Source: Neisseria perflava (GTDB lineage: Bacteria > Pseudomonadota > Gammaproteobacteria > Burkholderiales > Neisseriaceae). Taken from it: 64,000 bases of DNA. The notes beneath the pieces were generated by a model. The model was not told where the DNA came from. It searched no databases and saw only the letters and a program-made list of their open reading frames with translations. The translations under genes were made by a program, and so were the position numbers. Below, one piece after another: positions 1-64,000 of the stretch. The stretch lies in assembly GCF_002863305.2 (NCBI RefSeq), contig NZ_CP136962.1:1550001-1614000 (forward strand). The letters run 5' to 3'. Within the stretch, counting starts at the first letter, position 1. Each line of letters begins with the position of its first letter.

Positions 1-795
1 CGTTACGCCGTTTTCGGCAATCCCGTTGCACACAGTAAATCGCCGCAAATCCATCAACAATTTGCGCTGCAGGAAGGTGCGGCCATCGAATATGGGCGCA
101 TTTGTGCCGAAATCGGCGGTTTTGCTGAGGCTGTTGCGGCGTTTCGTACCGAGGGCGGGCAAGGTGCGAATGTAACTGTTCCGTTCAAGCAGGAAGCTTT
201 TGCGCTGGCGGACGAGCATTCCGACCGCGCTTTGGCTGCCGGCGCGGTCAATACGCTGGTGTGGTTGGAAGACGGCAGAATACGCGGCGACAATACCGAC
301 GGTATCGGTTTGGCCAACGACATCACGCAGGTCAAAAATATTGCCATCGAAGGCAAAACCATTTTGCTTTTGGGCGCAGGCGGCGCCGTGCGCGGCGTGA
401 TTCCGGTGTTGAAAGAACACCACCCTGCCCGTATCGTCATTGCCAATCGTACCCATGCCAAAGCCGAGGAATTGGCGCAGCTTTTCGGCACTGAAGCCAT
501 CCCGATGGCGGATTTGAACGGCGGTTTCGATATCATCATCAACGGCACGTCCGGCGGCTTGAGCGGTCAGCTTCCTGCCGTCAGCCCTGAAATTTTTCGC
601 AACTGCCTCCTTGCCTACGATATGGTTTACGGCGACGCGGCGCAGGCGTTTTTGAACTTTGCCCAAAGCAACGGCGCGGCCGAAGTTTCAGACGGCCTGG
701 GCATGCTGGTCGGTCAGGCTGCCGCCTCTTACCATATTTGGCGCGGATTTACGCCCGATATCCGCCCTGTTATCGAATACATGAAAGCCCTGTAA
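1..795 (+). CDS. aroE: Shikimate dehydrogenase, 5' end cut by window
   Basis: Reduces 3-dehydroshikimate to shikimate with NADPH in the cytoplasmic pathway to aromatic amino acids. Reading frame 1 is open from base 1 and begins with [20 protein letters not shown], the shikimate-binding N-terminus (SKSP serines), so only a few codons lie outside the window. The NTDG motif near residue 100 supplies the catalytic Asp, the GAGGAVRG dinucleotide loop follows, and NRTHAKAEE is the NADP-phosphate clamp. The C-terminal [11 protein letters not shown] motif is also typical. The TAA stop is 2 bp before mtgA, so the two genes are probably cotranscribed. Confidence 0.97.
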
Positions 796-797
796 CC

Positions 798-1499
798 ATG
801 TTCCGCATCATCAAATGGCTGATTGCCCTGCCCATCGGCATCTTCATTTTCTTCAACGCTTATGTGTACGGCAACATCATTACCTACCGCGCCGTCGCAC
901 CTAGCAAAACCGCTTTCATGTCCATGCGCATGAGCCAGTTTGCAAAAGAAGGCCGCGATGTCGAGCTGGATTACCGCTGGGTGCCTTACGACCAAATCTC
1001 CGTCAACCTCAAAAAAGCCCTGATTGCTTCCGAAGATGCCAACTTTGCCGAACACAGCGGCTTTGACTGGAACGGCATCAAATACGCCATGAAACGCAAT
1101 AAGCAAAGCGGCGAAGTCAAAGCCGGCGGTTCGACCATCAGCCAGCAACTGGCGAAAAACCTGTTTCTCAACGAAAGCCGCAGCTACATCCGCAAAGGCG
1201 AAGAAGCGGCGATTACGGCGATGATGGAAGCCGTTACCGACAAAGACCGCATTTTCGAGCTGTATCTGAACTCAATCGAATGGCACTACGGCGTATTCGG
1301 CGCGGAAGCGGCATCCCAGTATTTCTACAAGAAACCTGCCTCCGCCCTCACCCGCCAACAAGCCGCCAAACTCACGGCGCGCGTTCCGGCTCCGCTGTTT
1401 TATGCAGACCATCCTAAGAGCAAACGGATGCACAACAAAACCAATATCATCCTGCGCCGTATGGGTTCGGCAGAATTGCCCGAAAGCGATATGGATTAA
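798..1499 (+). CDS. mtgA: Monofunctional peptidoglycan glycosyltransferase
   Basis: A family 51 glycosyltransferase that polymerises lipid II into glycan strands on the periplasmic face of the inner membrane. The 233-residue protein starts at the ATG 2 bp after the aroE stop; an upstream in-frame start would lie inside aroE. One N-terminal membrane helix (about residues 4-25) anchors it. SEDANFAEHSGFDW carries the catalytic Glu and GGSTISQQLAKNLFL is the second conserved GT51 motif, followed by the ELYLNSIEWHYGVFGAE segment. There is no transpeptidase domain, so it is the monofunctional type and not a class A PBP. Confidence 0.95.
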   Translation: MFRIIKWLIALPIGIFIFFNAYVYGNIITYRAVAPSKTAFMSMRMSQFAKEGRDVELDYRWVPYDQISVNLKKALIASEDANFAEHSGFDWNGIKYAMKRNKQSGEVKAGGSTISQQLAKNLFLNESRSYIRKGEEAAITAMMEAVTDKDRIFELYLNSIEWHYGVFGAEAASQYFYKKPASALTRQQAAKLTARVPAPLFYADHPKSKRMHNKTNIILRRMGSAELPESDMD

Positions 1500-1503
1500 T
1501 TAA

Positions 1504-1534
1504 AAAGGCCGTCTGAACATTTCAGACGGCCTTT
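1504..1534. terminator. Paired-DUS hairpin terminator (mtgA/pncB)
   Basis: Two inverted AG-DUS copies (14-bp arms at 1504-1517 and 1521-1534) with a 3-nt loop, followed by a T-rich run. It lies between converging genes and can terminate in both directions. Confidence 0.85.
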
Positions 1535-1538
1535 GTTT

Positions 1539-2759
1539 TTAGGCTTTCTCTTCCGGCTCCGGTACGTCAAACACTTGACGCAGGTAAGCGAGAAAGGTGT
1601 TGTTGGTGGTCATGGTTTTGCCCGGGGAGTCGGAGAGCTTGGCAACGGATTGGCCGTTGCACTCGACGAGCTTCAAAACAATGTTCAAAGGCGTGTGTCC
1701 CAAGTCGTTGGTCAGGTTGGTACCGATACCGAAACTGGTTTTGAAACGGTCTTTGAAGTATTGGTGCAACGCCCATGAACACTCAATATCGAGGCCGTCT
1801 GAAAAGGTCAGCATTTTGGTGCGGCTGTCGATTTTGAGTTTTTTGTAATGCTCGTAGGCTTTGTCGCCCCAAACATAAGGATCGCCGCTGTCGTGGCGCA
1901 GGCCGTCGAAGAGTTTGGCGAAGTAAAGGTCGAAATCACGCAAGAAGGCATCCATGCCGACTACGTCGGTCAGGGCGATACCGAGGTCGCCGCGGTATTC
2001 GTGTACCCAGCTTTCCAGCGCGGCTTTTTGGAAATTGCGCAAACGTACGTCCAAGGCCTGGAAGGCTTGGAGGAACTCGTGCGCCATGGTGCCGATGGGT
2101 GTGATGCCGAGTTTTTTGGCCAGATAAACGTTGCTGGTACCGCGCACGATATCAGGAGCAGCTTCCAGCAAAGTGCGGATAACGTGTTCCTGCCATGCGA
2201 GGGTGTAGCGGCGGCGTGTGCCGAAATCTGAAATAAGGAACGGCGGATCATTCGGATTTTGTGTAGCTGCAATTTCTTTCAGCTGTTGCGCTTTGGCCTG
2301 CAAACGGCGCTCGCCTTCTTCAATGACTGCGGGCGTTTCCAAGCGGCGGAAATAGAGTTCGTTGACGATGGCAAGAATGAAAATCTCGAAGAACATCGCC
2401 TGTATCATCGGGCCTTCGATGCGGATGTTCAGACGGCCTTGATCGTCAGGGCTGACTTGGACAAAGCGGCGTTGGAGTTGGAAAAGTTCGAGATAATCGA
2501 CAAAGTCGCTTTTGATAAAGCGCAGGCTACGCAGATAGTCGAGTTCGTCATGGGTAAAGCGCAGCTGGCACAGGGCGTCGAGTTCGCGTTCCAAGTCTTC
2601 TTGAATATCGGCCAGCGGATACACCATCTCTTTGTTGCGGCAGCGGAATTCGTAGAGGCTGTGGGTTTGCGGGAATTGGTGCAACACGACTTGCAGCATG
2701 GTGAATTTGTACAGGTCGGTATCAAGCAGGGATTGGATAATGGGCTGATGAGCAGACAT
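1539..2759 (-). CDS. pncB: Nicotinate phosphoribosyltransferase
   Basis: Joins nicotinate to PRPP to form nicotinate mononucleotide in the Preiss-Handler NAD salvage pathway, with ATP hydrolysis. The 406-residue protein has the full family length. N-terminal [20 protein letters not shown] is the substrate loop, [16 protein letters not shown] holds the conserved arginines, [13 protein letters not shown] and [10 protein letters not shown] follow, and [18 protein letters not shown] is the phosphoribosyl-binding segment. It stands alone between two DUS terminators. Confidence 0.97.
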
Positions 2760-2806
2760 AAGCTTTCTCTGAGTAAACGTGGGCGTTGAGGTATCGATTT
2801 TAATGG

Positions 2807-2845
2807 AAAAGGCCGTCTGAAAGAAACCTTATTCAGACGGCCTTT
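2807..2845. terminator. Paired-DUS hairpin terminator
   Basis: Inverted AG-DUS arms at 2807-2822 and 2832-2845, directly downstream of the minus-strand M23 peptidase gene and upstream of pncB. Confidence 0.8.
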
Positions 2846-2853
2846 ATCTTAAT

Positions 2854-4149
2854 TTAATCCAACTGCGCTACGGAAACCGGCAAAGAGCGGATGGTAGACA
2901 ACATCGTGCTGGCATCTTTTTGCTGTTTGCGGAACGCGGCCATATTGGTCGGGGTCAATTTCGGCGTTGGCAGAGCGACGGTAGTCGGGTTGACCGGCTG
3001 GCCGTTGACGCGTGCTTCGTAATGCAGGTGCGGACCGGTCGAACGGCCGGTTGTACCCACAAAACCAATCACTTCGCCGGCACGGACTCTGCCGTCGGCA
3101 GGGCTGAATGCGCTCATGTGGCCGTACAGGGTTTCCACACCGTTGGCATGGCGGATCATCACGGTATTGCCGTAACCACCTTTCCAACCTTTGAAAATCA
3201 CTTCGCCGTCGGCAGCAGCCTTAATCGGCGTACCGGTCGGCGCGGCATAGTCGATACCGGTGTGCATACGGACGGTATGCAGAACCGGGTGGACACGGTA
3301 GCCGAACGGGGAAGAAATACGCGTGTATGCAACAGGCTCGGTATTGAAGCCTTCTTTTTGTTGCAGGGACTTACCGTTTTGGTCGTAGTAGCTGCCGCTT
3401 TCTTCGTCGCCTTTGCCTTGGCTGTAATAATAGGCTTGATAAGTTTTGCCGTCTTTAACCACTTCAGCCGCCAAAATATCGCCAACCGCCATTTGCTGGC
3501 CGCGGAAATACATGCTGTTGTACAAAAGGCGTACGGTATCGCCCTCTTTCAAATCACTCATATTGAACGAGTCGGCAAAGATTTCTTTGAGCTGGATATA
3601 CACTTCGGAAGGGATTTCAGCACGGAGCATATCGCCGATGGCGGAAGTGCGGATTTGTACGGAGCGCAGGGTCGGCATGGTTTTCATGTCGATTTCGGCA
3701 TTGGAGATGCGCCATTTGCCTTTGACTTTTTCCAAAGCCACCAAGTTGCGTTCCAATTCTTCATCGGTAAAGAATTGAACGTCGGTCACTTGGCCTGAAG
3801 AATCGATGCGGATGTTGACGGATTGGTTGGTCCGCAGGTTTTTCATGTCGAGGTTGGCATTATTTTTCGCCATGATTTGCTTGATGTCTTCTTGGTTGAC
3901 ACCCATGCGCGTCAAAACGTCTGCCAAAGAGTCGCCGGCTTGGACGGCTTCTTGCGCCCAATAGCTGGATTGGTAGGTATTGGTTTCCACATAAACGGCA
4001 GGCAGCTCTTCGGAAATACGCTCGACTTTGAAATCGGTTTGTGCAGGTTGAGGGTCGGTAATGGCGTATGCGGTCATGATGCCTGAAGCCGGCAGCAGAA
4101 ACGCTAAGAGGGTTGCTTTGAATCGAGTGGAATATTTGTTTTTAATCAC
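2854..4149 (-). CDS. M23 zinc endopeptidase (MepM / NG1686-like)
   Basis: Predicted periplasmic zinc metallopeptidase that cuts peptidoglycan cross-links. The 431-residue protein has an N-terminal membrane or signal segment (about residues 10-30), an OapA/LysM-like middle part (AGDSLADVLTRMGV), and a C-terminal M23 domain with MHTGIDYAAPTGTPI and HLHYEARVNG, giving the zinc His/Asp and catalytic His residues. The best start is GTG at 4149, preceded by an AAGGAT ribosome site. The architecture matches the Neisseria M23 protein known as NG1686 or Mpg, linked in gonococcus to piliation and oxidative-damage survival; that link is recalled family knowledge, not seen here. Confidence 0.88.
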   Translation of the reverse strand: MIKNKYSTRFKATLLAFLLPASGIMTAYAITDPQPAQTDFKVERISEELPAVYVETNTYQSSYWAQEAVQAGDSLADVLTRMGVNQEDIKQIMAKNNANLDMKNLRTNQSVNIRIDSSGQVTDVQFFTDEELERNLVALEKVKGKWRISNAEIDMKTMPTLRSVQIRTSAIGDMLRAEIPSEVYIQLKEIFADSFNMSDLKEGDTVRLLYNSMYFRGQQMAVGDILAAEVVKDGKTYQAYYYSQGKGDEESGSYYDQNGKSLQQKEGFNTEPVAYTRISSPFGYRVHPVLHTVRMHTGIDYAAPTGTPIKAAADGEVIFKGWKGGYGNTVMIRHANGVETLYGHMSAFSPADGRVRAGEVIGFVGTTGRSTGPHLHYEARVNGQPVNPTTVALPTPKLTPTNMAAFRKQQKDASTMLSTIRSLPVSVAQLD

Positions 4150-4511
4150 GCGTTATCCTTAATGGGGCGGTCTGTTTTTGAGGTTTGCAGAATGCCGGCA
4201 CATCCGGCCTGCTGCGACCGCCTGCTGGTTTAAACAGTTTTGGGGATAAAGGACTTTGAGTCTTTTTTCCGATCTGAAAATCAGGTTTTCATTCGGAATG
4301 AATGAGGTCGTGTTTGAGATTGACGTTATTATCAGGGCTATTGTGTTGATTTACACCCTGTTTTTCTGAAATTTACGCCACGCATTTTAGCATGACAGCC
4401 CGTTTTTTCCAAACCGGCCGTCTGAACGGCTCTTTTGGGGTACATGAGGGCAAGGTTCCGAAACGCATCATTTGTCGCGTAAAATAACGGTTTTTCTATC
4501 TATTTGCGCTT
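4150..4511. other. 362-bp intergenic region between divergent genes
   Basis: It holds the promoters of the minus-strand M23 gene and the plus-strand RpfE-like gene. I see one single DUS copy near 4421, a short GCCGG...CCGGC dyad near 4194 in the M23 leader, and no open frame worth calling. Confidence 0.5.
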
Positions 4512-5492
4512 ATGAAGCTGACCCTCGCCCTCCCCTCGCTCAACCGCTTTGCCGACGAATCCGTCCCTGAGCTTGCCTTACCTGCTTTTAACCGTCTTTT
4601 GCGTTACGGCACATTACGCAAAGAAACACTCAGGCCGTCTGAATTTTACGGACGCCATTTGTGGGGCGGCAGCCTCATTGCCCAAGTGCAACGTTTACGC
4701 CACACAAGCCAAAAACGCACAGCCGCTTTTGCCTCTCCGGTTTGGCAACAGATGGGCATGCACCATGTCAACATTATCAGCGGCGAGTTTATCGGCATCC
4801 AAAAAGAGGAGGCGCAACGGTTATGTGCGGATTTGTCGGCGTTTTATCAAGATAAAGATTGGCAATTCGAGCCGCTTTGCGAAAGCATGTGGTTGCTCAG
4901 TATGCCGAGGATAGAAGATTGGGGCGCGGAATGTGTTTTGGATGTGTGTGGGCAGCCGGAAATGGACGGTCAGGCACACGGCAAAGATGCGGTGTCTTGG
5001 TTGGCCATGCAGACGGAAATCCAAATGTTTCTCCACTCGCATCCGATTAATCAGGAGCGTGAACAACAAGGATTACCGGAAATCAACGGTTTGTGGCTGT
5101 GGAACGATGCGAACGGTACACAGTCTGCGGATATCGTCGCTTCAGACAGCGCATGGGCGCGTTTTTCGGATACGCCCAAACTCAATGCGCCGTATGATTT
5201 GAAGGCTTGGTTTGAGATGGTTCAAGAAACAGGCAACACGGTTTCAGACGGCCTTATCTTTTTGGACGACTTGGTTTCCACCTTACAGACAGGCGATGTT
5301 TGGGCATACAAAGATATTTTGGAAAGCTGGGAAACCCGTTGGTTTGCGCCTTTATGGGACGCACTCGCTTCAGGCCGTCTGAAAGCCGTGTACATTGCCA
5401 CAGACGGCGAAAACGGCGGCACGCTGGCAATCGGCTGCCGTTCCAAATGGGCATTTTGGCGCAAAGCCAAAACGTTTAACGGATCATGGTAA
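4512..5492 (+). CDS. RpfE-like, phosphoglycerate-mutase-related conserved protein
   Basis: A 326-residue cytoplasmic protein with no signal peptide or membrane helix. The N-terminus MKLTLALPSL and the ordering LPAFNRLLRYG, ending in DGENGGTLAIGCRSKWAFWRK, resemble the RpfE-type proteins of beta- and gammaproteobacteria, often labelled cofactor-independent phosphoglycerate mutase-like. I cannot see an intact alkaline-phosphatase-fold metal site, so enzyme activity is uncertain. Its stop is 6 bp from the converging heptosyltransferase stop, with no terminator between. Three DUS copies lie inside the gene. Confidence 0.6.
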   Translation: MKLTLALPSLNRFADESVPELALPAFNRLLRYGTLRKETLRPSEFYGRHLWGGSLIAQVQRLRHTSQKRTAAFASPVWQQMGMHHVNIISGEFIGIQKEEAQRLCADLSAFYQDKDWQFEPLCESMWLLSMPRIEDWGAECVLDVCGQPEMDGQAHGKDAVSWLAMQTEIQMFLHSHPINQEREQQGLPEINGLWLWNDANGTQSADIVASDSAWARFSDTPKLNAPYDLKAWFEMVQETGNTVSDGLIFLDDLVSTLQTGDVWAYKDILESWETRWFAPLWDALASGRLKAVYIATDGENGGTLAIGCRSKWAFWRKAKTFNGSW

Positions 5493-5498
5493 GCGGTT

Positions 5499-6581
5499 TT
5501 AAACCTCCAACGCCTCCAATTTGGCCGAAATTTTATCCCACACATCCTGCAACGGAATCGCTTTCAACAAACGGGTCGGATCGTTGGTATCGATGCTGTC
5601 GGGGTTGGGCAATTCGGCATAATCGCCGGCATAAATGACTTCCGCCTGCTCGGAATACGGACGCCATTTGTCCACCCATGACGCGCCAAACAAAGCGATT
5701 TGCGGTTTATCCAAAGCAGCGGCGATGTGCATCGGTGCGGAATCGACACCGATAAACAGTTTAGTGCCCTCAATGGCTGCCGCCAATTCACGCAGGCTCA
5801 AGCATCCGGACAACACCCAAACTTTTCCGCCTTCCGGAATATTCAGACGGCCTATAATTTCCTGAAGCATGTATTGTTCGACATTGTCGGGGGAAGCGGT
5901 CAATACGACATTCTGCCCGCTGTTGAGCAGAAGCTGTACGATGGCGGCATTCTTGCCGTCTTCCCAACATTTGAAATGCCAACGCGCACCCGGGTGCATC
6001 AATACATAATCTTCGCCGCTCCAACCCTGAGCACGCAATTTCTGCCGCATACTTTCCCTTGCATCTTGCGCCACCCAAAGGCGCACCTTCGCATCGGCCA
6101 CGTCTTCCGGTTGGATAAGCGGCGCAAGGATATTCAACTGGTTTTCAACGATATGATGGCTGGGATCCAGCTCATGGTTGATAAAATCATGACAGAAACG
6201 CCACAAGAAACCGTCACGCTTGATGCAGTCCAAACCCACGCTGCAACGGGCGCACAGTTTGGCGATTATTGCCGCGCGCCATTGGTCGGACAGATTGAAA
6301 GCCCAGTCATAATCGCGTGTCTTCAGCTTTGAAAAAAGGTTTTTCTCACACGCCAACTGCTTGAATATGCCCAGCTTCTTCCAATTTCGATCAATGGTAA
6401 AAATCTGCGCAATCTGCGGATTATCGGCAATCAGCTGCTCCGTACCGGCATACACCAGCATATCGATTTCGCAATCGGGGAAACGGGTTTTCAGTGCATC
6501 AACCACCGGCGTGCTCAAAAGCACATCGCCATGATGGCGCAATTTGATGATCAGGATGCGTTTGGGTTGGGATAAAGACAT
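5499..6581 (-). CDS. Lipopolysaccharide heptosyltransferase, GT9 family
   Basis: Adds heptose from ADP-heptose to the inner core of lipooligosaccharide at the cytoplasmic face of the inner membrane. The 360-residue protein opens with KRILIIKLRHHGDVLLSTPV, the GT9 N-terminus with the D-V-L-L acceptor motif. The donor site IGVDSAPMHIAAALDKPQIALFG follows at about residues 277-300. The pattern resembles heptosyltransferase III (WaaQ/RfaK-like) more than WaaC or WaaF, but I cannot assign the linkage. Confidence 0.85.
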   Translation of the reverse strand: MSLSQPKRILIIKLRHHGDVLLSTPVVDALKTRFPDCEIDMLVYAGTEQLIADNPQIAQIFTIDRNWKKLGIFKQLACEKNLFSKLKTRDYDWAFNLSDQWRAAIIAKLCARCSVGLDCIKRDGFLWRFCHDFINHELDPSHHIVENQLNILAPLIQPEDVADAKVRLWVAQDARESMRQKLRAQGWSGEDYVLMHPGARWHFKCWEDGKNAAIVQLLLNSGQNVVLTASPDNVEQYMLQEIIGRLNIPEGGKVWVLSGCLSLRELAAAIEGTKLFIGVDSAPMHIAAALDKPQIALFGASWVDKWRPYSEQAEVIYAGDYAELPNPDSIDTNDPTRLLKAIPLQDVWDKISAKLEALEV

Positions 6582-6731
6582 ACGAAACTTTCAGACGGCC
6601 TGTTGATTGGCTGCTATTGTAAAGCGGAAAACAGGTTTCATAAAATACAAAACAGGCCGTCTGAAAGCTATCCTGCTGATTCATCGCTATAAAATCCGCA
6701 CAAGCCATGCAATTTATATTACAATCCGCAC

Positions 6732-6770
6732 CCCGTGGTTCGAAAACCTCCCACATTAAAAAACTAAGGA
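6732..6770 (+). promoter_or_regulatory. preQ1-I riboswitch upstream of queF
   Basis: The sequence shows a 4-bp stem GTGG (6735-6738) / CCAC (6751-6754) enclosing loop TTCGAAAACCTC, followed by the A-rich tail ATTAAAAAACTAAGGA. This is the layout of the class I preQ1 aptamer, where the tail folds back into the loop as an H-type pseudoknot. The tail contains the queF ribosome site AAGGA (6766-6770), 6 nt before the ATG. Ligand binding should therefore hide the ribosome site and switch off translation when preQ1 is plentiful. Confidence 0.88.
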
Positions 6771-6776
6771 AACCTC

Positions 6777-7250
6777 ATGTCCCGCAACAACGAAGAGCTG
6801 CAAGGCATCTCCCTTTTGGGCAACCAGAAAACCCAATACCCGAGCGAATACGCGCCTGAAATTTTGGAAGCGTTCGACAACAAACATCCTGACAACGACT
6901 ATTTCGTCAAATTCGTCTGCCCCGAGTTCACCAGCCTCTGCCCGATGACCGGCCAGCCCGACTTTGCCACCATCTACATCCGCTATATTCCCCATATCAA
7001 AATGGTGGAAAGCAAATCACTGAAACTCTATCTCTTCAGCTTCCGCAACCACGGCGACTTCCATGAAGACTGCGTCAACATCATCATGAAAGACCTCATC
7101 GCCCTGATGGATCCAAAATACATCGAAGTATTCGGTGAATTCACACCGCGCGGCGGCATCGCCATTCATCCGTTTGCCAACTACGGCAAAGCAGGCACAG
7201 AGTTTGAAGCTTTGGCACGCAAACGCCTGTTTGAGCACGATGCACAATAA
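6777..7250 (+). CDS. queF: NADPH-dependent 7-cyano-7-deazaguanine reductase
   Basis: Reduces preQ0 to preQ1, the queuosine precursor inserted into tRNA. The 157-residue size fits the short (YkvM-like) QueF subfamily. Catalytic Cys sits in [19 protein letters not shown], with the QueF motif [16 protein letters not shown] and FHEDCVN after it. The preQ1-I riboswitch immediately upstream and the queuosine-precursor transporter immediately downstream support the assignment. Confidence 0.97.
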
Positions 7251-7351
7251 TCCTATTCAGACGGCCTAACGCCCTTTTCATTGCAAGACTTTCTCTATTG
7301 CACAGTCTCGCAAGGACTCATGCCGTCTGAAAAAACTTCCGAAAGATTTCC

Positions 7352-8029
7352 ATGTACGAATTTACCGCCGCACAGCAGAAGAAAGCACTCTTCTGGCTGG
7401 TGCTTTTCCATATTTTTATTATTGCCGCCAGCAACTATCTGGTTCAGTTCCCCTTTCAAATTTTCGGTATCTTTACCACTTGGGGCGCATTTTCCTTTCC
7501 CTTTATCTTCCTCGCTACCGACCTGACCGTGCGCATTTTCGGCGCGCCGTTGGCGAGACGGATTATTTTTTGGGTGATGTTCCCCGCCCTGCTGCTCTCT
7601 TACGTCTTCTCCGTCCTCTTTCATGACGGCAACTGGACAGGCTGGGCATCTTTAACCGAATTTAACACCTTCGTCGGCCGTATCGCATTGGCCAGCTTTT
7701 CCGCCTATGCGCTCGGGCAAATCCTCGATATTTTCGTGTTCAACAGATTACGCCGTCTGAAATCATGGTGGATTGCCCCTACTGCTTCCACCGTTGTCGG
7801 CAATGCTTTGGACACGCTGGTGTTTTTCGCCGTTGCCTTTTATGCGAGCAACGATGAATTTATGGCGGCAAATTGGCAGGGCATCGCATTTGTCGATTAT
7901 CTGTTCAAACTCGCCATCTGCACCCTCTTCTTCCTGCCTGCATACGGCATCGTATTGAGCATCTTGACCAAAAAACTGACTTCCTTAAACGTCCGTCAAG
8001 AAATGCCCGAATCGGTTTTAGCCAAATAA
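7352..8029 (+). CDS. yhhQ: Queuosine precursor transporter, YhhQ family
   Basis: Integral inner-membrane protein of 225 residues with about six hydrophobic helices, assigned to the YhhQ/VUT family that imports preQ0/preQ1. Visible family features are FPFIFLATDLTVRIFG, the GQILDIFVFNRLR segment and SNALDT-like GNALDTLVFFAVAF. It lies 101 bp after queF, so it may share that transcript. A rare AT-preceded DUS copy sits at about 7322 just before the gene. Confidence 0.9.
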   Translation: MYEFTAAQQKKALFWLVLFHIFIIAASNYLVQFPFQIFGIFTTWGAFSFPFIFLATDLTVRIFGAPLARRIIFWVMFPALLLSYVFSVLFHDGNWTGWASLTEFNTFVGRIALASFSAYALGQILDIFVFNRLRRLKSWWIAPTASTVVGNALDTLVFFAVAFYASNDEFMAANWQGIAFVDYLFKLAICTLFFLPAYGIVLSILTKKLTSLNVRQEMPESVLAK

Positions 8030-8046
8030 GCAGCAGATAAAAAACA

Positions 8047-8080
8047 AGGCCGTCTGAAACTTTAATCGTTCAGACGGCCT
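8047..8080 (+). terminator. DUS terminator, interrupted by the adjacent element
   Basis: Inverted AG-DUS arms follow yhhQ, but the second arm stops at GGCCT with no T-run. The missing continuation (GGCCTTTTATATTTTC) is found at 12066, on the far side of the inverted-repeat-bounded segment 8081-12065. Confidence 0.75.
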
Positions 8081-8099
8081 GAGACCTTTGCAAAATTCC
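8081..8099 (+). repeat. Left terminal inverted repeat
   Basis: GAGACCTTTGCAAAATTCC. Exact reverse complement of 12047-12065; its first 14 bases are also the exact complement of 11934-11947. Confidence 0.85.
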
Positions 8100-8194
8100 A
8101 CCGCAATCCCACCGCTTGCAGGCTACCTGAAAAGTCAAACGCCGTTTTCCCGGTATGAGAAAACGGCGTTTGTTGATGACAAGGTTTGCAAGGA

Positions 8195-9283
8195 TTACAA
8201 AGTCGGGTAATCGGTGTAGCCCTGCTCGCCGCCGCCGAACATGGTGGCTTTGTCGGCGGGATTGAGTTCGGCGTTCAGCTCAAAGCGTTTGACCAAATCG
8301 GGATTGGCAAGAAACGGTACGCCGTAGGCGATGAAGTCGGCGATGCCTTTTTGCAGCTCCGCTTCGCCCGTTTCGCGGTCGTATGCCGTGCCGGCAATCA
8401 GGGTGTGTTTGATTTGGCTGCCGAAGCGTTCGATTTCGTCGTCTTGCGGATAATGCGGCAGCAGCGGGAACATCGGGCTGCGCTTCATCAGTTCTACAAA
8501 GGCAAAATCAAGTTTGTTGAGCTCGCCGATCAGATAATCGTAGCTGGCGGCAGGGTCGTCAAACGCCATGCCCGCGTAAGGGTGCAGGGGCGAGATTTTG
8601 ATGCCGATTTTGATGCCGACTTTGTCGCCGCCCACCGCGTCAATCAAACCACGCATGATTTCCAGCGTAAAACGGGCTTTGTTTTCGATGCTGCCGCCGT
8701 ATTCGTCATCGCGCAGGTTGCTGCTGTCGGCGAAAAACTGCTGCGGCAGGTAGCCGTTTGCCATGTGCAGCTCCACGCCGTCGAAGCCGGCTTTGATGGC
8801 ATTTTTGGCCGCCTGAATGTAGTCGGCTTGGGTTTGTTTGATTTCGCCCAGCGTCAGCGCGCGCGGGGTTTCAAAATCCTGCAAGCCTTGCGAAGTAAAG
8901 TGCTGCATGCCTTCGATTTTTACGGCAGACGGGGCGACGGGCAGTTTGCCTTGGCGGTCGGTGGAATGGGCGACGCGCCCTGTGTGCCAAAGTTGGGCGA
9001 AGATTTTGCCGCCTTGGGCGTGTACCGCCTGCGTGATTTTTTGCCAAGCGGCGATTTGCTCGTCGGTGTAAATGCTTGGTGTGAGCGGGCTGCCGACGGC
9101 GTCGGGCGAGATGTTGATGGCTTCGGAAATGATCAGGCCTGCGGCGGCGCGTTGGGCGTAATACGCTGCCATTAGGTCGGTCGGCACGCCGTCTGCGGTG
9201 GCACGGCTGCGGGTCATCGCCGCCATCACCATGCGGTTGTTTAAGGACACATTGCCGATTTTGCCGGGGGATAGAAGTTTCAT
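8195..9283 (-). CDS. nemA: Old yellow enzyme family ene-reductase (NemA-like)
   Basis: FMN-dependent NADPH oxidoreductase that reduces activated C=C bonds, N-ethylmaleimide and nitro-organics in the cytoplasm. The 362-residue protein has the complete TIM-barrel pattern: N-terminal LLSPGKIGNVSLNNRMVMAA, then AAMTRSRA, FAQLWHTGRVAH, GVELHMANGYLPQQFF and YGGSIENKARF. It is transcribed away from a LysR gene, a common arrangement in which the regulator senses an electrophile. It lies in the inverted-repeat-bounded segment, so it is probably acquired. Confidence 0.93.
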   Translation of the reverse strand: MKLLSPGKIGNVSLNNRMVMAAMTRSRATADGVPTDLMAAYYAQRAAAGLIISEAINISPDAVGSPLTPSIYTDEQIAAWQKITQAVHAQGGKIFAQLWHTGRVAHSTDRQGKLPVAPSAVKIEGMQHFTSQGLQDFETPRALTLGEIKQTQADYIQAAKNAIKAGFDGVELHMANGYLPQQFFADSSNLRDDEYGGSIENKARFTLEIMRGLIDAVGGDKVGIKIGIKISPLHPYAGMAFDDPAASYDYLIGELNKLDFAFVELMKRSPMFPLLPHYPQDDEIERFGSQIKHTLIAGTAYDRETGEAELQKGIADFIAYGVPFLANPDLVKRFELNAELNPADKATMFGGGEQGYTDYPTL

Positions 9284-9434
9284 GATGGGCTCCGTTTGGG
9301 CTGAATGGTTAAGATGTGCGTATTGTAACGGGTCTGATTTTTAGGATAAATACTGAAAAATCGAAAAAGTGTGGTTGAGATGTTATGAAACGTATTGTAG
9401 AGAAGATTGCTTTTCAGATAAATATGGTTTTATA

Positions 9435-9447
9435 GATAACACTTATC
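9435..9447. promoter_or_regulatory. Candidate LysR-type operator in the nemA-lysR gap
   Basis: GATAACACTTATC is a perfect 5-3-5 dyad in the 213-bp divergent gap, just upstream of a TATAAT (9458-9463) that could be the lysR -10 box. The position would let the regulator repress its own gene while activating nemA; that is inference. Confidence 0.45.
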
Positions 9448-9496
9448 CATTTTTAGATATAATAGGTTACCTGAAATCAGCAATAGACAATTATCA

Positions 9497-10375
9497 ATGG
9501 ATTATTTAAACGAAATGGCGTTATTTGCCGAAGTGGCGGAAGCCAAGGGATTTAGCAAAGCAGCCGCGAAACTGGGGATGCCGCAATCAACGTTATCACG
9601 CAGAGTCAGTGAATTGGAAAAGCAGCTGGGTTTACAGCTTTTGAACCGCACGACCCGGCGGGTTGAGCTGACCGAAGCCGGTAGGCGTTATTTCGAGCGG
9701 GTAAAGCCTATTATGGAAGAAGCGCGACGGATTCATGACGAGCTAAGCGGGATGCTGGTGCGTCCGTACGGCGTGCTGCGTGTATCGCTCCCCGTTGATT
9801 TTTCTTATGAATTTCTTGCGCCCCTACTCCCCGAATTTGCCGCGCAATACCCTGAAATCAAGCTGGAAATGGATGTTACGCCGCGTAAAGTCGATTTGAT
9901 TGGTGAGCCGTTCGATTTGGTCATCCGCGCGGGAGAACAGCCCGATTCAGGGTATATTTCCACAGTGCTGATGCATGATGAACGTTATCTCTATGCCTCT
10001 CCAAGCTATCTGGCCAAACACGGCGAGCCGCAAACACCACAGGATTTACCCGCTGCCGACTGCCTACGTTTTCAGACGGCCTCAAATTGGACCTTGCTAA
10101 ACAGGGCAGGTGAAACCGTACTCATCACCGCGCAATCGCCCTATGCCGTCAACAGCATGGGCATGCTGGCACGCATGGCTGCGCATGGCTTGGGGGTTGC
10201 CTTTATACCGGCAATAATGGCAGAACAATACGAAACGTCAGGTCATCTGAAACGCATACTGCCTGACTGGAAAGGACAGAGCGTCCCCATTTACGCCTTA
10301 ACTGCCACGCGTCTGCTGCCGGCAAAAACAAAATGTTTTATTGCATTTTTGCGCAGCAAAACGAAGGCTGCTTGA
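9497..10375 (+). CDS. LysR-family transcriptional regulator
   Basis: A 292-residue DNA-binding regulator. The N-terminal winged helix-turn-helix is clear: FAEVAEAKGFSKAAAKLGMPQSTLSRRVSELEKQLGLQLLNRTTRRVELTEAG. The rest is a periplasmic-binding-protein-like effector domain (about residues 90-290) beginning VLRVSLPVDFSYEFLAPLL, like the CrgA/DsdC-type subgroup. The divergent neighbour is the ene-reductase, the likely target. I cannot tell it apart from CrgA-like paralogues by sequence alone. Confidence 0.92.
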   Translation: MDYLNEMALFAEVAEAKGFSKAAAKLGMPQSTLSRRVSELEKQLGLQLLNRTTRRVELTEAGRRYFERVKPIMEEARRIHDELSGMLVRPYGVLRVSLPVDFSYEFLAPLLPEFAAQYPEIKLEMDVTPRKVDLIGEPFDLVIRAGEQPDSGYISTVLMHDERYLYASPSYLAKHGEPQTPQDLPAADCLRFQTASNWTLLNRAGETVLITAQSPYAVNSMGMLARMAAHGLGVAFIPAIMAEQYETSGHLKRILPDWKGQSVPIYALTATRLLPAKTKCFIAFLRSKTKAA

Positions 10376-10462
10376 AAGCATAAAAGCAGCCTGCACTTGC
10401 CGCTTGCTGTAACCGAGTGATATTCCCGCAATCCCCCTTTCCCCATTTTTAAAGAAACGCCC

Positions 10463-10909
10463 ATGAAATCCAAACTATCCACGCTCGTCGCTAGCGTCCT
10501 TCTCGCAGCCTGTTCTGCCGTTCCGCATCATAACGAACAGGCGAAAGCCCTGCTGGACGAAGGCATCGCCCTGTATCAACAACAGGATTACCAACACGCC
10601 AAGCCCTACTTTGAGCAGGCGCAACAGGCGGGGCATATGAAAGCACCGCGTTATCTGGGGCTGATGTATCTGAACGGCAAAGGCGTCGCCCAAAATGCGC
10701 AAACCGCTTTCGCCTACTTCACGCAGGCTGCCAAAGCGGGCGACATTACCGGGCAATACTGGCTGGGCTATTGCTACGAAAACGGCGTCGGCACGGCGAA
10801 AGACACGACCCAAGCCGTGCGCTGGTATCAAAAATCCGCCGCACGCGGCGACCATGTTTCCCAGCCTGCCATTGACGCGCTGAACCGCTTGGGCGTAAAA
10901 ACAAATTAA
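10463..10909 (+). CDS. Sel1-repeat lipoprotein
   Basis: A 148-residue exported lipoprotein: signal peptide ending in the lipobox LAAC (Cys near residue 18) and then two Sel1-type helical repeats, AKPYFEQAQQAGHMKAPRYLGLMYLNGKGV and the following AFAYFTQAAKAGDITGQYWLGYCYENGVGT. Such repeats mediate protein contacts; no enzyme function is visible. It is 30 bp before a second lipoprotein gene and probably cotranscribed with it. Confidence 0.85.
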   Translation: MKSKLSTLVASVLLAACSAVPHHNEQAKALLDEGIALYQQQDYQHAKPYFEQAQQAGHMKAPRYLGLMYLNGKGVAQNAQTAFAYFTQAAKAGDITGQYWLGYCYENGVGTAKDTTQAVRWYQKSAARGDHVSQPAIDALNRLGVKTN

Positions 10910-10939
10910 CCGTTTCCCTCAATCTTTCAAGGAGTTTCC

Positions 10940-11920
10940 ATGAAAAAGACCTTCTCCGTCATCGCCACCGGCCTGCTGCTGGCAGCCTGCACCGCCACGC
11001 AAAACACCGCTGAAAACAGCCCTGCCGCCCAAAGCGCGCAAAATCCCGCTTGGGACAAACAATACGGCGGCGCGGACAAATCCTACGACAGCCGCCTGCT
11101 CGCCCTACGCGAACAAATCGCCCCGCGTTTTGAAGTGCTGACCTTCAAAGACCCGCAAACAGGCAAAGAAATGCAGTACAACCTGTACACGCCCAAAAAC
11201 CTCGAGCCCGGCCGCAAATACCCGCTGGTGATGTTTATTGCCGATGCCAGCACCGTAGGCAAAGGCGTGAAAGCCCCGCTGATGCAGGGCTACGGCGGCA
11301 TTATTTGGGCAACCGACGAAGCGCAGGCAAAACACTCCGCCTTCGTCCTCGTGCCGTCCTACACCGGAACGGCGGTCAACGACCAATGGCAAACCTCAGA
11401 CGAAGTCGGCATGACCCTGCGCCTCGTCAAAAGCCTGATGACCCAAAAACCGATCGACCCCGACCGCGTTTACACCACAGGCCAATCCATGGGTGGCATG
11501 ATTTCCTTCTATCTCAACAGCATCGAACCAAACTTCTTTGCCGCTTCCATGTTCGTCGGCAGCCAATGGGACATCAACGTATTGAAACCGCTGACGCGGG
11601 CGAAGTTCATCTACACCGTTTCCGCCGCCGACCCGAAGGCATCGGCAGGCATGGCGCAAGTCGGCGAAATGCTGCAACAAAACAAAGTCGCCTACGCCGA
11701 AACCGAATTTTCCGCCAAATTGCCGCAGGCGGAACAAGACGCAAAAGTCCAACAAATGCTCGCCCAAGGCAAACGCATCAACTTCATCCGCTTCACGCCG
11801 AATACGGTGATTCCAGAAAACACCACCCACAAAGGCGCAGAGCATATGTATTCGTTTGATTACGCCTACCTGCTCGAACCCGCCCGCGATTGGCTGATGC
11901 AGCAGCAGCGCGGTAAGTAA
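10940..11920 (+). CDS. Alpha/beta-hydrolase lipoprotein (esterase/peptidase-like)
   Basis: A 326-residue protein with signal peptide and lipobox LAAC, so membrane-anchored after export. The hydrolase domain shows the nucleophile elbow GQSMGGM (Ser near residue 183), preceded by YNLYTPKNLEPGRKYPLVMFIADAS, as in PHB-depolymerase or prolyl-oligopeptidase-like esterases. The catalytic His is probably in NTTHKGAEHMYSFDYAY. Substrate unknown. The good ribosome site AAGGAG precedes the ATG. It is the last gene before the right-hand IS-like ends. Confidence 0.82.
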   Translation: MKKTFSVIATGLLLAACTATQNTAENSPAAQSAQNPAWDKQYGGADKSYDSRLLALREQIAPRFEVLTFKDPQTGKEMQYNLYTPKNLEPGRKYPLVMFIADASTVGKGVKAPLMQGYGGIIWATDEAQAKHSAFVLVPSYTGTAVNDQWQTSDEVGMTLRLVKSLMTQKPIDPDRVYTTGQSMGGMISFYLNSIEPNFFAASMFVGSQWDINVLKPLTRAKFIYTVSAADPKASAGMAQVGEMLQQNKVAYAETEFSAKLPQAEQDAKVQQMLAQGKRINFIRFTPNTVIPENTTHKGAEHMYSFDYAYLLEPARDWLMQQQRGK

Positions 11921-11933
11921 GCCGCCAGCACAG

Positions 11934-12065
11934 TTTGCAAAGGTCTCGGTCGATGTGTTTGGCAATCATGGCTTGGGCGGTTTGCTGGAAGAAGGTGCTC
12001 ATGAGAAATCCCCTAAATGTCTTTGTGGAAATTTAGGGGATTTGGGGGAATTTTGCAAAGGTCTC
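11934..12065 (-). pseudogene. IS5-family (IS1106-like) transposase stub and right end
   Basis: On the minus strand from 12002, MSTFFQQTAQAMIAKHIDR reads as the first 19 residues of the IS1106-type transposase as I remember it, and then the match stops at about 11946. Beyond the start codon is the IS right end finishing with GCAAAGGTCTC at 12065. Immediately before the stub, at 11934-11947, lies a second copy of the terminal sequence, TTTGCAAAGGTCTC, in the same orientation. The structure is what deletion between two neighbouring IS copies would leave. Confidence 0.75.
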
Positions 12066-12087
12066 GGCCTTTTATATTTTCAAATGA

Positions 12088-13272
12088 TTAACCGGTCAAT
12101 TGTTTGGTAATCAGTTTTTTCAGTGGCGGGAAGTTATTGCTTGCACGCAATACCAAACCGCGCAGCAGTTTCGCCGGAGCAGTTTCATTGGTAAAGAGTT
12201 TCAGCAGCATATTAGTGCCGTGGTAAATCGGATGGGCATGGAACATATGCTTGGTGCTGTATTTTTCCAGCAGGCTCTTCGCACCAATATCCTGACCGCG
12301 TTGATCGGCTTCGAGAACCAATTTAGCTAAAAGATCAGCACTTGCCAGACCCAAGTTGAAGCCGTGCGCAGTAACCGGATGCATACCGACTGCGGCATCG
12401 CCGATTAATGCGCTGCGTTTGCCGTAGAAACGTTGGGCAATCATGCCGACCAAAGGATAATTGTGAATGGTGCTGACCAATTCCATATCGCCCAAACGGC
12501 CTTTGAGTTGCTCTTTCACGCTGGCCGCCAATTCTTCCGGCGACATGTTTTTAATCGTTTCGGCCTTATCGCTGTCCACCGTAATCACTGTATTGGTCAA
12601 GTGTTCTTCCAAAGGCAGCAACGCAATGGTGCGGCCATAGTGGAAGCATTCATATGCGGTATGCAGGTTGGACAGAGTATGCTTCATGCGGCACACAAAC
12701 ATGGTGCGGCTGTAATCGTGCATATCGGAAGAAATGCCCAATTGACGGCGCGTTTGCGAGAAGCGGCTATCGGCGGCCAACAACAGACGGCCGGTCAATA
12801 CTTCGCCGCTTTCCAAAATAACTTGCGCCTCATCGTCAGAAGTTTTGACTTCTTTAACATTGGTACCGGCCAGGATTTTCACGTTGTCCAATTTGGACAC
12901 GACTTCATAAGCGGCTTTGCGGATATTGTGATTGGAGATCAAATAGCCCAAGCAGTCCGCAGGCTCGCCACGCGCCTGAGTCGGTTGCGGGAAGTGGAGC
13001 TGGTAATCGGAATGGCCGTTCAACACTTTGGCATCGCGCAAAGGATAAATTTCGTCTTTTGGAATCAAATCCCACATACCCAATCGCTGCATGATTTCGC
13101 GCGACAGATGCGTCAGTGCGATTTCACGGCCGTCATACGGCGGATTTTGCAACACTTCTAAAGGACTTCTTTCAATCAGGGTTATGTTCAAGCCGCTTCC
13201 GGCCAACTCTGCGGCAAAACTTAATCCGGCAGGGCCTGCGCCGACGACGAGAATATCACTGTGTAAGCTCAT
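12088..13272 (-). CDS. ubiM: FAD-dependent ubiquinone-biosynthesis hydroxylase UbiM
   Basis: A 394-residue flavoprotein monooxygenase of the UbiH/VisC family: GAGPAGL Rossmann motif at the N-terminus, DGREIAL, and the second FAD motif GDAAVGMHPVTAHGFNLGL near residue 290. Neisseria is reported to use one broad hydroxylase, UbiM, for the ring hydroxylations that other bacteria split among UbiF, UbiH and UbiI. I assign UbiM on that basis; UbiH or UbiF annotations would describe the same fold. It converges on the transposon-like segment and its own terminator region abuts it. Confidence 0.75.
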   Translation of the reverse strand: MSLHSDILVVGAGPAGLSFAAELAGSGLNITLIERSPLEVLQNPPYDGREIALTHLSREIMQRLGMWDLIPKDEIYPLRDAKVLNGHSDYQLHFPQPTQARGEPADCLGYLISNHNIRKAAYEVVSKLDNVKILAGTNVKEVKTSDDEAQVILESGEVLTGRLLLAADSRFSQTRRQLGISSDMHDYSRTMFVCRMKHTLSNLHTAYECFHYGRTIALLPLEEHLTNTVITVDSDKAETIKNMSPEELAASVKEQLKGRLGDMELVSTIHNYPLVGMIAQRFYGKRSALIGDAAVGMHPVTAHGFNLGLASADLLAKLVLEADQRGQDIGAKSLLEKYSTKHMFHAHPIYHGTNMLLKLFTNETAPAKLLRGLVLRASNNFPPLKKLITKQLTG

Positions 13273-13500
13273 GGGAGGAATTCCTTGTATTCAACTGATA
13301 CGGATTTTTTCAGACGGCCTTAAGTTTACTGTGTTTAGCTACAAGAGGGTAAATCAAAGGCATTTGATAGATTATATAGAAAGAGTCAATAGAATAAAAC
13401 AAAGACTATCGATTATAAGCACGTTTTTACTTTGGCCTTAATATAAATCAAGCTTCACGACATACGGATTTTATCAAACAGACAAAACCGTCAGATAAAC

Positions 13501-13530
13501 AAAAACCGCATTCCGAAAAGGAATGCGGCT
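13501..13530 (-). terminator. Terminator of the rplU-rpmA operon
   Basis: CCGCATTCC / GGAATGCGG 9-bp stem with a 5-nt loop at 13506-13528; on the minus strand it is followed by TTTTTGTTT. It lies just after the rpmA stop. Confidence 0.85.
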
Positions 13531-13546
13531 TTCAATCGTAAAACGA

Positions 13547-13819
13547 TTATTCTTCAGAACCGGTATAAGGACGGATGCTGACGGTTTTACGGTTCAGCGC
13601 GCCTTTGGTTTTGAATTCAACGTAACCGTCGACTTTAGCAAACAAAGTGTGGTCTTTGCCCATGCCTACGTTGTCACCTGCGTGGAATTTAGTACCACGT
13701 TGACGAACGATGATAGAGCCTGCCGGAATTAGCTCGTTGCCGTAGGCTTTAACGCCCAAGCGTTTGGCTTCTGAATCGCGACCGTTGCGGGTGCTACCGC
13801 CTGCTTTTTTACTTGCCAT
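13547..13819 (-). CDS. rpmA: Ribosomal protein bL27
   Basis: A 90-residue 50S protein whose N-terminal tail reaches the peptidyl-transferase centre. It begins [20 protein letters not shown], has the [17 protein letters not shown] core, and shows no cleavable N-terminal extension of the Firmicute type. It follows rplU by 27 bp as the second gene of the operon. Confidence 0.99.
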
Positions 13820-13846
13820 TTGTAATACTCCTGAACTTACTTGAAA

Positions 13847-14155
13847 TTAGGCGATTGCCACGATTTCGATTTGGGTGAAATTTTGGCGATGGCCTTGGCG
13901 TTTTTGGTAGTGTTTGCGACGACGCATTTTGAAAATGCGTACTTTCTCGCCACGACCATGAGCAACGACTTTAGCTGTTACTTTTGCGCCTTCGATAAAA
14001 GGTGCGCCTACTTTTACAGATTCGCCGTCAGCAATCATCAAAACTTCAGTCAGTTCGATTTGGCTGTCGAGTTCGGCTGGTATCTGTTCTACTTTCAATT
14101 TTTCGCCAACGGAAACTTTGTATTGTTTACCGCCGGTTTTTACGACCGCGTACAT
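13847..14155 (-). CDS. rplU: Ribosomal protein bL21
   Basis: A 102-residue 50S protein that binds 23S rRNA. The start is the ATG at 14155 giving [20 protein letters not shown], which is the family N-terminus; frames extending further upstream would run through the promoter and leader. The C-terminal [10 protein letters not shown] motif is present. Operon with rpmA. Confidence 0.99.
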
Positions 14156-14186
14156 ACTCAACTCCATGAGAATTAGGTTAACATTC

Positions 14187-14239
14187 CGCACACCATGTGC
14201 GAAACGAGCTATTCTATTTCTATTTGCCTGTTTTGTCAA
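14187..14239 (-). promoter_or_regulatory. rplU-rpmA promoter and leader hairpin
   Basis: On the minus strand TTGACA (14239-14234) and TAGAAT (14216-14211) are separated by 17 bp, a near-ideal housekeeping promoter. The leader then forms the perfect hairpin CGCACA-TGG-TGTGCG (14187-14201), which may matter for autoregulation of the ribosomal operon; that is inference. Confidence 0.8.
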
Positions 14240-14417
14240 AATTTATTTTATTTACAAGTGAAAAGGCCGTCTGAAAGATATGTTGCATGCTTTTTAACTG
14301 ATATAATCACGCGCTGGATTGCTGATATCTTTATGCAACGTTATTACCCCGACCGAATGTACGGGTTTAAACAGATTCATTGGAGCCCCGCTCCGTTTTG
14401 TCAACAGAGAATGTTTT

Positions 14418-15392
14418 ATGCTCGAAAACCTGCCTTACTTCCAACGCCACCTGCCCGATGACCTTGCCAAAGTTAATGCGGTCATCAACCAAGCTGTTCA
14501 ATCCGATGTTGCGCTGATTTCACAAATCGGCACATACATCATCAGCGCGGGCGGTAAGCGCCTGCGTCCGATTATTACCATTTTGGCAGGCAAAGCAGTC
14601 GGGCACGACGATGAAAAACTGTACTCGCTGGCAGCGATGGTGGAATTCATCCACACCTCCACCCTCCTGCACGACGATGTCGTCGATGAAAGCGATTTGC
14701 GCCGCGGCCGTAAAACGGCAAACAACCTCTTCGGCAACGCGGCGGCTGTTTTGGTCGGCGACTTCCTCTATACACGCGCCTTCCAACTGATGGTTGGTTC
14801 TGGCAGCATGCGTATCTTGGAAGTGATGGCAGATGCGACCAACATCATCGCCGAAGGCGAAGTCATGCAGCTGATGAACATCGGCAATACGGATATTACC
14901 GAAGAGCAATACGTCCAAGTTATCCAATACAAAACAGCAAAACTGTTTGAAGCGGCCGCGCAAGTCGGCGCAATTTTGGGCAAGGCTTCCCCCGAACACG
15001 AGCAAGCCTTGAAAGACTACGGCATGTACGTCGGTACGGCTTTCCAAATCATTGACGATGTATTGGACTATTCAGGCGAAACCGAAGAAATCGGCAAAAA
15101 CGTCGGCGACGATTTGGCAGAAGGCAAACCTACCCTGCCATTGATTTACCTGATGCGAAACGGCTCCGAGCAGACAGCCAACGATGTGCGCCATGCTTTG
15201 GAAAATGCCGACCGCAGCTATTTTGAAAAAATCCACGACTATGTCGTTAATTCCGACGCTTTGCCATATTCGATTTCCGAAGCGAAAAAAGCTGTCGACA
15301 AAGCCATCGCTTCATTGGACGTGTTGCCTAACAGTGAAGTCAAAGAAGCCATGATCCAACTGGCAAAAGAATCTTTGGCCCGAGTATCTTAA
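14418..15392 (+). CDS. ispB: Octaprenyl diphosphate synthase
   Basis: Trans-prenyltransferase that builds the C40 side chain of ubiquinone-8. The start at 14418 gives 324 residues ([15 protein letters not shown]); longer readings add residues not seen in the family. The first Asp-rich motif is [10 protein letters not shown] and the second is [10 protein letters not shown], with GGKRLRP upstream for diphosphate binding. A TATAAT lies at about 14300. The next gene starts 4 bp after the stop. Confidence 0.96.
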
Positions 15393-15396
15393 TCCG

Positions 15397-15843
15397 ATGA
15401 ATTTCAGCTTTGTCCCTTTGTTTCTGGTTACGCTGATTTTTTTGGGCGTCGTCAGCAACAACAACTCGATTACGATTTCGGCGGCGGTATTGCTGCTCAT
15501 GCAGCAGACGGCCTTGTCGCAATATCTTCCCTTGGTGGAAAAACACGGTTTGCATCTGGGCATCATCCTGCTGACCATCGGTGTATTGAGCCCGCTGGTT
15601 TCCGGTAAAATCCAGATTCCGCCGGTTTCCGAGTTTATCAATTTCAAAATGATTGCCGCCGTCCTTATCGGCATTTTGGTTGCCTGGCTTGCCGGACGCG
15701 ACGTTCCATTGATGAGCGAACAGCCTGTTCTGGTAACCGGATTATTAATCGGCACGGTCATCGGCGTTGCCTTTGTCGGCGGCATTCCGGTCGGCCCTTT
15801 GATTGCCGCCGGCTTATTGTCTTTTTTTGCCGGAAAGGTTTAA
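15397..15843 (+). CDS. UPF0756 (YeaL-like) membrane protein
   Basis: A 148-residue inner-membrane protein with four to five hydrophobic helices and the pattern [20 protein letters not shown] ... [17 protein letters not shown] that marks the UPF0756/DUF441 family. Function is unknown. It begins 4 bp after ispB, so it is very likely translated from the same message. Confidence 0.9.
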
Positions 15844-15859
15844 AATCCCCTCCTTTACC

Positions 15860-15935
15860 GCCTCGCCATAGTTCAACGGATAGAACGTATGCCTCCTAAG
15901 CGTAAAATACAGGTTCGATTCCTGTTGGCGAGGCC
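15860..15935 (+). tRNA. tRNA-Arg (anticodon CCT)
   Basis: Full cloverleaf: acceptor GCCTCGC/GCGAGGC, D-arm with AGTTCAACGGATAGAAC, anticodon stem TATGC/GCGTA around loop CTCCTAA, and T-arm with GGTTCGATTCC. Anticodon CCT reads AGG. No CCA is encoded. Confidence 0.96.
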
Positions 15936-15950
15936 ACAGTTTCAATAAAA

Positions 15951-15977
15951 GCCTTTCATATTCTGAAAGGCTTTTTT
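15951..15977 (+). terminator. Intrinsic terminator of tRNA-Arg
   Basis: GCCTTTCA/TGAAAGGC 8-bp stem followed by six T residues, 15 bp after the tRNA. Confidence 0.9.
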
Positions 15978-15989
15978 ATTATCAATAAT

Positions 15990-16020
15990 AAAGGCCGTCT
16001 GAAACTTTTCAGACGGCCTT
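15990..16020. terminator. Paired-DUS terminator (nnrS side)
   Basis: Inverted AG-DUS copies with a very short loop, directly downstream of minus-strand nnrS. Confidence 0.75.
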
Positions 16021-16037
16021 CTCATTTCGCCAAACCG

Positions 16038-17249
16038 TTAACCCGGACGACCATCCGAACGCGGACGGATCAACCAAGGAATATATTTCCATGCGTACAA
16101 CAGCAAAGAAGCGGCAAACAAAGCGGCGGAGCAACGGATACTGTGCGTGTATGCCGTACCGCTCACAAAGGTAGCCAAAACACGGACAACCGTTGCGGCT
16201 ATCATCAACCAAAAGGCAACAGGAACCACTTTAGGCGGCGGATAAATAGAGTTGCCGGTATGGCCAAGCGCAGTTCGCGCCATCATGCCCAAAGTCAGCA
16301 CGCCGATACCGCCAACGCCGATAAGGTGTACGCCCAAATTCAGGAAACTTGAAATCCAATAAGAAATACCGACAGCAATCAAGCCCAAGCCTGTAAACAG
16401 ATAGCCGGCAAACAAAATCCAAAGCATAGGCTCTTTCAGTACGGCTTTATACCACCAGCGGTACACCTGCACGGTAAAAATCACACCGGCAGAAAAGGAA
16501 AATACAGAAGCAAACGGTTGTAGCAGGCATCCTACAGTTAACTGCTTTGTATTCCACAACGGGGAACAATTAGAAGCTGGTGGGAACAGCATCAACAATG
16601 CAGCCAGCATAGGCAGCCAAAGCGATGCGTGCGCTACCCATTGGGGGCTAGGGATTTGCGGCACGTTCAGGCGTTTGGACGTAAAGAACGAGATAATCCG
16701 CATACCAATCAAACCGATAAAGCCGGCCACCATAATCAAACCGGATTGCAAACCGGTCATCAGCGCAATGGCATCAAACGGCTGCATTTTCATATGGAAC
16801 GCGAAATGGGTACCGCCCAAAACAAAAATAGCAAATACGGCAACATAGTTGCGCTTGTTTTGAGAACGAATTACCGGCAAAGCCATACACACCGCGCCAT
16901 ACCAGAAAAAGATCGTACCGAATATACCGCTTGCCGTCGCACCCCAGCCGGGAATAAATGCACACAAACGCGCAAGCAACCAAAATGCGGTCAAACCGGC
17001 CAACGCCTTACCGCGTGTCGGCGGCTGGCCAGTCCAAGTTGCCACGGCAGTCAGCAAGAATGCAATGACAACCAATCCGGCGTAGCCCCAAATCATTTCA
17101 TGAGCATGCCAATATAAACCCGGCAACTCAGGCGTACCCTGAAAGCCGAAGCCCCAAAGCAGTATAGACAATGCGCCATACAAAGCCGCCAACGAATAAA
17201 ACGGGCGGAAGGCCATTGCCCAAACCGGGTGTTTGAACAAATCGGTCAT
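16038..17249 (-). CDS. nnrS: NnrS family heme-copper membrane protein
   Basis: A polytopic inner-membrane protein of 403 residues with roughly twelve helices, belonging to the NnrS family that bacteria express in response to nitric oxide and that binds haem and copper. The start at 17249 (MTDLFKHPVWAMAFRPFYS) has an AAGGAACCAC ribosome region upstream; the FRPF motif is typical. HAHEMIWGYAGLV and MARTALGHTGN are conserved His-containing segments. Its neighbours, a hemerythrin protein and NsrR, also point to NO defence. Confidence 0.92.
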   Translation of the reverse strand: MTDLFKHPVWAMAFRPFYSLAALYGALSILLWGFGFQGTPELPGLYWHAHEMIWGYAGLVVIAFLLTAVATWTGQPPTRGKALAGLTAFWLLARLCAFIPGWGATASGIFGTIFFWYGAVCMALPVIRSQNKRNYVAVFAIFVLGGTHFAFHMKMQPFDAIALMTGLQSGLIMVAGFIGLIGMRIISFFTSKRLNVPQIPSPQWVAHASLWLPMLAALLMLFPPASNCSPLWNTKQLTVGCLLQPFASVFSFSAGVIFTVQVYRWWYKAVLKEPMLWILFAGYLFTGLGLIAVGISYWISSFLNLGVHLIGVGGIGVLTLGMMARTALGHTGNSIYPPPKVVPVAFWLMIAATVVRVLATFVSGTAYTHSIRCSAALFAASLLLYAWKYIPWLIRPRSDGRPG

Positions 17250-17291
17250 GGTGGTTCCTTCAATTTTTATATCATCATAAAACAGCAACAG

Positions 17292-17319
17292 AGGCCGTCT
17301 GAAACTTTTCAGACGGCCA
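17292..17319. terminator. Paired-DUS terminator between hemerythrin gene and nnrS
   Basis: Inverted DUS arms with a 4-base loop; no strong T-run on the minus strand, so partial read-through into nnrS is possible. Confidence 0.65.
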
Positions 17320-17335
17320 TCGACTCCTTTCCCTG

Positions 17336-17716
17336 TTACACATTTTCAGGCAAAGGCAAAAAAGGTTCAATTGCAGGGAAAAGCTCGCGCTCCTCAAAGC
17401 GCGCATGATCGCGCAAAGTGACAGCAAACTCCTTATTCCATGATTCATTCATATATTCAGGATGCGCCATCATCGCGCGTAATTTGGCATGATCGCCTTT
17501 AAAACGCTGCCGCAACGCAGGGTCAATTTTATCCCAATACGGCGCAAACATGGTTTCCTCTTCCAAAAAATGTGGCTCAAGCTCAACAAAATGAGGCTCC
17601 AGCTCCGCCTGATGGCTTTGATCGGGCGTACGCAGAAGACGGACGCACAACGACAGCGAGCCATGATGTTCGCGGGAAAGTTCTATTAAGGCAGGATGGC
17701 GTTTCAAGGGCTTCAT
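17336..17716 (-). CDS. Hemerythrin-domain protein
   Basis: A 126-residue cytoplasmic four-helix-bundle protein. His and Glu ligands for a di-iron site are visible in SREHHGSL, EPHFLEEETMFAPY, GDHAKLR and RDHARFEERELFP. Such proteins bind O2 or NO. ATG at 17716 is preferred over a TTG 30 bp upstream because that one lies inside a 15-bp palindrome that looks like an operator. It is much shorter than DnrN/RIC and lacks the ScdA N-terminal part, so it is not that repair protein. Confidence 0.85.
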   Translation of the reverse strand: MKPLKRHPALIELSREHHGSLSLCVRLLRTPDQSHQAELEPHFVELEPHFLEEETMFAPYWDKIDPALRQRFKGDHAKLRAMMAHPEYMNESWNKEFAVTLRDHARFEERELFPAIEPFLPLPENV

Positions 17717-17735
17717 AAGTTCGTTATAATGGTAA

Positions 17736-17750
17736 CAGTTTGTCAAACTG
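17736..17750. promoter_or_regulatory. Perfect 7-1-7 palindrome before the hemerythrin gene
   Basis: CAGTTTGTCAAACTG, centred about 27 bp upstream of the hemerythrin start codon and 120 bp upstream of nsrR. On the minus strand it includes TTGACA. It is a reasonable operator candidate for NsrR or another regulator; I could not match it to a remembered NsrR consensus. Confidence 0.45.
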
Positions 17751-17862
17751 GATTAATTCAAATGTTTCAGATATTATGAAACCCAATCCCACATAAAGTC
17801 AAACAGCCCCTCACCAAGCACTACGCTTTTGACATATAATAAAAATATCTAAAGAGCCAGCC

Positions 17863-18321
17863 ATGTATCTGACCCAACATACCGATTACGGATTGCGCGT
17901 ATTGGTTTATACCGCCATCAACGATGACACCCTCGTCAATATCAGCACCATTGCCGAGACTTACAATATTTCCAAAAGCCATTTGATGAAAGTGGTTACC
18001 TCATTAGTCAAAGGTGGATTTCTGGTCAGCGTGCGCGGCAAAGGCGGCGGTTTGCGCTTGGCAGACAATCCTGAAAACATCAACATCGGCGCAGTCATCC
18101 GCCATCTTGAGCCGATGCAGGTTGTCGAATGCATGGGCGATAACAACGAATGCCTCATCACCCCTTCCTGCCGACTGACCGGTATCATCACCGGCGCCAT
18201 CAAAGCCTTCTTCAATCATTTAGATCAATACTCACTGCAAGATCTGCTGGACAAGCCGACTTACGACATACTTTATACACCGCGCATCCCAATCAACGAA
18301 ATACGCGGAACGGCCGACTAA
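17863..18321 (+). CDS. nsrR: Nitric-oxide-sensing repressor NsrR (Rrf2 family)
   Basis: A 152-residue Rrf2 regulator whose Fe-S cluster is destroyed by NO, releasing repression of NO-detoxifying and denitrification genes. It opens MYLTQHTDYGLRVL, has the winged helix around ISKSHLMKVVTSLVKGGFL, and carries the cluster cysteines C90, C97 and C103 (VECMGDNNEC ... PSC). These positions agree with those described for gonococcal NsrR. TTGACATATAAT lies 29 bp upstream but the spacing of a full promoter is unclear. Confidence 0.96.
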   Translation: MYLTQHTDYGLRVLVYTAINDDTLVNISTIAETYNISKSHLMKVVTSLVKGGFLVSVRGKGGGLRLADNPENINIGAVIRHLEPMQVVECMGDNNECLITPSCRLTGIITGAIKAFFNHLDQYSLQDLLDKPTYDILYTPRIPINEIRGTAD

Positions 18322-18378
18322 ATCTTCAGGCCGTCTGAAAACAATCCAGCCATACTGAAATAGTATTACTTAAAAAAT

Positions 18379-18421
18379 AAAAAATGCCGTCTAAAATTAA
18401 GATTTTCAGACGGCATTTTTT
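18379..18421. terminator. Terminator built from AT-type DUS
   Basis: Inverted arms AAAAAATGCCGTCT(A)AAA and TTTTCAGACGGCATTTTTT after nsrR. Here the uptake core is preceded by AT, the pathogen dialect, and one arm has G changed to A. Confidence 0.75.
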
Positions 18422-18472
18422 ACAAAACACTCTACAGCTTAAATAGCTGACTTTCATTCGATAGGTTAATTT

Positions 18473-18766
18473 TTATGCTAAATATGTCGAATATAAGACA
18501 ATAGAAAAACATAAAATAAGAATAATCATCGCAACCGTAAAATTTATTCTTAATATTTTCAAATAAAATTTATTAGATATTTTTTGTATTCCAAACAGTA
18601 TCTTGTAAAATTTTAATTCCATACTTTTATGAGTAAATAGATATTCAAAAAAACCTATATCCATCCCTTCTGATTTTAATATTTTATATAGCATTACTAG
18701 ATTAATGATAATTGCAATAAAATACAAAAATACTAAACAAAACAGAAAATAAGGCAATAACTCCAC
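18473..18766 (-). CDS. Small AT-rich membrane protein, unknown function
   Basis: A 97-residue protein with hydrophobic helices at about residues 4-27 and 73-95 and a charged middle rich in Lys and Phe. The GTG at 18766 is the best start because GGAG lies 7 nt upstream; a TTG one codon earlier is too close. Base composition is far more AT-rich than the surroundings, which suggests acquisition. I do not recognise the family. Confidence 0.6.
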   Translation of the reverse strand: MELLPYFLFCLVFLYFIAIIINLVMLYKILKSEGMDIGFFEYLFTHKSMELKFYKILFGIQKISNKFYLKILRINFTVAMIILILCFSIVLYSTYLA

Positions 18767-18879
18767 CAAACTACTCCTTCTTTTTAAAAAGAATTTTCCC
18801 TAAAAAACATATTGGACGACATAACCGAATTGCTATTGTCGACATTATATTCCAACCCTTCACAAACCAATAAATACAA

Positions 18880-18915
18880 AAATGCCCGAAGCCAAAAGCC
18901 TCGGGCATTTTTAAT
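18880..18915 (-). terminator. Terminator downstream of the CAT tRNA
   Basis: AAAAATGCCCGA(A/G)GC stem with A-run before and T-run after, so it works in either direction; it sits just downstream of the minus-strand tRNA. Confidence 0.85.
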
Positions 18916-18918
18916 ATT

Positions 18919-18994
<76 letters not shown>

Positions 18995-19087
18995 GTCAAG
19001 AGTAGATGCGGATTATAGCATAACTTGTTGCTTGTTCAAGATGCCGGGCAAATGTTTCAGACGGCCTGTTGGTTTTCTATTCGGGCA

Positions 19088-19939
19088 TTATGCCGATACG
19101 CCCAATGCTTCCCAAACTTTCAAGGCATCAGCCGTTGCTTTGACATCGTGAACACGGATGATTTGCGCGCCTCGGGCGACTGTGGCCAAAGCGGCTGCAA
19201 CGCTGCCGTGTACGCGTTTGGCGGCATCTTGTTCGCCTGTCAGTTCGCCAATCATACGTTTGCGCGATACGCCGATCAGAAGTGGGAATCCGGTTGCGTC
19301 CATCAACTCAGGCAAATGTTGTATCAGGGTGATGTTGTGTTGCAGGTTTTTGCCGAAACCGAAGCCGGGGTCTAGCGTGATGCGTTCAGGGGCAATACCT
19401 GCTTGAACGCATTCTGCCGCGCGTGCTTTTAAATAACGCACAACTTCTTCGACGACATCTTGATATTGCGGATTAAGCTGCATGGTTTTGGGCAAACCCT
19501 GCATGTGCATGAGACACACGCCTGTCTTCGGCTGTTGCGCCAGCAATGCGACTGCACCTTCATCACTCAATGCGGCAACATCGTTGATAATATCGATGCC
19601 GCCTTGCGCCAAGGCTTTTTCCATAATCACCGTGCGGCGCGTGTCCAAGCTGACGGGAACATTCCACTTGGCCACCTCCGCCAAAACCGGCTGCACCCTG
19701 GACCATTCTTCTTCGAGAGAAACATCATCCGAACCCGGGCGGGTAGATTCGCCGCCGATATCGAGAATATCCGCACCGTCTTTCAGCAGCTGCTCGGCAT
19801 GTGCCAATGCTATTTGGACATTTTGCGAATAGGTGCCGCCATCGGAAAATGAATCGGGGGTCAGATTGACGATGCCCATGATTTTCGGTTTGTCCAAGGC
19901 GATTTCAAATCGGCCTGCCTGCCAAATGCGTGTGTTCAT
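19088..19939 (-). CDS. folP: Dihydropteroate synthase
   Basis: Condenses p-aminobenzoate with dihydropterin pyrophosphate in folate synthesis; the target of sulfonamides. The start at 19939 gives 283 residues beginning [15 protein letters not shown]. Pterin-site motifs are [47 protein letters not shown] and [11 protein letters not shown]. Positions tied to sulfonamide resistance in Neisseria read Phe31, Pro84, Gly194 and Arg228, all wild type, and there is no two-residue insertion after 194-195. Confidence 0.97.
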
Positions 19940-19969
19940 AATGCTTCCATTGATGAAATAATAGGATAG

Positions 19970-19998
19970 AGGCCGTCTGAAACTTTTCAGACGGCCTT
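19970..19998. terminator. Paired-DUS terminator between ETF-QO gene and folP
   Basis: Inverted AG-DUS arms with a 4-base loop and a T-rich end, directly after the minus-strand ETF-QO gene. Confidence 0.75.
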
Positions 19999-20023
19999 TA
20001 GGTTTTGACTTCAAAACAGTAAA

Positions 20024-21685
20024 TTACATTCCGCCGTAATTCGGTCCGCTCGCACCCTCAGGACAAATCCAAGTGATGTTTTGCGTCGGGTCTTTGATGT
20101 CGCACGTTTTGCAATGAACGCAGTTGGCGGCGTTGATTTGCAGGCGCGGGCTGCCGTTTTCTTCGACGATCTCATATACGCCGGCCGGACAATAGCGCGT
20201 TTCGGGCGAGGCGTATTCTTTGTAGTTTACGTCTATCATGACCTGCGGATTTTTCAGCACCAAATGGTCGGGCTGGTTTTCTTCGTGCGCAAGGTTGGCA
20301 AGGAAAACACTACTCAAACGGTCAAAGGTCAAAACACCGTCGGGCTTCGGATAATCAATCGGCTTGCATTCGGAGGCTTTTTTGAGCTGCTCGTTGTCTT
20401 TGCCGTGATGTTTCAAAGTCCAAGGGGCTTTGCCTCTGAAAATCATTTGGTCGATACCGGTATAGATTGAGCCGAGGTAAACACCCCATTTGAATGACGG
20501 ACGGACATTGCGCGCGGCGTAAAGCTCTTGATACAGCCAGCTTTGTTCAAAGCGTTGCTGATAATCGGTGGCCTCTTTGCCGCTGTCGAAGCTTTCCACT
20601 TCTTCGAGGTTTTCCAACATAGGGAACACTGCTTCTGCGGCAAGCATGGCGGATTTCATGGCCGTATGGATGCCTTTGATGCGTGGCATATTCAGGAAAC
20701 CTGCGGCATCGCCGACCAAAACGCCGCCTTTAAACGAGAGTTTCGGCAGGCTTTGCAAACCGCCTTCAATCAGCGAACGCGCGCCATACGCGATACGGCG
20801 GCCACCTTCAAAGGTTTTGCGGATTTCAGGATGGGTTTTGAAACGTTGGAACTCTTCAAACGGCGACAGATACGGGTTTTGATAATCCAAACCGACCACA
20901 AAGCCGACAGCGACTTTGTTGTCGTCAAAATGATAAATAAACGAGCCGCCGTAGGTTTTGCTGTCGAGCGGCCAGCCTGCGCTGTGCATCACCAAACCTG
21001 GCTGATGTTTTTCAGACGGCACTTCCCAAATCTCTTTGATGCCCAAGCCGTAAGTTTGCGGCTGACTGTTTTGGTCGAGTTTGAAGCGTTCTATGACTTG
21101 TTTGGAAAGCGAACCGCGGCAGCCTTCGGCAAATATGGTTTGCTGCGCCCAAAGCTCCATGCCGGGTTGGAAACTGTCGGTTGGCTCGCCGTCTTTGCCG
21201 ATGCCCATATTGCCGGTCGCAATGCCTTTGACCGAACCGTTTTCGTGATACAGCACTTCGGCGGCGGCAAAGCCCGGATAGATTTCCACGCCCAAATTTT
21301 CCGCCTGCTCCGCCAGCCAGCGCACGACTTCGCCCAAGCTGGCAATATAGTTCGCATGGTTGTCGAAATTCGGGGTAACCGGCAAGTTGAAGGCTTTTTT
21401 CTCGGTCAGGAACAAAACCCTGTCCTTCGTCACTGTACGCGTCAGCGGCGCGCCTTTTTCTTTCCAATCAGGAATCAGCTCATTCAAAGAAATCGGATCG
21501 ATGATGGCACCGGCAAGCGAGTGCGCACCGGCCTCCGAACCCTTCTCCACCACGCAAACGCTGATTTCACGTCCATTCTTTTCGGCAAGCTGCTTGAGTT
21601 TGATGGCGGCAGACAAACCCGACGGGCCTGCGCCGACAATCACGACATCGTATTGCATACTGTCGCGCTCGATGGTTTCTGTCAT
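20024..21685 (-). CDS. Electron-transfer-flavoprotein ubiquinone oxidoreductase
   Basis: Membrane-associated flavo-iron-sulfur enzyme that passes electrons from reduced ETF to ubiquinone. The start at 21685 (MTETIERDSMQYDVVIVGAGPSGL) has AGGAACCAC upstream and gives 553 residues. FAD motif GAGPSGLSAAI is near the N-terminus, VGDAAGFLNMPRIKGIHTAMKSG-like segment in the middle, and the 4Fe-4S ligands are in TRYCPAGVYE and CVHCKTCDIKDPTQNI at the C-terminus. Single-gene unit with terminators on both sides. Confidence 0.96.
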   Translation of the reverse strand: MTETIERDSMQYDVVIVGAGPSGLSAAIKLKQLAEKNGREISVCVVEKGSEAGAHSLAGAIIDPISLNELIPDWKEKGAPLTRTVTKDRVLFLTEKKAFNLPVTPNFDNHANYIASLGEVVRWLAEQAENLGVEIYPGFAAAEVLYHENGSVKGIATGNMGIGKDGEPTDSFQPGMELWAQQTIFAEGCRGSLSKQVIERFKLDQNSQPQTYGLGIKEIWEVPSEKHQPGLVMHSAGWPLDSKTYGGSFIYHFDDNKVAVGFVVGLDYQNPYLSPFEEFQRFKTHPEIRKTFEGGRRIAYGARSLIEGGLQSLPKLSFKGGVLVGDAAGFLNMPRIKGIHTAMKSAMLAAEAVFPMLENLEEVESFDSGKEATDYQQRFEQSWLYQELYAARNVRPSFKWGVYLGSIYTGIDQMIFRGKAPWTLKHHGKDNEQLKKASECKPIDYPKPDGVLTFDRLSSVFLANLAHEENQPDHLVLKNPQVMIDVNYKEYASPETRYCPAGVYEIVEENGSPRLQINAANCVHCKTCDIKDPTQNITWICPEGASGPNYGGM

Positions 21686-21761
21686 AGTGGTTCCTGTATT
21701 GTCATTATTCAATTTAATCCGCTAATTATACAGCTTGGACATATAGTTACCAAATACAACA

Positions 21762-21803
21762 AAAGGCCGTCTGAAACTTTACTCAAATTTCAGACGGCCT
21801 TTA
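21762..21803. terminator. Paired-DUS terminator after exbD
   Basis: Inverted AG-DUS arms, 14-nt loop, downstream of the minus-strand tonB-exbB-exbD unit. Confidence 0.75.
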
Positions 21804-21817
21804 CTTATTCAAAGAGA

Positions 21818-22255
21818 TTATTGCGCTTTAGTTTCCGTTACAAAACCGATTTTGCTGATACCGGCTTCGCGCGCCGCTTGCAGGGCTTGGTTGACGTAAT
21901 CGTATTCAACCGCTTTATCCGCCGCAATCGCCACAATCACATCTTCGTTTTTCGCTTTGGCTTCTTTCAGCTTGGCAGTTACCGTTGCCAAATCCACTTT
22001 GGTATCGGAATCGCCGCCAACGACATAAGCACCGTTGGCATCAATATTCAAACGCAAAGGATCTTTAGGCTGCTGCTTATCCTCTTTCGCTGCTTTTTCC
22101 GAAGCAGTCGGCAACTCCAAAGGAATTGAGTGGGTCAGCACCGGCATGGTAATCATAAATACAATCAGCAACACCAGCATCACGTCCACCAAAGGCGTAA
22201 CGTTGATATCCGACATCGGCGCATCATCGCCGGAATTCATTGATCCGAAAGCCAT
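21818..22255 (-). CDS. exbD: TonB-system protein ExbD
   Basis: A 145-residue inner-membrane protein with one helix (about residues 18-38, LVDVMLVLLIVFMITMPVL) that contains the proton-path Asp of the DINVTPLVDVMLVLLI motif, followed by a periplasmic domain. Works with ExbB to harvest proton motive force for TonB. The start is 3 bp after the exbB stop. Confidence 0.97.
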   Translation of the reverse strand: MAFGSMNSGDDAPMSDINVTPLVDVMLVLLIVFMITMPVLTHSIPLELPTASEKAAKEDKQQPKDPLRLNIDANGAYVVGGDSDTKVDLATVTAKLKEAKAKNEDVIVAIAADKAVEYDYVNQALQAAREAGISKIGFVTETKAQ

Positions 22256-22258
22256 GGT

Positions 22259-22918
22259 TTAATCCTTTTGGTTCAGCAGGCGGACATGCAGGTCATGTGC
22301 AAATGCGTCCATATCTTGCGCGATGGTTTTTGTACCGCGATTGAGGAAGTTGTACGCCAATACGGCCGGAATCGCCACAAACAGGCCGACAGCAGTCGAT
22401 ACCAAAGCCTCACCAATCGGACCGGCTACCGCAGCAATGCTCATTTGACCGCTTTCGCTGATGCCGATCAGGGCATGGTAAATACCCCAAACAGTACCCA
22501 ACAGACCGATAAACGGAGCGGTTGCGCCGATGGAGGCCAACGCGGTCATGCCATAGTCGAACTGACGCATGGTTTGGGACATACTGTTGCGGATGTGAAC
22601 AACCAAGTATTCGTTCAAAGGCAATTCGTCAATCAGCGATTTGCTTGTCGTTTGACGGTAGTTTTGGTATGCGCGCAGAGACTCATCGGCAACATTGCTC
22701 ATTGGTGCTTCTACCGCTTTGGCTTTCTGTACAGCATCGGCCAGAGTAAACGCATTCAGCATCAACTCTTTTACCTGAGCATTGCCTTTTTTCGCTTTGC
22801 AGTATTTGATGCAGCGGATCACGATAACGCTCCATGTTACCACGCTCATCAACAACATCAGGACAAATACACCAATCAGTACCACATCACCTGATTTGAA
22901 AACTAAACTTAAATCCAT
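22259..22918 (-). CDS. exbB: TonB-system protein ExbB
   Basis: A 219-residue MotA/TolQ/ExbB-family proton channel with three membrane helices (about 10-35, 125-150, 170-195). The conserved [25 protein letters not shown] segment and [22 protein letters not shown] are clear. It lies 83 bp after tonB and 3 bp before exbD, so the three genes form an operon. Confidence 0.97.
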
Positions 22919-23001
22919 AATTTTTCCAAGTTAAAAATAAAATTAAAATTGACCGATACTGAAATATAAAACCTAAGTTATCGTAACAATCGGCTTTAAT
23001 A

Positions 23002-23937
23002 TTAATTAATATCAAATACTATTTTGCCTCGATACTCAGTTAAACGATTTGTTGGGAATCGGGCTCCCTGTGAATATGCAGCTTTCTTGGCTGCATTGTC
23101 CAACCGCTGATGTCCACTACTCTTTGTTACTTTGACAGAGAGTACTTTCCCTCCAGGTGCTACTGTAATAGAAAGATGAACAGTTCCTTCTTCACCATTT
23201 TCTAAAGACATGGAAGGATACTTAGGCGCAGGTAAAACACCTTTATCCACAATAGCGGGAGGACCGTTATGGCCTGATCCATCACCACTACCACCTCCGC
23301 TACCGCCGGTGCCGGAACCATGTTCACCTTTCGAGCCGCCGCTGCCGGATCCGCTGCCTTCGCCACGGCCACTGCCTGTACCTTTCGTACCGCCGCCGTT
23401 GCCTTTTCCTTCTCCGCTCAAGGCCTTGCCTTCGCCGTTGCCTTTACCGTTTTCCGCAGTATTCGGCCCGGTTTTGCTGCCTGAGTATTCAGATGCTTTG
23501 GGAGATGGTTTAGGTTCTGCCTTCGGCTCTGGTTTTGGTTCAGGTTTTGGCTCGGGCTTCGGCTCAGGTTTGGGTTCCGGCTTAGGCTCGGGCTTAGGTT
23601 TCTCGATAGGTTTCGGTTTTTCCTTTTGCTGTACGATATCCGCTTTTTCTTTTTTCGTTACCACAGGTTTGATAACAGGTTTGGGCGGCTCGACAGGCTT
23701 AGGTTTGGGTTTCGGCTTGGGTTTTGGTTGTTCGGGGGTAGGCTCGGGGGCGGCAGGTGCGCCTTCGCCCTCAGGGCTACCGTCGCCACCGCCGAAATCG
23801 CCCAAATCGACAAATTCAATATTCGCCATTTCGACAGGAGGTGGTTTGTGCGCGTGCCATAAAAGTGCAACCAAGCCGACGTGAATCAACGCAACGGAAG
23901 TCACGACGGCTGGAGTTAAAATTCGTTTTTTATCCAT
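23002..23937 (-). CDS. tonB: TonB with long Pro/Lys and Gly/Ser linkers
   Basis: Transmits inner-membrane energy to TonB-dependent receptors for iron, haem and other nutrients. The 311-residue protein has an N-terminal anchor with the SxxxH face (SVALIHVGLVALLW, residues 14-27), a Pro/Lys/Glu stretch at about 65-147 with about eight EPKP repeats, an unusual Gly/Ser/Lys stretch at about 152-225, and the C-terminal receptor-binding domain at 228-311 with YPSMSLENGEEGTV and RLDNAAKKAA. The glycine-rich part makes it longer than most TonB proteins. Confidence 0.95.
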   Translation of the reverse strand: MDKKRILTPAVVTSVALIHVGLVALLWHAHKPPPVEMANIEFVDLGDFGGGDGSPEGEGAPAAPEPTPEQPKPKPKPKPKPVEPPKPVIKPVVTKKEKADIVQQKEKPKPIEKPKPEPKPEPKPEPKPEPKPEPKPEPKAEPKPSPKASEYSGSKTGPNTAENGKGNGEGKALSGEGKGNGGGTKGTGSGRGEGSGSGSGGSKGEHGSGTGGSGGGSGDGSGHNGPPAIVDKGVLPAPKYPSMSLENGEEGTVHLSITVAPGGKVLSVKVTKSSGHQRLDNAAKKAAYSQGARFPTNRLTEYRGKIVFDIN

Positions 23938-23992
23938 AATTCCGTTATGTTAATAGCAACAATTCCCGTTTGCAAGTCGTTTTACAGTCAAA

Positions 23993-24063
23993 ATAAGCAT
24001 TAATGCTTATAGAGAAAGTTTATAGACCTGCTGTTTTAAAGGCTGCATATCATAATATGATAT
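23993..24063. promoter_or_regulatory. Two palindromes upstream of tonB, possible Fur sites
   Basis: ATAAGCATTAATGCTTAT (23993-24010) is a perfect 18-bp palindrome and ATATCATAATATGATAT (24047-24063) a perfect 8-1-8 palindrome. The tonB operon is Fur-controlled in Neisseria; both sites are AT-rich like Fur boxes but neither is a close match to the GATAAT repeat consensus. Confidence 0.45.
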
Positions 24064-24242
24064 TAGCTCTCATTACTAATATTATCAAACAAGCGGCCAT
24101 CTGAAAAGATAAACGGTATTAAAAAAGCCATCGACTCTTACAATCTTTATGCCATCCGCACATCAGGCCAATATTGAAACCTCATCAGACCGATAAAAAT
24201 TCAAATGGTTTCAAATCATCTGTATTTTTTATCCATAAAACA

Positions 24243-24280
24243 TCAGGCCGTCTGAAAACATTCTTTCAGATGGCCTGATT
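24243..24280 (-). terminator. Imperfect paired-DUS terminator of xerC
   Basis: CAGGCCGTCTGAAA with TTTCAGATGGCCTG, one arm mutated (C to T) inside the uptake core, so that arm is probably inactive for uptake but still pairs. Confidence 0.7.
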
Positions 24281-24289
24281 CAAACAAAA

Positions 24290-25186
24290 TCATTTTTTCC
24301 GTTTTGCCCTTGGGTGCGCCTCATCATAAACACGCGCCAAATGGTCGAAATCCAGCTTTGTATAAACTTGCGTAGCAGAAAGATTGCTGTGTCCCAACAA
24401 TTCCTGCACAGCGCGGATATCGCCCGATGCCTGCAAAAGATGGGTTGCATAGCTGTGGCGCATCATGTGCGGCGAGATATGGCTGGCGCTGCCCACGCGC
24501 ACTGCCCACGCCTGCAGGCGTTTTTGGATTTGACGTTGCCCCAGCCTACCGCCGTTCTTATTGGTGAACAAGGCCTGCTCGCCCTCTTTGGCAATACGTA
24601 CTGCCAAATAATCGCGCAATGCCGCAATGCTCTTGCCCACCAAAGGCACTTGCCGCTGCTTGCCGCCTTTACCCTTCACGCTGACCCAGCCTTCGCCCAA
24701 GACAATACCGTCTAGATTCAAACCTTGTATCTCGCTCAGGCGCAAACCGCTGCCATACATCAATTCAAACATGGCCTTATCGCGCACGTCCAACTCGTCA
24801 TCAACCGGCGCATGGTCAAGGATATGGTTTAAAGGCTCTTGCGGCAGGGCTTTAGGCAGGCGTTCGGGCAGGCGTGGCGCTTTCATATTAAATGTCGGGT
24901 CGCTTTCCATGACTTCTATCTGCACCAGCCAACTGCAATACTGCCGCCACACCGACAATTTCCGCGCCAAGCTGCTTTCGCTCAAGCCCTTTTGCGACAG
25001 CTTTTTCAATACCGCCACAAAATCACGGCGCGTCGGCAGGCCGTTTTCCAGATTATCGGGCAACAGGCGCATCAATTCACTCAAATCGCGCCGATAAGCG
25101 GAAACGGTATGCTCCGACTTGCCTTGTTGCAGCAAGGTTTTCAGATAGCGCTCAAGATGAAGCGCAAAATTGCTTGATACCGCCAT
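24290..25186 (-). CDS. xerC: Tyrosine recombinase XerC
   Basis: With XerD it resolves chromosome dimers at dif. The 298-residue protein has the SAM-like N-terminal domain and the catalytic core: Arg in [12 protein letters not shown], Lys in VKGKGGKQR, the HxxR motif in [13 protein letters not shown], His in [14 protein letters not shown], with the nucleophile Tyr at the end of that motif. It starts 1 bp after the thioesterase stop and is probably translationally coupled to it. Confidence 0.93.
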
Positions 25187-25187
25187 T

Positions 25188-25616
25188 TCAGACGGCCTCC
25201 AATGCTGTTTTCAAGGCCGAAGGCAAACGGCAAACTCGTTGCTTGCCATAATCGAAACACACCATGCCTGTCTGCACTTTCGCCAGCACAAGGCCGTCTG
25301 AAATCCTACGGATACGGTACAGCAAAGAAAAGCCCACACCGGCCACGCCTGCAGCCCCCATTTCTATCAACAACTCATCGCCATGATGACCTTGCGCCAA
25401 ATACTGTACCGCCGCATCCGCCATAATCAGGCCAGCCCCTCCAGCATCCATTTCACTCCAACCCAGCTTCGCCAGCCAACGCATCCTCACTTCATGGCAC
25501 AAACGCAACACCGCATCGTTCGCCAGATGGCCACCATAGTTCACATCGCCCACCTGCACCGTCAAGGCCGTCTGAAACAAAGGCTTATCACACTTGGCCA
25601 CCAAAATCCTATCCAT
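25188..25616 (-). CDS. Hotdog-fold thioesterase
   Basis: A 142-residue protein of the 4-hydroxybenzoyl-CoA/acyl-CoA thioesterase type: [28 protein letters not shown] contains the family pattern with the catalytic region Asp/Asn-Tyr-Gly-His-Leu, and it ends KTALEAV. ATG at 25616 (MDRILVAKC) is preferred; another ATG lies 9 bp upstream. Substrate unknown. It is the first gene of a two-gene unit with xerC. Confidence 0.8.
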
Positions 25617-25766
25617 TTTGCACACCCGTTTTCAATACTCTACCATTATAAACCGAGACCCTGTTCGTTAATATATAAAAACAATGTAGCAGCTTGTAGT
25701 TTTTCATTTCAAAAAACATTATAATTTATCGGATAAATTTACCCTTCACTACTTCAGGAGCTTCTC

Positions 25767-26831
25767 ATGGCACTCGTATCCATGCGCCAACTGTTGGACC
25801 ATGCTGCCGAAAACAGCTACGGTCTGCCCGCATTCAACGTTAACAACCTCGAACAGATGCGCGCCATCATGGAGGCGGCCGACCAAGTCAACGCCCCCGT
25901 TATCGTTCAAGCATCCGCAGGCGCACGCAAATACGCAGGTGCCCCATTCCTGCGCCATCTGATTTTGGCCGCAGTCGAAGAATTCCCGCATATCCCTGTC
26001 GTAATGCACCAAGACCACGGCGCATCTCCTGATGTGTGCCAACGCTCCATCCAACTAGGCTTCTCCTCCGTGATGATGGACGGCTCGCTGATGGAAGACG
26101 GCAAAACCCCTTCTTCTTACGAATACAACGTCAACGCCACCCGTACCGTCGTTAACTTCTCCCACGCTTGCGGCGTGTCTGTTGAAGGTGAAATCGGCGT
26201 ATTGGGCAACCTCGAAACCGGCGAAGCCGGCGAAGAGGACGGCGTAGGCGCAGTGGGCAAACTTTCCCACGACCAAATGCTGACCAGCGTTGAAGATGCC
26301 GTACGTTTCGTTAAAGATACCGGCGTTGACGCACTGGCGATTGCCGTCGGTACCAGCCACGGCGCATACAAATTCACCCGTCCGCCCACAGGCGATGTAT
26401 TGCGTATCGACCGCATCAAAGAAATCCACCAAGCTCTGCCGAACACCCACATCGTGATGCACGGCTCCAGCTCCGTTCCGCAAGAATGGCTGAAAGTCAT
26501 CAACGAACACGGCGGCAAAATCGGTGAAACCTACGGCGTACCCGTAGAAGAAATCGTCGAAGGCATCAAACACGGTGTCCGCAAAGTCAACATCGATACC
26601 GACTTGCGCCTCGCCTCTACCGGTGCCATCCGCCGCTTCATGGCAGAAAACCCATCCGAATTCGACCCGCGCAAATACTTGAGCAAAACCGTCGAAGCCA
26701 TGAAACAAATCTGTCTTGACCGCTACCTCGCATTCGGTTGCGAAGGCCAAGCCGACAAAATCAAACCGATTTCTTTGGAAAAAATGGCAACCAAATACGC
26801 AAAAGGCGAATTGAACCAAATCGTTAAATAA
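25767..26831 (+). CDS. fba: Class II fructose-1,6-bisphosphate aldolase
   Basis: Zinc-dependent glycolytic and gluconeogenic aldolase, also reported on the Neisseria surface as an adhesion factor. The 354-residue protein has [27 protein letters not shown] with the zinc His and catalytic Asp, [27 protein letters not shown] and [16 protein letters not shown] at about 25720 and AGGAGCTTCTC ribosome site precede the ATG. In N. meningitidis the next gene is fHbp; here it is a glycosyltransferase. Confidence 0.97.
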
Positions 26832-26850
26832 TCCGTATATCGGATTCACA

Positions 26851-26896
26851 CTAAGGCCGTCTGAAAACTTGGCAATAAGGTTTCAGACGGCCTTAG
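26851..26896 (+). terminator. Paired-DUS terminator of fba
   Basis: 16-bp inverted arms CTAAGGCCGTCTGAAA / TTTCAGACGGCCTTAG with a 14-nt loop, then T-rich sequence. Confidence 0.85.
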
Positions 26897-26959
26897 CTTT
26901 TGGGAAATTTATAGTAAAATCTTCCACCGACCACACATCAAAACACATCGAAAGCAAAC

Positions 26960-27889
26960 ATGAAACTCGCCGTTATTTTGCCGGCCTATTGCGCCGAAGC
27001 TTATTTGCCCGAATGCTTGGATTCGGTATTGAATCAAACATTCCGCGACTTTTTCGTCATCGCCATCAATGATGCTTCAACAGATAAAACCGGCGAAATC
27101 CTCGAAGCTTACGCAGCTAAAGATTCACGTTTGCAGGTTTTCCACCTTCCGGAAAACAAGGGCGAGCCGTTTGCCTGCCAATTTGCCATGGATATGCTCA
27201 AAGACGTAGAGGTCGAATATGTGGCACGAATGGACGCGGACGATATTTGCGCCTTGGATCGTTTTGAAAAACAGATTCAGTTTTTAGACAGCCATCCCGA
27301 AATCGATATTGTCGGCAGCCAAGCCACCATCTTTTTTGATGACCAAACCGGAAGAGAACCCGTTTTAAGCGACCTCCCCCTGCTCGACAAAGACATCAAA
27401 GCCTTTCTCTCCTTTGCCGCCCAAAACATGTTCAACCCCACCACCATGTGGCGGCACGACAGCATTAAAAACCTCGGGATAAACTACACTGCGACAGAGA
27501 CCGCGCCCGATTTCCATATGTGGGTGCAATGCGCCCTACATGGCAAAACCTTTGCCAACCTGCCCGAGCCTTTGCTGTCATACAGGATACACACAACTCA
27601 AGAAAGCAAAAAAAGAGACAAAATCAACAGATCCGTCCAATACACCATGGAGTTGTGGATCAGTCATCTCTTCCCTGATTTGAACGCGACGGAAGTAACG
27701 CTCTTAAGCCGCATCTTGTACGAAAAGCAACTGCGCTTGACCACTGAAGAGCTGAAAACCATTTTTGCCGCCTATGACAGAATCAGCAAAGACCGCAGCA
27801 TTTCATTGTTTGGCGAAGACCGCAATACGATGTTCGACATGATAGACAATTTCTTCAATTTCTTAAAAAGCCGGTTGAAATTCACTTAA
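26960..27889 (+). CDS. Family 2 glycosyltransferase at the fHbp position
   Basis: A 309-residue cytoplasmic GT2 enzyme. The GT-A fold is evident from LAVILPAYCAEAYLPECLDS, INDASTDKTGEIL, the DxD-type metal site VARMDADDICALDRF and the acceptor-side ETAPDFHMWVQ motif. The C-terminal 90 residues are variable. Donor and acceptor are unknown; LOS outer core or another glycan is possible. It stands alone between two DUS terminators directly downstream of fba. Confidence 0.87.
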   Translation: MKLAVILPAYCAEAYLPECLDSVLNQTFRDFFVIAINDASTDKTGEILEAYAAKDSRLQVFHLPENKGEPFACQFAMDMLKDVEVEYVARMDADDICALDRFEKQIQFLDSHPEIDIVGSQATIFFDDQTGREPVLSDLPLLDKDIKAFLSFAAQNMFNPTTMWRHDSIKNLGINYTATETAPDFHMWVQCALHGKTFANLPEPLLSYRIHTTQESKKRDKINRSVQYTMELWISHLFPDLNATEVTLLSRILYEKQLRLTTEELKTIFAAYDRISKDRSISLFGEDRNTMFDMIDNFFNFLKSRLKFT

Positions 27890-27895
27890 ATCATA

Positions 27896-27931
27896 AAAGG
27901 CCGTCTGAAACCTAAGTTTCAGACGGCCTTT
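27896..27931. terminator. Paired-DUS terminator between GT2 and fhs
   Basis: Inverted AG-DUS arms around CCTAAG, serving converging genes. Confidence 0.8.
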
Positions 27932-27954
27932 GTCTATTTCAAAATCAATCTAAA

Positions 27955-29631
27955 TCAGAACAAGCCGTGGATCACGCCGTCTGCGTCCACATCGATTTTC
28001 TCGGCAGCCGGAACTTTCGGCAGACCCGGCATCTTCATCATATTGCCGCACAACGCAACGATGAAGCCCGCACCGGAAGAAACGGTAATGCCACGCACGG
28101 TAATGCGGAAGCCTTCAGGGCAGCCCAACAGTTTGGCGTTGTCGCTCAAAGAATATTGGGTTTTCGCCATGCAGACCGGCATTTTGTCCAAGCCCAGCTT
28201 TTCCAGTGAAGTGATTTCGGCAGACGCTTCCGCGCTGAAATCAACATCTTCCGCACCATACACTTTTTGGGCAATCGCACGGATTTTGTCTTTGATGCTC
28301 AACTCGACATCGTAGGCAAACTTGAAGTTATTCGGTTGGTTTTCGATGGCGTTGACGACTTTGTGCGCCAAGTCTGCACCACCCGCGCCGCCTTTGCCCC
28401 ATACTTCGGTCAGAGAAACTTCAACTCCGTGTTCCGCACAGGCTTTTTCAATCATGGCCAATTCTGCATCGGAGTCGGATACGAAGCGGTTGATGGCAAC
28501 CACCACAGGCAGGCCAAATACGTTTTTCAGGTTGGAAATGTGTTTCAGCAGATTAGGCAGGCCTTTTGCCAACGCTTCGAGGTTTTCTTCTCCGAGGTTG
28601 GCACGCTCCACGCCGCCGTTGTATTTCAAGGCGCGGACGGTGGCGACGACGACGGCTGCGTCGGGTTTCAAACTGGCAAGGCGGCATTTGATGTCGCAGA
28701 ATTTTTCCGCGCCCAAATCCGCGCCGAAGCCTGCTTCGGTTACAGCATAATCGGCAAGGTGTTTCGCCAAACGGGTGGCCGTTACAGAGTTACAACCGTG
28801 GGCGATGTTGGCGAACGGGCCGCCGTGTACAAAGGCCGGCGTGCCTTCGATGGTTTGTACCAAGTTAGGCTTAATCGCATCTTTGAGCAATGCCGCCATC
28901 GCGCCATTCGCTTTCAAATCTTTGGCGTAAACAGGGCTGCCGTCTTTAGCGTAAGCGACAAGGATATTGCCCAAACGCTCTTTCAAATCGCTGATGTCTT
29001 TAGCAAGACAGAATACCGCCATCACTTCGGAGGCAACGGTAATATCAAAACCGTCAGGACGCATCACGCCGTCAACAGGTTTACCCATGCCGTCGATGAT
29101 GTTGCGCAACTGACGGTCGTTCATATCGACCACGCGACGCCACAGCACACGTTTCGGATCGATGTTCAACTCGTTGCCTTGGTAGATATGGTTATCAAGC
29201 ATGGCAGCGAGCAAGTTATTCGCCGCACCAATGGCGTGGAAGTCGCCGGTAAAGTGCAGGTTGATGTCTTCCATCGGCAACACTTGGGCATAGCCACCAC
29301 CTGCCGCGCCGCCTTTAACACCAAACACCGGACCCAAAGAAGGCTCGCGCAGGGCGATAACCGAGTCTTTGCCGATATGGCGCAATGCATCCGCCAAACC
29401 GATGGTTACAGTGGTTTTACCCTCACCCGCAGGAGTCGGATTAATGGCGGTAACCAAAATCAGACGGCCTTGTTTTTGCGGCAGCTTGAATGCTTCGGCA
29501 GGATTGATTTTGGCTTTGTAATGACCATAGGGCTCGATGTTGTCAACGTTCAAACCCAGCTTGGCGGCAATTTCACCAATCGGGCGCATGGTGGAAGACT
29601 GGGCAATTTCAGCATCGGTTTTGAAGCTCAT
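27955..29631 (-). CDS. fhs: Formate-tetrahydrofolate ligase
   Basis: ATP-dependent synthesis of 10-formyl-tetrahydrofolate for one-carbon metabolism. The 558-residue protein has the full family length, the P-loop [56 protein letters not shown] and the C-terminal [18 protein letters not shown]. Ends with GLF, typical of the family. A long open frame on the opposite strand is a codon-bias shadow. Confidence 0.97.
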
Positions 29632-29809
29632 GATTTTCCTTTATTGAGAGAGGGAAAGGCCGTCTGAAACAATATAATAAAGACGGCTGGAAGAAAAAGA
29701 ATATTAGTTCTATTATAGCGTTTTCCAAAGACAAACCGCAGTGAAAATTTCGATATTTCATCAACAAGCGGATTCATATTGTCAACAATTTGAAACAAAG
29801 GAATAAAAT

Positions 29810-30241
29810 ATGAGCAGTAACGCATGGCTGTTTTGGGCATTGGCATCGGCAGGCTTCGCCTCATTGACCGCCATCTTCGCCAAAATGGGTTTACAGGGCA
29901 TAGATTCGGATTTCGCCACCTTTATCCGCACCTTGGTCATCCTCGCCGCTTTGGTATTGTTTTTAACCTACACCGGCAAATGGCAGGGCGTGAACGGCTT
30001 TACCGGCCGCAACTGGACATTCCTCATCCTATCCGGCCTCGCTACCGGCGCATCTTGGCTTGCCTACTTCAAAGCCCTGCAACTGGGCAACGCCTCACAA
30101 GTCGCACCCGTCGACAAATTCAGCCTGGTCTTGGTCGCCCTGATGGCCGTCGTTTTCTTAGACGAACGCCCAAGCACGCAGGAGTGGATAGGCTTAGGCT
30201 TGGTAACGGCAGGTGTGTTGACTTTGGCTTTGAAACGATAA
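29810..30241 (+). CDS. EamA-domain transporter, single repeat
   Basis: A 143-residue inner-membrane protein with four to five helices, a single EamA (drug/metabolite transporter) repeat, as in small paired or homodimeric transporters. GFASLTAIFAKMGLQGI, LASGLATGASWLAYFKALQLG and VDKFSLVLVALMAVVFLDERPS are the recognisable parts. Its last 113 bp (30134-30246) are repeated at 31311-31423 on the far side of an unrecognised gene. Confidence 0.88.
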   Translation: MSSNAWLFWALASAGFASLTAIFAKMGLQGIDSDFATFIRTLVILAALVLFLTYTGKWQGVNGFTGRNWTFLILSGLATGASWLAYFKALQLGNASQVAPVDKFSLVLVALMAVVFLDERPSTQEWIGLGLVTAGVLTLALKR

Positions 30242-30246
30242 AGATT
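30134..30246 (+). repeat. Direct repeat, copy 1 (3' end of eamA)
   Basis: 113 bp, 106 identical to copy 2 at 31311-31423 with no gaps. It includes the eamA stop codon. Confidence 0.93.
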
Positions 30247-30402
30247 CAAAATACAAATACCTCACAATCAGGGTAACCTATATTTTGATAGCCCCAAAAT
30301 TACCCATACTTTTTCAGGTAACATTTTTCTCACAAATTTGTATTTAAGGAATGCAAAAAGCATTCACGCCATAATGTTCCCAATGATTTATGGGAGCAAA
30401 TT

Positions 30403-31281
30403 ATGGCATTCATCACAAAGTACAATTTCAAGCGCATTCACGCTAATCCCGAAACAGTTGGCAAAGGCTTGATGATGGAAAATTGCGAGGAATTGCTGTA
30501 TCCGCACAAAAAAATTGATTGGTTCAGCGATTTGGAGGCAACCCGTTTATTCCTATGCAAAATCTTATTGCTGGAACCGGGCCACGCTTTATTTGCCCAA
30601 ATGATTCATCAAAAGTGGCTGAAAATTTACACACCGGCAGATAACTTTCGCCGTGCCACCAAACCCAAAGCCCCAAGCTATCATATCAATAAAGCTTGTG
30701 AAGGCTTACACCAACCTTTCCGTGATTTCGAGCTACCTGTCGGCTTTGTAGAAATATATGGTGAAGCAGGTGTTATCCGTTTTCGTAAATGGCTAAATTT
30801 CGATGTCTTGGAGCACGATCCCGAGCGTTTCAAAATAAAATGCGAAGCCTTGTGGCCTCAGGTTTCTTGGCATTCTGTACTATTAGAACGCAAAGAAAAT
30901 AGTGGTGTGCACGTATTTGATTATTCTACCGAGGAAGAGATTCATGGCTACATCAATTATTTGATGGAGCAATATACCCAATGGCTGAATAATGTATTGA
31001 ACGATACAGAGCGTAAATCCGTAGAAACGTTCAAACGTCGCAGCACGCAAAAAGGCTTGTCATTTCCAGGCATGGACAATCAAGCCTTAAATAAATTGAT
31101 GGCAACATTCCAAAGGGAATTCAAAAATCGGATGACCAATGCCCTTTTAGCGTATTACTACAAAGTAGCAGAGAAAAACCATAGTGATGACGTAAATAAG
31201 GAGGTATTGGAGCATTTAGGCTTCAAACCCTGCGGTCATGTGGATTGTTTGCTTCACAAATTGTCCCTTGATGACTTCTAA
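30403..31281 (+). CDS. Unrecognised 292-residue protein inserted after eamA
   Basis: Soluble, no signal peptide or membrane helix. I do not recognise the family. Visible features: a Tyr-His-x4-Cys cluster at residues 93-99 (SYHINKACEGL) followed by FRDFELP and RFRKWLN, several aromatic-rich segments, and a C-terminal CGHVDCLL with two Cys and a His. Codon use is more AT-rich than neighbouring genes. GGGAG 7 nt upstream supports the ATG. A GAATGC-AAAAA-GCATTC dyad (30349-30365) lies in the upstream region. The gene occupies an insert between two copies of the eamA 3' end, so it was probably acquired by transformation. Confidence 0.72.
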   Translation: MAFITKYNFKRIHANPETVGKGLMMENCEELLYPHKKIDWFSDLEATRLFLCKILLLEPGHALFAQMIHQKWLKIYTPADNFRRATKPKAPSYHINKACEGLHQPFRDFELPVGFVEIYGEAGVIRFRKWLNFDVLEHDPERFKIKCEALWPQVSWHSVLLERKENSGVHVFDYSTEEEIHGYINYLMEQYTQWLNNVLNDTERKSVETFKRRSTQKGLSFPGMDNQALNKLMATFQREFKNRMTNALLAYYYKVAEKNHSDDVNKEVLEHLGFKPCGHVDCLLHKLSLDDF

Positions 31282-31310
31282 TGCCATGATATCTTATCCA
31301 TCTAATTTTA

Positions 31311-31423
31311 GTCGCCCTGATGGCCGTCGTTTTCTTAGACGAACGCCCAAGTATGCAGGAATGGATAGGTTTAGGCTTGGTAACCGCAGGCGTATTGACT
31401 TTGGCTTTGAAACGATAAAGATT
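31311..31423 (+). pseudogene. Second copy of the eamA 3' end
   Basis: Encodes VALMAVVFLDERPSMQEW... to the TAA at 31416-31418, in frame over its whole length. It differs from copy 1 at 7 of 113 positions; one codon pair changes Thr to Met and the other differences are synonymous. That pattern means it diverged as part of a working gene, not as a recent local duplication. It is followed by the DUS terminator that presumably once ended eamA. Confidence 0.88.
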
Positions 31424-31433
31424 GGAAGATCAA

Positions 31434-31463
31434 AAAGGCCGTCTGAAAAATTTCAGACGGCCT
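31434..31463. terminator. Paired-DUS terminator (eamA copy 2 / potD)
   Basis: Inverted AG-DUS arms with a short AAA loop and flanking A and T runs, between converging units. Confidence 0.85.
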
Positions 31464-31492
31464 TTGCTTTGCTTCAAACAATCAGCTCAAAA

Positions 31493-32635
31493 TTAATTTG
31501 AACCGACTTTGATTTTTTGCCACAAGTTGACAGACAGTTTTTTCGCATCTGCGCTCATTTGAGGCATAACGAAACCGTCTTTCATGTCTTGCTCGTTTGG
31601 GAAAATAGAACGTGTGTTCACCAGCTCGGCAGGCATTTTTTCGCGTGCAGGTTTGCTGGCCGGTGCAAAGGTTACGGCGATACCGTTTTTCGCGGCCACT
31701 TCGGGATCAAGCGTGTAGTTGATGTATTTGTGGGCATTAACGATGTTTTTCGCATCGGCCGGAATCAACCAAGATTCAATCCAGAAGCCCATACCTTTCG
31801 GCGTCAATACTTCGACGCCGACATTGTTTTTCACTTCTTCAGAACGCGCTTTGGCCAAGTTCAAGTCGCCGCCGTTACCTGCCGCCAAGCAGATATCGCC
31901 GCGCGCCAGTTCGTCAATGATGGAAGGGCTGAAACGTTTTACATCAGGACGGATAGACTTCAACACTTCCGCCGCCGCTTTCAAATCTTCAGGATTCGAG
32001 CCTTTAGGATCTTTACCCAAGTAGTTCAACAAGATTGGGAACATTTCGCTCGGTGTATCCCACAAAGCGATGCCGCAAGATTTCAGCTTGTTGGTGTATT
32101 CAGGTTTAAACAGCAAATCCCAGCCGTTTTCAGGCAATTTTCCGCCCAAAAGCTCCTTGCCCTTCGCCGTAATCGCAATCGTATTCACGCCTGAGAAATA
32201 TGGGACGGCGTATTGGTTGCCCGGATCGGCGGTTTCCAACATCTTCAGCAATTCAGGGTCGATGTTTTTATAGTTCGGAATCAGATCCTTATTGATTTTT
32301 TGGTATGCACCTGCCTCAATTTGACGTGGCAGGAAGGCAATACCGGGCACAACCAAGTCATAGCCGGATTTGCCGGTCAGCATTTTGGCTTCCAGCGTTT
32401 CGTTGTTTTCATACAAATCGTAAGTCAGCTTCAAATTGTTGGCTTTTTTGAAGTCTTCGACTGTACTTTCGTCAACGTAGTTTGACCAGTTGTAGATATT
32501 CAAAGTATCGGTAGCGGCTGCCTCGGCATTGGCAGCAGGCGCGCTGCCTGCTTGAGGTTGCTCGGCTTTTTTCTCGCCACCGCCGCACGCGGCCAAAGAC
32601 AATGCGGCCAATACGGCTAATACAGATTTTTTCAT
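31493..32635 (-). CDS. potD: Polyamine ABC transporter substrate-binding lipoprotein
   Basis: A 380-residue periplasmic lipoprotein (signal peptide, lipobox LAAC with Cys near residue 17) that captures spermidine or putrescine for a PotABC-type importer. DTLNIYNWSNYVDESTVEDFKK is the family start, GYDLVVPGIAFLPRQIEAGAYQKI, and the ligand-site segment AAGNGGDLNLAKARS. Neisseria carries several such paralogues (PotD/PotF); the transporter subunits are not in this window. The exact ligand is uncertain. Confidence 0.9.
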   Translation of the reverse strand: MKKSVLAVLAALSLAACGGGEKKAEQPQAGSAPAANAEAAATDTLNIYNWSNYVDESTVEDFKKANNLKLTYDLYENNETLEAKMLTGKSGYDLVVPGIAFLPRQIEAGAYQKINKDLIPNYKNIDPELLKMLETADPGNQYAVPYFSGVNTIAITAKGKELLGGKLPENGWDLLFKPEYTNKLKSCGIALWDTPSEMFPILLNYLGKDPKGSNPEDLKAAAEVLKSIRPDVKRFSPSIIDELARGDICLAAGNGGDLNLAKARSEEVKNNVGVEVLTPKGMGFWIESWLIPADAKNIVNAHKYINYTLDPEVAAKNGIAVTFAPASKPAREKMPAELVNTRSIFPNEQDMKDGFVMPQMSADAKKLSVNLWQKIKVGSN

Positions 32636-32943
32636 ACGGGCAGATTCCTGATGAAAGAGTGGTTAATGTTAATAAATAAGAAACCCTGCACCCCATAAAC
32701 ACCCCGGCGCAGAGTTAGGCTATTGTAATGGAAACGTAAGCAAACGCAAAGCAATATCCATCTGATTTTTATTGAAATAAGGCAAAGCAACACCATCTTT
32801 TTACCAAAAGCGTTGCACCGGCTGTCGTTTTTGGGCAAAATACGGCTGATTTGCGCGCGTTTATAGAGAAAAAGCTTGCATATAAGGAAATCTGTCTTTA
32901 AAATTGCGCGTTTACAGAATTTATTTTTCAGGAGATATTCAAT
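32636..32943. other. 308-bp divergent promoter region potD / rpsT
   Basis: It contains the rpsT promoter (see next entry) and the potD leader; otherwise AT-rich with no open frame or repeat that I recognise. Confidence 0.6.
32876..32904 (+). promoter_or_regulatory. rpsT promoter
   Basis: TTGCAT (32876-32881), 17-bp spacer, TAAAAT (32899-32904). The ribosome site CAGGAG follows at about 32930. Confidence 0.78.
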
Positions 32944-33207
32944 ATGGCAAACAGCGCACAAGCCCGCAAACGTGCCCGCCAGTCGGTTAAACAACGCGCC
33001 CACAACGCCAGCCTGCGTACTGCATTCCGTACCGCTGTGAAAAAAGTGTTGAAAGCAGTTGAAGCCGGCGACAAAGCTGCTGCTCAAGCAGTTTACCAAG
33101 AATCCGTTAAAGTCATCGACCGTATCGCTGACAAAGGCGTATTCCATAAAAACAAAGCAGCCCGTCACAAAAGCCGTCTGTCTGCTAAAGTAAAAGCTTT
33201 GGCTTAA
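32944..33207 (+). CDS. rpsT: Ribosomal protein bS20
   Basis: An 87-residue, highly basic 30S assembly protein. [23 protein letters not shown] and [20 protein letters not shown] are the characteristic ends. Confidence 0.99.
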
Positions 33208-33264
33208 TACTGACGCAGATGCCGGAAATCCTGACAACTAAAGCAGGATAATCGAGCTGATACG

Positions 33265-33295
33265 ATGCCCCTGAGGTCTTCCCTTTCAGGGGCAT
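33265..33295 (+). terminator. Probable terminator of rpsT
   Basis: ATGCCCCTGA / TCAGGGGCAT 10-bp stem with 11-nt loop; only a weak T-run, so terminator function is likely but not certain. Confidence 0.65.
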
Positions 33296-33375
33296 TGCCG
33301 TATTCACCGTCCAAACCGACTAAACAAAACCATTTACCCTTTCATCAGGCCGTCTGAAAAACAACGGAAACTCTC

Positions 33376-34515
33376 ATGAACAAGATGTTGAAACATTCCC
33401 TAAGTATCGGATTCATTGCCGCAGCCCAGCTGGCCGCCGCCGATACCGCCCTACACTGCACCACCATTCAAGACAACGCCACCCGTTTGGCGTGTTACGA
33501 CAACATCTACTCGGCGCAACTCCCCCCTCAATCCCCACTGCCGCAAGCGCAAACCGAAACCGCCAAAACACCAGTTGACCTCGAACAAAGCGTCCGCAAG
33601 AGCATCGAGAAAAAAGAAGCGGCCATCGTATTCGACAACCCTACCCATCCGAATATTTCAGACGACGTATTAAGCGAAACTGCCGACAGCTACACACCTT
33701 TAAGCCTGATGTACGATTTGGATAAAAACGACACACGCGGCCTGTTGAGCGTACGCGAGCACAACCCTATGTACCTCATGCCCGTTTGGTACAACAGCAG
33801 CCCCAACTATTACCCGGAATCCCCCAGCCGCGGCGTAACCACACAGGAAAAATTCAGCGAGCAAAAACGTCTCGAAACTAAAATGCAGGTTTCCTTCAAA
33901 AGCAAGATTGCCGAAGATTTATTCAAAACCCGTGCCGACGTATGGTTTGGCTACACCCAAAAATCCGACTGGCAAATCTTCAACCAAGGCCGCAAATCCG
34001 CTCCGTTCCGCAACACCGACTACGAGCCCGAAATCTTCATTACCCAACCCGTTAAAGCAGACCTGCCTTTTGGCGGCAAACTGCGTATGGTTGGCGCAGG
34101 TTTTGTTCACCAGTCCAACGGTCAAAGCCGCCCCGAATCACGCTCATGGAACCGGGTTTACGCCATGGCAGGCATGGAATGGGGCAAGCTGACCGTTATT
34201 CCTAGAGTTTGGATGCGTGCCTTCGACCAAAAAGGAGACGACGATGACAATCCGGACATCAACAAATACATGGGTTATGGCGACTTAAAAGTCCAATACC
34301 GCCTCAATGACAAACAAAATGTTTATTCCGTCCTGCGTTACAATCCGAAAAGTGGACGTGGCGCCGTTGAAGCGGCCTATACTTTCCCCATCAAAGGCAA
34401 ACTCAAAGGCGTTGTCCGCGGCTTCCACGGCTACGGCGAAAGCTTGATTGACTACAACCACAAACAAAACGGCATCGGCTTCGGCCTGATGTTCAACGAC
34501 TGGGACGGCATCTAA
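33376..34515 (+). CDS. pldA: Outer membrane phospholipase A
   Basis: Calcium-dependent beta-barrel phospholipase that removes misplaced phospholipids from the outer leaflet. The 379-residue precursor has a signal peptide (cleaved near AAADTALH), a roughly 100-residue N-terminal segment that includes a CTTIQDNATRLACYDNIY motif, and a barrel with the active-site FVHQSNGQSRPESRSWNR (His-Ser, with Asn downstream). It ends in GFGLMFNDWDGI. One DUS copy lies just upstream. Confidence 0.92.
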   Translation: MNKMLKHSLSIGFIAAAQLAAADTALHCTTIQDNATRLACYDNIYSAQLPPQSPLPQAQTETAKTPVDLEQSVRKSIEKKEAAIVFDNPTHPNISDDVLSETADSYTPLSLMYDLDKNDTRGLLSVREHNPMYLMPVWYNSSPNYYPESPSRGVTTQEKFSEQKRLETKMQVSFKSKIAEDLFKTRADVWFGYTQKSDWQIFNQGRKSAPFRNTDYEPEIFITQPVKADLPFGGKLRMVGAGFVHQSNGQSRPESRSWNRVYAMAGMEWGKLTVIPRVWMRAFDQKGDDDDNPDINKYMGYGDLKVQYRLNDKQNVYSVLRYNPKSGRGAVEAAYTFPIKGKLKGVVRGFHGYGESLIDYNHKQNGIGFGLMFNDWDGI

Positions 34516-34528
34516 ATGACCCCATATT

Positions 34529-34567
34529 GTTTCAGACGGCCTTTGCAATCAAGGCGGCCGTCTGAAA
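34529..34567. terminator. Outward-facing DUS pair after pldA
   Basis: TTTCAGACGGCC ... GGCCGTCTGAAA: arms are in the opposite order from most pairs here, and no T-run follows, so termination may be weak. Confidence 0.55.
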
Positions 34568-34667
34568 CAATAAAACAAAACAAGCCATTCGTTTAAAATA
34601 CTCGTTTCCTAGCGTCCAAACGCGTATAATGCAAAGTTTGGGCAAAACTTGCCGGAATGAAACAAAG

Positions 34668-35369
34668 ATGACAGAAGCCGCAGCCGAAAGCGGAAAAATC
34701 GCCAAGGCTTTAAAGAAATACCTGATTACAGGCGTACTGGTTTGGTTGCCGATTGCTGTAACCATCTGGGCGATGACCTACATCATATCCGCCGCCGACA
34801 GACTGATCAGCCTATTGCCGGAAAGCTGGCAGCCCCAGCATTTCTGGGGATTCAACATACCCGGTTTGGGCATTGTTGCCGCCACAGTCGTCTTGTTCGT
34901 TACCGGCGTATTTGCCGCCAACGTATTGGGCAGACGGATTCTAGGCGCGTGGGACAGCCTTTTGGGACGCATTCCCGTCGTCAAATCCATCTACTCCAGC
35001 GTTAAAAAAGTTTCCGAATCCCTGCTCTCCGACAGCAGCCGCTCGTTCAAAACCCCCGTACTGGTTCCCTTTCCGCAACCGGGCATTTGGACGATAGCCT
35101 TTGTTTCCGGCCATATCCCTGCTAAACTCAAAGGCAGCCTGCCGCAAGATGACGACTATATTTCCGTTTACGTACCAACCACACCCAACCCGACCGGCGG
35201 CTATTACATCATGGTGAAAAAAAGCGATGTGCGCGAGCTGGACATGAGTGTGGATCAGGCATTGAAATATGTGATTTCACTGGGCATGGTCATGCCGGAC
35301 GACTTACCGGTTAAAGCCCTACCTGCCCAAAAACCGTCTAAAGACGGTGATACCGAACACAACAATTAA
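34668..35369 (+). CDS. DUF502 family membrane protein
   Basis: A 233-residue protein with two N-terminal membrane helices (about 18-40 and 60-85) and a soluble C-terminal part. LKKYLITGVLVWLPIAVTIW, IPVVKSIYSSVKKVSESLLS and YYIMVKKSDVRELDMSVDQALKYVISLG are the DUF502 signature blocks. Function unknown. An ATG 39 bp upstream overlaps a TATAAT box (34625-34630), so it cannot be the start. It is followed by aspS and may share its transcript. Confidence 0.88.
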   Translation: MTEAAAESGKIAKALKKYLITGVLVWLPIAVTIWAMTYIISAADRLISLLPESWQPQHFWGFNIPGLGIVAATVVLFVTGVFAANVLGRRILGAWDSLLGRIPVVKSIYSSVKKVSESLLSDSSRSFKTPVLVPFPQPGIWTIAFVSGHIPAKLKGSLPQDDDYISVYVPTTPNPTGGYYIMVKKSDVRELDMSVDQALKYVISLGMVMPDDLPVKALPAQKPSKDGDTEHNN

Positions 35370-35434
35370 GGTCTTCTTTTTTTTCAGACGGCCTTTCCTT
35401 CTTTTCAAATTGAACAATATAAAAAGGTGATTTT

Positions 35435-37243
35435 ATGCGTACCAACTATTGCGGCCTTATCAGCGAGCAATACTTAGACCAAACCGTTACCGTCAAAGGC
35501 TGGGTACACCGCCGACGTGACCACGGCGGTGTAATTTTTATCGACCTGCGCGACCGCGAAGGCATCGTTCAAGTCGTTATCGACCCTGACACTCCGGAAG
35601 CATTTGCCGCTGCCGACTCTTCCCGCAACGAATACGTTTTGAGCATTACCGGCCGCGTACGCAATCGTCCTGAAGGTACAACCAACGACAAAATGATTTC
35701 CGGCAAAATCGAAATCCTTGCCAAAGAAATCGAAGTCTTGAACGCTGCCGCTACGCCTCCGTTCCAAATCGACGATGAAAACATCAGCGAAAACGTTCGC
35801 CTGACCAACCGCGTTATCGACTTGCGCCGTCCTGCCATGCAACGCAACCTGCGCCTGCGTTACCAAGTGGCCATGGGCGTTCGCCGCTACTTGGACGCAC
35901 AAGGCTTCATCGACATCGAAACGCCGATGCTGACCCGTTCCACTCCGGAAGGCGCGCGCGACTACCTCGTACCAAGCCGCGTTCATCCGGGCGAATTCTT
36001 CGCTCTGCCGCAATCTCCGCAATTATTCAAACAACTGTTGATGGTTGCCGGTTTCGACCGTTACTACCAAATCACCAAATGTTTCCGTGACGAAGACTTG
36101 CGTGCCGACCGCCAACCTGAATTCACTCAAATCGACTTGGAAACCTCGTTCCTGAACGAGGATGAAATCATGGACATCTCCGAAGGCATGGCCAAACAAG
36201 TCTTCAAAGATGCTTTAAACGTAGATTTGGGCGACTTCCCACGCATGCCTTACTCTGAAGCCATGTTCTACTACGGCTCTGACAAACCGGATATGCGCAT
36301 CAACTTGAAATTCACCGAGTTGACCGACCTGATGAAAACGGAAGAATTCAAAGTCTTCCGTGGCGCAGCCGACATGAAAGGCGGCCGCGTAGTCGCTCTG
36401 CGTGTACCTAACGGTGCGAAATTCAGCCGCAAAGAAATCGATGAATACACTAAATTTGTCGGCATCTACGGCGCGAAAGGTCTGGCATACATCAAAGTAA
36501 ACGATGTGAGCAACCTCTCCAACGGCGAAGACAGCGGCCTACAATCTCCAATTGTGAAATTCCTGTCTGAAAACGCCCTGAAAGAAATCATCGCGCGTAC
36601 CGGCGCGCAAAACGGCGACATCATCTTCTTTGGCGCAGACAAAGCCAAAGTCGTGAACGAAGCCATCGGCGCACTGCGTATCAAAGTTGGCTTGGAACAC
36701 GGCAAAGACAACGGCTACTTCGTAGACGAATGGAAACCTTTGTGGGTTGTCGATTTCCCAATGTTCGAATACGACGAAGAAGCCGACCGCTACGTTGCCG
36801 TACACCATCCGTTTACCGCGCCTAAAGAAGGTCATGAAGACCTGATGGTTTCCGACCCTGCAAACTGCCTGGCTCGTGCCTACGACATGGTATTGAACGG
36901 CTGGGAAATCGGCGGCGGCTCTATCCGTATCCACCGTGCAGACGTACAAGAGAAAGTGTTTGCCGCGCTGAAAATCAGCCCTGAAGAGCAACAAGAGAAA
37001 TTCGGCTTCCTCTTGGACAATCTGAAATTCGGTGCGCCTCCTCACGGCGGCCTTGCATTCGGCCTCGACCGTCTGGTTACCCTGATGACCGGTGCCGAAT
37101 CTATCCGCGACGTGATTGCCTTCCCGAAAACACAACGTGCACAATGTCTGCTGACCAATGCACCTAATGTGGTCGACGACAAACAGCTGCGCGAGTTGAG
37201 CCTGCGTCTGCGTCAGAAAGCAGTTGAAACAAAAGAAGCGTAA
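35435..37243 (+). CDS. aspS: Aspartyl-tRNA synthetase
   Basis: Class II synthetase of 602 residues: OB-fold anticodon domain (residues 1-110), catalytic core with motif 2 [18 protein letters not shown] and motif 3 [14 protein letters not shown], plus the bacterial GAD insertion domain (about 290-410). In species with GatCAB such enzymes often charge tRNA-Asn as well; sequence alone does not settle that here. The start has AAAAGG 7 nt upstream. Confidence 0.98.
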
Positions 37244-37269
37244 TTTATCGGCTTAACCTTTAAAATATC

Positions 37270-37320
37270 AAGGCCGTCTGAAATTTTTGAAATTTCTTTC
37301 AAACTTTTCAGACGGCCTTT
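37270..37320 (+). terminator. Paired-DUS terminator of aspS
   Basis: Inverted AG-DUS arms, 20-nt AT-rich loop that itself contains a GAAATT/TTTC dyad, then T-rich sequence. Confidence 0.8.
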
Positions 37321-37482
37321 CTGTATTTTAGTCGTTTATATATAATCAACTAATAAACTGTTTTATTTTAAATGTTCACTTCAATGACGTTAGAGTATAA
37401 AAAACAACCGTTTGTAAGAAAAACAAACAAATAGGCTCCACAAGCAATATCATGACTGTTACAACAATAAAGGAACCCAACA

Positions 37483-38868
37483 ATGTTTCTGATACTGACG
37501 GGGCTGATACTGACTTTTTTTGTTTTGTTGTTTATTATTACTTCAATTATTCATAAAAAACAGTTTGCCTATAACACACACCAAGACTATAACTATCCCT
37601 CCCTCCCCTCTACCGCGCATGCTACCCTCAAGGGTGGCAGCCTGACTTTACCTGCCACTATCAGCGGGCAAGATACCGTCATTGCCAAAATCCGTATCAA
37701 ATCCACTTGGGCAGGATTGCTGGTATTGCCTTTTGTTGAAACCATTTCATCCAAAGGCAAATGGAAGCAATATTTCGAATATGGCGCAAAAGGCGTGCGC
37801 TATATCAATCTGAGCGACACCTTCTCCGACAGCGACAAAACCATCCGCTTGGAAGGCAAATACCTAACCTTGTCCGATCAAGAAATCGAACTCTCTGTTT
37901 ACCCACGTGAAAACCTAGATGGGAAAAAAATCCTTGTCCTCGCGCCTCATGCCGACGATGCCGAACTCAGCGCATACGGTTTGTACGAAAAACACGCGGC
38001 CAATTCAATGATCTGCACCTTAACCGCCAGCGAAGGCGGCAGCTTTCACTATGGCAATCTTTACAGCACATGCGACTGCGATACTCAGGCACAATATCTG
38101 CAAAAAGGCCGAATGCGCGTTTGGAACAGCCTGACCGTTCCCCTTTTGGCCGGTGTGCCGTCTGAAAACATCCTGCAACTGGGCTACTTCGACAGCACTT
38201 TGACCGCCATGCGCCAAAATCCGGAAACAGAGATTAAATCGACCAAAATCGATACAACCGACGTCGATATTTTCCGTCGTGCCAATACCTCCCCATTGGC
38301 GAAACACTTCAAGCCCGGCTCAACTTGGAACAGCTTGGTGGACAACCTTGGCTATCTGATAGAAACGTTCCAGCCGGATATTATCGTGTCGCCGTCCCCA
38401 AATATTGATGCGCATCCCGACCACCAACATACTGCGCTGGCCGCCATCGAAGCCCTACGCAAAATCGATTACCGCCGTGGCAATCTGTTTTTACACACCA
38501 TACATTATCTGAGCGACGACTTCCCTATCGGCAAAGTAGGTTCCTCCCTCAGCCTGCCGCCATCCACCGAGCAACCGTTTTACTTCCAAAGCATCTATTC
38601 CCATCCTTTAGATAAAGAAGAGCAAAACCGCAAACTCCTCGCCCTTGATGCCATGAACGACATCCGCCCCAATTCAGACGGCTATATGCGTTGGAGCACC
38701 ATGATATTCAAAGGCCTAAACAAACTGCGGCACCACATCCTCCATCTCGACAAAGACTTGGTCAACCGCTTTGTTCGTAGCAACGAATTCTTCTATACCG
38801 TCCCCATCAGCGACTTGTACCAAGAAGATACACTGAAACAAATCACTTATCAGGGCAAAGCCCAATAA
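37483..38868 (+). CDS. PIG-L family N-deacetylase, membrane-anchored
   Basis: A 461-residue protein with one N-terminal helix (about residues 2-22), a beta-rich segment (about 40-140), and a PIG-L deacetylase domain from about 145. The zinc motif is APHADDAELSAYG and the second motif SPNIDAHPDHQHTALAAIEAL. The family removes acetyl groups from GlcNAc-type sugars; a surface or LOS glycan is a plausible substrate, but that is inference. The AAAGGAACCC ribosome site supports the start. A DUS copy is embedded near 38160. Confidence 0.87.
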   Translation: MFLILTGLILTFFVLLFIITSIIHKKQFAYNTHQDYNYPSLPSTAHATLKGGSLTLPATISGQDTVIAKIRIKSTWAGLLVLPFVETISSKGKWKQYFEYGAKGVRYINLSDTFSDSDKTIRLEGKYLTLSDQEIELSVYPRENLDGKKILVLAPHADDAELSAYGLYEKHAANSMICTLTASEGGSFHYGNLYSTCDCDTQAQYLQKGRMRVWNSLTVPLLAGVPSENILQLGYFDSTLTAMRQNPETEIKSTKIDTTDVDIFRRANTSPLAKHFKPGSTWNSLVDNLGYLIETFQPDIIVSPSPNIDAHPDHQHTALAAIEALRKIDYRRGNLFLHTIHYLSDDFPIGKVGSSLSLPPSTEQPFYFQSIYSHPLDKEEQNRKLLALDAMNDIRPNSDGYMRWSTMIFKGLNKLRHHILHLDKDLVNRFVRSNEFFYTVPISDLYQEDTLKQITYQGKAQ

Positions 38869-38873
38869 ACCAC

Positions 38874-38908
38874 AAAGGCCGTCTGAAAAGATGTTTCAGA
38901 CGGCCTTT
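38874..38908 (+). terminator. Paired-DUS terminator of the PIG-L gene
   Basis: Inverted AG-DUS arms with a 7-nt loop, T-rich end. Confidence 0.8.
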
Positions 38909-39024
38909 ATCACACCAAATCAAAACAATAAAATCACCGCATTACAAACGAAAAACACCAAGCCCAAATCCAAACGCGGCAACCCAAGTTATAATAAAAC
39001 CCTTCCCATACGTCCCACATCATC

Positions 39025-39732
39025 ATGCCGATTTACTTCATCGCCGATTTGCACCTGAGCGAATCCTATCCTCAACTGACCGCACTCTTCCAGAAATTTA
39101 TGCAAGAAAAAGCCGTTCATGCCCAAGCCGTATACATTCTTGGCGACCTTTTCGATTTTTGGATCGGCGATGACGAAAACAGCCCTTTGGTGCAAACCAT
39201 CAAGCAAACCATCCGCAGCCTGACCGAGCGCGGCGTCGCCTGCTATTTTATCCATGGCAACCGCGACTTCCTCATCGGCAAAACCTTCACCCGCGATACC
39301 GGCATGACCTTACTGCCCGAGTACGCCGTGATCGACCTATTCGGCACACCCACCCTACTCTGTCACGGCGACACCCTTTGCACCGACGACCATTCTTATC
39401 AAAAATTCCGCCGTACCGTCCATCAAAAATGGCTGCAACGCCTGTTCCTGCTCCTGCCACTCACACTCCGGCTGAACATCGCCACCAAAATCCGCAAGCA
39501 GAGCAAACAGGACAAGCAACACAAAACCGCCGACATCATGGACGTTAATCCAACCTTTACCCACGAAACCGTCCAACGCTTCCACACTCCCCTGCTCATC
39601 CACGGCCATACCCACCGCGAAAACATCCATCGCAACGCCGATTACACCCGCATCGTACTTGGCGACTGGCGCAACAATTACGCCTCCATTCTCGAAGTCG
39701 ATGCCGAAGGCTACCGTTTTATCGCCTTATAA
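39025..39732 (+). CDS. lpxH: UDP-2,3-diacylglucosamine diphosphatase
   Basis: Fourth enzyme of lipid A synthesis; hydrolyses UDP-2,3-diacylglucosamine to lipid X at the membrane surface using Mn. The 235-residue metallophosphoesterase has [41 protein letters not shown] and [10 protein letters not shown], the complete LpxH metal-site set. Confidence 0.96.
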
Positions 39733-39736
39733 AACA

Positions 39737-39780
39737 TCAGGCCGTCTGAAACCGGTTTCCCGATTGTTCAGACGACCTGA
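39737..39780. terminator. Imperfect paired-DUS terminator (lpxH / serB)
   Basis: CATCAGGCCGTCTGAA with TTCAGACGACCTGA; the second arm carries one change in the uptake core. Converging genes. Confidence 0.7.
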
Positions 39781-39802
39781 CTGACAAATATTCTCAAACA
39801 GT

Positions 39803-40633
39803 TTACGCAAACCAACCGCGTATCCGCTCCAAACCACCAAAGCGCACGCACGCATCCGCATTCGCTTCAGTTTTCGGTTTCGCCCGATAAGCAATGCCGA
39901 ATCCCGCCTCCCGTATCATCGGAATATCGTTCGCACCATCACCCATCGCCACCACCTGCCACGGAGCCAAACCCAGACGCTCACGGTATTCACGCAATAA
40001 ATCCGTCTTAGCCTGCGCATCGATAATCCGCCCTTTCAGACGGCCTGTCAGCTTGCCGTTTTCCACTTCCAACACATTCGCAAAATGGAAATCCAAGCCC
40101 AAACGCCGTTGCAGGCGTTCCGTAAAAAACGTAAATCCGCCCGACACCAGCATAAACTTCACATCATTCCGTTTGCACGCTTCCAACAAAAATTCCGCGC
40201 CCGGCGACAGCTGCAACACATTCTCGTACACCTCTTCCAACACGCGCTCGTCCAAACCGGCCAGCAAAGCCACACGCTTACGCAAAGACTGCTCAAAATC
40301 CAGCTCGCCGCGCATCGACTGCTCCGTAATCGCTGCCACTTCATCCTTCAGCCCAACACCGGCCGCAATCTCATCTACACACTCAATCGTAATCAGCGTC
40401 GAATCCATATCGCTGACAATCAGTCCCAAATCAGCAAAAGCCACATCCGGCAACACCGCACCATCTATCTGCTGCGCAATCAACGCCGCACGCATCTCGT
40501 CCGTCAATTCAAAATCATCATCAACCGGCACACGCAACACCGACTTCCCTGATGACGCAGACACCAAACCGCCAAACGCCGACCAGTCGCACGCGCCCAA
40601 ATCCCTATGTTGCAACACCAAAACTTTCTTCAT
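39803..40633 (-). CDS. serB: Phosphoserine phosphatase
   Basis: Last step of serine synthesis. The start at 40633 (MKKVLVLQHRDLGACDW) has GAGGAG 7 nt upstream and gives 276 residues; upstream extensions lack a ribosome site. HAD motifs: nucleophile LIVSDMDSTLITIECVDE, motif II LVSGGFT, and AMGDGANDIPMI. The N-terminal about 70 residues form the usual extra domain. Confidence 0.95.
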   Translation of the reverse strand: MKKVLVLQHRDLGACDWSAFGGLVSASSGKSVLRVPVDDDFELTDEMRAALIAQQIDGAVLPDVAFADLGLIVSDMDSTLITIECVDEIAAGVGLKDEVAAITEQSMRGELDFEQSLRKRVALLAGLDERVLEEVYENVLQLSPGAEFLLEACKRNDVKFMLVSGGFTFFTERLQRRLGLDFHFANVLEVENGKLTGRLKGRIIDAQAKTDLLREYRERLGLAPWQVVAMGDGANDIPMIREAGFGIAYRAKPKTEANADACVRFGGLERIRGWFA

Positions 40634-40892
40634 CTCATTCTCCTCATACCCCAAAACCTTTGCAAACATATCGGGTACACATTCAGCCTAAAACCCCGAA
40701 ACCGTATTTTTGCAAAGGCCTTAAAAAAACCAAAACAGCATTATAGCCGAACAACCCCGGCAATTTTCAGACGGCCTGTAAACAAATTCAGCTCTAGCTA
40801 CCAATCCCTGCATCAACTAACCAAGCAATTACTCAAAAATTTGATTTTAGGCAAGCCGACTAAAAATTTTTGCCAGTAACAGGCAACTTCTG

Positions 40893-40920
40893 TTGATTTT
40901 TCTTACAGTTTCGATATAGT
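40893..40920 (+). promoter_or_regulatory. Promoter of sRNA candidate 1
   Basis: TTGATT (40893-40898), 16-bp spacer, TATAGT (40915-40920). Confidence 0.7.
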
Positions 40921-40926
40921 TACTTA

Positions 40927-41021
40927 TAGCTAGTTTGGTGCTACTCCTTATATCTAGCTTTCATTGCATTACCACCTCCATTCGTTGCCAACGGCTCCCC
41001 TTCCGATGGCAACCTTTTTTT
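40927..41021 (+). ncRNA. Candidate small RNA 1, about 95 nt
   Basis: Stem-loop 1: AGCTAG (40928-40933) with CTAGCT (40954-40959), loop containing CTACTCCTT. A single-stranded stretch with CCACCTCC follows (40972-40979). It ends in a strong intrinsic terminator, GTTGCCAACGG (40984-40994) with CCGATGGCAAC (41003-41013), loop CTCCCCTT, then CC and seven T. Three CU-rich segments match anti-Shine-Dalgarno sequence, the usual design of Hfq-dependent sRNAs such as the Neisseria sibling sRNAs (NmsR/RcoF). No protein frame. Exact 5' end is inferred from the promoter. Confidence 0.72.
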
Positions 41022-41403
41022 GGCCCGATGGTTTAACAATATCAAAATTGAATGAAATAAATGATTTGAAAATTTATATTTAAAAACAAACCCTTCCTTA
41101 TCTGCGCACGCATTTCATGCCTTTCAGCTATTTTATCAATCAGTTTGAAGAAGGCCTCACTTTAGCTCAACTCGGTTAGTCAGAAGGTTTCAGCTTTTCC
41201 CCCCGACCGACTCAATCAATATGGCAATGTACACATACATCAGAGTAATGCTCAGAGTATGGCTACTCCCAATCACTGATGCCTGCCGTTTTAATTGTCC
41301 TTAGCCTACCCTCTATTACCATCATCTCAAGATTCAATCCCTATCTGATAGTTCACTGAATTTGAATGAAAAAATTATTTAACCGTTAAAATGTGCAAAA
41401 CGC

Positions 41404-41432
41404 TTGCTTTCAATCCTAACAAAAGATATAGT
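41404..41432 (+). promoter_or_regulatory. Promoter of sRNA candidate 2
   Basis: TTGCTT (41404-41409), 17-bp spacer, TATAGT (41427-41432). Confidence 0.7.
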
Positions 41433-41438
41433 ACTAAG

Positions 41439-41511
41439 TAACTAGTTCTTATTAATGAGAGCTATTCCTTGGATACTTGCCTCCGGTCCTCCAACCCGGG
41501 GGCATTTTTTT
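41439..41511 (+). ncRNA. Candidate small RNA 2, about 73 nt
   Basis: Stem-loop 1: TAGTTCT (41443-41449) with AGAGCTA (41458-41464), loop TATTAATG. A linker with ATTCCTTGG follows, then the terminator TGCCTCCGG (41478-41486) with CCGGGGGCA (41496-41504), loop TCCTCCAAC, and seven T. The anti-Shine-Dalgarno string TCCTCC sits in the terminator loop. Its promoter has the same TATAGT -10 box as candidate 1, 512 bp upstream. Confidence 0.7.
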
Positions 41512-41765
41512 ACATTTTTATTTTGTGTTCGTATGGATAGGATAAAGACGAAACACCCACCACAAATCAACAGACAAATCGAACCGCAAACTGCGTTTTC
41601 CAAACGCTCAGGCCGTCTGAAACCCGCTATCGAATATTATTCATGCCATATTTCAGACGGCCTGTTTAACCCTCTATTGCAAAGCTTGGCACAAGCAGCG
41701 CTGACTGACGGCAATTAATTACTATATAATCAAACGCATTGTTACCCCTACAAAGGAGCCACACC

Positions 41766-42812
41766 ATGACCACAAAAATTAAAATTGGTATCGTCGGTGC
41801 AACCGGTTATACAGGCGTTGAATTGTTGCGCCTGCTCAGCAGCCACCCCAACGCAGAGGTTACTGCCGTCACCAGCCGAAGCGAAGCCGATATTGCGGTT
41901 GCCGACTACTTCCCCAGCCTGCGCGGCATTTACGACCTTGCATTCCAAACGCCCGAAGATGCAGGGCTTGACCGTTGCGACCTCGTGTTCTTTGCCACGC
42001 CCAACGGCGTGGCCATGAAAGAAGCACCAGCCCTTGTAGAAAAAGGCGTACGCGTGATTGACCTGTCTGCCGACTTCCGCATTCGAGACATCCCCACATG
42101 GGAAAAATGGTACAAAATGACCCATGCCGCGCCGCAACTCGTTTCCCAAGCGGTGTACGGTTTGTGCGAACTTCACAAAGACGACATTGCCAAAGCCATG
42201 CTGGTGGCCAATCCGGGCTGCTACCCTACCTGCGTTTCCCTGCCCTTATTGCCGCTGCTTCAGGCTTGCCGTCTGAAAGCCAACGCGCCTCTGATTGCCG
42301 ACTGTAAATCCGGTGTTTCCGGTGCAGGCCGCAAAGCCAGTACCCACGCCCTATTATGCGAAGCAGGCGACAACTTCAAAGCCTATGGTGTCGGCGGCCA
42401 CCGCCATCTGCCTGAAATCCGACAAACCCTGTCCGGACTGCAAGACCATGTTTCAGACGGCCTGATTTTCGTGCCACACCTTGTTCCGATGATACGCGGT
42501 ATGCACGCCACCCTATATCTGCACCTGCAAGAACATACCGATCCTGAAGCTTTGCTGCGCGAATACTACCGCGACAGTCCTTTTGTCGATATTTTGCCTT
42601 CAGGTTCGACACCTGAAACCCGCAGCGTGCGCGGCGCCAACCTTTGCCGTATCAGCGCTCAAAGAGCGCCCGATCAAGACGATGTGTGGATCGTTCTTTC
42701 CGTCATCGACAACTTGGTTAAAGGCGCAGCCGGTCAAGCCGTGCAAAATATGAATATCATGTTCGGCCTGCCCGAAACCACCGGCCTGACTAATGCACCA
42801 TTAATGCCTTAA
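41766..42812 (+). CDS. argC: N-acetyl-gamma-glutamyl-phosphate reductase
   Basis: Third step of arginine synthesis, NADPH-dependent. The ATG at 41766 follows AAAGGAG with good spacing and gives 348 residues ([17 protein letters not shown]). [14 protein letters not shown] is the dinucleotide loop, [13 protein letters not shown] holds the catalytic Cys, and [11 protein letters not shown] and HRHLPEI follow. Only the argC gene of the pathway is in the window. Confidence 0.97.
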
Positions 42813-42833
42813 TACCATTCTTATTCAAAATAC

Positions 42834-42870
42834 AAGGCCGTCTGAAACAATGATTTTTCAGACGGCCTTT
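42834..42870. terminator. Paired-DUS terminator after argC
   Basis: Inverted AG-DUS arms with a short AT-rich loop; serves argC and the converging small gene. Confidence 0.8.
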
Positions 42871-42889
42871 ATCGATTCATTCACAAACA

Positions 42890-43165
42890 TCACTCATACA
42901 CCACGCCGGCAAGCATTTCTTCTTCATTCAAGTTGCCGTACTGTTGCTCCCAATCGTGGGTAGCCTCCACCATATCGCATTCTTTCGCAAAAGCCAGCAG
43001 CCTGCCGTCCATCTGATCCAAACTCAAGCTGCCCAAGCGTTCGCATTCCGAAGCCGTCAAATTACCGTCCGCTTCATGCGCTTCCGAAGATCCGAAAGGC
43101 AGGGCAAAAAAACCCAGTACCAACGCCAGCAGCACCCAAAAAATATTTTTACGCGAACGAGTCAT
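42890..43165 (-). CDS. Small exported protein, unknown function
   Basis: A 91-residue protein with a signal peptide (residues 1-28, KNIFWVLLALVLGFFALPFGSSEAHEA) and a small acidic mature domain containing two Cys (SECERL and KECDMV) that could form one disulfide. ATG at 43165 is chosen because GAGAGG lies 9 nt upstream. It is transcribed away from the LexA-like regulator and shares its operator-rich upstream region. I do not recognise the family. Confidence 0.65.
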   Translation of the reverse strand: MTRSRKNIFWVLLALVLGFFALPFGSSEAHEADGNLTASECERLGSLSLDQMDGRLLAFAKECDMVEATHDWEQQYGNLNEEEMLAGVVYE

Positions 43166-43230
43166 TTCACACCTCTCATCATAATCATATAGCAGGTTCA
43201 AGTCAGAAAAACTAAACCAAATAAAACCAA

Positions 43231-43373
43231 ACTAAGAAAAATCAAATATAAAACTAGAAATATCGATTTATCTAAGACAAAACGAATAATACTAAGAAAA
43301 AATAAAATATGCAATACTTTTTCTTAGATTGAGTAATTTTTTTCTTACAATTTTATAAAAACTAAGGTAAAAT
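43231..43373. promoter_or_regulatory. Array of CTAAGAAAAA half-sites over a promoter
   Basis: Six related sites: ACTAAGAAAAA at 43231 and 43291, TCTAAGACAAA at 43271, ACTAAGGTAAAA at 43361, and inverted TTTTTCTTAG at 43318-43327 and TTTTTTCTTACA near 43339. Sites 43292-43301 and 43318-43327 form a perfect 10-bp inverted repeat. The last two overlap a promoter with TTACAA (43345-43350), 17-bp spacer and TAAAAT (43368-43373) that reads into the LexA-like gene. Confidence 0.62.
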
Positions 43374-43426
43374 ACACTCAAATCGTCCAAACCATATAAA
43401 AAACATACCTCCATAAAGGCATAAAC

Positions 43427-44113
43427 ATGGATACCTTTAAAGACCGCCTGGCTTTCTTATGGAAAGATGAAGCCCGCCAAGCCAAAATTGCCGCCGATAT
43501 TGATATGACCATCGCCGGATTCAGCCGTATCTGGAACGAAGGCGGCCTGCCGAAATCGGAAACGCTAAAAAAAATCAAACAACTTAAAGGCTGCAGCATA
43601 GACTGGCTTTTGACAGGCGAGGGTTCTCCCTTTCCTGATTCCGAAGCCCCAAAAGCCACGGCAACCGACACACTGGGTAATCCAGTCGATATAGACGAAT
43701 TTGTCTTCGTACCGCGTTACGACATCCAGGCCGCGGCTGGACACGGCCAGCTCGTCGGCGACGAACAGCCTATGTTCGCCATGGCGTTCCGACGCTATTG
43801 GATTGAAAATTATGTGACGCGCGACATCAAAAATCTTTCCGTTATCTCAGTCAAAGGCGACTCGATGGAAGGTGTACTGAATGATGGCGACACCATCCTC
43901 ATCAACCACGGCCAAACCATGCCGCGCGACGGCCTCTATGTTTTGCGCCTCAACGAAAACCTTTTGGTCAAACGCCTGCAACTGATACCCGGCGGCATCG
44001 TCAACGTCATTTCTGCCAACGAAGCCTACCCTACTTTTGAAATCGACTTGAAAAACCCGACCGACGATGTTGCCATCATCGGCCGAGTCGAATGGTTTGG
44101 CAGAAGCATCTAA
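43427..44113 (+). CDS. LexA-like S24-family transcriptional regulator
   Basis: A 228-residue repressor with an N-terminal helix-turn-helix (residues 15-60) and a C-terminal S24 self-cleavage domain. Cleavage site Ala104-Gly105 (IQAAAGHGQ), nucleophile Ser146 (GDSMEG) and Lys182 (LLVKRL) are all present. The single cysteine, Cys56, is in the DNA-binding half. This fits the gonococcal LexA orthologue NG1427, reported to lose DNA binding on oxidation of its one cysteine and to control recN; orthology is my inference. A phage CI-like origin is the alternative, but no phage genes are nearby. Confidence 0.85.
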   Translation: MDTFKDRLAFLWKDEARQAKIAADIDMTIAGFSRIWNEGGLPKSETLKKIKQLKGCSIDWLLTGEGSPFPDSEAPKATATDTLGNPVDIDEFVFVPRYDIQAAAGHGQLVGDEQPMFAMAFRRYWIENYVTRDIKNLSVISVKGDSMEGVLNDGDTILINHGQTMPRDGLYVLRLNENLLVKRLQLIPGGIVNVISANEAYPTFEIDLKNPTDDVAIIGRVEWFGRSI

Positions 44114-44244
44114 ATCTGACATACTGGCGCTTGAAATTTCTGCCATGCCCTCCATGTAAGCAGGCAGACCTGTCTGCACAAACTTGCCTTGACTAACGGT
44201 TTGCGCGACAATAGTAAAAATATTCATATAAAAGGAATCACATC

Positions 44245-44583
44245 ATGTCAGACGAAAGCCCTATTATCTTTACTGACAGCTGCTGCACCAAAGTTGCCGA
44301 CTTGATTGCCGAAGAGAACAATCCAGATTTGAAATTGCGCGTATTCGTCAACGGCGGCGGTTGCTCCGGCTTCCAATATGGTTTTACCTTTGATGAAATC
44401 AAAAACGACGACGATTTTGAAATCCAGAAAAACGGCCTGACGTTCTTGGTTGACCCGATGAGCTACCAATATTTAGTTGGTGCGGAAATCGACTACACCG
44501 AAAGCCTGCAAGGTTCTCAATTCGTCATCCGCAATCCGAATGCAGAGACAACTTGCGGTTGCGGTTCGTCCTTCTCCGTATAA
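44245..44583 (+). CDS. erpA: Iron-sulfur cluster insertion protein ErpA
   Basis: A-type carrier that delivers Fe-S clusters to apo-proteins. The 112-residue protein has the three cluster cysteines C40 (GGGCSGF), C104 and C106 ([11 protein letters not shown]). It starts after AAAGGAATCACATC. Client Fe-S proteins in this window include NsrR and ETF-QO. Confidence 0.93.
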
Positions 44584-44608
44584 ACAATCCGTTTTTGCCA
44601 CAAAAAAC

Positions 44609-44636
44609 AGGCCGTCTGTATCTTCAGACGGCCTTT
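44609..44636 (+). terminator. Paired-DUS terminator of erpA
   Basis: CAGGCCGTCTG with CAGACGGCC; the arms are shortened to end at CTG, so the first copy is an incomplete DUS. T-run follows. Confidence 0.75.
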
Positions 44637-44919
44637 TGTGTGAATTTATTTTAAACAATATCAGATTTACCTTATAATAATAATATCGGGCGTGAATATT
44701 TACTCTACAATAGACATAACATTGGACATGCATATTTCCATATAAATAAAAAATTATTGTCCAGCCGATTAACGACACAAAGGCAAACCGTACTTGGTCT
44801 GCCTGAGACTGCAGCCTCTGTTCCGGCTCGTATCAGAAGCCAAGACAGCTCAAACACAATAACAAAACCTTAGGCTAAACCCATTTGGTTGACGCAGTCG
44901 AAATACTCATGGGATATCA
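44637..44919. other. Intergenic region before the zinc-ribbon gene
   Basis: The gene-free stretch between erpA and the next gene is 336 bp. After the terminator it is AT-rich to about 44770 and then about 45% GC. TTATAATAATAATA (44671-44690 area) could hold a -10 box. I see no open frame and no named repeat. Confidence 0.45.
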
Positions 44920-45594
44920 ATGAGCAAACAAGAAAAATTTTTCGACGTATACGTTTCCTATCCGCCGAACACGGATAGGGAGCTCATCCACGCCTGCCTG
45001 TATGAGAACCTGCCTGAAAACGAAGTCGAGAGCCTGATTCAAGCCTTGGCCGAGCGTCCGCAAGCCATTGTGGCCGAGAAATGCACCCAAGACGAGCGCG
45101 AAAATGCGCAGCATTACTTCAGCTATTTGGGTTTGGACGTGATCGTCCGTCAGTCTATGGAATTGGAAGCAGTTGAAGAAGAAACTATGTCGGCAGCCAA
45201 TACTCCCGCCCCTATCCAATGCCCCGTCTGCATGACGATTATTGACGAACTAGATGCACAGGAATGCAAAACCTGTCACTTTGATTTGACAGAAAAAAAT
45301 GAGCTGGCCATCCAGCGTAAGCGCATTGAATGGCAGGAAAAAATCTCTTTCGAGCATAAAAAACAAACCGAAATTGCCCACAAGCTCAAATACGAACGCG
45401 AGCAGGAAGAGAAAAAACTGCGCAAAAAAATCCGTGCCGAGTTGGAATCCCAACTACGCGAAGAGTTAGACCAAAATCCTGAGCTGGCAGCACTTGCAGC
45501 GAGGAAGAAAACACAGTTTCTGCTTACAATGGCCATCGTATTCGCCGTTTTGAGCCTGCTTGCACTCGGCTATATTGCTGCAAAATTCTTCTAA
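44920..45594 (+). CDS. Zinc-ribbon, coiled-coil, tail-anchored protein
   Basis: A 224-residue protein of unknown function. Residues 1-90 are a soluble domain (FFDVYVSYPPNTDRELIHACLYENLP), Cys101, Cys104, Cys116 and Cys119 form a CxxC-x11-CxxC zinc ribbon, residues about 130-195 are a highly charged coiled coil, and 198-222 are one membrane helix at the extreme C-terminus. This order suggests a cytoplasmic protein anchored to the inner membrane by its tail. I recognise no named family. Confidence 0.75.
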   Translation: MSKQEKFFDVYVSYPPNTDRELIHACLYENLPENEVESLIQALAERPQAIVAEKCTQDERENAQHYFSYLGLDVIVRQSMELEAVEEETMSAANTPAPIQCPVCMTIIDELDAQECKTCHFDLTEKNELAIQRKRIEWQEKISFEHKKQTEIAHKLKYEREQEEKKLRKKIRAELESQLREELDQNPELAALAARKKTQFLLTMAIVFAVLSLLALGYIAAKFF

Positions 45595-45610
45595 ACTGAT
45601 TTCAAAACTT

Positions 45611-45646
45611 AAGGCCGTCTGAAAAACAGATTTTCAGACGGCCTTT
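45611..45646. terminator. Paired-DUS terminator (zinc-ribbon gene / priA)
   Basis: Inverted AG-DUS arms around a short loop, flanked by A and T runs; converging genes. Confidence 0.8.
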
Positions 45647-45674
45647 TATATTTATATTGATTGCATCATTCCAA

Positions 45675-47864
<2,190 letters not shown>

Positions 47865-47999
47865 ACAAACAATCAAATCATTTTTTCGTATTTTAACAGC
47901 CGAAAGCTATTTTCAGACGATAAATTGAGCCTCAATACAATGCAGGCATGACAGAGGTTTGATACAATGCCTTACTTTTAACACACGCAAGTCTCTCGC

Positions 48000-48791
48000 A
48001 TGAAAACCAAGTTAATCAAAATCTTAACACCGTTTGCCGCCCTTCCTTTGTTGGCATGCGGTCAACCTGCCGTATCCAACGCCAACGCCGCGCCTGCGCC
48101 GGCTGCCAAAGCGGAAGCGCCTGCCGACAAATCCGTTGCCGCTTCCTTGAAAGCGCGTTTGGAAAAAGTCTATGCCGCCCAAGATTTGAAAGTTTTGAGC
48201 GTCAATGAAACACCGATTAAAGGCATTTACGAAGTTGTCGTCAGCGGCAAACAAATCATCTATACCGATGCCAAAGGCGACTATATGCTCGTCGGCGACC
48301 TCATCAACGTCAACACGCGCCAAAGCATGACTGAAGAACGCGCCGCCGATTTGAACAAAATCGACTTCGCTTCCCTGCCTTTGGACAAAGCCATCAAAGA
48401 AGTACGCGGCAACGGCAAACTGAAAGTCGCTGTTTTCTCCGATCCGGACTGCCCATACTGCAAACGCTTGGAGCATGAGTTTGAAAAAATGACCGACATC
48501 ACGATTTATACCTTCATGATGCCGATTCCAAGCCTGCACCCTGATGCCGCGCGCAAAGCCGAGCTGTTGTGGTGTCAGCCTAATCCGACCCAGGCATGGA
48601 TCGACTGGATGCGCAAAGGCAAACTCCCAAGCGGCAAAGCAAACTGCGAAAACCCTGTTGCAGAAACCACTTCATTGGGCGAACAATTCGGCTTCAACGG
48701 CACGCCGACCCTGGTCTTTCCTAACGGCCGCAGCCAAAGCGGTTACAGCCCTATGCCCCACCTCAAAGAAATCATCGAGAAAAACCAGTAA
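48000..48791 (+). CDS. dsbC: Disulfide isomerase DsbC, apparent lipoprotein
   Basis: Periplasmic protein-disulfide isomerase. The 263-residue precursor has a signal sequence ending PLLACGQ with a lipobox Cys20, so it looks lipid-anchored, unlike soluble E. coli DsbC. An Ala-rich linker follows, then the dimerisation domain and the thioredoxin fold with active site C151-P-Y-C154 (FSDPDCPYCKRLEHEF) and the cis-Pro loop NGTPTLVFPNG. The second cysteine pair (LLWCQ and KANCEN) is also present. Confidence 0.93.
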   Translation: MKTKLIKILTPFAALPLLACGQPAVSNANAAPAPAAKAEAPADKSVAASLKARLEKVYAAQDLKVLSVNETPIKGIYEVVVSGKQIIYTDAKGDYMLVGDLINVNTRQSMTEERAADLNKIDFASLPLDKAIKEVRGNGKLKVAVFSDPDCPYCKRLEHEFEKMTDITIYTFMMPIPSLHPDAARKAELLWCQPNPTQAWIDWMRKGKLPSGKANCENPVAETTSLGEQFGFNGTPTLVFPNGRSQSGYSPMPHLKEIIEKNQ

Positions 48792-48813
48792 TACAGGGTT
48801 TAATCTCCATCAA

Positions 48814-48838
48814 GGACGCTTTACGCGTCCTTTTTTCA
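48814..48838 (+). terminator. Intrinsic terminator of dsbC
   Basis: AAGGACGC-TTTAC-GCGTCCTT stem followed by six T. Confidence 0.88.
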
Positions 48839-48888
48839 TGTCGCCCGCCATCAACTGCCTTCAGACGGCCTCGATACAGACAAAGATA

Positions 48889-48918
48889 AAAAAGGACGTG
48901 TCCAACACGTCCTTTTTT
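48889..48918 (-). terminator. Intrinsic terminator of gpmA
   Basis: AAAAAAGGACGTG-TCCAA-CACGTCCTTTTTT, 13-bp arms. The stem core GGACG/CGTCC is shared with the dsbC terminator 70 bp away. Confidence 0.88.
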
Positions 48919-48927
48919 CCCTTTACC

Positions 48928-49611
48928 TTACAGGTAGAATTTTTCAATTACTTTCAGGTTTTCGTCCAATTTGTACACCAGCGGCTGACCGGTTGGGATT
49001 TCCAAGCCCATGATGTCTTCGTCGGAAATGCCTTCGATGTGTTTGGCCAAAGCGCGCAGGGAGTTGCCATGTGCCGCAACCAATACACGTTTGCCGCTCA
49101 AGATAGCCGGAGCGATTTGGTCTTCCCAGAAAGGCAGGACGCGCTCGAGGGTAACTTTAAGGTTTTCGCCATCGGGAATAACATCGCTAGGCAGGTTGGC
49201 ATAGCGGCGGTCATTGTGGGCGGAGTGAGGGTCTTTAGGATCAAGCAGCGGAGGCAGGGTGTCGTAGCTGCGGCGCCAGATGTGGACTTGTTCGTCGCCG
49301 TATTTTTCTGCGGTTTGTTTTTTATCCATACCTTGCAGCTGGCCGTAGTGGCGTTCGTTCAAACGCCATGATTTGATTTGTGGAACAAACAGTTGGTCGG
49401 ATTCTTCCAAAACGATGTTACAGGTTTTGATGGCACGGGTCAGAACGGAAGTAAAGGCGATGTCAAACTCGTAGCCCTTCTCTTTCAGCTTTTTACCTGC
49501 TGCCGCGGCTTCTGCCAAACCTTGCTCACTCAGCTTGACGTCGCGCCAGCCGGTGAAAAGGTTTTTCGCGTTCCATTCGCTTTGTCCGTGACGGATGAAT
49601 ACTAATTCCAT
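48928..49611 (-). CDS. gpmA: 2,3-bisphosphoglycerate-dependent phosphoglycerate mutase
   Basis: Glycolytic interconversion of 3- and 2-phosphoglycerate. The ATG at 49611 gives 227 residues starting [14 protein letters not shown], with the phosphohistidine motif [16 protein letters not shown]; upstream codons are not conserved. [11 protein letters not shown] and [14 protein letters not shown] complete the active site. Confidence 0.97.
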
Positions 49612-49713
49612 GATAGTTTGCTCCAATGAAGTTTGGGAAAAGGTATTTATAGCACACTTTGCCACCGCGCTGATAACGTCGGCGGTTTCTTTTGATATGT
49701 TGCAAGTTTGCTT

Positions 49714-50475
49714 CTAATCTTCAGACGGCCTTGTCGGAAGGTAAACATCAAACCGCGTGCTTTTGCCGGTGTATTGATAAGCAGGTTTGCGCCCGTCGAG
49801 AAACTCACCCAAGCGCGGACGTTTGACGACAATGCGTTTTTTGGCGGTATTCAATGCTGCGTCCAATAACTCGGCTTCGTCTTGTGCCGAGCCGACCAAG
49901 TCGTGAAAGTAAGCCATTTCTTTTTTCACAGCGGCGGTTTTGCGACGCTCCGGATACATCGGGTCGAGGTACACCACATCGGGCCTGCCGTTTTGAGTAG
50001 CCAATTTCTGCATCAAATCAACGGAATTGCCGAAATGCAAAATAATGCGTTGGGCAATCTCCCGTGTCTCTTCACTTTGCCCCGCCCTATTGAGGCCGTC
50101 TGAAAGTAGACAGGCAACCGCAGGATTTTGTTCAAAAGTGTGTACATTCAAACCCAACGAGGCAAGCACGAAGCTGTCGCGTCCCAGTCCGCCGGTAGCG
50201 TCCCAGACAGTCGGTTGCGCAGTGTGGTTGACGGCTTTGGCAATCAACTCGCCGCCGCCTTTAGTGCGCCGGTAATGGGCGGCACCGCCATCAAAATCAA
50301 CGCGGACACAGCCTTTTTCACCGGCGCGGCACAAACTGATGCCGCTTTCGTCAGCGATAAGGAAACTGCCTTCTTCAGGCTGCCGGTCGATAACGGTCAG
50401 CCCGAAAGGCGCGGCAATGCTGCGAAGTTCGACAGATGCGGTTTCGTCAAAATAAATCTTGTACATGATGCCCAT
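49714..50475 (-). CDS. rsmJ: 16S rRNA (guanine-1516-N2)-methyltransferase
   Basis: SAM-dependent methylation of G1516 in 16S rRNA. The 253-residue protein has the SAM loop VWDATGGLGRDSFVLASLG, acidic tip FEQNP, and catalytic DPMYPER. Start could be 50475 or the ATG 9 bp downstream (MYKIYFDE); neither has a clear ribosome site. Confidence 0.93.
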   Translation of the reverse strand: MGIMYKIYFDETASVELRSIAAPFGLTVIDRQPEEGSFLIADESGISLCRAGEKGCVRVDFDGGAAHYRRTKGGGELIAKAVNHTAQPTVWDATGGLGRDSFVLASLGLNVHTFEQNPAVACLLSDGLNRAGQSEETREIAQRIILHFGNSVDLMQKLATQNGRPDVVYLDPMYPERRKTAAVKKEMAYFHDLVGSAQDEAELLDAALNTAKKRIVVKRPRLGEFLDGRKPAYQYTGKSTRFDVYLPTRPSED

Positions 50476-50476
50476 G

Positions 50477-50511
50477 TTTCAGACGGCCTTGAAAACTCAG
50501 GCCGTCTGAAC
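50477..50511. terminator. Outward-facing DUS pair between pilR and rsmJ
   Basis: TTTCAGACGGCCTTGAAAACTCAGGCCGTCTGAA-type order, arms 50477-50490 and 50500-50511. Serves as pilR's downstream hairpin; T-run is weak. Confidence 0.6.
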
Positions 50512-50514
50512 GTT

Positions 50515-52143
50515 TTAATTGATGTCCAAGCGTTCCATGCGGTAGCGCATAGAGCGGAAGCTGATGCCCAAAAGTTTGGCGGCTTGGGTACGGTTGTAAC
50601 GGGTTTGCTGCAAAGCCTGCTCGATGATACTGCGCTCCACTTGGTCAAGGTAATCCTGTATCTGCATGGTACGCGGATCAAACGGTGGAATGGGGCTGTG
50701 ATTGAGCGTAGTTTCGCGCGTGTCAGGTTCAGCAATATCATCAAAAGAGAAGCCGCTGCGTTCAGCCTTAACCTGTGGGGTATTTTGAATCTGCAAATCA
50801 TCCACTTGTATCACTTGGCCGACCGTCAGTGCGACGGCGCGTTCGAGGATATTCTCCAACTCGCGGAAGTTGCCGGGATAGCTGTAATGCAACAGGGCTT
50901 CTTGGGCTTTCGGGCTGAGTTTGTAGGTTTGATTGCCGTGACGGTGTTTATACAGCAGATACAAAATCAGCGCGCCCAAGTCTTCGCGCATTTCGCGCAA
51001 AGGCGGCATGTGCAGGGAGACAACGTTGAGGCGGTAATACAAGTCCTGACGGAATGCGCCGCTTTCAACCAAAGCTTCGAGGTTTTTGTGGGTCGCACAA
51101 ATAATGCGCACATCCACAGGAGTTTCCCGCGCATCGCCGATACGGCGCACGGCTTTTTCTTGAATGGCGCGCAGAAGTTTGACCTGCATGGCAAGCGGCA
51201 AATCGGCAACTTCGTCAAGGAACAAAGTGCCGCCGTCAGCGTGTTGGAAAAAACCTAAACGGTCTTGATCCGCGCCGGTAAAGCTGCCTTTTTTATAACC
51301 GAAAAATTCGCTTTCCATCAGGTTTTCAGGAATGGCACCGCAGTTGACGGCAATAAACGGTTTGTCGGCGCGGTCGGACAGCTCATGAATTGTGCGCGCC
51401 GCCTGCTCTTTACCCGTACCGGACTCGCCGGAGATATAAACGGGAACAAGGCTGCGGGCCAATCTGCGAATCAGGTGGCGTACTTCGACCATTTGCGGCG
51501 AAGTACCCAACAGGCGCGGCATATCGTCCTCGCCTTCCAATATAGGTGCATCTTGTTGCAGAGCAGGATTGATGCTGCCGGCTGAAAAACGCTCTTTTAA
51601 GGAATTGAGCCCTTCCGGAACAGTCAAAGGCCGGTTAAATTCGCTCTGTACGCTCTTAGGAGGCGTAACGACAGGCTTGGCCGGCTGAGGTTCGGGTTTA
51701 TACAGGGCGGCAGAAACAGGCGCAGGCTGTGATTTGACTTTTTCAGACGGCGTGGGTTCGGCAGTATTATCGGAAACCGATACTGCCGATTTAACCAATG
51801 AACGCAACTGAGACAGCGTAATCGGTTTTTGCAAATAATCAAACGCCCCTGCTTTCAAAGCTTCAACGGCTTGGTCGGCATTGCCGAAAGCCGTAATCAC
51901 GGCGACAGGCGTGTCGAGCATCAGTTCATCAATGTATTGGACAACCTCGAGACCCGAGCCGTCTGGCATACGCATATCGGTCAACACCAGCGAATAATCG
52001 TTGTTGTCCAGCTTGTCTTTGGCTTCTTCAACACCAGCCGCAGTATCGACGCGCAGACCCATTTTCATCAGGGTCATTTCCATTAGGTCGCGGATGTCTG
52101 CCTCGTCATCGACAACCAAAACCGGCTCTTGCAATTTATTCAT
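50515..52143 (-). CDS. pilR: Sigma-54-dependent response regulator PilR
   Basis: Activator of RpoN-dependent promoters. The 542-residue protein has a receiver domain (about 1-125, phospho-Asp in LVLTDMRMPDGSG), a linker to about 205, an AAA+ domain with Walker A GESGTGKE, the sigma-54-contact loop GSFTGA (the PilR variant of GAFTGA) and Walker B GTLFLDEVADLP, and a Fis-type DNA-binding end RTQAAKLLGISFRSMRYRME. All parts are intact. Its start overlaps the pilS stop by 8 bp, giving translational coupling. Confidence 0.93.
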   Translation of the reverse strand: MNKLQEPVLVVDDEADIRDLMEMTLMKMGLRVDTAAGVEEAKDKLDNNDYSLVLTDMRMPDGSGLEVVQYIDELMLDTPVAVITAFGNADQAVEALKAGAFDYLQKPITLSQLRSLVKSAVSVSDNTAEPTPSEKVKSQPAPVSAALYKPEPQPAKPVVTPPKSVQSEFNRPLTVPEGLNSLKERFSAGSINPALQQDAPILEGEDDMPRLLGTSPQMVEVRHLIRRLARSLVPVYISGESGTGKEQAARTIHELSDRADKPFIAVNCGAIPENLMESEFFGYKKGSFTGADQDRLGFFQHADGGTLFLDEVADLPLAMQVKLLRAIQEKAVRRIGDARETPVDVRIICATHKNLEALVESGAFRQDLYYRLNVVSLHMPPLREMREDLGALILYLLYKHRHGNQTYKLSPKAQEALLHYSYPGNFRELENILERAVALTVGQVIQVDDLQIQNTPQVKAERSGFSFDDIAEPDTRETTLNHSPIPPFDPRTMQIQDYLDQVERSIIEQALQQTRYNRTQAAKLLGISFRSMRYRMERLDIN

Positions 52144-53722
52144 CCTGCGCTTGCTCCTTCGGTAAAATCAGTTCAAACCCGTTCATTTCAGGGTGATAAT
52201 GCAGCTGCCCCATATTGGCGTGTGCCAACTCGCGGGCGACGTAAAGCCCCAAGCCGGTGCCTTGTTTTTCGGTGGTGTAAAACGGCTCAAACAGATGATT
52301 TCGTACATCGGGCGGCACGCCTTTGCCGTTGTCCGCCACTACGATAGAAATGTGCATCCTGCCGCTAGAGCGGATAAGGACGGTAATGGCGTTTTCGTCC
52401 TGACGGCTGTGTCGCCAAGCATTGTTGCACAAGTTCCACATCACTTGCTGCAAGTGCATGGGGTCAACCAATACGGTCAGGTTGTTGCCGTCCATATTCA
52501 TGCGCAGACAGCCGATGGCATCGGGATTGTTCAAGGTAAATTCCTGCTTGAACTCCAACCAGAATTTCATCAGGTTAATCGGCTGGCGGCTGATGTTGTC
52601 TCGTTTGTTAAGCAGGGATACGTCTTCCAACATCTTGTCGATACGTTGGATATTGCTGTCGATGATGTTGTAGAGCTTGGCCTTGAGCGGATCTGCCTCG
52701 TCGCCCTCTTGCAACAAATCGCTGGCATGACGGATGGCGGACATCGGGTTACGGATTTCGTGGGCAAGGTTGGCAGTCAACTGTCCGAGCGAAGTCAGCT
52801 TGGTGGACATGGCCTCCGCAGCCACTTCACGCAATGAGCGGACGTATAACATCAGCAGCTCGGTTTGCTCCTGAATCAGCGGAACGGCACGGACGTGCAT
52901 GGCGTGTTGGAAAATATGGATATCGGTTTCAAAAGGTTTGTCGGGTTGACGCTGCCAGCGTGCCACCAGTTCGCCAAACACGATTTCCTGCTGATCGATA
53001 ATCAAGCTGGGGAAATAGATTTTTGCCTGTTTGTTAAACAGCCACACGCGTTGGGTCGCATCAATCACCACAACCGCTTCCTGCACGCGGTTCAAAACCA
53101 AATGGTTCAAGCCGCTGATACGGCGGTAAGCCAGTTGATGGCGGCTGGCGGACTCCGTGGCCTGCTCCAGATAACGGGCGGCAAACGATGTCAGCATCGC
53201 CACCAGATAGCCTGCGCCGATCAGCATCAAAGAATTCAACATTGATTTCGCGTCCCAATTAAACGAATCGAAACGCATACTGCCGTCTAAAAACAGGTTC
53301 AAAATAAACAACATTGCCGTATAACCTGCATACAGCATGGGATAATGTCCATAACTGAGCAGACACGAGGTTGCAACAAACGGCAAAACCAAAATCCCGA
53401 AACCGGAAGCAGTACCGCCGGAGATATACACCAAAACCATCATCATGGTGATGTCGACCACGGCACTGGCATTGGGCAAATCCAAAGACTGCCACTGCCA
53501 GCCCGGGCGGAACACAGAGAGCATAATTAGGAAGAAATACAGCGTTACCCAGATATAAAACTCAATGTCCGGCAACGAAACACCAATCAGGTTGCCGCCC
53601 GTGTAGCTGCCGAAAGCGTGCAAAACCAAAAGCGGTAAGACGATGGCTATTCGGGCAATGTTGATTACACCGGGAATCCGCTCCCTCAGATTACCCAGTT
53701 CTTGAAGATTGGCTCTGTTCAT
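52136..53722 (-). CDS. pilS: Sensor histidine kinase PilS
   Basis: Membrane sensor partner of PilR. Start at 53722 (MNRANLQELGNL) is supported by AAAAGG 7 nt upstream. The 528-residue protein has about six membrane helices in residues 20-185, a PAS-like domain (about 200-290), the phospho-acceptor His in NLAHEIRNPMSAIRHASDLL, and an ATPase domain with NNAWRHS, DNGKGV and GTGLGLYVAREL. Pathogenic Neisseria carry degraded copies of this circuit; here it looks functional. Confidence 0.92.
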   Translation of the reverse strand: MNRANLQELGNLRERIPGVINIARIAIVLPLLVLHAFGSYTGGNLIGVSLPDIEFYIWVTLYFFLIMLSVFRPGWQWQSLDLPNASAVVDITMMMVLVYISGGTASGFGILVLPFVATSCLLSYGHYPMLYAGYTAMLFILNLFLDGSMRFDSFNWDAKSMLNSLMLIGAGYLVAMLTSFAARYLEQATESASRHQLAYRRISGLNHLVLNRVQEAVVVIDATQRVWLFNKQAKIYFPSLIIDQQEIVFGELVARWQRQPDKPFETDIHIFQHAMHVRAVPLIQEQTELLMLYVRSLREVAAEAMSTKLTSLGQLTANLAHEIRNPMSAIRHASDLLQEGDEADPLKAKLYNIIDSNIQRIDKMLEDVSLLNKRDNISRQPINLMKFWLEFKQEFTLNNPDAIGCLRMNMDGNNLTVLVDPMHLQQVMWNLCNNAWRHSRQDENAITVLIRSSGRMHISIVVADNGKGVPPDVRNHLFEPFYTTEKQGTGLGLYVARELAHANMGQLHYHPEMNGFELILPKEQAQDE

Positions 53723-53792
53723 AAGTGAACCTTTTTTTATTATCATGCAATGTCGTATAAATTTAATTTATTTAGATATATTTGTTTTTGTT

Positions 53793-56096
53793 TCAGGACA
53801 AACTTTTCAGACGGCCTGATATTTCCAATACCTTCCCTTTTTTGCCGCGCTTGCCGTCAATGTCGCAAATGCGCAATTTTTCCTGATGTGCGGCGCCGCG
53901 CTTGCCGACGGTTTCAACGATAAATTCCGCAGCCGTGGTCACGAGGACGTGTTCCAAAGACGCGCCGTCGGTCAGCGACATCAACTGCAAACCGCGTCCT
54001 TTAGGCATGACTTTAAGTTCGCCGATGGAAAACGCCAAGAGACGGTGGTCGCTGCTGGCCAGTACGACTTTGCAGTCGGGATTGATGAGCGAGGAGGCAT
54101 AGACGGCAACCGGCGGCAGGACGGTTTCGCCGCTATCCACGGTCATGACCACTTTACCCGCTTTCACGCGTCCGACCATATCGGCCAACTTGGTAATGAA
54201 GCCGTAGCCGCCGCTGCCTGAGAGCAGGTAATGTTGTTCGGGCTGGCCGGTGAGCATGGCGACGGGTTTCGCGCCGTTTTGCAACTCGATTAACGATGAA
54301 ACCGGTACACCGTCGCCGCGTCCGCCGGGGATTTCGGCGGCATCGAGCGTGTAGGTTCTGCCCAATGAATCCAAGATGACGACAGGCAAAACGGTGCGGC
54401 CTTCAAGGGTTTGTTTGAGGCGGTCGCCTTCTTTGAACGCGGTCTGGCTCAAATCAAGGTTGTGTCCGGCACGGCTGCGTATCCAGCCTTTTTCCGACAG
54501 AATCAGGGTGATCGGCTCATCGGCGGTGGTCTGCGTCAGCACGGCGCGTCCGGCTTCTTCCACCAGCGTGCGGCGCACATCACCAAACTGCTTCATGTCC
54601 GCCTGCATCTCTTTGATGATCAGCTTGCGTTTTTCATTTTCGTCGCCCAAAAGGATATTCAGACAGCCTTGTTCTTCTCGCAATTCGTTCAATTCTTTTT
54701 CGAGTTTGAACCCTTCCAAACGCGCCAACTGGCGCAGGCGGATTTCCAAAATGTCTTCCGCTTGGATTTCGGTCAGCCCGAACGCCGCCATCAAATCAGC
54801 TTTCGGGTCGTCTGATTCGCGGATGACTTTAATCACTTCATCAATGTGCAGAAAGACTTTCAGACGGCCTTCGAGGATGTGCAGCCGTTTTTCCACTTGG
54901 TTCAAACGGAATTTCAGACGACGTGTTACGGTCACGACGCGGAAATCCAGCCATTCCTGCAAAATCGTTTTCAGGTTCTTCTGCGCAGGGCGGTTGTCCA
55001 AACCCATCATCACCAAGTTCATGGACACATTGCCTTCCAGCGAAGTCTGCGCCATCAGCGTGTTGATGAATGTATCGGTATCAATGCGGCTGGATTTCGG
55101 CTCGAACACCAGTCGCACGGGATGCTCGCCGTCGGACTCGTCGCGTACGCGGTCGATTAAATCCAGCATCAGTTTTTTGGTGTTGAGCTGGTCTTGGTTG
55201 AGCTGCTTTTTGCCTGCTTTCGGTTTCGGGTTGGTTTGCTCTTCGATTTCGGCAAGGATTTTGGCAGAATTGGCGTTCGGCGGCAGCTCGGTCACAATCA
55301 CGCGCCATTGTCCGCGTGCCAATTTCTCGATTTCATAACGTGCACGCACGCGCACGCTGCCCTTGCCGGTTTCGTAAATTCGGCGCAATTCGTCCGCCGG
55401 CGTGATGATTTGACCGCCGCCGGCAAAATCGGGAGCGGGGATGTATTGCATCAGGTCGACGGTTTCCAGCGTCGGTTTTTTTAACAGCGCAATCGCCGCC
55501 TGCGTGACTTCGTTTAAATTGTGTGACGGAATTTCGGTCGCCATGCCCACTGCAATACCCGACGCGCCGTTGAGCAACACCATAGGCAGGCGGGCGGGCA
55601 GGTGCAGCGGTTCATCAAACGCGCCGTCGTAGTTCGGCACGAAATCCACCGTCCCCTGATTGATTTCGGACAACAGCAATTCCGCAATAGGCGTCAGCCG
55701 CGCTTCGGTGTAACGCATCGCCGCCGCTCCGTCGCCGTCGCGCGAACCAAAGTTGCCGATGCCGTCGATTAAGGGATAGCGCAAGGTAAAATCCTGCGCC
55801 ATGCGAACCATCGCCTCATAGGCAGAACTGTCGCCGTGCGGGTGGTATTTACCCAAAATCTCACCAACCACGCGCGCCGATTTCACCGGCTTCGCGCCCG
55901 CCGTCAAACCCATATCGCGCATGGCAAACAAAATACGTCGTTGTACAGGCTTCTGGCCGTCTGAAACTTCAGGCAGCGCGCGACCTTTGACCACGCTCAT
56001 GGCGTATTCGAGATAGGCGCGTTCGGCGTATTGACCTAACAGCAAGTAGTCTTCGCCGATAGGAGATGGGCTTGGAGCGGAAATGTGTTCTGTCAT
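53793..56096 (-). CDS. parC: Topoisomerase IV subunit A
   Basis: Decatenates daughter chromosomes; a quinolone target. The 767-residue protein has the GyrA/ParC breakage domain with catalytic Tyr in [10 protein letters not shown] and the C-terminal beta-pinwheel from about residue 500. The quinolone region reads [10 protein letters not shown] with Asp89, Ser90, Ser91 and Glu94, equivalent to gonococcal 86, 87, 88 and 91, all wild type. A long open frame on the other strand is a shadow. Confidence 0.97.
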
Positions 56097-56235
56097 CAGG
56101 ATGGTAAAACGAAATAAATTAAAGAAGGATATTGTAAAGCAAAATCGGTAGTCATAGCCAATTTGAGTGATAAACGGTAGTGCAGCGACAATAAGACTTT
56201 CCTAATCAGCTCAGCAAATGGAATCCGTTTCGACA

Positions 56236-56279
56236 AAAAAGGCCGTCTGAAACCCTTTCATGTTTCAGACGGCCTTTTC
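56236..56279. terminator. Paired-DUS terminator after the MFS gene
   Basis: Inverted AG-DUS arms AAAAAAGGCCGTCTGAAA / TTTCAGACGGCCTTTT with an 8-nt loop, downstream of the minus-strand transporter. Confidence 0.82.
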
Positions 56280-56304
56280 ATTTTGGTTTTAAATCAAAAC
56301 TTCG

Positions 56305-57627
56305 TTATTCTGCAGTAGCCGGTTTGGCCGCAGTTTTAATGGTTAAGGTCAACGCGGCGGCGATGGCGAGGAAAACACCGGCAAAAGTCATCGCGTTGGT
56401 AGGGTTTGAACCCAAGAAGGTTTTGTACACCCAGCCGAAAGATACGGTTTCAATCAGCATTGGAATCACAATCATCATGTTCACAATACCCATGTACACG
56501 CCGTAACGTTCTTTCGGAATAGAACCGACCACAATCATAAACGGCACGCCCATCATACTTGCCCAGCCGACACCGAAACCAATCATCGGCGCAAACATCA
56601 GATATTTGTTGCCGATGTGCGGAATGGTGAGCAAGGCCAGCGCGGCAAGGGTAACAGCAAAGGCGTGAACATATTTGGCGGCGTATTTGCGCGCCATCCA
56701 CATCAGGCCGAAGGCGGAGATAAAGGTTACAACGTTGTAAAAACCGTTTACCAGGCCGGTCCATGCAACCGCTTGGCTATACGCTTCGGTATTTTCAACG
56801 GTCGAATCCCAGACGGATTGGACGATACTGTGGGAAATATATTGCCAGTAGATAAAGAGCGCGTACCATTGGAAGAGATACACCAAGGCCAGTTGCCACA
56901 GGGCAGTCGGCATTTCGCGCACGGCAACGACAATATCTTTAACAGCATGGGCCGGACCGCTCGGCTGGGCTTTAATGGCCGCCATTTCTTCAGGGCTGGG
57001 CTCGCGTTCGGCCGTTGATAAAACGGTAACCAAAACCGAACCGATGGAGCAGACCGCACCAATATAAAACGAACCGAATACCCAATACGGAATGCCCGCT
57101 TCGGAGGTTTGTTGCAACCAGCCGATTTGTTGGAAGATGTAGAGGGAAACGTTGGCCAGGGTAATGCCCAAGCCGGTAAACACAGACTGCATCAAGAAAC
57201 CGGTGGATTGTTGATGTTCAGGAACGGTATCAGCAATAAAGGCACGGAAAGGTTCCATTGCAGTATTGTTACTGATGTCCAAGAGCCACAGCAGCAATAC
57301 GGCCACCCACAAGGCGGTAACGTGCGGATAAATAAAGAGGCAGAGGCTGCAACCGATGGCGCCGATCAAGAAGTACGGACGGCGGCGGCCCAATCCAGGC
57401 ACCCAAGTGCGGTCACTCATCGCACCAATCATCGGCTGCACCAGCAAACCAGTAATCGGGCCTGCCATATTCAAAATCGGCAACTGGCTCGGATCGGCAT
57501 GAAGAAAGCTGAAAATCGGATTAATCGCAGTTTGCTGCAACCCGAAGCTATATTGAATACCGAAGAAACCGAAGTTCATCAGCATAATCTGGCGAAGTGT
57601 CATCGCCACTTGTGGGGAGATTTTCAT
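56305..57627 (-). CDS. MFS sugar transporter (maltose/glycoside type)
   Basis: A 440-residue inner-membrane transporter with twelve helices. [25 protein letters not shown] and [27 protein letters not shown] match the MFS/GPH-like sugar carriers that in Neisseria accompany maltose phosphorylase genes. Here the neighbours are a LacI regulator upstream and pgi, so glucose-containing disaccharides are a sensible substrate guess. No catabolic phosphorylase is in the window. Confidence 0.85.
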
Positions 57628-57827
57628 AGGAAGGCTACTCCTGGGTAATAAACTATGGAAACAACAAACTCCAATTTCAGCGGTATGACGCTTTTATTGT
57701 ATTTGGGCTGCCCTTTTTACTGAGGCAACTCCGTTTTCAGACGGCCTTTATTTTGGCCGTTTACATGAATCTTATTTTGATGTGTGTTTATGTTGTTTAA
57801 AGCTTATTATTTTCAGGCCGTCTGAAA

Positions 57828-58871
57828 CTATTTATTAATCACAGACTGACGCCAGATGGTTTCCCCAACGACCTTGACTGTCTGAACCGCACAGGTCAGA
57901 TGTTCGATGTATTGGAACAGCAAATCCGCCGCCATCGCGCCCATACGCAGATACGGCAGTTCAGTACTGGTCAACGGCGGAAACAGCGTCTCCGCAATCG
58001 CGCTGTGGTTATCATATCCGGCAACAGAGACTTGCTCGGGAACCCGCACGCCGCGCGTCCTCAAAATCCCGTACACGCGCACTGCCATTTCATCGTTACC
58101 GCAGCAAATTACCGTCGGCGGAAGCGGCAAAGACAGCAGCTTCAAAATAGCCGAAATCAAAGACCCGCTGTCGTTACTGAAGTCAGGATAACCAGTTTGC
58201 ACCAAATCAGGATCGAAGACAATATCCGCATCAGCCAAAGCACGGCGGTATCCGGCCAATCTCAATCTCGTCGCTTCCACGCCCGGCTGCAAAGTCACAT
58301 AAGCAATCCGTTTGTGTCCGCTTTGAATAATTCGGCGCACCAAGCCATACTGCCCTGCTTCGTCGTCCGGCAAAACCGACGGCGTACCTGCCAAATCAAA
58401 ACAGTTGACCAACACCATCGGGCAACGGTTGGGCACTTCCGGCAGCAATACTTCCTGATGGAAACCTGCCACATATAAAATCCCCTCGGCACGATGTTCC
58501 ATAAAGGTACGGATCAGCGGCTCCATCTGACCGGGCTGCCCCGGCTTGTTGTCGATGTCGGCAATCATCAAAATCTTGCCTTGTGCGCGAATCTGCTGCT
58601 GAATGCCCTTAATCAAGAACATATCCGGTATGCCGTGTCCGCCCGTATTCTCGCCTGTCCGCGAAATGGCGCCGGTAATCAGACCGACCAATCCGGAACG
58701 GTGTGAGCGCATAATCCTTGCCGCAGAAGACGGGATATAGCCCAAAGCAGCAATCGCTGTTTCTACTTTGGAACGGGTTTTATCACTGACCGGCGCATCG
58801 CCGTTAATCACCCGGCTGACCGTCTTGGGAGATACCCCGGCATAAGCAGCGACATCATAAATTGTAGCCAT
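57828..58871 (-). CDS. LacI-family transcriptional repressor
   Basis: A 347-residue regulator. Helix-turn-helix and hinge: MATIYDVAAYAGVSPKTVSRVINGDAPVSDKTRSKVETAIAALGYIPS, then a periplasmic-binding-protein-like sugar-sensing domain. ATG at 58871 fits the family start; an upstream in-frame start adds seven non-conserved residues. It lies between the MFS sugar transporter and divergent pgi, both probable targets. It is GntR/GalR-like but the effector is unknown. Confidence 0.92.
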   Translation of the reverse strand: MATIYDVAAYAGVSPKTVSRVINGDAPVSDKTRSKVETAIAALGYIPSSAARIMRSHRSGLVGLITGAISRTGENTGGHGIPDMFLIKGIQQQIRAQGKILMIADIDNKPGQPGQMEPLIRTFMEHRAEGILYVAGFHQEVLLPEVPNRCPMVLVNCFDLAGTPSVLPDDEAGQYGLVRRIIQSGHKRIAYVTLQPGVEATRLRLAGYRRALADADIVFDPDLVQTGYPDFSNDSGSLISAILKLLSLPLPPTVICCGNDEMAVRVYGILRTRGVRVPEQVSVAGYDNHSAIAETLFPPLTSTELPYLRMGAMAADLLFQYIEHLTCAVQTVKVVGETIWRQSVINK

Positions 58872-59122
58872 CTTACGGACCCGCCCCGACAAGATTTCAA
58901 TAATGTTACATAGGATAACACAGCAGACATCGGTGTCATACCCCCTTTTTTACAGAAACTTGATGATAATCAACCATTTCTATTGCATTTTGCATACATT
59001 TCTTAAGCAAAACCAACCCTACCACCTCCCAAAAGTTGTGCAAATTTGTTAAACTACAAACAACTATAAAAAGCAGAAAATAGATACCCTGCTTGTTTAC
59101 CGTTACATACTAAGGAAACAAG

Positions 59123-60763
59123 ATGTCCGCATACTCAGACGCATGGCAGGCCTTGGAAGCCCATCATGCCGATACTCAACGTGTCACCCTGCGCGAACGC
59201 TTCGACGCAGATGCCGAACGTTTCAACAATATGCACGAAATTCTGCATGGTTTGTTATTTGATTACAGCAAAAACTGCCTAGATGAAAACACCCTTGATT
59301 TATTGTGCCAACTGGCCGAAGCGGCCGATTTGCCACAATATATGCAGGCCATGAGCAACGGTGAAAAAATCAACACCAGCGAACACCGCGCCGTCCTCCA
59401 CACTGCCCTGCGCCTGCCTGCCAATGCCAAACCTGTTTACGTTGACGGCGAAAACATCGTGCCCAATGTTCATCATGAACTCAACCGCACCCTCGAATTC
59501 GCACGCCAACTCCTAGACGGCACCCACGCAGGCATTACCGGCAAACCGATTACCGACTTGGTTCACATCGGTATCGGCGGCTCCGATTTAGGCCCGCGCA
59601 TGGCCACACAGGCTCTACAACCCTATTGGCAAAACATCCGCGTCCACTTTGTCAGCAACTCCGATGATGCCGATCTGACCCAAACCCTTCTCGGCCTCAA
59701 CCCCGAAACCACCATATTCAGCATTGCCAGCAAATCGTTCCGCACACCGGAAACCCTGCTCAATGCCTATGCGGCGCGTACTTGGTACCGCGATGCAGGT
59801 TTGCCTGATTCCGGCATCTACCGCCACTTCTGCGCCATTTCCGCCGATGTGGCCGCAGCCCAAAACTTCGGTATCTCCCCCGACAAAGTCTTCGCCATGT
59901 CCGACTGGGTCGGCGGCCGCTATTCCGTCTGGTCGCCCATCGGCCTGCCGCTGATGGTTGCCGTCGGCGAAAAAGCATTCCGCAAAATGCTGACCGGCGC
60001 ACACGCGATGGACACCCATTTCTTCGAAACACCATTCCGTCGCAACATTCCCGTCCTGATGGCGCTCATCAATGTTTGGTACAACAACTTCCAACATTCA
60101 GACGGCCAAACCGTTGTCCCATACAGCCACAACATGCGCCTCTTTACCCCGTGGCTCAACCAGCTCGATATGGAAAGCCTCGGCAAACAGCGTACTTCAG
60201 ACGGCCAACCCGTTTCCTGCACCACCGGCGGCATTGTCTTCGGCGATGAAGGCGTCAACTGCCAACATGCCTACTTCCAGCTTCTGCACCAAGGCACGCG
60301 TCTGATTCCCGTCGATTTCATCGTCCCCATGACCACAATCTACGGCAACCATCGCCAACACCGCTTTACCGTTGCCAATGCCTTCGCCCAAGCCGAAGCG
60401 CTGATGAAAGGCAAGACCTTAGACGAAGTGCAAATCGAATTGGCCGCCCTGCCCCAAGAAGAACGCGACCGCCTTGCACCGCAAAAAGAATTCCCGGGCA
60501 ACCGCCCGAGCAACAGTCTGCTCATCGACAGCCTGACGCCTTTCAACCTCGGCATGCTGATGGCCGCTTACGAACACCGCACCTTCGTACAGGGTGTGAT
60601 TTGGCGTATCAACCCCTTCGACCAATGGGGCGTAGAATACGGTAAAGAACTGGCCAAAACCATCGAACCCGAACTCGAACGCGGCACACCGGCACACGAC
60701 AGCTCCACCAACGGTCTGATTGCCTTCTACCGCAACTGCAACGCAGCATCGAAGGCCGTCTGA
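59123..60763 (+). CDS. pgi: Glucose-6-phosphate isomerase
   Basis: Interconverts glucose-6-phosphate and fructose-6-phosphate. The 546-residue protein carries GIGGSDLGPRMATQAL, SKSFRTPETL, SDWVGGRYSVWSPIGLPL, catalytic Glu in the HxxD/E segment (QHSDGQTVVPYSHNMRLF), and FDQWGVEYGKELA. The upstream gap (58872-59122) has TTGTTAAACTACAAACAACTATAAA, which may hold the promoter and a LacI-type site. Its end overlaps a DUS copy. Confidence 0.97.
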   Translation: MSAYSDAWQALEAHHADTQRVTLRERFDADAERFNNMHEILHGLLFDYSKNCLDENTLDLLCQLAEAADLPQYMQAMSNGEKINTSEHRAVLHTALRLPANAKPVYVDGENIVPNVHHELNRTLEFARQLLDGTHAGITGKPITDLVHIGIGGSDLGPRMATQALQPYWQNIRVHFVSNSDDADLTQTLLGLNPETTIFSIASKSFRTPETLLNAYAARTWYRDAGLPDSGIYRHFCAISADVAAAQNFGISPDKVFAMSDWVGGRYSVWSPIGLPLMVAVGEKAFRKMLTGAHAMDTHFFETPFRRNIPVLMALINVWYNNFQHSDGQTVVPYSHNMRLFTPWLNQLDMESLGKQRTSDGQPVSCTTGGIVFGDEGVNCQHAYFQLLHQGTRLIPVDFIVPMTTIYGNHRQHRFTVANAFAQAEALMKGKTLDEVQIELAALPQEERDRLAPQKEFPGNRPSNSLLIDSLTPFNLGMLMAAYEHRTFVQGVIWRINPFDQWGVEYGKELAKTIEPELERGTPAHDSSTNGLIAFYRNCNAASKAV

Positions 60764-60838
60764 AAATAAAATATCCGTAAGACAAGCACTCTGCCTGTCT
60801 TACGGACATTTCAAAACCTGATCGGCTTGTTCCAACAA

Positions 60839-60881
60839 AAGGCTGTCTGAAACTTAATTTGCTAAAGTTTCAGACGGCCTC
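60839..60881 (+). terminator. Degenerate paired-DUS terminator
   Basis: GGCTGTCTGAAACTT with AAGTTTCAGACGGCCT-type arm; the first arm has C to T in the uptake core, leaving a G-T pair in the stem. Confidence 0.65.
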
Positions 60882-60968
60882 TCATTATTCGATAAAGATA
60901 ACAGAAGTTCATTCGCCATATCCCCCATCTTTGCTACAATATCCCTTTTCTTTTTTATTGATTTCACT

Positions 60969-62246
60969 ATGACAACCGCACCCCAATCCGGCACTTGGCG
61001 CAAGATTTTCTCGCGCAGTATGCTGATTTGTATCTTTACAGGCTTCACTTCGGGGCTGCCGCTTTATTTCTTGATCAACCTGATTCCAGCATGGTTGCGC
61101 AGTGAACACGTCGAGTTGAAAACCATCGGCCTGATGGCACTTATCGGGCTGCCTTTTACTTGGAAATTTATCTGGTCTCCCGTCATTGATTTGGTCAGAT
61201 TACCTTTTTTAGGACGGCGGCGCGGCTGGATGCTGGTTACGCAAATTGGTTTGCTGCTGACCTTGCTCATTTACGCCTTCCTAAATCCTGCTCAGCATTT
61301 ATATGTAATTATGGGCTTATCGTTGGTGGTCGCCTTTTTTTCTGCCAGCCAAGATATTGTATTGGATGCTTTTCGTCGCGAAATTTTGTCAGATGAAGAA
61401 TTAGGCTTAGGCAACTCTATCCACGTCAACGCCTACCGTATCGCCGCTTTGGTACCCGGCTCGCTCAGCTTGATTTTGGCCGACTTGATGCCTTGGCACA
61501 ATGTATTCATCATCACGGCGCTGTTTATGTTACCCGGCCTGCTGATGACTTTGTTCTTAGCCAAAGAACCCGATATTCCACCATCTGTGTCGCGTACATT
61601 TGCCCAAACAGTCTCTGACCCTTTCAGTGAGTTTTTCTCCCGCAAAGGCATCAAACAAGCTGTATTGGTGTTGCTGTTTATCTTCCTCTACAAACTGGGC
61701 GACAGTATGGCGACTTCTCTGGCAACGCCGTTTTATTTGGACATGGGCTTCAGCAAAACCGACATCGGCCTGATTGCCAAAAATGCCGGTTTATGGCCTG
61801 CTGTCATTGCCGGTATTGTAGGCGGCATTTGGATGTTGAAACTCGGTATCAACAGGGCTTTGTGGGTTTTCGGTATAGCCCAATGGGTAACGATTCTAGG
61901 CTTTGCCTGGCTGGCGGGTTTCGGTAAATTTGAAACCATTACCCTGACGGAACAAATGATGCTTGCGGCCGTGATTGGTGCAGAAGCAGCAGGCGTAGGT
62001 CTGGGTACAGCGGCGTTTGTTGCCTATATGGCTCGTGAAACCAATCCTGCATTTACGGCCACACAATTAGCCCTCTTTACCAGCCTGTCAGCCGTTCCAC
62101 GTACATTTATCAATGCTTCGGCAGGCTATCTGATTGAAGCGATGGGTTACTTTAATTTCTACTGGCTGTGTTTCGCTTTGGGCATACCGGGCATGTTGTT
62201 GCTGTTTAAAGTGGCACCATGGAATGGCGAAAAAGTGAGTAACTAG
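60969..62246 (+). CDS. ampG: AmpG-family muropeptide permease
   Basis: Imports anhydro-muropeptides released during growth for cell-wall recycling. The 425-residue protein has twelve membrane helices and the AmpG pattern FTSGLPLYFLINLIPAWLR, WKFIWSPVIDLV, ASQDIVLDAFRREIL and YRIAALVPGSLSLILAD. AmpG efficiency sets how much cytotoxic peptidoglycan monomer Neisseria releases; commensals release less than gonococci. Confidence 0.93.
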   Translation: MTTAPQSGTWRKIFSRSMLICIFTGFTSGLPLYFLINLIPAWLRSEHVELKTIGLMALIGLPFTWKFIWSPVIDLVRLPFLGRRRGWMLVTQIGLLLTLLIYAFLNPAQHLYVIMGLSLVVAFFSASQDIVLDAFRREILSDEELGLGNSIHVNAYRIAALVPGSLSLILADLMPWHNVFIITALFMLPGLLMTLFLAKEPDIPPSVSRTFAQTVSDPFSEFFSRKGIKQAVLVLLFIFLYKLGDSMATSLATPFYLDMGFSKTDIGLIAKNAGLWPAVIAGIVGGIWMLKLGINRALWVFGIAQWVTILGFAWLAGFGKFETITLTEQMMLAAVIGAEAAGVGLGTAAFVAYMARETNPAFTATQLALFTSLSAVPRTFINASAGYLIEAMGYFNFYWLCFALGIPGMLLLFKVAPWNGEKVSN

Positions 62247-62275
62247 ATTGCCAGTCTAAAACATATAGCAAAACA

Positions 62276-62305
62276 AAAGGCCGTCTGAATGGTTCAGACG
62301 GCCTT
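62276..62305. terminator. Paired-DUS terminator between ampG and hpf
   Basis: AAAAGGCCGTCTGAA-TGG-TTCAGACGGCCTTT; 3-nt loop region, converging genes. Confidence 0.85.
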
Positions 62306-62320
62306 TATCATACAAACATT

Positions 62321-62635
62321 TTATTCTGCTTCAGGTTTGACAGTGCTGCGGACATCGCCGCTTTTTTCTTTATGTTTCAAAACAGCGCGGTCGAGTTTGT
62401 CCATCAAAACATCAATCGCAGCGTACATATCCTGTTCAATCGCTTCAACGTGCAAATCTTTGCCTGCCAGATGGACATCGGCTTCGGCTTTTTGGCTGAC
62501 TTTTTCCACCGAGAGCGTGATGGTCACGGAAATGATGTTGTCGGCGTGGCGGCTGATTCGTGCCAACTTGTCGGAAACGTAGTTTTTGATGGCTTCGGTA
62601 ACATCAAAATTCAGACCGGTGATTTTCAGATTCAT
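62321..62635 (-). CDS. hpf: Ribosome hibernation-promoting factor
   Basis: A 104-residue short-type HPF that joins ribosomes into inactive 100S dimers. MNLKITGLNFDVTEAIKNYVSDKLARISRH and the basic KLDRAVLKHKEK end are typical. It is the gene after rpoN, a conserved pairing in Proteobacteria. Confidence 0.95.
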   Translation of the reverse strand: MNLKITGLNFDVTEAIKNYVSDKLARISRHADNIISVTITLSVEKVSQKAEADVHLAGKDLHVEAIEQDMYAAIDVLMDKLDRAVLKHKEKSGDVRSTVKPEAE

Positions 62636-62684
62636 GATACAGCTCCTTCGGTTGGTTAGTCCGTCAAAACGGATCGGAATATAT

Positions 62685-64000
62685 CTACTCGGTAAATTTT
62701 CGTTTGTGTGCCGGCGGGATGTCTAATGATTCTCTATATTTAGCCACTGTACGTCTGGCGATTTCAATGCCGCGTTGTTTTAATAATTTGACGAGGGCCT
62801 CGTCCGAATAAGGTTTGCTGCTGTCTTCACTTTCAATCAGCTGGCTCAAGACAGCTTTGATTGCGCCTTGGCTGAACCCTTCGCCCTCATCGTCGGCATT
62901 GACTGCCTGTGTGAAGAAATAGCGTAACGCAAACAGGCCGCGCGGGCAAGACAAATATTTCTGGTTGGCGGCGCGCGAAATGGTGCTTTCCGCCAAACCC
63001 AATTCGGCAGCGGCATCTTTCATCAGCATGGGCGACAGGCCGATTTCGCCGAAGATGAAAAAATCTTCCTGATTTTTGACAATATACTCGGCAAGGCGGA
63101 GGACTGTGCTTTTGCGCAGTTCCAAAGAATCAATGCGCTGTTTGGCTTCGCTGATTTTTTCCTTCCACTCCGGCGCACCCTCTTCCGCCGATTTCATCAG
63201 GTCGCAATATTCCTGATTGAGCTGCAGCTTCGGCCAGGCCGCTTCGTTGCTGATGACTTCCCAGCCGTCCTTGCCCTCTTTCACCCAAACGTCAGGCTGA
63301 ATATAAGGCGTGGGGGTGGCAGAAGCGAAGCCGTAAGCCGGATAAGGATTCAAGCCGGCAATCATATCGAGTGCGGCTTCTATGGTTTCACTGTCGGCCT
63401 GGGGATAAAGTTTGCGGAAACGCAGAACGTTTTGTTTGCGGTTTTTGCCCAAATCTTGAAGCGAACTTTGCACCAAATGCGCGGCCATTTGTCTAGCCGG
63501 AGAAGCCGGCAAACGCATTAATTGCAGCATGAGCGACTCGGTCAAGTCGGCCGCAGCCACGCCGGGCGGATCAAAGGTTTGCAATACATCCAGCGCATTT
63601 TGCAGGGCTTCTTCGTCCAGCATCCATTCCAACGGCGTGTGGTCGATGATTTCTTCGAGGCTGTCGGTGAGGTAGCCTTGTTCGTCCAAAAAATCAATCA
63701 AGACGTGAACATAGGCCGCTTCCACTTGCGAGAGCGGATGCTCGCACACTTGGGCATGCAGATAGTGTTTGAAATCCTCTTCTTCGGCGATGTTGCTCCA
63801 AATATCTTCGGCATCGTCGCCGCTCAACTGCTGACCTGCGCGCGGCATGGTTACCGCACGGTTGAGTCCGCTATCGGCAAACTCATCGGTTTCCGGACGC
63901 TCAAGCAGAGGATTGTCTGACAACCAGTCTTCCACTTCGCGCTCAAGCTCAAGACCCGACATCTGCAAGATGCGCAAAGACTGCTGCAGCCGCTGGTTGA
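62685..64000 (-). CDS. rpoN: RNA polymerase sigma-54 factor, 5' end outside window
   Basis: Directs transcription from -24/-12 promoters with activators such as PilR. About 437 residues are visible, open to the window edge. Region I continues in from the edge (QRLQQSLRILQMSGLELEREVEDWL), the acidic region II and core-binding domain follow, and the DNA-binding C-terminus is whole, with the helix-turn-helix AAAELGLAESTISRAANQKYL and the RpoN box ARRTVAKYRE. No frameshift or stop is seen, in contrast to the truncated remnant in N. meningitidis and N. gonorrhoeae. Confidence 0.95.
   Translation of the reverse strand, partial: NQRLQQSLRILQMSGLELEREVEDWLSDNPLLERPETDEFADSGLNRAVTMPRAGQQLSGDDAEDIWSNIAEEEDFKHYLHAQVCEHPLSQVEAAYVHVLIDFLDEQGYLTDSLEEIIDHTPLEWMLDEEALQNALDVLQTFDPPGVAAADLTESLMLQLMRLPASPARQMAAHLVQSSLQDLGKNRKQNVLRFRKLYPQADSETIEAALDMIAGLNPYPAYGFASATPTPYIQPDVWVKEGKDGWEVISNEAAWPKLQLNQEYCDLMKSAEEGAPEWKEKISEAKQRIDSLELRKSTVLRLAEYIVKNQEDFFIFGEIGLSPMLMKDAAAELGLAESTISRAANQKYLSCPRGLFALRYFFTQAVNADDEGEGFSQGAIKAVLSQLIESEDSSKPYSDEALVKLLKQRGIEIARRTVAKYRESLDIPPAHKRKFTE

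What the first reader, a model, noticed from the sequence alone, without database searches (positions are those of the whole stretch)
8081..12065. A 4-kb transposon-like element with 19-bp perfect ends inserted into a DUS terminator
Seen: exact 19-bp inverted repeats at 8081-8099 and 12047-12065; GGCCT directly outside both ends; and removal of the segment plus one GGCCT restores a normal uptake-sequence terminator (CAGACGGCCTTTTATATTTTC). Four cargo genes lie inside: an ene-reductase, its LysR regulator and two lipoproteins. Known: IS1106-type IS5-family elements in Neisseria have similar ends. Inference: two IS copies, now mostly deleted, carried the cargo as a unit, and an intact IS elsewhere could still move it.
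Basis: partly seen in the sequence, partly recalled or inferred. Interest (0 to 1): 0.85.

Follow-up and report, generated by a model that had tools for sequence, protein, structure and literature searches.

The report
Gene cassette jumped into DNA-uptake signal
In a Neisseria-type bacterium, four metabolic genes sit between the two ends of a common jumping element that landed exactly beside a DNA-uptake signal, and in some relatives the same kind of element sits at such signals far more often than chance, which could tie jumping genes to DNA sharing between bacteria.

Summary
A 3,985-bp segment (8081-12065) has perfect 19-bp inverted ends and GGCCT on both sides, and the five nearest relatives (ubiM 99% identical) carry the empty, uninterrupted terminator. 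The 19 bp equal the inverted repeat of complete ~1.22-kb IS1106-type (IS5-family) insertion sequences in relatives, which mostly make 5-bp repeats too (24 of 36 examined). The right end is a 119-bp piece of such an IS (97% identical); the left end is only the 19-bp repeat. Best reading: a passenger-carrying, non-autonomous derivative of that IS, moved by transposase supplied in trans. "Two deleted IS copies" is only half supported. Related cargo genes lie at other loci in relatives.

The larger result is the landing site. In one close relative (G015), 11 of 15 complete IS copies sit exactly at the edge of a DNA uptake sequence (DUS), where about 0.02 are expected. Such junctions occur in 24 of 46 genomes of the genus (39 carry the tips) and are absent in 15. 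Insertion leaves the 12-bp DUS intact beside the element. My full-text searches listed no report of this. The window's own genome is not held, so later remodelling of a landed IS remains open.

The parts
8049..8080 (.). DUS-pair terminator behind yhhQ; the 12-bp DUS TTCAGACGGCCT (8069-8080) stays intact and abuts the element
   Evidence: same terminator uninterrupted in five relatives
8076..8080 (.). left copy of the 5-bp target repeat GGCCT
8081..8099 (+). left inverted repeat, 19 bp, identical to the ends of complete IS1106-type elements
8120..8131 (+). AGGCTACCTGAA, DUS of Eikenella dialect (letters recalled); the only exact one in the 64 kb
8195..9283 (-). OYE-family flavin ene-reductase, 362 aa, open frame
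   Evidence: best hit 97% (P0001, unnamed, longest contig 1,443 bases), then 84-86% (P0002-P0004), then 77-78% including Neisseria sp. HMSC065C04 and Eikenella
9497..10375 (+). LysR-type regulator, divergent from the reductase
   Evidence: 93% DNA identity to a G036 locus
10384..10395 (+). AAGCAGCCTGCA, DUS of Kingella dialect (letters recalled); the only exact one in the 64 kb
10463..10909 (+). Sel1-repeat lipoprotein, 148 aa
10940..11920 (+). putative esterase lipoprotein, 326 aa
   Evidence: 92-96% protein identity at another locus in five other genomes
11934..11947 (-). internal copy of the element tip (14 bp), direct repeat of the right end; junction between native flank and IS fragment
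11947..12065 (-). 119-bp 5' fragment of an IS1106-type IS (tip, leader, first transposase codons), 115 of 119 identical to a complete copy in G015
12047..12065 (-). right inverted repeat, 19 bp
12066..12070 (.). right copy of the target repeat GGCCT

Best explanation
The segment is a non-autonomous, passenger-carrying derivative of an IS1106-type (IS5-family) insertion sequence. SHOWN: it has the parent IS's exact 19-bp ends, a fragment of that IS at one end, no transposase gene, four open reading frames of accessory type, a 5-bp target repeat as the parent usually makes, and an empty site in the five nearest relatives. INFERRED: transposase from a complete copy elsewhere bound the two outer 19-bp ends and moved all 3,985 bp as one unit into the GGCCT edge of the DUS terminator between yhhQ and ubiM. 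The target was probably not random: in several lineages this IS family sits at the first five bases of the DUS (AGGCC|GTCTGAA), duplicates them, and so leaves one full DUS beside itself. The unit probably formed when the Sel1-esterase flank was joined to an IS end through the short match TTTGCA, and the IS was then truncated inside its transposase gene.
For: Ends, repeats, empty sites. Parent IS: 36 IS-sized copies examined, mostly 1,217-1,230 bp (range 1,143-1,301); perfect 19-bp repeat in 18 of 36; 5-bp target repeat in 24 of 36. IS5-family transposase above the curated cut-off (NF033581, 259.7 vs 140 bits; PF01609/PF05598); most named relatives are just 'IS5 family transposase', a few 'IS1106A3', 'IS1106' or 'ISNme1 transposase'. 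Right fragment 115 of 119 identical. Cargo of foreign type: 1 canonical 10-bp DUS in 3,985 bp against about 6 expected (P 0.018, Poisson, which is too sharp because DUS come in pairs), and the window's only Eikenella- and Kingella-dialect DUS lie inside it. Native cargo flank in N. sicca reads AGCACAATTTGCAGAAACC where the window reads AGCACAGTTTGCAAAGGTCTC. IS copies or remnants lie near related genes in G036. A possible second unit: G037, 6,356 bp, restriction-modification genes plus an IS1106-type element, GGCCT on both sides.
Against: No second copy of this unit was found, and the window's own genome is not held, so movement as one piece is not proven: a complete IS could have landed first and been remodelled inside. 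No relative shows the left junction; only short matches to 8081-8110 (G042, G026) and 8111-8154 (G050) came up, and that search scored three candidate places per genome. 12 of 36 parent copies lack a 5-bp repeat. For G037 the two GGCCT may come from two different terminators, because G036 and G038 have another small gene and two terminators in that interval. The third tip at 11934-11947 shows at least one extra rearrangement.
Confidence: 0.68

Rival explanations
1. A complete IS1106-type element landed in the terminator, leaving the GGCCT repeat; later recombination or end-joining, perhaps with DNA taken up by transformation, replaced its interior by the cargo, leaving 19 bp on one side and 119 bp on the other.
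For: The target repeat and empty site would look the same; some relatives have complete copies at DUS terminators; the third tip and the TTTGCA microhomology show end-joining on the right.
Against: The left junction would have to fall exactly at the inner edge of the 19-bp repeat, the stretch shared by the two parent ends, which transposition is expected to need and chance does not favour.
Confidence: 0.2
2. Classical composite transposon: two full IS copies flanked the cargo, moved it here, and were then cut down to 19 and 119 bp.
For: IS fragment on the right; IS copies or remnants beside related genes in G036; [quoted passage not shown]
Against: Two independent large deletions that both spare the outer tips; no IS sequence beyond the repeat on the left.
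Confidence: 0.09
3. Whole-gene cassette exchange between conserved genes (minimal mobile element) by homologous recombination, the repeats being incidental.
For: Such exchange is described for Neisseria (PMC3898611, passages); the G037 interval looks like this in part.
Against: Exact target repeat and terminal repeats with a single-terminator empty site; the flanks right up to the insert match the relatives.
Confidence: 0.03

Closest known systems
IS1106 / IS1106A3-type insertion sequences of Neisseria (IS5 family)
   Same: 19-bp ends, 5-bp target repeat, sequence of the right-hand fragment
   Different: no transposase gene left; about 3.8 kb of passenger DNA; only 119 bp of IS remain on one side and 19 bp on the other
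Mobile insertion cassettes (MICs) and passenger-carrying IS derivatives (recalled; the term was seen only in the listing)
   Same: IS ends around passenger genes, no transposase, inferred mobilisation in trans
   Different: one end keeps a stretch of IS with the transposase start; an internal third tip; landing at a DUS
IS1106-flanked block 2 of N. gonorrhoeae (PMC3454330, passages read)
   Same: IS1106 copies suggested to move the DNA between them like a composite transposon
   Different: that block is about 68 kb and flanked by IS1106 copies; the passages I saw report no target repeat or empty site
IS elements that target REP repeats (PMC1525189, passages read)
   Different: there a loose 'near' association (type 2); here the break lies at a fixed base of the DUS with its first five bases duplicated
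Minimal mobile elements of Neisseria (PMC3898611, passages read)
   Same: whole genes between conserved genes
   Different: those are defined by exchange between conserved neighbours, not by terminal repeats and a target repeat

Membership tests
Non-autonomous IS5/IS1106-type passenger element (MIC-like) | both termini match the inverted repeats of an autonomous IS | tested here: met
   19 of 19 bp at both ends
Non-autonomous IS5/IS1106-type passenger element (MIC-like) | target repeat of the parent's length and an empty site in relatives | tested here: met
   GGCCT, 5 bp; parent 5 bp in 24 of 36 copies; empty in 5 of 5 nearest genomes
Non-autonomous IS5/IS1106-type passenger element (MIC-like) | no transposase inside; genes unrelated to transposition | tested here: met
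   only the first transposase codons remain
Non-autonomous IS5/IS1106-type passenger element (MIC-like) | moved in trans by the parent's transposase | not testable with these tools
   needs an assay
Non-autonomous IS5/IS1106-type passenger element (MIC-like) | same unit at more than one locus | tested here: inconclusive
   whole unit not seen in 83 family genomes, one per species, three candidate places scored per genome; own genome and sister strains not held
Composite transposon (two flanking IS copies) | recognisable IS copy on both sides | tested here: not met
   right 119 bp, left only the 19-bp repeat
IS5 family (parent IS) | IS5-type DDE transposase | tested here: met
   one parent copy (L268): NF033581 259.7 bits vs cut-off 140; PF01609, PF05598
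Minimal mobile element | exchange by homologous flanks without terminal repeats or target duplication | tested here: not met
   repeats and exact empty site

The most novel reading that the evidence does not exclude
IS1106-type elements, their miniature forms and passenger-carrying derivatives such as this one use the DNA uptake sequence as their landing site and duplicate its first five bases, so that a complete DUS stays directly beside the element. A transposon family that docks on the uptake signal would thereby be linked to DNA that competent Neisseria prefer to take up, coupling transposition to natural transformation and moving cargo such as these four genes, or restriction-modification genes in G037, between species.
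Probability: 0.35. Interest if true: 0.8.

Novelty: new variant of a known kind. Interest (0 to 1): 0.6.

Why it matters
The DUS is classically seen as a guard that keeps foreign DNA out (passage of PMC2397512). An insertion sequence that lands at the DUS without destroying it would spare the host's uptake signal and would carry its own entry ticket into the next cell. It could explain how IS copies and passenger genes spread among competent Neisseria, and it is directly testable with transposition and uptake assays and with strain-level genomes.

Tried and rejected
Ancestral arrangement of the four genes between yhhQ and ubiM: rejected, 0 of 30 ubiM loci examined have them there. Other 2-6 kb units between the same ends as further cargo transposons: the G008 units of 3,974, 2,063, 2,074 and 2,301 bp look like IS1106-type copies with other ISs inside (by eye); the 5,300-bp G001 unit has no target repeat. 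A chance palindrome: rejected. The left junction 8100-8194 was not found in 83 family genomes beyond short matches, three places scored per genome. G037's unit was first counted as a second clean insertion; one search weakened that. Simple preference for the 5-mer AGGCC as the whole story: in G015 all 8 copies with an AGGCC or GGCCT repeat are at a DUS, while 43% of such 5-mers in the window are (76 of 175; P 0.001); the window stands in for G015 here, and DUS are often intergenic, so selection for safe sites may add to the bias; the expectation of 0.02 assumes insertion anywhere in the genome. In G015, 2 of the 11 copies at a DUS (L254, L259) lack a matching repeat on the other side. Results against DUS targeting as a rule: of 39 genomes with tips, 15 have no DUS junction: G002, G006, G007, G008 (70 tips), G011, G017, G020 (25), G021 (58), G023, G024, G026, G027 (37), G036, G040, G041; G029 has 1 with 115 tips but only 254 DUS. 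The 50 rows of G008 shown are mostly the TTCAGACGACCT dialect. Three of the G020 copies lie in what looks like Correia repeats (by eye). GC content inside the segment (0.48-0.58) is only slightly above the flanks (0.42-0.53) and was not used.
Full report
What is there. Between yhhQ (7352-8029, NF008406) and ubiM (12088-13272, NF006593) lies a 3,985-bp segment, 8081-12065, with perfect 19-bp inverted ends and GGCCT on both sides. It holds an OYE-type ene-reductase, a divergent LysR regulator, a Sel1-repeat lipoprotein and a putative esterase lipoprotein, all in open frames. Among the 11 perfect 19-mer inverted pairs of the window it is the only one without a DUS.

Empty site. The window's assembly is not held. 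The five genomes with ubiM 99% identical (G001, G015, G036, G037, G038) have yhhQ and ubiM separated by one uninterrupted DUS terminator, CGTTCAGACGGCCTTTTATRTTTT. The window without the segment and one GGCCT reads the same but for one or two bases. None of 30 ubiM loci fetched, out of 45 genomes with a match, shows any of the four genes within about 1.5 kb. So this is an insertion in the window's lineage, not an ancestral arrangement lost elsewhere.

What the ends are. I examined 36 IS-sized elements with these tips in relatives: mostly 1,217-1,230 bp (range 1,143-1,301), 18 with the same perfect 19-bp repeat, 24 with a 5-bp target repeat (8 had none, 3 one base, 1 two bases). The transposase of one copy (L268) is IS5-family (NF033581 above cut-off; PF01609 and PF05598). 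Most named relatives are called IS5 family transposase, a few IS1106A3, IS1106 or ISNme1 transposase. The window's 11947-12065 is the first 119 bp of such an IS, 115 of 119 identical to L268. The left end has the 19 bp and then no further IS sequence. A third, 14-bp tip lies at 11934-11947, in direct repeat with the right end. There the native flank of the esterase gene in N. sicca (L060, AGCACAATTTGCAGAAACC) suggests that the cargo's own DNA was joined to an IS tip within the shared letters TTTGCA. The 64 kb hold no other pair of such ends.

Cargo. The Sel1-esterase pair lies at another locus in G008, G020, G023, G025 and G027 (esterase 92-96% protein identity) and in G036 and G038 (85-87%). 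G036 also has an ene-reductase (73% DNA), LysR (93%) and Sel1 (96%, with a gap) block, with a 3' IS1106-type remnant beside it. In Aggregatibacter actinomycetemcomitans (L062) the four genes are neighbours in cyclically permuted order, Sel1-esterase-reductase-LysR. Within the window the segment is poor in canonical DUS (1 against about 6 expected, P 0.018 by Poisson, which ignores pairing) and holds the only exact Eikenella-type and Kingella-type DUS (dialect names from passages of PMC3630211; letters recalled). The reductase's best hit is 97% (P0001, unnamed); the nearest named relatives are Neisseria sp. HMSC065C04 and Eikenella at 77-78%. The cargo is thus accessory DNA shared among oral bacteria, probably of mixed origin. 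What the genes do together is not shown; LysR control of the reductase is inferred from the divergent layout.

Landing site. G015 has 15 full-length copies by paired tips, and I fetched all of them. Eleven sit exactly at a DUS edge; among the 11 with a 5-bp repeat, 9 do, with AGGCC, GGCCT or ATGCC duplicated; two more (L254, L259) have the DUS on one side but no matching repeat. With 2,704 such DUS in 2.2 Mb, an insertion at random has a chance of about 0.0012. Across the genus, junctions of DUS and element tip occur in 24 of 46 genomes, against 39 of 46 with tips at all; 15 genomes have tips but no junction. Taking half the tips as the number of elements, the share in the 16 genomes computed is 0.67 in G015, 0.54 in G042, 0.53 in G035, 0.50 in G038 (4 elements), 0.40 in G043, 0.32 in G012, 0.28 in G013 and G046, 0.27 in G005, 0.25 in G001 (4 elements), 0.22 in G037, 0.02 in G029 and 0 in G008, G020, G021 and G036. 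The G008 rows shown are mostly another DUS dialect, AGGTCGTCTGAA. The preference is therefore strong but lineage-dependent. Because the first five DUS bases are duplicated, a full DUS remains next to the element; in the window it is 8069-8080.

Relatives of the architecture. G037 has a 6,356-bp unit with a lone 15-bp end, a type II restriction enzyme (RE_AlwI) and methyltransferase, and an IS1106-type element whose inner end is altered and whose transposase frame is interrupted, with GGCCT on both sides in DUS sequence. In G036 and G038 that interval holds a different small gene between two DUS terminators, so its repeat may be a coincidence of two terminators; I count it as a likely, not a proven, second unit. 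Small elements of 170-200 bp with the same tips number 77 in 6 of 46 genomes. In the 16 loci fetched, one search gave 18 rows for 16 distinct elements (L328 and L333 overlap): 10 of 16 have a 5-bp repeat, 14 of 16 carry dRS3-like repeats (my own pattern, name recalled), 8 of 16 a 10-bp DUS inside, and 2 of 16 sit at a DUS edge.

Mechanism and weight. Movement of the whole unit by transposase in trans explains the minimal left end, the outer tips, the target repeat and the empty site in one step. Remodelling of a complete IS after landing would leave the same repeat and remains possible. Published work seen here proposes composite-like movement of an IS1106-flanked block in gonococcus (PMC3454330, passages) and notes IS1106 near REP repeats in meningococcus (PMC1525189, passages; the word 'uptake' does not occur in it). 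The DUS dialect paper (PMC3630211) has no occurrence of 'insertion sequence' or 'transpos'. My searches listed no paper whose title, abstract start or passages seen names the DUS as an IS target; I did not read the listed papers in full and most subscription papers are not in the library, so this is no proof of novelty.

Noticed in passing
G015, G012, G013, G035, G042, G043, G046; loci L254-L268: IS1106-type elements and their small forms sit at a fixed base of the DNA uptake sequence far more often than chance, duplicating its first five bases and leaving a complete DUS beside them; 15 of 39 genomes with tips show no such junction.
   Followed up: partly
L275 1054-7409 (G037 C1:1859653-1866008): 6,356-bp unit with the same tips carrying a type II restriction enzyme and methyltransferase plus an IS1106-type element with an altered inner end, GGCCT on both sides between an M16-type peptidase gene and glmS (these two names by eye).
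   Followed up: partly
L325-L339, e.g. L326; G012 (32 elements), G013 (21), G035 (15): 170-200-bp elements with the same tips, often with 5-bp repeats (10 of 16), dRS3-like repeats (14 of 16) and a DUS inside (8 of 16): uptake-signal-carrying miniature elements.
   Followed up: partly
L219, L280, L289: An 82-bp palindromic element made of two copies of the IS left end, found in G008, G020 and G001 (tip pairs of the same size also in G006).
   Followed up: no
window 8120-8131 and 10384-10395: The window's only exact Eikenella-dialect and Kingella-dialect DUS both lie inside the insert.
   Followed up: yes
L062 (Aggregatibacter actinomycetemcomitans): The same four genes as neighbours in cyclically permuted order, esterase 83% identical to the window's.
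   Followed up: no
window 8594-8617: A 12-bp tandem repeat (GATTTTGATGCC twice) in the ene-reductase gene; the protein is 362 aa against 358 in the best hits, which the repeat could account for (not aligned).
   Followed up: no
L276, L278, L283 (G020): Three of the G020 IS copies appear to lie inside Correia-type repeats instead of DUS (recognised by eye).
   Followed up: no
G001:C1:4770-5951: A second, split copy of ubiM in the nearest relative.
   Followed up: no
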